26,670 nucleotides of DNA. Source: a virus. Made by a program: the position numbers and the translations under genes. Shown piece by piece: positions 1 through 26,670 of this stretch (its first letter is position 1; each line of letters opens with the position of its first letter). The notes under the pieces were generated by a model that saw only the letters and a list, made by a program, of their open reading frames with translations, made no database searches and had not been told where the DNA came from. The stretch is taken from positions 1-26,670 of the IMG/VR virus record IMGVR_UViG_3300034374_000493; one strand, given 5' to 3'.

Positions 1-3000
1 CTTCTTTTACATCAGTAGCTGTCTTCAATAAGGCAGGATCTTTTACTGCATCAACACCTTCAAATTCAAGCCTCTTTACAGCTTGTTGTTTCATTACTTT
101 TTCAGCCTTGTCGTAACCATTTTTATCAAATGATTTTGTATTTGCTTTTTCGTAATCTTCATATAAATCAAACAAACCTAACCTATCTTCTATTGTGTTT
201 CTATTTCCTCCATCATAGATAAAGAATACCACATCAGGTCTTCCGTTATTAAATTTTTTGTATGTTTCAAAATCCCAATCTCTTACTGCATTTCCATTTT
301 CAACCATTGGCTTGAACTCTTCGTTAAAAGAAGTTCTTGATACAGCTTTAAATCCAAAATTAGAGTAGTAGTTAGGAAGAACAGTATCAAAGGCTTCTGC
401 TGTTGTAGCTCCTTCTTTAATACCTACAACCATTAATTGTGCTAAGTTCTGAGGTCTGCCTGCACTTGGATTAGAGAACGCACCTCCTAAAAATCCCTCT
501 GAAGTAATCGTTATTCCTGTTGATCCATCTTCAGTTACGAACATCCTCATCTTGTTAAATTCTTCTGCAGGATGAACAGTAACCGATGCAGCAAATCTGT
601 TATCTTTTAATGACTCTACCATCATTTGTCGATAAACATTTCCGTCTGTTACTTCATATATTTTTTGAACTTCTTTGAATTTTGGGAATGCTTTTTTAAT
701 TCCTTCAGATATTTTTTTATCTAAAGTATATTCCGCAATTACATTTATGTCAAATAATCCAAGTCTTTTAACTCCTCGTAAGTCTTTTCTATTGACTCCC
801 CTCGTTCCGCTGCTTTTCTTAGAATACTTCTCCAATAGTTCGGATAACACATTAGCTCTTCTATTTGGTCTTGAGTCAATCGTTTCTTGTTCGCTGATTC
901 TTCTTGCTGTTTCATATCTTTTAAAATTAAACTTGTTAGGGAATATAGCTATTTTAGGTTCTGCAAATTTAAACAACTTATTTGCTTTCTCTACTAATTC
1001 ATTAGCTTCTTTTATTTTGCCTTGTTTTCTAAGCTCCTTTGCTTGTCTTCTTAAATCATTAGATTTTTTATTTGCTCCGCTAAAATTAACCCAAGAGTTT
1101 TGCCCTCGTGTTTGAAAGATAACAGCAGGAGCAGCAACATCGCTATATAAATCTAGATGTTGCAATGTAGCGTTCTCTTCCCCTATTGGACCAAACTGAT
1201 TTCCTAATATTCCATGACCGAAATAATCGTGAACAATTCTAAACACTTCTGAATTTGTCAGTTCGTATCCGTCCTCTAATTTTAAACCGCTTGACTGTAA
1301 GCCAACATTATCTGAAACATCAACATCCCCTTGTCCAAAAGCCACTTCATTAGGAAGAAATTTAAGAGTGTTATTATCTCTTATATCTTTAAGCATTTCT
1401 TTTGAATTAGCATAAGGTTCTCCAACTCCTTCGTGCTTTATTACTTTCAACCCTTTGCCTACTATAAACTCATATTGTTTTTTTGTTTCAGAAACTAATG
1501 CGTCATAAGCTATTTTTACTTCTTCTTTTGTTGGTTCATTTTTAATTGACGCATAGGCATCAGCCATCATTTTAGATACCCTCTCATAAAGTTTAGGCAT
1601 AGGAGGATTTACTCTTCCGGGTTGATAAGTTCTGTCCTTTTTCTTTTGCTCTTCAGCAAATTTATTCCTATATTCTATTGCAGCCTGCTGAACAGATTCA
1701 ACACCTTCATTAAATGCTTTCATTCCTGAAGTAGTGACTTCCTGAACCGGACCTGCTTCAGTTAAATCACTACGATACATAGGCTTACTATCTACATCAG
1801 TACCTTCCTTTACATCCAACAACTTAACATCCTCCTCAGTTATCTCCTCACCTGTTCTTGTTTTCCGGGCTAGTGTGTTGATCAGGTCAACAACATCTTG
1901 GTCGCTACCCCAATTCTTAGGTAGTGGTATATTCAACTTCTTAGCTATGTTTAAGAAGAACCTCTTAATCACAGACTTCATGTCACTGTCAAGCTGTGCG
2001 TATCCCCCCTCCACAGACGACAGTAAGCCAATCAACTCAGCAATCTGCTCCTCTGTTTGCAACTGACCCTGATCACCCTGATACTTTGCTGCGTGTTCCT
2101 CTACTGCTATCCTTAGCTTGTGGTTCTTAGGAAGCCTTCTCTGAACAGCACTAACCATATCGTCAGATATTTTCTTCGCAAGTGCATCATTGTTTTTAAC
2201 CTTGTTTAATAAGACAGCATGGAATACCTCGTGTGCAACAGTAGACCTCTTTGCATTTGAAAGGTTAATGTGTATGGTGTTGGTCTCAGGGTTATACTCA
2301 CCACTACTATCACCACCTGCATACTTTGAATACTCATTTTGAGACTCATGCAATACTATCTTAACCTCAGGAGCAATTTTGCTTAACGTCTTTGATGCCA
2401 ATCTAGCAGCAGTCATGGTAAATGATTTTGCTTTCTGAGGTATCAATCCTAATATAGGAGAAGAATCTTTTCTGTTTATAAATAGATTGTCAGATACATT
2501 ATCAAATCCAATACTACGAACCATTGTAACACCATCCTCCTGCATCTTAAAACCATTACGCTCATATAGAGCCTGTAATCTTTTTGCATCTACAGTGTTA
2601 TCCTTTGGTACTAACTTCAGTTTAACATCAACACCATCCTTGTCAGCCTTCTCTGTAATCTGTTTGACTGCAGCCTCAGCCTTTCCTTGACCTTTCTTAC
2701 CCTCCTCAGTCTCTATACTTTCTATTGTAACACCATCCTTATCCTCGGTTATTATAACCTTAGTGCCATCCATATTAACTTGAACACCACCCTCCATCAC
2801 ATCACCAAGGTCAGTTGTCTCTCCTAATCCTTCAGCAAAAGCCTGTTTCTTTTTCTGTGACTTTTGTCCTAATAGTTGCAGTTCTTTGTCTAGTATTGAT
2901 ACCGCTTTTTTATCAATGTCTTCATTTGTAGGCGACTCAACACCTTCCTTCTCTAATTTATCAAGAGCCTTTGTCCTAAGATCCATCTTGTCTTCAGCAC

Positions 3001-4801
3001 TCAAAGACTCATATGAAGTTTTAGTGGTTTCATCAACAGTATCTTCTAGTTGGTTTTCTTGAAGGTTTTTTATTTCGGCTCTAATACTAGCTGATTTATC
3101 CTTTGCAACCTCAGTATCATTGCCCTTTAATTTGTCAAGCTCTAATTGTAGTTCAGCTATTTTGTCTAACGTTGGCTTGTTTATATTTGGGTTTGCTGAT
3201 ACTATATCTGCCTCTGTTTTAAGTTTCTTTATCCTCTCCTGCAACTTAAACTCCATTCCACTATAGTCATTTGAAATCTCAATACCTGCCTGTGCAATTT
3301 CATCAAGCGTCATTGTATTAATTAGATCATCAATAACTTCTCTATCAACAAATGCTCCATTAACTTTATATGTTGGCTTACTTAATACTACCTCTGCAAA
3401 ACTCTTAACAGAACCCGGCATCTCAGCAATACCCTCCAATGCAATTTCAGATATGTCCATATCCTGACCTATCAATGCCCTTGCTGCAGCCTCACCCGCA
3501 GAACCTCCTACCCCTTCAACTAATGAAGAACCTGCAACAGCTTTTAAAACTTGTTTTTTTGTTGCCTCCTTTGCTGCCTGTTTACCACCCTTAGTTAATA
3601 TGCTTGTGGTTAACTTGCCACCCATCTTTCCTGTAAGTGCATCGATTACACCAATAGTAAGTCCTCTTGCTATAGCCTTGTTTCTAATCCTCTTATAAGC
3701 ATCCTCATCATTTAAAATCTCAGCAACTAATTCTTTTGTTAGTTCTCTATCTCCTGCTTCTTCTAATAACAACTCTGAAAATGTTGAACCGAATTCCATT
3801 GCTGAACCTGCTGCGGCAAAAGCAAATGGTAATGCAGTTAATGCACCCCCACCTGCACCTATTGCTGCTCCTACAGGACCTCCCGCTGCACCTGCTGTTC
3901 CACCTATACCTGCACCACCTAAAACAGTACCTTCAAATGCATACCTTGAATCTTTGTTTGCTAGCATAGCCGTGTATGAGTTCAACAATATTTCAGGTAT
4001 TACAGTAAGCCCTGTATTAGCAAGACCTAAAACAACACCTAAAATTCCTTCTCCATTTTCTTCGTAAATTTTTTGGTACTCCATGAACTCATCAGATGAT
4101 CCATACTTTTTAGAATCACGAAGTGCTTCTAAGTATGACTCTATATCTTCATCAGAAGCTTTTGACCCTGCAAGAAGTAGGTCAGATGCATTCTCGGCTA
4201 ATATCCCTTGGTATACACCGCCTGCTATTGCACGAGCTTGGTCGTCTATAAAATCACCTATACCAATAGGAGATACTTTATCTATACCTCTAAGTATATC
4301 ACCAAAAGTTCCTGTGAAGAAATCCTTCTCAGTTATTTCGCCTGTGGTAGCAAATGGGTCTTTAACTTCCGTATCAGCTTTACTTCCACCTTCTCCAAAG
4401 ATTGCTTGTTCTGATACAAAGCCACTACTACTTTTCTTTTTCTGTTCTTCGTTTATTATAGCTGACTCCCTTTCAGCCATAGCATTCCAATCTACCTTCT
4501 TATTTATGTCATCCTCTAATACTGTACCTTCTACAACATCAGTCTCTGACGAAGCCAAAGAACCATCTTCCGAAGGTGATACCATACCTTTTTTTTTTAC
4601 TTCAACTTCAGGAACATTTACACCAATTAAATTAGCAAAATCAGATTCACTACCATTGTATCCTGTATTTGTAAATAGTTTATAACCATCGTTAAATGCA
4701 TTAGGATTGGTATTCATAAGAGTTTTAAAGTCATTTGGTGATCCTTTATATCCTGTTCTTACAAACTCATTGTATAAATCATTAAATGCTTGTTGGTTCA
4801 T
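1..4801 (-). CDS. Giant polyvalent protein, partial (no stop in window)
   Basis: The frame from the ATG at 4801 has no stop down to base 1, giving at least 1600 residues; the C-terminus lies outside. Domains in order are two 30-residue repeats (5-62), a Gly/Ala-rich hydrophobic segment (about 289-338), helices, and a GNAT-like domain with GKKGQGKA (701-708) and LYERNGF (745-751). Next is a zinc-peptidase-like region with HEVFH (857-861) and AVEEHAAKYQ and EEQIAELIG downstream, then a domain with HDYFGH (1191-1196), GEENA and TRGQNSW (1231-1237). A second acetyltransferase-like region follows (LPNYYSNFGF near 1477, then NNGRPDVVFFIYDG). This architecture matches phage polyvalent proteins, multidomain proteins injected with DNA to act on host defences or replication. 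Its place after the ejection genes supports delivery. The boundaries are mine, from motifs. Confidence 0.8.
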   Translation of the reverse strand, partial: MNQQAFNDLYNEFVRTGYKGSPNDFKTLMNTNPNAFNDGYKLFTNTGYNGSESDFANLIGVNVPEVEVKKKGMVSPSEDGSLASSETDVVEGTVLEDDINKKVDWNAMAERESAIINEEQKKKSSSGFVSEQAIFGEGGSKADTEVKDPFATTGEITEKDFFTGTFGDILRGIDKVSPIGIGDFIDDQARAIAGGVYQGILAENASDLLLAGSKASDEDIESYLEALRDSKKYGSSDEFMEYQKIYEENGEGILGVVLGLANTGLTVIPEILLNSYTAMLANKDSRYAFEGTVLGGAGIGGTAGAAGGPVGAAIGAGGGALTALPFAFAAAGSAMEFGSTFSELLLEEAGDRELTKELVAEILNDEDAYKRIRNKAIARGLTIGVIDALTGKMGGKLTTSILTKGGKQAAKEATKKQVLKAVAGSSLVEGVGGSAGEAAARALIGQDMDISEIALEGIAEMPGSVKSFAEVVLSKPTYKVNGAFVDREVIDDLINTMTLDEIAQAGIEISNDYSGMEFKLQERIKKLKTEADIVSANPNINKPTLDKIAELQLELDKLKGNDTEVAKDKSASIRAEIKNLQENQLEDTVDETTKTSYESLSAEDKMDLRTKALDKLEKEGVESPTNEDIDKKAVSILDKELQLLGQKSQKKKQAFAEGLGETTDLGDVMEGGVQVNMDGTKVIITEDKDGVTIESIETEEGKKGQGKAEAAVKQITEKADKDGVDVKLKLVPKDNTVDAKRLQALYERNGFKMQEDGVTMVRSIGFDNVSDNLFINRKDSSPILGLIPQKAKSFTMTAARLASKTLSKIAPEVKIVLHESQNEYSKYAGGDSSGEYNPETNTIHINLSNAKRSTVAHEVFHAVLLNKVKNNDALAKKISDDMVSAVQRRLPKNHKLRIAVEEHAAKYQGDQGQLQTEEQIAELIGLLSSVEGGYAQLDSDMKSVIKRFFLNIAKKLNIPLPKNWGSDQDVVDLINTLARKTRTGEEITEEDVKLLDVKEGTDVDSKPMYRSDLTEAGPVQEVTTSGMKAFNEGVESVQQAAIEYRNKFAEEQKKKDRTYQPGRVNPPMPKLYERVSKMMADAYASIKNEPTKEEVKIAYDALVSETKKQYEFIVGKGLKVIKHEGVGEPYANSKEMLKDIRDNNTLKFLPNEVAFGQGDVDVSDNVGLQSSGLKLEDGYELTNSEVFRIVHDYFGHGILGNQFGPIGEENATLQHLDLYSDVAAPAVIFQTRGQNSWVNFSGANKKSNDLRRQAKELRKQGKIKEANELVEKANKLFKFAEPKIAIFPNKFNFKRYETARRISEQETIDSRPNRRANVLSELLEKYSKKSSGTRGVNRKDLRGVKRLGLFDINVIAEYTLDKKISEGIKKAFPKFKEVQKIYEVTDGNVYRQMMVESLKDNRFAASVTVHPAEEFNKMRMFVTEDGSTGITITSEGFLGGAFSNPSAGRPQNLAQLMVVGIKEGATTAEAFDTVLPNYYSNFGFKAVSRTSFNEEFKPMVENGNAVRDWDFETYKKFNNGRPDVVFFIYDGGNRNTIEDRLGLFDLYEDYEKANTKSFDKNGYDKAEKVMKQQAVKRLEFEGVDAVKDPALLKTATDVKE
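4616..4789 (-). repeat. Two 30-residue repeats at the N-terminus of the giant protein
   Basis: Residues 5-34 and 35-62 repeat the pattern AFNDxYxxFxxTGYxGSxxDF. The spacing between equivalent residues is 30. The repeat is polar with conserved Phe, Tyr, Gly and Asp, compatible with a small packed helical module. Copies are too diverged in DNA to be a recent duplication. Confidence 0.8.
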
Positions 4802-4812
4802 ATTGTATTTTT

Positions 4813-6849
4813 TTATTTAGTATTATACTGACTGCCATTAATCGTACCCGCTCCACCTGTTGCCGTTGGATTAGGATTCCTTGGGGTGCGTGGTGGTGGT
4901 GGTACGTTTTCCGTTCCACTAGTACTCAAATTATTATTTATAAAATCATCCATTGCAGATGCTTTTCCTGCTGCCTGTAATGCATTAGTTACCCAATCAA
5001 TAAATCTTTTTAATTCAACCTTAGCATTTCTTTCAAAAGTAAAGTCAGCGTCTAATTTGAATGTCTCATTAAAACCATCGACTGAAACAATCACTTCATC
5101 TTCAACTACTCCTGAATTATCTAAAAACCTTATACCCAAATCTTCTCCTTCAGGGAAGATTTTTTTAAGCTCGTCTATAACATCCGGACCTGTTTTCTTT
5201 AAAAATGCATCACTAACATTGTCGAAAGAAGTTTGTAAAGCATCTTTAAAATCACTTTCAAAACCGGTAGACCCTGCCCTGTATGCTTTTGCTTCACCCC
5301 AATTTGACTGTCCTTCAGCATCTTTACCAAGTAGAGATGTATCAGCAAATCCACCTGCTGCTAATTGCTTCTCAGGATCTTCAAGCCCTGTAAGTTCAGT
5401 ACCCAACTTAGCCCATTCTTCTTTTGAAATATCATCAGTAAATTCTATTCTAGTATTTTTAGCCGTGTCTAAGTATTCAATATCCAAACCTAATCCATCT
5501 GCAGTAGGATTTATTGCAACTAATCCATCATCAAGCTTTGCAGCCCTTGATAGAAATGCCGTCAATATATTCTTCTTTTCTTCAGGTGAAGCACCCCACA
5601 ATTCATTCCATAATTTTTGTGCTTCTATAGCATCATTATCTGCTCTTTTTGCTGCTTCTTCTGCTGCTGACGGTTTAGGTGGAGCAGGTGGTTTACCTAT
5701 AATATCCTGCACACGAACTTCTGTATTCTCTTCTAAGAATGACGCAACCTGAGTTGTCCACTGCTTCTTAGCTTCCTTCTTCTGTGCGTCAGTCAGCTCA
5801 TAAATGATACGCCCATTCTCTTGTCTCTTTAAAATCACATTCTCCAATCTGTTGCCATTGGCATCAACAGTATCTGCCTCATTGAACGTAGTAATATAAT
5901 CACCACCCTCAGCAATCTTTGCAAAGTCAATAAGGATAGACATACCCTGCCTGTCATTAGACACAATAGACTCACCCATTTGGTTGATAGCTCTGTGTAT
6001 GTTTACTATTGCATCAGTAGACATTTTTGGGTCTAATCCAAGCTCTTCAATTAACTTCTTAGCCTCTTCTTCAGTTGGAGTAAAACCACCCCCCTTCTCA
6101 ATGAAGTATGATGTAATCTTCTCAATCGTCCCCTTGGTATAAGTGCCACCCATACTCTTAATAGTCTCTGCAACAGCAGGAGCTAACTTCTTTGAGTACT
6201 CCTCAGCCGATGCTATCACGTCAAACCTCGCAACCTTGTCCCTTATTATATTGCTGAGTGACTGTACTGAACGTAAAGTGTTTGGGTTGTTGTCAGGCAC
6301 TAGTGGACCACCCGGATTGTTAGGGTCTTCAACCATATTGGCTACGTTAACCTTCCCCGAATAAGGGTCGAACACTATCCTGTTCTTGTTAAAGTTTGAT
6401 GCCTCCTGAACTAATGCAAAGTTCTCTAGATTATCTAAAGACAGCTCTAAATTATCAACGCCCTGCATCACGGCATCTCTCTCATTGTTAAACAACTCAA
6501 TGGTCTTGAACACCTCGTTAGTGCCGTCAACCATATTCTGTCTCATTATTGTGTAATCGCTTGGCTTTAGTTGCCCACTCTTCAGTAGCATGTCCTGCAT
6601 GAGTATCATCTCCTGTGCGTCTGCACTAAACTGTAGGACACCCTTATTGAACTCAACATCTTCACCCAATAGGTTGCTGTCTGTAACCCTCTGCTCATAC
6701 TCACGAGTGGCTTTGTCTATGGCATCCTTCTTCTCTTGTCTAATACGGGACTCTTCGTCTAGAACGTTTCTAACATTCTGACCAACCTCAGCCCAATTAA
6801 TCTGCATGTCTTGGACATCTCTTTTTACATATCCGAATGATGTAGCCAT
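4813..6849 (-). CDS. Internal virion (ejection) protein, large helical
   Basis: A 678-residue, mostly helical and charged protein starting MATSFGYVKRDVQDMQINWA. Long helices (DEESRIRQEKKDAIDKATRE, SNIIRDKVARFDVIASAEEY) dominate the first 400 residues. A linker at about 384-405 (GKPPAPPKPSAAEEAAKRAD) separates an N-terminal and a C-terminal part. The C-terminus has a Pro-rich, Thr-rich tail (VPPPPRTPRNPNPTATGGAG). Size, helix content and place between the gp14-like gene and the giant frame suggest a gp15-like ejection protein. Lys codons are mostly AAG before the linker and mostly AAA after it, a sign that the halves have different histories. I see no enzyme motif. Confidence 0.6.
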   Translation of the reverse strand: MATSFGYVKRDVQDMQINWAEVGQNVRNVLDEESRIRQEKKDAIDKATREYEQRVTDSNLLGEDVEFNKGVLQFSADAQEMILMQDMLLKSGQLKPSDYTIMRQNMVDGTNEVFKTIELFNNERDAVMQGVDNLELSLDNLENFALVQEASNFNKNRIVFDPYSGKVNVANMVEDPNNPGGPLVPDNNPNTLRSVQSLSNIIRDKVARFDVIASAEEYSKKLAPAVAETIKSMGGTYTKGTIEKITSYFIEKGGGFTPTEEEAKKLIEELGLDPKMSTDAIVNIHRAINQMGESIVSNDRQGMSILIDFAKIAEGGDYITTFNEADTVDANGNRLENVILKRQENGRIIYELTDAQKKEAKKQWTTQVASFLEENTEVRVQDIIGKPPAPPKPSAAEEAAKRADNDAIEAQKLWNELWGASPEEKKNILTAFLSRAAKLDDGLVAINPTADGLGLDIEYLDTAKNTRIEFTDDISKEEWAKLGTELTGLEDPEKQLAAGGFADTSLLGKDAEGQSNWGEAKAYRAGSTGFESDFKDALQTSFDNVSDAFLKKTGPDVIDELKKIFPEGEDLGIRFLDNSGVVEDEVIVSVDGFNETFKLDADFTFERNAKVELKRFIDWVTNALQAAGKASAMDDFINNNLSTSGTENVPPPPRTPRNPNPTATGGAGTINGSQYNTK

Positions 6850-6866
6850 ATTATTTTAATGTTTTT
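6845..6866 (-). repeat. 22-base repeat at a gene start, copy 2
   Basis: Identical to 7718-7739. Here it spans the start codon of the 678-residue protein and part of the 21-base gap behind the gp14-like gene. Both copies end in ATGGC, so both proteins start Met-Ala. Confidence 0.75.
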
Positions 6867-6870
6867 TAAA

Positions 6871-7722
6871 TTAAAATCCCATAATACTGTTATATCTAAC
6901 AGGGTCTGAGATTCTCATTTCCTCTAATTCTTCGTAAGTAAAATCACCTGCAGTTCCTTTCAATCTGTTATTCTGAGCTGCAGGAGCTGCTGCAGGAGTT
7001 GCTGCAGGTGCTACGCCAAATGGATTGGTAGCCTGCTGATAGAACTTCTGATAATCTGTGTTAAACTTGAACTGCGGATTAGTTTTCTTAAACTGTCTGA
7101 ATGTTTGATCACCACCGGGAGTATATAGACCCGCCTTTTCAGCAGCGTACTTCTGTGCACCCCTGTCCTGTGCGTATAGTGGTATGAACTCCATAGCCTG
7201 CTGACCTAAACTAATAGCACCCTCAATGCCTGCCTGTTTCGCAGCAGTAGCCGCAGCCTCTGCATCGGCAGCTCTCTGCTGTGCACCCATAATCTCCTCT
7301 AAGTCTAACTGAACATTTAGGTCTCTAAGTCTTGACTCCTCCTCCAACTTCATAGCCTCAATGTCAAACAAGTCCTGAGCCATTGCAGTCCTAGTCTGAG
7401 CCTGACCCTGTTGCTGTGCAGCCAACACACGACCTGCAGTAGCAGCACTACCTCTCTCACTCTCTATACCTGCCTCTAGTGCCTGAGCACCCTGAGATAA
7501 TAAAGCCTCTCTCTCAAGTTCATAAGCCTCCTTAGGTATTGACAATGCCTCAGCGTAGTTTACCTCTAGCCTAGCACGAGCTTCTTTCATAGCCTTGTTT
7601 GCGTCCCTATTTGCCCGAGCAGCCATCCTCTTCTGCTTTGCTGACTGAGCGAATGACATTCCTGTTGTTGCTGCCGTTGTTGCTAATCCAATCCCTGCCG
7701 CTATTGCTGTAAATGCTGCCAT
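6871..7722 (-). CDS. Internal virion (ejection) protein, gp14-like
   Basis: A 283-residue protein. Residues 1-30 are Ala/Gly/Thr-rich and hydrophobic (FTAIAAGIGLATTAATTGMS), followed by long Ala/Glu/Gln/Arg helices (to about 180), and a Pro/Ala-rich segment near 240 (GVAPAATPAAAPAAQNNR). A short N-terminal membrane-active stretch followed by helices is the pattern of T7 gp14-type proteins, which leave the capsid and form a channel in the outer membrane. Position just before two larger ejection-type proteins supports this. The name rests on composition and gene order, because T7 gp14 itself is poorly conserved in sequence. Confidence 0.65.
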   Translation of the reverse strand: MAAFTAIAAGIGLATTAATTGMSFAQSAKQKRMAARANRDANKAMKEARARLEVNYAEALSIPKEAYELEREALLSQGAQALEAGIESERGSAATAGRVLAAQQQGQAQTRTAMAQDLFDIEAMKLEEESRLRDLNVQLDLEEIMGAQQRAADAEAAATAAKQAGIEGAISLGQQAMEFIPLYAQDRGAQKYAAEKAGLYTPGGDQTFRQFKKTNPQFKFNTDYQKFYQQATNPFGVAPAATPAAAPAAQNNRLKGTAGDFTYEELEEMRISDPVRYNSIMGF

Positions 7723-7739
7723 ATTATTTTAATGTTTTT
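7718..7739 (-). repeat. 22-base repeat at a gene start, copy 1
   Basis: Identical over 22 bases to 6845-6866. It covers the end of the GNAT gene, the one-base gap and the ATG of the ejection protein gene. On the sense strand it reads AAAAACATTAAAATAAT and then ATGGC. The AT-rich A-leading part would serve as a translation initiation region. Confidence 0.75.
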
Positions 7740-8137
7740 ATCATCTCGCTTGTGTATGAATCTCCCTTAATGTACCCCAAGTCCTCATACGTCTTAATTA
7801 AGCCGTCATGCTTAATTAATGCATATGTGTATCTCGATCCGCTGTCCTTACACACGCCTGTTAATGTTTCAATAAGAAGCTTAATTGCTTCACTACGTTG
7901 TGGCTTCTTTCTGTAAGTCTTGCTTGAGATTATCCAATCAACCCAAGCTACTGCCGAGTTTGTTACATAGATATATCCCGCACATATAGGCTCTTCTCCT
8001 TCTAACACCATTATACCACCAACCCCATCGTCAGGAAGAAAGTCTCTTGGTGGTGCTTGCCACCCCCAATCGTCCCACCATCCTTTGAGTATTTCGTCAT
8101 AGTCTGATGGATTAAGCCTTCTTACATTAAATGCCAT
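7724..8137 (-). CDS. GNAT-family N-acetyltransferase
   Basis: A 137-residue protein beginning MAFNVRRLNPSDYDEILKGW, the usual GNAT first strand and helix. Next come GGIMVLEGEEPICAGYIYVT (central strands), AWVDWIISSKTYRKKPQRSE (motif A region with KxxRSEAI) and a helix LLIETLTGVCKDSG. It ends GLIKTYEDLGYIKGDSYTSE, matching the GNAT L..YE..GF motif B. GNAT enzymes transfer acetyl from acetyl-CoA to amines; the substrate here is unknown. Phage late regions of marine Bacteroidetes often carry such a gene, from memory. An upstream in-frame TTG at 8143 is rejected because it would fall inside the promoter-like element. The stop lies one base before the next ATG. Confidence 0.8.
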   Translation of the reverse strand: MAFNVRRLNPSDYDEILKGWWDDWGWQAPPRDFLPDDGVGGIMVLEGEEPICAGYIYVTNSAVAWVDWIISSKTYRKKPQRSEAIKLLIETLTGVCKDSGSRYTYALIKHDGLIKTYEDLGYIKGDSYTSEMIKTLK

Positions 8138-8140
8138 ACG

Positions 8141-8148
8141 CAAAGATA
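8141..8148 (-). promoter_or_regulatory. -7 promoter element almost touching a start codon
   Basis: The minus strand reads TTATCTTTGCGTATGG, so a full TAnnTTTG match ends only three bases before the ATG at 8137. If used as a promoter it would start the message at or very near the start codon and give a leaderless transcript. The motif matches the one after the second terminator. Confidence 0.38.
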
Positions 8149-8154
8149 ATAAAT

Positions 8155-8979
8155 TTACGGGAATGATTTCATAACTTCACTCTCAACAGCAAATAAATTT
8201 ATTGGAGTTGTTGAGTTGTTTGTTATGTCAAACACACAGTAGTGACCCAACACACCGTGCGATTCAGCAATAGCGTTCTTTATGAACAAGAAGTACGCAT
8301 CCTGTATTGGTATTGGAACTGCACCAACAATCCCGGTGTCTATAACTAAGTTATTAACACCATTCAACGGATCGTAATTAACTGCAGTAACCTGACCTGC
8401 GAGCTGTGGCGTAACAGGAATATTAGCTCCACTAACGTCTACGAATGGGGGAAGTGCAAAGTAAAGCATGTCCCCTATGGATATGATGTTGTTTATCTTG
8501 TACTGCAGGTCAAACACAATCTGATTGCCTGCAATCACAGAAGAACTCCTAGCTATACCATTCAATGAACGAAGCACATACTCACTAGACTCCGCAGGGA
8601 CAGTCCCCCTGTTACGAACAAATGCGTAGTACACCTGCTCCTTCTTCTCAAACCAATCAGCCTGAATGAATCCTGAGTCTTGAATGTCAGTAGCCAACTC
8701 AACACCCCAAGTGCTATCGCCCTCAAGGTTGATGGTCTTAAATAACTTGTTCTCCAAAGCTGAGTCGTTAAACACAGACCTTATTGTTGCAGGGTATGTC
8801 ACCTCATAGAATGTGTTCCTGTTTTCATTTACATTGTGTCTGTAAATATCACCACCATTAAAGGTGTAGAAGTAGTTATTCATACCAATCATCCAATCAG
8901 GATTGTATGAATAAAATGAAGGAAATCCTTTAACGCTTTCTTCGTATGTCAGTGTATATGTTGTGAATACTACGCTCAT
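8155..8979 (-). CDS. Virion tail protein
   Basis: A 274-residue protein. I chose the ATG at 8979 (MSVVFTTYTLTYEESVKGFP), two bases after the previous stop, over an upstream TTG at 8988. The sequence SFYSYNPDWMIGMNNYFYTF followed by GGDIYRHN and NRNTFYE recalls C-terminal parts of nozzle/muzzle proteins of Bacteroidetes phages, which report on the number and placement of tail parts. The centre (ISIGDMLYFALP and following) resembles the small beta-barrel insert of the capsid and connector proteins. The C-terminus reads IKNAIAESHGVLGHYCVFDI and FAVESEVMKSFP, a pattern I associate with structural proteins of these phages. A tail role is likely; a more exact assignment is not possible here. Confidence 0.65.
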   Translation of the reverse strand: MSVVFTTYTLTYEESVKGFPSFYSYNPDWMIGMNNYFYTFNGGDIYRHNVNENRNTFYEVTYPATIRSVFNDSALENKLFKTINLEGDSTWGVELATDIQDSGFIQADWFEKKEQVYYAFVRNRGTVPAESSEYVLRSLNGIARSSSVIAGNQIVFDLQYKINNIISIGDMLYFALPPFVDVSGANIPVTPQLAGQVTAVNYDPLNGVNNLVIDTGIVGAVPIPIQDAYFLFIKNAIAESHGVLGHYCVFDITNNSTTPINLFAVESEVMKSFP

Positions 8980-8981
8980 AA

Positions 8982-9890
8982 TTAACAAGTTGCTATTTGA
9001 ATTACTACACCATTCTGAACCTCAATAACGTCACCCGTAGATAGCTTGTAGAAACCATCGTCAGCTATGCCCTGCCCATAATCATCGTAGAACACCCAAT
9101 CATATAAACCAATAGTTCCATAGCTTCCGTTCACAGGTACGTTATATATATTTATTGAAGGGTCTACCGAACAAGCATCAAGCTTGTCTGCGTAGACTGA
9201 AGTGCTTGATATTGCAGTAAGTAGCCTTGGACAGGCAACCTCAATATTAAATGTGTTCGCTCCACTACAAGGGCTAGCTATACTTATATCTAAGTTACTA
9301 GGTCCTGCAGTAACCTTAGGTACAACTATAACGCAATCTCCCGGAGCACTAGCAGATAAGCTTACATCACCCGCAGCCACAGTAACAGACTCAGTGTTGC
9401 CTGTTGCTATAAAGTCAGAGTCAACAAATGAATAGTCGTACTCATCAAGTACATATATTGAGCCTGAAATACCACAGTCATTAGCCGTATCGCCTACAAA
9501 AGTAAAGTTTGTAGATACTGTAGATGCGTGGTATCCATCAACAGGAGAACTCAATTCGTTGTATGTGTTCCCATTATAGGAGACTTTTATTCCGTCAGGT
9601 ACTCCTGCAGGAGTAAATGTAATCACAACAGCACCAATGTCCGTAGGAGTTGCTCCAACGTTTGCAGTTACATTATACAGTCCCTCATTGCCTGAAAATG
9701 CTATAGTATTTCCGCAAGGTATGTTGCAAGATGGACATGTCTGAGCAGGAAGCAGTAAGCATCCTGACAGCTCTCTTACAATAGTCCCATCAGAATAAAA
9801 CCCATCAGCTGCACATGTAGTTAACCCTGCGTCTGTATATACAGCAGTAGAGTCAGCTAATGTATTCCCGTCTAAATAATATAATGCCAT
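8982..9890 (-). CDS. Cys-rich probable tail fibre or adhesion protein
   Basis: A 302-residue protein, low in Lys and Arg and rich in Ser, Thr, Gly, Val and Cys, predicted to be beta-structured. The ends share a short motif: AADGFY at residues 27-32 after VYTDAGLTTC, and ADDGFY at 276-281 after WVFYDDYGQG. This suggests two copies of a small module at the N- and C-termini. Central segments (TFTPAGVPDGIKVSYNGNTY, VTVAAGDVSLSASAPGDCV) look like Ig-like strands. A CPSCNIPCG segment (53-61) may form disulfides or bind metal, and the chain ends in Cys. Composition and position between tail genes indicate an exposed virion protein; receptor binding is inference only. It starts at ATG, eight bases after the previous gene. 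Confidence 0.6.
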   Translation of the reverse strand: MALYYLDGNTLADSTAVYTDAGLTTCAADGFYSDGTIVRELSGCLLLPAQTCPSCNIPCGNTIAFSGNEGLYNVTANVGATPTDIGAVVITFTPAGVPDGIKVSYNGNTYNELSSPVDGYHASTVSTNFTFVGDTANDCGISGSIYVLDEYDYSFVDSDFIATGNTESVTVAAGDVSLSASAPGDCVIVVPKVTAGPSNLDISIASPCSGANTFNIEVACPRLLTAISSTSVYADKLDACSVDPSINIYNVPVNGSYGTIGLYDWVFYDDYGQGIADDGFYKLSTGDVIEVQNGVVIQIATC

Positions 9891-9900
9891 ATCTTAAATT

Positions 9901-10134
9901 TTATTCTTCAATAATTGTCCACTCAGGACCGCTTACAATAACCAACATCTCTTCCTTTGTGTAAGGCGTTAGACCTTGAGGGGCTATGCTCTCCTTAAAC
10001 ATCATTATACCCTTGGTGTCATCTAAAGACATCCGTATATATATGTTTTGACTACCAAGGCTTTCAATCATAAGATGCTTATATCCATCAATGTCGTCCT
10101 TTAGTACAATATAATATCTCAAATCCTCTATCAT
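9901..10134 (-). CDS. Small protein of unknown function
   Basis: A 77-residue protein starting MIEDLRYYIVLKDDIDGYKH and overlapping the end of the tail-tube gene by ATGA, so it is probably translated by coupling. It is mostly beta-strand with an amphipathic character and ends in VIVSGPEWTIIEE. It has no membrane segment, cysteine or catalytic motif that I can see. Its position between the nozzle and the probable fibre gene suggests a tail-assembly or minor tail role, but I do not recognise the family. Confidence 0.7.
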   Translation of the reverse strand: MIEDLRYYIVLKDDIDGYKHLMIESLGSQNIYIRMSLDDTKGIMMFKESIAPQGLTPYTKEEMLVIVSGPEWTIIEE

Positions 10135-13100
10135 GTCGGGTAGTTTACTTCATCTAAATTAGCTGCACTCATATTGAATGGCGTTCCATCATTAGTTCCA
10201 ATTATATCATTGACAATTGTTGTAGGATCATCACGCTTGTCCATACACCAATGGCTTACAATGTCTGAAGCAAAGCTTGCCGTTGTGATGTCAATCGGTA
10301 GACCACCGTTGTATAACTCTGTCACCTCCGCAGCACTCAACTCTTTTGCAATTACTGAGAAGTGATTTGCGTTTCCGTCAATGTAATCAGCTCCCATAAA
10401 TTTTAAAGTTCCGGTTCCGTTTGTCATTCCGGTATAAGTTCCGGCACTTGCATCTCCGGTAACAACTTCCGAATCATTAATATAAATTTTCATTCCGGTG
10501 TAGGTTTTTGAGCCGTCGTAAGTGCATACAATATTTAGCCAAGTTGACAAATCTCCGGCAAGGTCAATATAACGAGCGGCAAGTCTATTTGAAGAATTTG
10601 TAAGTAATTCGAAGAATATTCTTCCGTTTGAGGTCATTCGAAGACGGTATTCATTACTTTTGTTGAAAATTATTCCGTTGGTGCTTGAAGGAAAAGCGTC
10701 TAAATAAACCCAAGCAGAGAAACTAAAAGGTTGGTCCGTTACGCCATCACCAAAACTTAAGTCGTCAGCGTCCGCAACTTCAACAAATTGGTTTATTCCG
10801 TCAAATATAAAACTTGCCTGTAGTGAACCATCACTACATACACAGCAAGCATCAAACTCATCAACACCATAACATAACTCAGCCTCAGTACTATTGGTAT
10901 AGTCGTATATCAAGTACAGATAATCACCCGAAGGAGGCATAGCAAAGCTAGCACTGTACTGCGTTGTTCCAATAATGTTCGGTCCGCTTATAGGCGTAGC
11001 CTCAGTAGACAAACCTAATAGCGTGTTTATATCAGCCTGAGTATTATTGTATAATACATTACTTCTATGGTATCTGAAGTTGTCTGTCAATATATCAAAC
11101 CTAAATGTGTCAAACATACGCTGATTACATATCATTGTAACATTGGCTGCATCACTAGGTATATAACCACCACCTTGAGCACCTGTTATAATATTGTAGT
11201 ATGAAACAAGAGGGTATGCTCCTGATCCAAAGCTAACTAAATTACTGTGCAGTGGCGATGTAAACGTTCCATCATTCCATCTATACTCGTTATGTATCGT
11301 ATCACCCGAATCAGCATTGCTTGTTAAAGTAACAAGAACGATGTTCATAATTGTCTTTTCAGGACACTTAACAGTCAGGTTTATAGTAAAGCTTCCCTTT
11401 GCAGTTAACGAAACAACACCCGTCTCGTTTGATACTGAACTCTTATTAAACGTTAATGTGCCTGACGTAGATACATCACCTGTGGTGTAATCAGAGCCAT
11501 TATAGTTTGCATTTACCGTAAAAGCACCATCACCACCAACAACCTCATAATCAATATCAACGTCACCAACATATTCACCAAAGTCATAACACGCACTATA
11601 CGGCAATGTCGTAGAGATAGATATTGTCCTTGTGCTACCACACTCAATACAGTCAGTATCTACAGGCAATGCTATTGTGTTAGATGACAATACATACTCA
11701 TTCATATACGGATCGAATCCACCAAGCTTCTGCGTTTGGAATGAAACGTTGAATAGGTCTCTAAACCAACTACGCATCCCCTGCATTGATATGACAGTCA
11801 ATTGGTCAGCACCCGTAAGACCACCCTTCAATTGAATCACAGCACCACGCTTTGCATCCGTGAAATACTTATCAGCACCAAACTGAGCAAAACTCTCGGG
11901 GTTGTGTGATATACCATACTCCTCAACACGAGCAATCTGCTGACCAACAATTTCAGGAACTGATGTTATAGCACCACCACCTGCTGCGTCAGACAGTACA
12001 TTCTTGTTCACCTGAACGTAAGATATTTTATCCTCCTGTAGTGTAAGTATGTCTGTCTCTCTAGGGAATAGTTTCATGATAGGACCATACGACATCTCAA
12101 GAGGCTTGAAGTTTAACAGCCCTAGGTTGAACTCATTAAGTCTATTTATGTTTGACTCAGGGTTATACACGCCACTGTATGTCAAGTCAGCGAACCTCCT
12201 CTCTTCTCCATATACCTCAGAGTCTGTAGTCGTAGCACGGTTGCCTAAGACAAGCTCCTTGCCTGCTATTGAGTCCTCAATCTTGTAACTCTCTACACCA
12301 TTACCAAAAGAAAAACAGTTAAAGAAGTCTGTATTAACAATACCCGGAGTGTTTGTCCCAAAGTCTTGGTCTTGTGTATTACCCAAGTGCTCACCATCTG
12401 CTGTTATACCGAACGACTCTGATGACTCATACCATAAGTCAGGCTCTGCATCCTGAGGGTCTGACTCAAATACAATTAGGTTGTCAGAACGAAGTACTTC
12501 AATCCTAACCTTTAATCTACTAGTAAGTTTCTTAGCCTGTCCTCCTCCTACAAAACTTCTAAATGAAAAGTATGTCCTGCCACTATCTGTCCTAATTAAA
12601 CTTAATACATCGTCAGGATAAGCTGAAAGTCCTATTGGAAATGGATACCCTGTCAAGTCATAGTTTGGACCTGTAGAAGACGTACCATCACTATCTGACT
12701 GTGCAGATAATGCCGTAGCTATATTGTTACTGTCAAACCAATCTTCAAAACTAGTATAATCTTGAGGTGATGTAAATGTAGCGTCTACTTTCCAAAAACG
12801 TGGACCTACAGGGCTAAAAATTCCACCACCTATTCTCTTGCATTGGACTTTTATCCTAATCTTACTTCCTGCAGGTATGTCATACGGTATATATGTACTT
12901 GGATTAGATGGATCTTGAATGTCTATAGGATAGTCAACCTGTACGTACTGACCTAAAGAATTAGTTTCTTTTCTTATTTGACCATATGTTATATATGAAT
13001 TTGGAGCAAGTGCAGTGCTGAAGTTATTTGCACGAATCTTCATGTATACACCCGCAGGCACATAGTCAATTGGATTGCCTTCGCTATCAATAGGCTCAGG

Positions 13101-15233
13101 GTTTAAGAAGTCTCTTGGTTTAGCCTCCTTCTCTAGCACCGTAACCCATGTACACTCGTCCTTAGGACCTTGTGTATCCCTCTTTACAATAAGCTCATCA
13201 CCCTCCTCAATCTTCTGAGAGTTCTGCCCCTCTAATAAGAAGTAGTCAGCCCCTGACGTTGGGTCTCTGAAGAAGAAGTTTGTGTATATTATGTCATAGT
13301 CCTTCTTGTCAGGCTTGATACAGAACTTGTATCTTGTCGCCCAATATGGAGCTTTCTGTGTTATTGGTATAGTTACATCAATCGTGTTCTTAAACTCAGA
13401 CGCACTACAAGGAACGTGTACATTATTCTGTGGACTAACCAATGCAGTTGTGCTTCTGCCATACTCATCCATGTATATGATACCAACCTCATACCCCCTG
13501 TTGCTATGCAAACTAGATGGTGCACCTACTTTTTGGTACTCTGCAGATGCATCAAGTATCCTGTAGTACTCATAACTTTCGTGAGTAATTGCATTTTCGT
13601 CATCAACGAATAACATTGCAGGAAGTTGAAATCCAATTGTAGTAATGGTTGGATTTGCAAGTACTCTTATTGGTGTGTCTACCTGAAGAACACCACTCTT
13701 ATACTTATACAAAGTAGGAGTTCCCGATAGTTGGTTAGGTATAGTACAGTTGAATATGTCTGTGAATGTAGCACCATTACAAGCATCATCTACAGGCTCA
13801 ATATTTCCTACAGTACCAACCTTACTTAAAAAGTCAGGGTCACTTGCTAGTGCATATACACTACTAAAGTCTTGCTGAAGCCTATAAGTGAATGATATGA
13901 TTTGTTCTGTAGTTGTCTCAGTTGGGTATGGAGTATCACCCGACCATTGTGCATGTTCAAACCTTATGGTTATAGCAATCAGTGCATCTGCCACTAGATT
14001 CACTCCTGCGAAGTCAACGTATATTACTGAGTCAGTAACAGGAGTGGGTATATTATTGTCAATGAAATAAGTTTGACCGCCAAGCACATATGTCAGCTGT
14101 TCTGAACCTATATCCTCACTAGACAGTGTGGTTATATACTCAAGCTTTACAAACTCGTCATTCAAGTCTACTAACTCATAGTCCTCTAAGTAGTTCCCAT
14201 AGAACAATCGATTGCCCATAAGCGTCTGAGCCTGTGCAAGCCTAGGAACGTTGTCATACAGCCTGAGTATCTCAGAATCAGGAAGTATTGTAAATATCTT
14301 ACTGTTTGTAAACACATAAGTCTCATCCGAATTATCAGTAAGACCTAGCTTAGACTTGTCAATCTCCTCAATAATCTTTATCACAGACGAGTTCATATCC
14401 TTAAACAATAACTCAACAGACTTAACCAAAGGTCCTCCTGTGTTGTAAATAATCCCACACTTATTGGTTGTGTTCAACATACCATCATTCAGTGCTGTAG
14501 CAATGTTATAGTTAAATGTCCCCGGCAAAAATGTCGGCACTGTAAACTGAGACGTAGCCGAGTACTCGCCATCTGCATACTTATATCTGTAAGCAAAACA
14601 TATAAACCTGTCCTCTAAAAAGTTTTCCTCAGAACTTGCAGTCAATGGAATTATTGTAGGCGAGTTTATAGGTGGCTTCTTTATAACAAGTATAGCCTCG
14701 TTTGTGAAACCATCTATCCCCGCAGATGGGGGGTCATATGTAGACTTTACGTTTATCTTCCTTGGCTGATTGTAGTTGTCTGTGAATAACAACAAGTCCT
14801 CAATCTTATTTACTCCCGTAATTAAATACTTATCGTTGAAGTTCAACGTAGTATTTATACCTCCCCCATCATTGACAGACACAACGTGGTATACTATCAC
14901 GCCCGTCTGTACATTTAATGAGACAATCAAGTCAAGCTTGTTAGTAGGTGACGCTGTAAAACTAGGGTCATGAACGAACCAATATATTGTCTCATTCGAT
15001 CCGTCATCAAAAGCACCAATACAACGAGCATCATCACTAAGCTCATTGCCGTCATAAGCTAATGTTGACAGCCTACTGTTACCCTTTGAGTTCTCGATAA
15101 CCCCAACCTCAGAACCTTCGGTAGACCCCATCCTAATATTAAGTGCGTCAATGTACTCACCGTTTGGTACGATACGTTCATCGAGCGTCTTATTCATACG
15201 ACCCAAAGTAAAATTTCTTGTCAAGTTTGCCAT
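10131..15233 (-). CDS. Tail-tube (nozzle/muzzle)-like protein with C-terminal LamG domain
   Basis: A 1700-residue protein beginning MANLTRNFTLGRMNKTLDER, followed by NGEYIDALNIRMGSTEGSEV and GVIENSKGN. This opening is typical of gp12/gp10-type tail nozzle proteins of short-tailed phages and of the muzzle proteins of crAss-like phages. These form the distal tail tube and carry beta-propeller-like domains; IYWFVHDP, VVYHVVSVNDGG-like and LLLFTDNYNQPRKIN segments fit propeller blades. Cysteines cluster near residues 1455-1466 (FDACCVCSDGS). After this cluster, from about residue 1475 to the end, comes a LamG/concanavalin-type jelly roll (VEVADADDLSFGDG, SFSAWVYLDAFPSSTN, GMKIYIN, ELSAAEVTELYNGG), probably for binding surface glycans. 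The DNA for part of this domain differs in composition from its surroundings. It is far longer than T7 gp12 (794 residues). Confidence 0.8.
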   Translation of the reverse strand: MANLTRNFTLGRMNKTLDERIVPNGEYIDALNIRMGSTEGSEVGVIENSKGNSRLSTLAYDGNELSDDARCIGAFDDGSNETIYWFVHDPSFTASPTNKLDLIVSLNVQTGVIVYHVVSVNDGGGINTTLNFNDKYLITGVNKIEDLLLFTDNYNQPRKINVKSTYDPPSAGIDGFTNEAILVIKKPPINSPTIIPLTASSEENFLEDRFICFAYRYKYADGEYSATSQFTVPTFLPGTFNYNIATALNDGMLNTTNKCGIIYNTGGPLVKSVELLFKDMNSSVIKIIEEIDKSKLGLTDNSDETYVFTNSKIFTILPDSEILRLYDNVPRLAQAQTLMGNRLFYGNYLEDYELVDLNDEFVKLEYITTLSSEDIGSEQLTYVLGGQTYFIDNNIPTPVTDSVIYVDFAGVNLVADALIAITIRFEHAQWSGDTPYPTETTTEQIISFTYRLQQDFSSVYALASDPDFLSKVGTVGNIEPVDDACNGATFTDIFNCTIPNQLSGTPTLYKYKSGVLQVDTPIRVLANPTITTIGFQLPAMLFVDDENAITHESYEYYRILDASAEYQKVGAPSSLHSNRGYEVGIIYMDEYGRSTTALVSPQNNVHVPCSASEFKNTIDVTIPITQKAPYWATRYKFCIKPDKKDYDIIYTNFFFRDPTSGADYFLLEGQNSQKIEEGDELIVKRDTQGPKDECTWVTVLEKEAKPRDFLNPEPIDSEGNPIDYVPAGVYMKIRANNFSTALAPNSYITYGQIRKETNSLGQYVQVDYPIDIQDPSNPSTYIPYDIPAGSKIRIKVQCKRIGGGIFSPVGPRFWKVDATFTSPQDYTSFEDWFDSNNIATALSAQSDSDGTSSTGPNYDLTGYPFPIGLSAYPDDVLSLIRTDSGRTYFSFRSFVGGGQAKKLTSRLKVRIEVLRSDNLIVFESDPQDAEPDLWYESSESFGITADGEHLGNTQDQDFGTNTPGIVNTDFFNCFSFGNGVESYKIEDSIAGKELVLGNRATTTDSEVYGEERRFADLTYSGVYNPESNINRLNEFNLGLLNFKPLEMSYGPIMKLFPRETDILTLQEDKISYVQVNKNVLSDAAGGGAITSVPEIVGQQIARVEEYGISHNPESFAQFGADKYFTDAKRGAVIQLKGGLTGADQLTVISMQGMRSWFRDLFNVSFQTQKLGGFDPYMNEYVLSSNTIALPVDTDCIECGSTRTISISTTLPYSACYDFGEYVGDVDIDYEVVGGDGAFTVNANYNGSDYTTGDVSTSGTLTFNKSSVSNETGVVSLTAKGSFTINLTVKCPEKTIMNIVLVTLTSNADSGDTIHNEYRWNDGTFTSPLHSNLVSFGSGAYPLVSYYNIITGAQGGGYIPSDAANVTMICNQRMFDTFRFDILTDNFRYHRSNVLYNNTQADINTLLGLSTEATPISGPNIIGTTQYSASFAMPPSGDYLYLIYDYTNSTEAELCYGVDEFDACCVCSDGSLQASFIFDGINQFVEVADADDLSFGDGVTDQPFSFSAWVYLDAFPSSTNGIIFNKSNEYRLRMTSNGRIFFELLTNSSNRLAARYIDLAGDLSTWLNIVCTYDGSKTYTGMKIYINDSEVVTGDASAGTYTGMTNGTGTLKFMGADYIDGNANHFSVIAKELSAAEVTELYNGGLPIDITTASFASDIVSHWCMDKRDDPTTIVNDIIGTNDGTPFNMSAANLDEVNYPT
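10370..10815 (-). other. Compositionally distinct segment encoding the LamG core
   Basis: Within the tail-tube gene, this stretch encodes the core of the LamG-type domain with codon choices unlike its neighbours, such as ACC-GGA and TTC-GAA type pairs. Six CCGG tetranucleotides fall between 10411 and 10558, whereas I counted only about 22 in the remaining 26 kb. Boundaries are approximate by eye. The simplest reading is a recently acquired domain. Confidence 0.6.
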
Positions 15234-15234
15234 A

Positions 15235-16161
15235 CTACTTAATCCACTTATCTTGTCCCCTTAGTGTCTGTAATAACCTTCCGGGATGTATATTGCTAAT
15301 TCTTATCTTTGCGTTTCTTAATAATGCACCCTTCCTTCTCCTAACCCTATCCACAACATACTCCTGTACGTTTAGCTTTGAGCTTAGTATTGCATACTCA
15401 ATGGCTGCGTATATGTAGTCCTCAAAGAGTTTATTAACTGAAACCCTAGAGTCATCTCCATTCTCCATTCCGTCAGACACATACTCAAGTATAACTAAGT
15501 TGTCCTTTATGCTTGAGCTGAAGTTTATAACGCCTGACTTCTTGTCAATAGTAAATGTTGGGTTGGCGTTTGCTGTCTCAGTATTAAGACCAAACCTAGC
15601 ACCAATCTGAAAGTCAAAATACCAACAGCCATCAACATTGTAACCCGGTAGTCCATTGAACTGTGGGTTGTTTTGGTCTAGGTATACACTCTTCTTAGTG
15701 CCTGTAATTCTATCATAGTCTATGTTTGAAAACTCAGGTCTGAGTATGTTGCCGTCAATATCAAATAGTATATTGCCTGAATTGTCCTGCAGGTAAGCGT
15801 TAGCCGTCTGCGTTTGGAAGTTCTCTGTAAGTGGGTATAGTACGCCATCCTTATACATAGAGATACGAACCCAATTCACATAGTCAGCAGGTAGCACATA
15901 CCTAAGGTTCTCACTCACGTTCAACTCCAATACCTTGATCTCCTTGAACGCATCGTAGTTTAATTCTTGTATCGCACGCTTAGCATGGAACAATACCTTG
16001 AACCTCTCCTCGTTGTTGACAAGGTTGTGGTTTCCTGCATACATCAACATAAAGTTGTTGACTATATTGTACAGTGAGACATACTGATACGAACCCCAAT
16101 TAGCATCCTGAGGGCTGTTACCATTATTGTCATAATATTGATATTCTGATATATATGCCAT
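15235..16161 (-). CDS. Head-tail connector (ring/adaptor) protein, second
   Basis: A 308-residue protein. The first 100 residues are helical (YNIVNNFMLMYAGNHNLVNN, RFKVLFHAKRAIQELNYDAF) and lead to LPADYVNWVRISMYKDGVLY, a pattern known in gp11/gp4-type adaptor proteins of short-tailed phages. The middle is beta-rich, and the C-terminus has a helix DYIYAAIEYAILSSKLNVQE followed by a very basic helix (VVDRVRRRKGALLRNAKIRI) that could contact DNA in the channel. Adaptors bridge portal and tail tube and retain packaged DNA. It is coupled to the previous gene by TAATG and is followed one base later by the giant tail gene. The stop is TAG. Confidence 0.7.
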   Translation of the reverse strand: MAYISEYQYYDNNGNSPQDANWGSYQYVSLYNIVNNFMLMYAGNHNLVNNEERFKVLFHAKRAIQELNYDAFKEIKVLELNVSENLRYVLPADYVNWVRISMYKDGVLYPLTENFQTQTANAYLQDNSGNILFDIDGNILRPEFSNIDYDRITGTKKSVYLDQNNPQFNGLPGYNVDGCWYFDFQIGARFGLNTETANANPTFTIDKKSGVINFSSSIKDNLVILEYVSDGMENGDDSRVSVNKLFEDYIYAAIEYAILSSKLNVQEYVVDRVRRRKGALLRNAKIRISNIHPGRLLQTLRGQDKWIK

Positions 16162-17114
16162 TATAATTCTTCTTGGTTATTTTTTTGTTCTTCTGTCTGT
16201 CCAAAGTTGTATACGTCAGCCTCTCTTATTGAAACGCCTGCATACTGAAGTATCTTAACAACCAAGTCAGCCTCAGCATCCAACGGTAACTCAAAGTCTT
16301 GGTAGTCAGCATTAGACGCATCAAACGAAGGCTCTCCATTAATCAAAGATACATACGTCCAATTAGGATCTTTCGGGTATCTTATGTACTGAGATACCAC
16401 CCTCCCTACAAGATTTATTGTGTCAGGGTATACATCAATAGCTGCACCCTCAAGTGTGTACGCAGGGAATAATATACTTGGGCTTATCAACATAGAATTG
16501 TTAAGCATAGTAATCTTGCTGTGAGTAACCTTCTCAGCCTCGTTGAACCTAGTACCCTTCTGATATACAGTATACGGTCTAGGGAACGAGTCAAAAAAAC
16601 TGCCCGTAACTAAAAGGGTTGTGTCAGACACTACGTTTATTACTGTAACATACTGAACGCCTCCATTCTCAACGGCAACAATATCTCCCGGACTAACTGA
16701 CGCTGTGAACGTAGCAGTAGAGTCAATCACCTCATTGCCACCAACAACAGAACCTGTTGTAGTACCTGCAACTAAATAGTCTGCATACACCAACACCTTG
16801 TTGAGCATGTAGTAGTCGTCACCCGTAGTCGTCTCTGATGGCGTAAAGTATTTATTTAAAACCTGATTAACTAACCCCTTTGTTTCTGAGAATACATCGA
16901 TATCCTCCTCTATTTTTTTTGTAATGTCAGCATACCCTGTGCCTGATGACCTTGCATTCTCCTTGTTTATCTGATAGTTGTATGAATACAAATAGCTTTC
17001 AAACAAGTCTAACTGTGCCTGCTTCGCAAACAAGTTGAAGTCAGATGGAGATAGATACCCGTAATTATTCTTATTAAGAACAGAGAGAACTGTATTTCTA
17101 ACTGTGTTTATCAT
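16161..17114 (-). CDS. Head-tail connector (ring/adaptor) protein, first
   Basis: A 317-residue protein starting MINTVRNTVLSVLNKNNYGY. The open frame runs on to 17246, but that extension would cross the terminator and promoter-like element, so the ATG at 17114 is used. The N-terminal helices (LSPSDFNLFAKQAQLDLFES) match, from memory, connector proteins of crAss-like and other Bacteroidetes podoviruses that dock on the portal. Near residues 120 to 180 there is a small beta-barrel-like insert (VSPGDIVAVENGGVQYVTVI). The C-terminal helix (LDAEADLVVKILQYAGVSIR) is followed by a Gln/Asn/Glu-rich tail. Its stop overlaps the next start by one base (TAATG), so the two connector genes are translationally coupled. 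The role is inferred from order and resemblance. Confidence 0.65.
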   Translation of the reverse strand: MINTVRNTVLSVLNKNNYGYLSPSDFNLFAKQAQLDLFESYLYSYNYQINKENARSSGTGYADITKKIEEDIDVFSETKGLVNQVLNKYFTPSETTTGDDYYMLNKVLVYADYLVAGTTTGSVVGGNEVIDSTATFTASVSPGDIVAVENGGVQYVTVINVVSDTTLLVTGSFFDSFPRPYTVYQKGTRFNEAEKVTHSKITMLNNSMLISPSILFPAYTLEGAAIDVYPDTINLVGRVVSQYIRYPKDPNWTYVSLINGEPSFDASNADYQDFELPLDAEADLVVKILQYAGVSIREADVYNFGQTEEQKNNQEEL

Positions 17115-17128
17115 CCTAAATCTTTTTA

Positions 17129-17136
17129 CAAAGATA
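17129..17136 (-). promoter_or_regulatory. Bacteroidetes-type -7 promoter element (TATCTTTG)
   Basis: Directly after the second terminator the minus strand reads CCTTATCTTTGTAAAAAG, with an exact TAnnTTTG match 14 bases before the ATG at 17114. The TTTGTAAAAA segment is shared with the element upstream of the scaffold gene. Its position right after a terminator makes it a strong candidate for the promoter of the connector and tail genes. Confidence 0.55.
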
Positions 17137-17139
17137 AGG

Positions 17140-17173
17140 AAAAAAAAATAGGTGTCTATTTTTAGACACCTAT
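17140..17173 (-). terminator. Second intrinsic terminator
   Basis: On the minus strand a perfect ten-pair stem, ATAGGTGTCT with AGACACCTAT, encloses an AAAAAT loop and is followed by eight or nine T residues. It starts about 24 bases after the stop of the gene ending at 17197. A promoter-like element follows three bases after the T tract, so transcription is stopped and apparently restarted here. Confidence 0.92.
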
Positions 17174-17196
17174 CCAATATTAATATATAATAACCC

Positions 17197-17946
17197 TTAA
17201 CCCTCCAAGATACTCTCAAGCATTTTGAGTGAATCAATGCCATCATCGCTTGTCAAGAATGAACCAACAATGTAGTACGGGTCTTCACCGTAAGGCACTG
17301 TAACCATCCTCTTCTTATTTGAGCTTGTGTTAAACCACACCTCCTTCTTATTCTTTCTAAACGTCAACAGGTTGTTGTCGAAGAATAAATGAATCTTAGC
17401 CTGTAGCTTCAACATAGGATCTCCCAATACATTAAGGAACTCCTTAGGCTCTTTCCTTGCGAATACTAAAATGTCTCGCTTCAACTCAGCAGTTGATACC
17501 TTTGAGATGTCAGTGCCAAACAAAACTCGTGACACACTCTCAATCATATCAATGTCTAAATTACGAGCGGCAATCAACGCATCAACCTCTTCATTCAAGT
17601 TCTCAATATCCTTAGAAGCATCCTGCTCCTTGTCAACCTCTACGAACTTTCTTCCATTAAAAGGGTGGTAGTGTAAGAACTCTTGTAGTACAGGGTTAGT
17701 TCTGTCAACCCTAAGCATACCATCGATAAATATAACAGGCTCTAAAATTGCATTGCCGTCCTGCTCATCCTCAAATGGACTCTTTTGATTTCGTGCATAG
17801 CGTAAAGCACGGTTCATGTTTTTATCCTCATCGAAGTACATCAATGGGAATCTTCTTGTATTTCTTGTTGGCAGCGTGTATGATAAAGGTGCTGCATTCC
17901 TTGTTAACTTGTAGACCTTGTCTACGTTTTTTGTTACTGTTTTCAT
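17197..17946 (-). CDS. Conserved phage protein of unknown function
   Basis: A 249-residue protein. I chose the ATG at 17946 (MKTVTKNVDKVYKLT) because the upstream extension to 17994 would begin inside the terminator and read through its T tract. Visible features are a basic N-terminus (LPTRNTRRFPLMYF), NMNRALRYARNQKSPFEDEQ, a beta pair EPVIFIDGMLRVDRTN, an acidic helix (KDIENLNEEVDALIAARNLD), and a C-terminal NKKRMVTVPYGEDPYYIVGS. From memory, similar proteins occur next to capsid genes of uncultured marine phages, without a known role. Flanking by two strong terminators makes it a separate unit. Possible roles include head completion or a minor capsid protein, but neither is shown by the sequence. 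Confidence 0.75.
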   Translation of the reverse strand: MKTVTKNVDKVYKLTRNAAPLSYTLPTRNTRRFPLMYFDEDKNMNRALRYARNQKSPFEDEQDGNAILEPVIFIDGMLRVDRTNPVLQEFLHYHPFNGRKFVEVDKEQDASKDIENLNEEVDALIAARNLDIDMIESVSRVLFGTDISKVSTAELKRDILVFARKEPKEFLNVLGDPMLKLQAKIHLFFDNNLLTFRKNKKEVWFNTSSNKKRMVTVPYGEDPYYIVGSFLTSDDGIDSLKMLESILEG

Positions 17947-17968
17947 TTTATTAAATATTATTTGAATT

Positions 17969-17999
17969 AAAAAAAAGGAGGGCATCAAAGACACCCTCC
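17969..17999 (-). terminator. Intrinsic terminator after the capsid gene
   Basis: On the minus strand a ten-pair stem, GGAGGGTGTC with GATGCCCTCC (two G-T pairs), closes a three-base TTT loop and is followed by eight T residues. It begins 16 bases after the capsid stop. This is a textbook rho-independent terminator and would cut expression of downstream genes relative to the capsid protein. Confidence 0.92.
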
Positions 18000-18015
18000 A
18001 TTGTTATAGTCCTAC

Positions 18016-19437
18016 TTACTCAGAGAATAAGAAGAAGTTGTTAGCACCTAAAGTACAAACAGCTCTTTCAGAAAGGAAGTGTACTTCCATTGCATCAAGG
18101 TCGCTGTTCATAGCTCCACCTGCAGAACCTGTAATCCAAGTCTTGTAACGTCTGTCCTCAGTCTCAGAAGCTCGGTAACGAACGTGTAAGAATGGACGCT
18201 TAGCGTTCTTTCCTAAGATTTGGTCATACACAGATGTTGAACCTGCAGGAACTAATAGACCGTTAACTTTACCTGAACCTGTAACGCCTGACATTCCACC
18301 ACGCATAGTTGGATCGTTCAAGTATTTCCAATCAGACTTGTAAAAGTCATACCCTCTACGGAATCCTGTGAATCCTAAGTTCAATGCCATATTTTCATCG
18401 TTGTCGAACAATCCGTAAGATGTTCCATTTGCACCGTAAGAGTTTTGACTAGCTAACATGTCGTCAATACCGAAAGAAAATTCACGGTTAACAAACAACA
18501 CGTTCTCCTCAATAGCACCCTGTGCATCTAGTCGAGATACGATAGTATCGAACTCACCAAGAGTTTCAGGGTATCCACCGCCCCATACGTTTCCTCGGTT
18601 TTCTACAACGAAGAATACACCTTCAGAACCTTTGTTTCCAACGTTACCACCTGCAGCGATAGCACCTGAACCCGCTTCAGCAGGAACTGCTTCAATCATA
18701 GCTGTCTCTAAGTAGTCATCGAAACGTAGACGAGTCTCATGCTCAGACTTCAAATACCAAAGGTATCCGCTTGCACCGTTCTCAGTGGTCACCTCAACCC
18801 ATCCGATTTGAGCCATGTCAGAACCTGACACTGCATACTTGTCTTTGATGATAATTGGAGAGTTTTCGAAGATTATATCGTCAGCCTCTAAAGACCCTTC
18901 CATTCCTGTAGTTCCTTTCTTGAACTCAGAACCGTAGATGAATACGCTTAATGTTTGACCCAAAGCAGGAACTTGTCCACCTGCTTCGTAGTAAGCCACA
19001 TCAAATGTACCTGCAGCAGTATCAACCGCTGTAACGATACCCTTGTTTGAACCTGTACCCGCATTGTCAGAGATCATAACCGTCTGACCTACACGGATTG
19101 CAATAGAACCTGTACCCGGTGATAATGTGTCACTTACTGTAATTGTAGCTGTATCAGAACCTGCAGCAGCAGCAGACGTACAATCAACATACTTAGTATG
19201 TAATCGTCCTTGCTCTGCCCACTTAATAAGGTCTGAGTTTGACGGCATTTCTGCTCCTACCATTCTTAGGAATGATGAAACTGTACGATTGCCGTATCTT
19301 TCAAATTCTTTCTCATATGTATCAGGAAGATACTGATTCAAGAAATCGAAATTCGTAATATAATTGCTCGCTAATGGTACTTGCTCTGCACTTGGCTGTA
19401 AAGCAAATCCCGGAGTTGCACTAACTGATCCTGCCAT
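18016..19437 (-). CDS. Major capsid protein
   Basis: A 473-residue protein that probably forms the icosahedral shell. Support is its position after the scaffold-like gene, its length, a strong terminator directly after it, and capsid-like sequence. The N-terminal region has NYITNFDFLNQYLPDTYEKE and RYGNRTVSSFLRMVGAEMPS. Residues of about 85 to 165 contain a small beta-barrel-like insert (IRVGQTVMISDNAGTGSNKG and following). The centre has an ESEHETR-like helix (LKSEHETRLRFDDYLETAMI), comparable to the spine region of HK97 folds. The C-terminus ends in DAMEVHFLSERAVCTLGANN. CGT for Arg and AAG for Lys appear more frequent here than in neighbouring genes, consistent with high expression. The HK97 fold is inferred and not demonstrable by eye. 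Confidence 0.82.
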   Translation of the reverse strand: MAGSVSATPGFALQPSAEQVPLASNYITNFDFLNQYLPDTYEKEFERYGNRTVSSFLRMVGAEMPSNSDLIKWAEQGRLHTKYVDCTSAAAAGSDTATITVSDTLSPGTGSIAIRVGQTVMISDNAGTGSNKGIVTAVDTAAGTFDVAYYEAGGQVPALGQTLSVFIYGSEFKKGTTGMEGSLEADDIIFENSPIIIKDKYAVSGSDMAQIGWVEVTTENGASGYLWYLKSEHETRLRFDDYLETAMIEAVPAEAGSGAIAAGGNVGNKGSEGVFFVVENRGNVWGGGYPETLGEFDTIVSRLDAQGAIEENVLFVNREFSFGIDDMLASQNSYGANGTSYGLFDNDENMALNLGFTGFRRGYDFYKSDWKYLNDPTMRGGMSGVTGSGKVNGLLVPAGSTSVYDQILGKNAKRPFLHVRYRASETEDRRYKTWITGSAGGAMNSDLDAMEVHFLSERAVCTLGANNFFLFSE

Positions 19438-19465
19438 TTTTTCTAGTTTTTAGTTTTTTAATTGT
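19438..19465 (-). promoter_or_regulatory. A-rich untranslated leader of the capsid gene
   Basis: The 28 bases before the capsid ATG contain almost only A and T on the mRNA sense strand (ending CTAAAAACTAGAAAAA before ATG) with no Shine-Dalgarno sequence. Efficient initiation in Bacteroidetes is known to depend on unstructured A-rich leaders rather than on pairing with 16S rRNA, which suits the most highly expressed gene of the phage. Confidence 0.45.
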
Positions 19466-20566
19466 TTATTTTCTACTTTTTATTTTCAAGCCTCTACCCG
19501 TTGAAGGATTTACGGCTCTGATTTTGACTCCTCCATTGTTTGTAACCTCAGGCGTGTTGCGTGTTGTCATGTTTATGTTTTTTGTTTTACGCATCACATC
19601 CTCAGTCGCATACGCCTTGCCCTGCTCATAAAAGAACTTGGCGAATTTCTCAGGATTCATCGCTACGGCTAATGACTTATGGTATCCAACTGCATCCTTT
19701 AAAAGCCCATCGTCATCCAAAAACTTCTGAATAAAAGTTGATGGATTCTTTTGAGCATTCAACAATTCCTTTGAATCCCCCGGAGAGTAGATGACCTTAT
19801 TGTCTCCATCAACAGAGAACTCAAAACCTTTGAACTCTCCTCCGAATACCTCGTCAGTCTTCTGCATAAACCATTCAGATTTACGCTTGGCTTCCTCTTC
19901 GTAAGTTGTCGCCTGTTGAACATATTGCTTATAGTCTTCCAATGCCTTCTTGTCTTCCTCAGAAATAGAACTCCCGCTTGACTCAAGAGGAACTCTGTAC
20001 TTTTCTTTCTCAGCCTCAAAGTATTGTTTGGCTTTAGCAATTGCCTTTTTCTTTTTTAACTTAATCTTCTTTACTGATGACTCATCATCAAAGTCTTCAT
20101 CATATGAATACTCCTCCATGAGTGCCTCGATGTCTTCCTCATCAAGACCTTCCTCAGTAGCAGTTAAGTAATCTTTAAGAAGTTTGTCAGGGTCAATCTT
20201 GTCAATGTCTCTATTCAACTTAGAGAAGTCTTCAAAACCTCTACCCGTCTCCTTCTTATATTTCAAATAAGCAGCCACATCCTCAGGGAGTTCTTCAGCC
20301 TCTTCTCTTTGCTGAAACAAATCCTCAACAGATGTAACATCCTTATTATACCTATTCTTAATAAATGAAAGAACGTCTTCTTCTTTTAATTCTGCGGGAA
20401 CTTCAGCTTCAACATTTGTTTCAACTTGTTCACCAACTTCCTCATTAGTATGCTCAGTAGTATCAGTGTCATTGTTTTGCTCTTCATGCGATTTTAATAA
20501 TTCACTTTCTATCTCCTGAACAGACTTCTGCTCTATGCCGTCAATGGCTTTTACTTTAAATTCCAT
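19466..20566 (-). CDS. Scaffold-like acidic protein
   Basis: A 366-residue, very acidic and helical protein between portal and capsid genes, the standard place of the head scaffold. The first half is rich in Glu and Asp (NVEAEVPAELKEEDVL, DEEDIEALMEEYSYDEDFDD) followed by a strongly basic helix (VKKIKLKKKKAIAKAK, near residues 165-180). The C-terminal end is basic (GVKIRAVNPSTGRGLKIKSRK), as expected for a segment that contacts the capsid protein. Scaffolds direct prohead assembly and leave or are cleaved before packaging. No protease domain is visible here, so any maturation protease must lie elsewhere or be absent. The function is inferred from position, charge and predicted helix. A promoter-like TAACTTTG lies just upstream. 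Confidence 0.6.
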   Translation of the reverse strand: MEFKVKAIDGIEQKSVQEIESELLKSHEEQNNDTDTTEHTNEEVGEQVETNVEAEVPAELKEEDVLSFIKNRYNKDVTSVEDLFQQREEAEELPEDVAAYLKYKKETGRGFEDFSKLNRDIDKIDPDKLLKDYLTATEEGLDEEDIEALMEEYSYDEDFDDESSVKKIKLKKKKAIAKAKQYFEAEKEKYRVPLESSGSSISEEDKKALEDYKQYVQQATTYEEEAKRKSEWFMQKTDEVFGGEFKGFEFSVDGDNKVIYSPGDSKELLNAQKNPSTFIQKFLDDDGLLKDAVGYHKSLAVAMNPEKFAKFFYEQGKAYATEDVMRKTKNINMTTRNTPEVTNNGGVKIRAVNPSTGRGLKIKSRK

Positions 20567-20582
20567 ATAATTAAATTTTTTA

Positions 20583-20590
20583 CAAAGTTA
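20583..20590 (-). promoter_or_regulatory. Bacteroidetes-type -7 promoter element (TAACTTTG)
   Basis: In the AT-rich gap between portal and scaffold genes the minus strand reads TTAACTTTGTAAAAAA, with a full TAnnTTTG match. The distance to the scaffold ATG is 16 bases, identical to the site before the gene at 26589. A promoter here would raise transcription of the scaffold and capsid genes, the two products needed in greatest number. No clear -33 element is seen. Confidence 0.5.
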
Positions 20591-20617
20591 ATAGTTTTTT
20601 ATTTTATATTTTTTATA

Positions 20618-23056
20618 CTACCGAGGAGAGAACTCAGCTAGGTCAAACCCATCCAAACTGTCCTCATTAGACTCAAAGTTTAGTGGAGGTAAGTTATTCT
20701 TACGTTGGTTGATCAGCTTACTCTGCTCTGTGTTCTGCTGACTGATACGCTTAGACTTAGCTTCCTCCTTCATCTTCTCTCTCTCAGTCAAGCTTGACAC
20801 CTCCATGCCTCTCAACTGAAGGTTCATCTGAAACTCTCGCTCCATCAGCATCAACTTCAACTGAGCCTCCTGCTCTCGTAGTTGCATTCTAGTTTGCAAC
20901 TCAGTCTGTGAAGCCTGCAACTGAGCCTGTGCTTCCATCTGAATCTTCTGCATTGAAGCCTGTGCTGCCATCTGCTGAGACTGCAGCTGTTGCTGTGCCT
21001 GAATAGCCTGCTGTTGCATAGCCATCTTCTGCTCACGCTCTTGCTTCATCTTACGCTTAACCTTCAGCAACTGATTGGCTAGCTTCAGATTCTTAACCTC
21101 CCTGATGTCTATCGCATCCTCTAGGTTTATGTCACCCTTAGATAAAGCCATCTGAACATTCTGCTCAAGTAGTGCCTTCTGCTCTTCGTCAGGTGCTATC
21201 TCAATGAATATACCAAAGTCATATAGATATAAGTCTTTTATGTCGTCAAGGATAGACACGTTGTACTTGCCTATCTTGTTTATAAAGTCATCCTTAAAGT
21301 CAGAGTACTCTAGTATATCACTTACTCTGTATGTCAACGCCTCTGATAACGACCTGAATATATATAAACTTCCATCAAGGATATGTCTAGTTGCAGTGTT
21401 TGAATTAAGTGCAGCCAACTTCTGTAACCCAACCAAAGAGTTAGGGTCAGGCATACTACCGTCTCTCGCTTCATTTAAGCCTGTTACAGTGCGTAACATA
21501 TTCATGTAATGGTTATAGTTGCCTATAAGCATTTGAGCCTTAGAAGAGCCTGAATTTGATGTTAGCTGTTGGATAGGAACTCGTGCGTTGTTGAACTCAC
21601 CATCCTGTGTGTATGAACGACCAATGACACTACCCGTTTGGAAGTATAACCTTAATGCATCCTCAGGGTTATATGCAGCCCCTGTGCCAAGGTCAACCTC
21701 GTTCAACCCGTCTGCATCAATAAATACACCGTCAGGTACAACCTTAGATATAACCTGCTGTAACTTTAAGTGTGTAATCTGTATCAAGTCTACGAACGGA
21801 ATCATACGCCTAACCAAAGACTCAATAACACCCTTATACATCCGAGGTGCAACGGCTACATAGTTTGGTAACGCATGCTGACTAGTTGACTTAGGTCTAA
21901 CCATATTCTCAGCAAGTTCCCACTTCAGTAAGTAGTTTGTTCCCATGACCATTACTCCGTCATACCAAACATCAATAGTCTTTTCAATCTTCTCGAAGTT
22001 CGCCTCGTCCATCATCTCCTGTGGTGGATTGAATTGGTCATCCTTCTCAATAACCTTAACCGCACCCGTCTCATCGTTCTTCTTCTTCTTATACACCATC
22101 TTCTTGGTGGTCTTATAGTTGAAGTACATCAACGTAACAGTGTCTCTGTAGAATATATCATTGTCATAATGCTGAGCAGTATTGTAATAGTCATACCAAC
22201 TCTGCCCACTCTTAGATATTTCTTCTAAGTCTTCCTTGGTTAGCGTAGGGTCTATCTTTATTAACTCAGTTATTGGAACTGTTTTAATCTCACCCCAATA
22301 AAAGCAATCCTTGAAGTGAGGATCTTCGGTGTAACTATACACCACATTTGCAGGGTCTACATACTTTATCTCAACACCCGAACCCGGAAGGAACTCATGC
22401 TTTGCTGTGGCTATACCTAAAACAGTAAGGTCATAGTCAAGCCTTTTCCTGAGGTCAATATACTTGTTCTCCTCTAGCATTGTGTTTATCGCCTGCTCCT
22501 CAGCTATCTCAATAGCCGGCTTGTAGTTAAGTTGCATGTACAACGCCAACTCCTCATCCGTAGATGGAAGCTCCTCAGGGTCTACAGTAAACGGATTGAC
22601 ACCCGCCTTCTCTTGTATAATATCCAAGATAGGTTTGGCTGCCATCTGCCCCTGTATCATCGTCTGATACCTGCTCCTCTTTGATTGGGATATTGCATCC
22701 TGTGCATAGGCATTAACCTTGAACAGCCTGTCAGACATTCCGTTAACAACAATGTCTACAAACTTTGGCATGATAGGCACAGGTGTCCAATCTAAGTTAA
22801 GGTAAGATAGGTCTCCATTAATAGCCAACTCATTCTTATACTTGCCAACAGGTTGCTCACCCCTTGCATATAGTCTTAGTCTGTGAAAGTTTCTCCATTG
22901 GTCATAAAACCTACATTGGTTTCCATCCTTCTTGAACCACTCGTATTGAATAGCCTGACCAATTTGTAACCCAAAAGAATCTGAACTCTTCTCAGCATCA
23001 GAAACAAATTGGCTTGGAAATCCTGTAGCGGAAATGTTTATCTTGACATCCTTCAT
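20618..23056 (-). CDS. Portal protein
   Basis: An 812-residue dodecameric vertex protein through which DNA enters and leaves the capsid and on which the connectors assemble. Support comes from its place directly after the terminase (ATGA overlap), its size, and portal-like sequence. The N-terminal half has IMPKFVDIVVNGMSDRLF, VLGIATAKHEF and GVEIKYVDPANVVYS, the usual portal pattern of a wing domain followed by a query of local geometry. The second half has GLNEARDGSMPDPNSLVGLQK. Residues of about 669 to 770 form a long Gln/Met/Ala-rich helix (AMQQQAIQAQQQLQSQQMAA and following), probably a coiled-coil barrel projecting into the capsid. The C-terminal 40 residues are polar and acidic. The stop is TAG. 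This family is large compared with typical portals of 400-550 residues but normal for crAss-like and related Bacteroidetes podoviruses. Confidence 0.88.
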   Translation of the reverse strand: MKDVKINISATGFPSQFVSDAEKSSDSFGLQIGQAIQYEWFKKDGNQCRFYDQWRNFHRLRLYARGEQPVGKYKNELAINGDLSYLNLDWTPVPIMPKFVDIVVNGMSDRLFKVNAYAQDAISQSKRSRYQTMIQGQMAAKPILDIIQEKAGVNPFTVDPEELPSTDEELALYMQLNYKPAIEIAEEQAINTMLEENKYIDLRKRLDYDLTVLGIATAKHEFLPGSGVEIKYVDPANVVYSYTEDPHFKDCFYWGEIKTVPITELIKIDPTLTKEDLEEISKSGQSWYDYYNTAQHYDNDIFYRDTVTLMYFNYKTTKKMVYKKKKNDETGAVKVIEKDDQFNPPQEMMDEANFEKIEKTIDVWYDGVMVMGTNYLLKWELAENMVRPKSTSQHALPNYVAVAPRMYKGVIESLVRRMIPFVDLIQITHLKLQQVISKVVPDGVFIDADGLNEVDLGTGAAYNPEDALRLYFQTGSVIGRSYTQDGEFNNARVPIQQLTSNSGSSKAQMLIGNYNHYMNMLRTVTGLNEARDGSMPDPNSLVGLQKLAALNSNTATRHILDGSLYIFRSLSEALTYRVSDILEYSDFKDDFINKIGKYNVSILDDIKDLYLYDFGIFIEIAPDEEQKALLEQNVQMALSKGDINLEDAIDIREVKNLKLANQLLKVKRKMKQEREQKMAMQQQAIQAQQQLQSQQMAAQASMQKIQMEAQAQLQASQTELQTRMQLREQEAQLKLMLMEREFQMNLQLRGMEVSSLTEREKMKEEAKSKRISQQNTEQSKLINQRKNNLPPLNFESNEDSLDGFDLAEFSPR

Positions 23057-25299
23057 GTAATAATTTGACTTATTGTTCCCTTGTTATTATATCTTGCAAA
23101 GTTAATGTTTATTTTTGACTCTTTTTTCTCAGGCTGATATAGGTGTTTCTGACACGCCATAATCGCTAACCCTGAACTGATTGACGCATCAAACTTAGTC
23201 CTGTTGGTAATATCAAACTTTGCCCAATCCTCAAGCGTCCTTGTGAATATCATAGACCCATACTCATCAGATGGTCTGTATGAACCCTCCATGTCAATGC
23301 CAACATACTTCTCAATGTAGGACTCTATAGCTGCTGCGTGAGCCTGCTTTACATCCTCGCTAGTGTTAGGTATACCCCCAAGCTCTCTCTCTGTCTTAGA
23401 GAGCTTCGTATAGTGCTTATCGGGTCTATTTAAACAGTACCCCCTGTACCCCCTGTTCTTGAAGTGGTATAATAGCCTTGGCTTGTTGTTCTCTATAAGT
23501 ATAGGCATACCATAGAATACACACGCCATCAACACATCCTCGTAAAATATCTCAGCAGTCTGAGGTCTAGCTATGTACTCCAAGAAGAACTCATTGCTAG
23601 GTGCGTCATCCATGTTGAACTTTGTAAGACCGTGGAGTGCACCGTTCGATCCACCACCACCAACTACTCCTGATATGTCATACGAGTCACAACCAAATGC
23701 ACCTAGGTGCTCATTGGGTGGATACATGACACCGTTCCTCTTTATAGGAGTGGTGTGTATCTTTGAGCTTGGTGTCCAACTCACATAGAACCTTCCACTC
23801 TTGTTCGGTGAGAATATAACCTTCGTGTCCTTTATACCGTCCTTCCAACTAAATGATCCACGAGTAACGTGGTGCTCCATAATAAGAGAGTCGTTGTAGT
23901 CTATCTGCTGATATATCTTTGTCAGGTTAAATATAGACTGCTTGCTCTCATCCCTGAATGCATGTGACTCAGTCCTTGGAAACTGACGATAAAACTCGTT
24001 TAATCCGTCAGCGTCATTCTTTAAAGAGTCAACCTCAGCCTCCCAATAGTCTATAGCACCGTATGATATTAATTCATTGTCTATACCCAACACAGGCTTC
24101 TCAGGAGTTCTGAACACAGGCATACCATACCTGTCAATGAATCCCTCCATGTTCCACTCCATTGGTATAAACAAACTATACATCCCACTCTTGGTCTGTC
24201 CATTAGCACTACGCTTCTCAACGTTTGAGTCCTCATAAAGCTTCTTGAAATTGTCACCACCCTTAGCCAATGCATTAGACGTAGACCCCATCATACACTT
24301 GCCAATAATCTTACTACCTAGTCTTAGACATGTCTTAGTCACTCGCCAATTGTTTAGGATGTTGTTCGGCTTTATCCACTTACCACTCTCGTCATGCACT
24401 AACAACAATAGCTTCTCACCATCGTAGCTGTTATCGTCTGTGTTCTTCCAATCTATTGTGGTGTCCAACCCTTCAATTACATCATCCTCCGAGTCAAACA
24501 TATTCTTCTTAGTAATCTTTGACGCAGGTACACGATACGCCAACTCAGTCTTAGGCTTATCCATACCGTCCATAATAGGCTTGAAGAAGAATGGTAGCCT
24601 GCTGTTTATCGGCACAACCTTATCAGTAAACATCTTCTTTGCATCACTACCCGTCTTTGATAGTATCCCAACTCGTGCATCCTTGGCAAGTGTTGCCGTA
24701 TGGATACACTCAGACGATGACATAAACGAGAATCCCGAACGTCTTATCTTCAAGTACAGCATACCAAAGCTTCTCTTGTCAGCCTTACACGCCTCCCAAA
24801 ATATATGTAGTATCCTATTAGCCTCCCGGTAGTCCGGGTATCCTACGTCAATAGATGCCCACTGCAGGTACATATAGTGTGAGCCTGTGATGTATGTAGG
24901 CTTGCCGTTATTCATGAACCAATAACCAAACTCCCTGTGGTCAAACTCGTTCTCAATGAAGTCAACCCAACGAGACTTAAACTCCTTGGTCATCTCATTC
25001 CATTGAAAAATTGATTGTATCTTTGCAAGTTCCTTTGGTAACTCCTTACGTTCCCAATACTGCTTTTCTTTTTTGTCGTGCCTCTTGAAACAATTCTTAG
25101 GTGCTAGTGGCAATCCTATCTTTAGGTTCTGAATCTCAACAACCTCACCTAGAGTACCATCCTTTGATATTACAACAAGGTCATATGTTTGGTCATAGCC
25201 ATACGCCCAACTCTTCGCCTTGTTCTTATTGGACAGTACGCTCTTCGGTATGTAGTCTTCAACAACCCTGTATATGCTATTTAGATCTTCTTTCTGCAA
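23053..25299 (-). CDS. terL: Terminase large subunit (packaging ATPase and nuclease)
   Basis: A 748-residue packaging motor that uses ATP to pump DNA into the prohead and cuts the concatemer. The ATPase domain has a deviant Walker A (KIRRSGFS, residues 184-191), a Walker B LLLLVHDESG with D303-E304, and a GSTSNALAKGG segment (about 338-348) in the place of the coupling motif. A linker PRTESHAF (441-448) leads to an RNase H-like nuclease domain, with D538 in GCDSYD and E603 in LIENNKPR as likely metal ligands. The only start in frame before residue 103 is TTG at 25299, which overlaps the small terminase. An ATG start would remove about 100 residues of conserved-looking sequence, so TTG is preferred. 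The gene ends in an ATGA overlap with the portal gene. Confidence 0.93.
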   Translation of the reverse strand: MQKEDLNSIYRVVEDYIPKSVLSNKNKAKSWAYGYDQTYDLVVISKDGTLGEVVEIQNLKIGLPLAPKNCFKRHDKKEKQYWERKELPKELAKIQSIFQWNEMTKEFKSRWVDFIENEFDHREFGYWFMNNGKPTYITGSHYMYLQWASIDVGYPDYREANRILHIFWEACKADKRSFGMLYLKIRRSGFSFMSSSECIHTATLAKDARVGILSKTGSDAKKMFTDKVVPINSRLPFFFKPIMDGMDKPKTELAYRVPASKITKKNMFDSEDDVIEGLDTTIDWKNTDDNSYDGEKLLLLVHDESGKWIKPNNILNNWRVTKTCLRLGSKIIGKCMMGSTSNALAKGGDNFKKLYEDSNVEKRSANGQTKSGMYSLFIPMEWNMEGFIDRYGMPVFRTPEKPVLGIDNELISYGAIDYWEAEVDSLKNDADGLNEFYRQFPRTESHAFRDESKQSIFNLTKIYQQIDYNDSLIMEHHVTRGSFSWKDGIKDTKVIFSPNKSGRFYVSWTPSSKIHTTPIKRNGVMYPPNEHLGAFGCDSYDISGVVGGGGSNGALHGLTKFNMDDAPSNEFFLEYIARPQTAEIFYEDVLMACVFYGMPILIENNKPRLLYHFKNRGYRGYCLNRPDKHYTKLSKTERELGGIPNTSEDVKQAHAAAIESYIEKYVGIDMEGSYRPSDEYGSMIFTRTLEDWAKFDITNRTKFDASISSGLAIMACQKHLYQPEKKESKININFARYNNKGTISQIIT
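23097..23104 (-). promoter_or_regulatory. Possible internal -7 promoter element (TAACTTTG)
   Basis: The minus strand reads TTAACTTTGCA inside the last codons of the terminase gene, 40 bases before the portal ATG. It matches TAnnTTTG and has the flanking T and pyrimidine seen at the intergenic sites. Because the stretch is coding (encoding INFAR), the match may be chance, and no -33 element is visible. Confidence 0.25.
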
Positions 25300-25561
25300 A
25301 ACCTTGTCTTGTGTCTACCTTACTTGAACCGCTATCTAATGACTCAATAGCCTCCCTCTCAGCCTCTATCCTGTTTAATATCTCAAAGGCATCAAAGATT
25401 GCAAGCTTCTTTGTGGCGGCAGCATTCTTTAACCTATCTGCAGACAGCTCATCCTCAGGGTCGTGCTTGATAATATCCTCCTTGGCAACCTTTATTAGTT
25501 GCTCTACAGCCCTGTGACCCGCCTCAATAATCTTTAACTTGGTATCCTTTGAACTCATCAT
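25277..25561 (-). CDS. Probable terminase small subunit
   Basis: A 94-residue, strongly helical and charged protein (KLKIIEAGHRAVEQLIKVAK, then DELSADRLKNAAATKKLAIF). It sits directly upstream of the large terminase and overlaps it by 23 bases, the usual place for the DNA-recognition subunit of the packaging motor. No helix-turn-helix is certain by eye. The LSADRLKNAAATKK helix pair is the best candidate for DNA contact or oligomerisation. Two adjacent ATG codons (25561 and 25558) could start it, and the first overlaps the preceding stop as ATGATGA. The function is inferred mainly from position and size. Confidence 0.55.
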   Translation of the reverse strand: MMSSKDTKLKIIEAGHRAVEQLIKVAKEDIIKHDPEDELSADRLKNAAATKKLAIFDAFEILNRIEAEREAIESLDSGSSKVDTRQGFAERRSK

Positions 25562-26121
25562 AATAGTATTGTTATATGGCTGTCAAACATTCTATACATC
25601 CGCTCCCCATCAACATAAAACTCATACTCAGTCTCAGGCTTGAATGCAACCTTACTACCCTCAGTAACCCCCATTGAAAGCAGGTACTCATTCGGGTATC
25701 GCATTATGCCAACTAACGGTTCTTCCTTTGTGTTCTTGTATATGTACGACTCCTCTACAGGTACAGGCTCTACAAAGCAATACCTGTCATATGCATGCCA
25801 ACCATCCTCATTCTTGTACATAAAGAATTGGTCAGGCTCTATGAAGAACAAGTCATCCTTAAAGAAACTCCTTCCACTCCTACGCCTACCCTTCATGTCA
25901 TTGTAAAACTTAAATACGTTGTGGTGTACAAGTAACGTATCGCCAACCTTTATAGGTCCTGTGTAACCCAATGGTAACTCCTGAACAATAGCCTCACGAT
26001 TAGAAAAACGAAAGTCTTCCTCCGATGTGCTAGTTATTACCTCAACCCCACCAATCTCCTTGGTGTTATTGTAACGCCTATCGTCCTTCGGTTTTGCTAT
26101 GAAGAAAAATGGAGACCGCAT
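25558..26121 (-). CDS. GroES-like (Cpn10) co-chaperonin, probable tandem fold
   Basis: A 187-residue protein. The first part has GGVEVITSTSEEDFR, then REAIVQELP and IKVGDTLLVHHNVF, matching the GroES order of mobile-loop GGI, strand with a turn, and the diagnostic VKVGDxVxF segment. A second pass near the C-terminus reads LVGIMRYPNEYL, then VTEGSKVAFKPETEYEF and YRMFDSHITIL, matching the GroES ending of VGDxVxF, a Tyr/Lys strand, and an ESDILAI-like strand. The protein is about twice the usual 95-residue length, consistent with two Cpn10 barrels in one chain. GroES proteins cap GroEL during folding, and phage versions (T4 gp31) help fold the capsid protein. Its position just before the terminase and capsid genes fits that role. 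The family call is inferred from motif order only. It is coupled at both ends by one- to four-base overlaps. Confidence 0.55.
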   Translation of the reverse strand: MRSPFFFIAKPKDDRRYNNTKEIGGVEVITSTSEEDFRFSNREAIVQELPLGYTGPIKVGDTLLVHHNVFKFYNDMKGRRRSGRSFFKDDLFFIEPDQFFMYKNEDGWHAYDRYCFVEPVPVEESYIYKNTKEEPLVGIMRYPNEYLLSMGVTEGSKVAFKPETEYEFYVDGERMYRMFDSHITILL

Positions 26122-26348
26122 TAGAAGTTTATGTTATACTCAATAGATATAGGCATCGATGAAGTGAACTCCTTCCAAAGCAATACCTCCTCATTCTCGC
26201 CCTCTATCCATATCTTAACAGAGTCACTCTTTTGGTCCATCATTATCAAGTGGATAGTATGAGTGCCATTTAATATCTCCTGCCCTACAATGTAGTGCAT
26301 AGCACCCGACTTGTAGTCAGGTCCTATACTTATCTTCCTAATATCCAT
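26121..26348 (-). CDS. Small conserved phage protein of unknown function
   Basis: A 75-residue protein starting MDIRKISIGPDYKSGAMHYI. I chose the ATG at 26348, four bases after the previous stop, rather than an in-frame GTG at 26363 that would overlap the previous gene by 11 bases. The pattern (SIGPDYKSGAMHYIVGQ, then IWIEGENEEVLLWKEF, ending SIEYNINF) is mostly beta-strand and resembles small proteins common in uncultured marine phage genomes, from memory. Its stop overlaps the next start by one base (TAATG), which indicates translational coupling. I cannot assign a function. Confidence 0.72.
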   Translation of the reverse strand: MDIRKISIGPDYKSGAMHYIVGQEILNGTHTIHLIMMDQKSDSVKIWIEGENEEVLLWKEFTSSMPISIEYNINF

Positions 26349-26352
26349 AATG

Positions 26353-26589
26353 CTACGATTCACCGGACTTGTCAGTCACCTCACCCGTTTGGATGTTGAT
26401 GACAGCATCTGATCCGTACTTGTCAATTAATAATCTCTCCTCCTCAGCATACTGAACCTTTAACTCATCAACCTTTGATAATAGGTTGTGCTGTGTGATC
26501 ATCGTGTCTCCTAATTGAATCTTTAGCTGATTGAAGTCGCTCATCAACTTGTGAATCTTTTCCAATTCACCTTTACTTAATTTTGCCAT
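26353..26589 (-). CDS. Small helical protein of unknown function
   Basis: A 78-residue protein that starts at a clear ATG (MAKLSKGELEK) and stops with TAG. The first 55 or so residues are charged and heptad-like (Leu/Ile spaced among Lys, Glu, Gln), consistent with an alpha-helical coiled coil. The C-terminus, with a KYGSDAVINIQTGEVTD segment, looks like a small beta hairpin. Small proteins of this type sit just before the packaging genes in environmental phage genomes, but no function is known to me. A promoter-like TATATTTG element precedes it, so it may be the first gene of a transcript running towards the terminase. There are no membrane segments or catalytic motifs. Confidence 0.75.
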   Translation of the reverse strand: MAKLSKGELEKIHKLMSDFNQLKIQLGDTMITQHNLLSKVDELKVQYAEEERLLIDKYGSDAVINIQTGEVTDKSGES

Positions 26590-26605
26590 TTTATTTGATT
26601 TTTGG

Positions 26606-26613
26606 CAAATATA
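26606..26613 (-). promoter_or_regulatory. Bacteroidetes-type -7 promoter element (TATATTTG)
   Basis: The minus strand reads TTATATTTGCC, an exact match to the Bacteroidetes TAnnTTTG -7 motif. It lies in the short gap between the partial upstream gene and the gene starting at 26589. Sixteen bases separate it from the ATG, nearly the same distance as at two other sites in this window. I see no matching TTTG -33 element, so the call rests on the -7 motif, its position and its repetition. Confidence 0.5.
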
Positions 26614-26618
26614 AGCAA

Positions 26619-26670
26619 TTATTCTTTATTATCTCGCTTTTTGCGTCTATCACGACCGAATGTGAAGGAA
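26619..26670 (-). CDS. 3' end of an upstream gene, partial
   Basis: On the minus strand the frame entering the window reads SFTFGRDRRKKRDNKE and stops at TAA (26619-26621). The tail is short and basic, and only the C-terminus is visible, so neither the start nor the product can be judged. The adjacent 29-base gap to the next gene carries a promoter-like element, which fits a real gene end. I do not recognise a family. One of the other two frames hits a stop after six codons, which weakly supports this choice of frame. Confidence 0.4.
   Translation of the reverse strand, partial: SFTFGRDRRKKRDNKE

Follow-up and report, generated by a model that had tools for sequence, protein, structure and literature searches.

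The window analysed here, a complete virus record of 26,670 bases, carries at one end the gene of a giant protein that is probably an ejected polyvalent protein: a protein in the slot of T7 gp16 that joins a constant N-terminal part to swappable enzymes delivered with the phage DNA, probably against host defence. The gene (2..4801, on the minus strand like the other genes and domains of the window located below) is one uninterrupted frame, as an earlier note made from the letters of this DNA had reported, running from an ATG at 4801 to position 2 without an internal stop. It encodes at least 1600 residues, and the C-terminus is out of view because the gene runs off the end of the record. Giant proteins are found in syntenic position in related phages.

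Judged from its sequence relationships, the phage is a flavobacterial podovirus with relatives among Elemovirus, Pachyviridae, and Pervagoviridae. The portal, TerL, and capsid proteins have counterparts of 72-77% identity in MW202828, an uncultured Manatee Spring podovirus; for Maribacter phage Panino the figures are 42-54%, and next in closeness come the elemo phages of Flavobacterium and the phages of Cellulophaga. Those relatives that are in culture infect Flavobacteriia. Elsewhere in the window, the C-terminal part (aa 1498-1637) of a 1700-aa tail protein (10131-15233) is a Laminin_G_3 lectin domain (E 1e-13), and positions 9885-10932, covering the end of this gene, share 82% DNA identity with the related locus L089, which suggests that the receptor-binding end has been swapped. 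Neither Rfam elements nor tRNAs were detected in the 26,670 bases.

The giant gene occupies the last slot of a cassette ordered as T7 genes 13-14-15-16, a match that the earlier note had not listed. The cassette comprises a 139-aa GNAT-like protein in the gp13 position (7724..8143; phrog_17252), a 283-aa ejection-type protein in the gp14 position (6871..7722; phrog_13764, virion structural), a 678-aa ejection-type protein in the gp15 position (4813..6849), and the giant protein of at least 1600 aa, compared with 138, 196, 747, and 1318 aa for T7 gp13 to gp16. Gene order and relative sizes are those of a podovirus ejection cassette. Sequence comparison with T7 gp14, gp15, and gp16 detected no homology of the cassette proteins, however, and the 139-aa protein aligned only marginally with gp13 (E 0.004, probability 8.6), so that the resemblance to T7 is one of order and size rather than of sequence. 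The 139-aa protein is kept at the gp13-like slot across the flavophage relatives. The giant gene stands behind two ejection-type genes, as had been remarked on before; wherever the 678-aa protein has a homologue, in 17 loci with the window included, a giant gene follows 6-36 nt downstream of it.

The N-terminal part of the protein is constant among relatives. It begins with a tag (4592..4801) made up of two repeats of about 30 aa (aa 1-60, period 30), whose score was reached by none of 300 shuffles, and a VKKK motif at aa 68. A single-sequence scan with the N-terminal region returned no relatives. A double repeat of this kind stands at the start of 30 of 67 non-redundant giant proteins (p <= 0.01), as against 4 of 134 internal control segments, and a KKK motif occurs within residues 31-120 in 39 of the 67 against 4.9 occurrences expected, the giants being partly related and these counts hence not independent events. 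The tag is located at residue 1 in 13 of 13 homologues, and its being common to otherwise unrelated giants suggests a targeting function. A Ser/Asp/Glu-rich linker (aa 66-200; 4202..4606) leads to a Gly/Ala-rich helical region (aa 210-578; 3068..4174), which matches phrog_32588 (E 6e-42), is conserved in 15 related ORFs and precedes the enzyme domains in 16 of 16 cases. It contains the Gly/Ala stretch seen earlier (aa 297-345, 27 of 49 residues); the structural model of aa 196-780, which includes this region, is of low confidence (pLDDT 67, pTM 0.35). Whether the Gly/Ala region is homologous to the N-terminal part of gp123 of Cellulophaga phage phi18:3 was examined by profile comparison, which did no better than a reversed control, and the link was dropped as evidence.

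The first enzyme domain is a minimal GNAT (aa 670-765; 2507..2794) whose nearest relative of solved structure, by sequence profile and by fold, is the anti-CRISPR acetyltransferase AcrVA5 (PDB 6iuf). The family profile retrieves AcrVA5 at E 9.3e-7, with the next match at 0.021, and a wider profile at E 7.5e-6 versus 0.013 for the next; the AcrVA5-like alignment as a whole was too diverse for scanning, and closer subsets were used instead. With the GNAT model as query, Foldseek likewise places AcrVA5 first (probability 1.00, TM 0.81 by target length, 2.1 A over 96 columns, 24% identity), though at an E-value of only 1e-3. Neither of the two further GNAT-like proteins that this phage encodes retrieves AcrVA5. 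At the acetyl-CoA motif, Q/R-x-x-G-x-G/A, the window has K-G-Q-G-K-A with Lys in first place, most relatives having R-G-Q/K-G-x-A. Unlike AcrVA5, the domain is part of a giant protein, as it is in all relatives found but one, and because it is embedded in this way rather than being a small stand-alone protein it is filed only as AcrVA5-like. AcrVA5Bsp, from a Bacteroidota phage, shares the minimal GNAT fold and is an inhibitor of Cas12a (PMC10799925). The relationship suggests acetylation of a host defence protein, though the specificity of this domain is not readable from its sequence. In a second lineage on larger viral contigs (L011, L058, and L078), an AcrVA5-like GNAT stands beside the HDxFGH domain described below in proteins of 1382-2584 aa, and the adjoining giant ORFs begin MSCTIK or MTCTIK.

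The peptidase-like HEVFH motif that had been pointed out (aa 857-861) belongs to a zincin-like metallopeptidase domain (aa 802-989; 1835..2398), a region that matches the metallo-protease family phrog_87 at E 1e-4. Its catalytic residues are conserved: among 43 homologues, aligned domain by domain, His857 and Glu858 are present in all, the second His in 42, and the downstream ligand Glu918 again in all 43, giving the HExxH plus Glu arrangement of zincins. Closer to the C-terminus lies a second GNAT-fold domain (aa 1370-1581; 59..694; phrog_2563) that had gone unnoticed. Its fold resembles the acetyltransferase domain of NAGS with a probability of 0.89 but an E-value of 0.28, and matches viral GNATs at E 5e-4; no obvious acetyl-CoA loop was found in aa 1370-1581, and because this usual loop is not evident, the activity of the domain is uncertain.

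Between the metallopeptidase and the second GNAT lies the HDxFGH/GQNSW domain (about aa 1046-1313; 863..1666; phrog_3170), which carries the motifs HDYFGH (aa 1191) and TRGQNSW (aa 1231). Relatives occur in at least 549 viral stretches of IMG/VR, and in 84,980 cellular genomes at only 15 loci, several of which are long phage-like proteins. A 50-sequence alignment of the domain has 29 invariant columns, including H1191, D1192, H1196, E1208, and H1215, residues that read like a metal or active site. The region aa 1017-1600 gives a good model (pLDDT 84, pTM 0.82), for which matches were found among viral models of giant phage proteins, several of which bear the names of large polyvalent-protein domains; the domain has no match in Pfam and no fold match in the PDB. 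The motif presumably resembles that of aromatic amino acid hydroxylases, but a relationship to these enzymes was dropped for want of a PDB fold or profile match. Actinobacteriophage homologues of the domain (L090 8536-11112; L091 8602-9903) are gp205 of Rhodococcus phage E3, labelled a structural protein, and gp99 of Mycobacterium phage Alice, which bears no label and is encoded a few genes away from a putative protein of head decoration; in a BD1-7 clade bacterium the domain occurs in 430-aa proteins on two contigs (L106 7836-9125; L107 7836-9125).

Behind the constant N-terminal part, the enzyme domains are shuffled. The GNAT, the peptidase, the HDxFGH domain, and the second GNAT occur in many orders among relatives, the peptidase preceding HDxFGH in 25 proteins and following it in 18, whereas the tag and the Gly/Ala region stay first. 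The stretch aa 1017-1581 is 82% identical in L009, 79% in L013, and 70% in L010 (75-81% at the DNA level), with the same ends and unrelated flanks, and the window has two separate stretches of DNA identity with L089, the GNAT (aa 654-761) at 84% and the linker, here confined to aa 66-106, at 82%, with nothing in between. DNA identity of 75-84% stops near domain edges, and the pattern is that of a delivery part which stays fixed while its cargo is exchanged.

The same genomic slot is filled in elemo phages, in phages Gundel_1, phi18:3 (gp123), phi38:1 (gp101), and Panino, and in MW202828, with proteins of 1691-3694 aa in the cultured relatives. These share different parts with the window: the elemo protein (3694 aa, labelled structural protein, a label for which no source was found) the peptidase, at 38.7% identity, the Gundel_1 protein both the GNAT (E 7e-31) and the peptidase (E 8e-14), and the MW202828 protein the tag, the Gly/Ala region, and a peptidase. 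In contrast to the window protein, all of them are without HDxFGH and the second GNAT and have another domain order. The virion mass spectrometry called for in the earlier note can be pointed to for one relative only: gp123 of phi18:3 (1935 aa), whose enzyme domains differ from those of the window, owes its annotation to MS/MS proteomics of virions, and so do gp120 and gp121, which precede it. The Gundel_1 slot protein and gp123 have a homologous N-terminal region in common. The paper on infection proteomics of phi38:1 does not mention gp101. Public names of related giants can mislead, examples being 'reticulocyte binding/rhoptry protein', 'lysin', and 'RelA/SpoT' (L003 741-12320; L093 5761-17799; L092 6307-14718).

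Comparison with known systems places the protein in an established class. Phage polyvalent proteins (Iyer et al. 2017, PMC5512222) likewise combine several unrelated enzyme domains in one chain, zincin metallopeptidases and RimI-like GNATs among them, in permuted orders and beside the virion genes of portal-terminase phages. The window protein carries a metallopeptidase, two GNAT folds, and HDxFGH, with two or more unrelated activities in one chain, and is encoded next to the late virion genes of such a phage; elsewhere among phages its domains turn up rearranged. It differs from these proteins in having HDxFGH, the AcrVA5-like GNAT, the fixed tag, and the gp16-like slot, and in that no Pfam or NCBIfam model, those of curated polyvalent domains (LPD, ART-PolyVal, and others) included, matches above cut-off; this last point is not a defining failure because the family is defined by domain combination and context rather than by such models. 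T7 gp16 and DEV gp71/N4 vRNAP similarly come from the gene that closes an ejection cassette of four or three genes and is the largest in it (PMC10925440), but the window protein has no sequence homology to gp16, and its visible part is without an RNA polymerase or transglycosylase domain. The internal proteins Ip1-Ip3 of T4 (PMC12373910) work alike in being injected against host defence and in having a packaging signal at the N-terminus, a functional analogy that implies no homology, the T4 proteins being small and single-purpose. Polyvalent and ejected proteins are known as a class; new here are the architecture, the AcrVA5-like cargo, and HDxFGH, a domain without a name. The interpretation in the earlier note stands as regards the polyvalent type, the reality of the GNAT and peptidase, and the ejection-gene context, and profile and structure searches rule out that its motifs lie in non-homologous helices; injection, enzymatic activity, and a defence target, on the other hand, we infer.

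By analogy with T7, DEV, crassviruses, and T4, the giant protein would be packed in the virion and ejected with the 283- and 678-aa proteins, so that its domains reach the host. The giant virion RNA polymerase of DEV is the equivalent of gp16 (PMC10925440), cargo proteins of crassviruses traverse the tail partly unfolded (PMC10172136), and the T4 internal proteins, which are marked for packaging by an N-terminal signal, block restriction (PMC12373910). The tag, the VKKK linker, and the Gly/Ala region would act in packaging, in transit through the tail, and in insertion into the host envelope. The delivered chain would comprise the AcrVA5-like acetyltransferase, the zincin metallopeptidase, the HDxFGH domain, and the second GNAT. 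Most likely the metallopeptidase cuts the giant chain and frees the other domains, before or after delivery; cutting of their own giant chain was the first role proposed for polyvalent metallopeptidase domains (PMC5512222), and here too the protease may act on its own giant chain and not on proteins of the host. The remaining enzymes, the AcrVA5-like domain among them, would then modify host proteins, probably of defence systems, ahead of phage gene expression. A role in counter-defence is favoured by the fact that AcrVA5, the nearest solved relative of the GNAT, is an anti-CRISPR enzyme.

The gp16-like slot and the hydrophobic Gly/Ala region would also suit a structural channel protein like T7 gp16, which is ejected but whose enzymes act only on phage proteins or the envelope, with no effector role in the cytoplasm, and the peptidase may serve self-processing there as well (PMC5512222). 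Two GNAT folds and the fast swapping of whole domains between phages are unexpected for a pure channel, however, and the nearest solved relative of one of these folds is an anti-CRISPR enzyme; this explanation is considered improbable. A virion protein staying outside the cell, be it part of the tail, an adhesin component, or a cell-wall enzyme, is very improbable: relatives are annotated only as structural protein and a Nostoc phage homologue is labelled lysin, but a search for a wall-hydrolase domain found none, the gene lies downstream of the tail genes and adjoins ejection-type genes, and enzymes of intracellular type, acetyl-CoA-dependent GNATs for instance, would be of little use outside the cell. 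Late-gene position alone does not prove packaging, and the MS evidence concerns a slot protein with different enzyme domains, so a non-virion protein acting late in the phage-producing cell has also to be weighed; the annotation of gp123 from virion MS/MS and the conserved tag on otherwise unrelated giants both speak against it, making it the least probable of the explanations.

Anti-CRISPR proteins are generally understood to be made after infection. A bolder version of the ejection reading, in which flavophages preload an AcrVA5-related acetyltransferase in the virion and so disable a CRISPR or other defence protein at entry, ahead of all phage gene expression, HDxFGH being a further, new class of delivered enzyme, appears unlikely; a literature search of incomplete coverage returned no paper describing either a virion-borne AcrVA5 domain or the HDxFGH domain. 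If true, an AcrVA5 relative carried in the virion would do its work on entry, which can be tested directly in cultured relatives, Gundel_1 having the same domain. The HDxFGH domain, found in hundreds of giant viral proteins and with enzyme-like invariant residues, offers a concrete target, and the constancy of the tag beside swappable domains suggests a general delivery signal for such giants.
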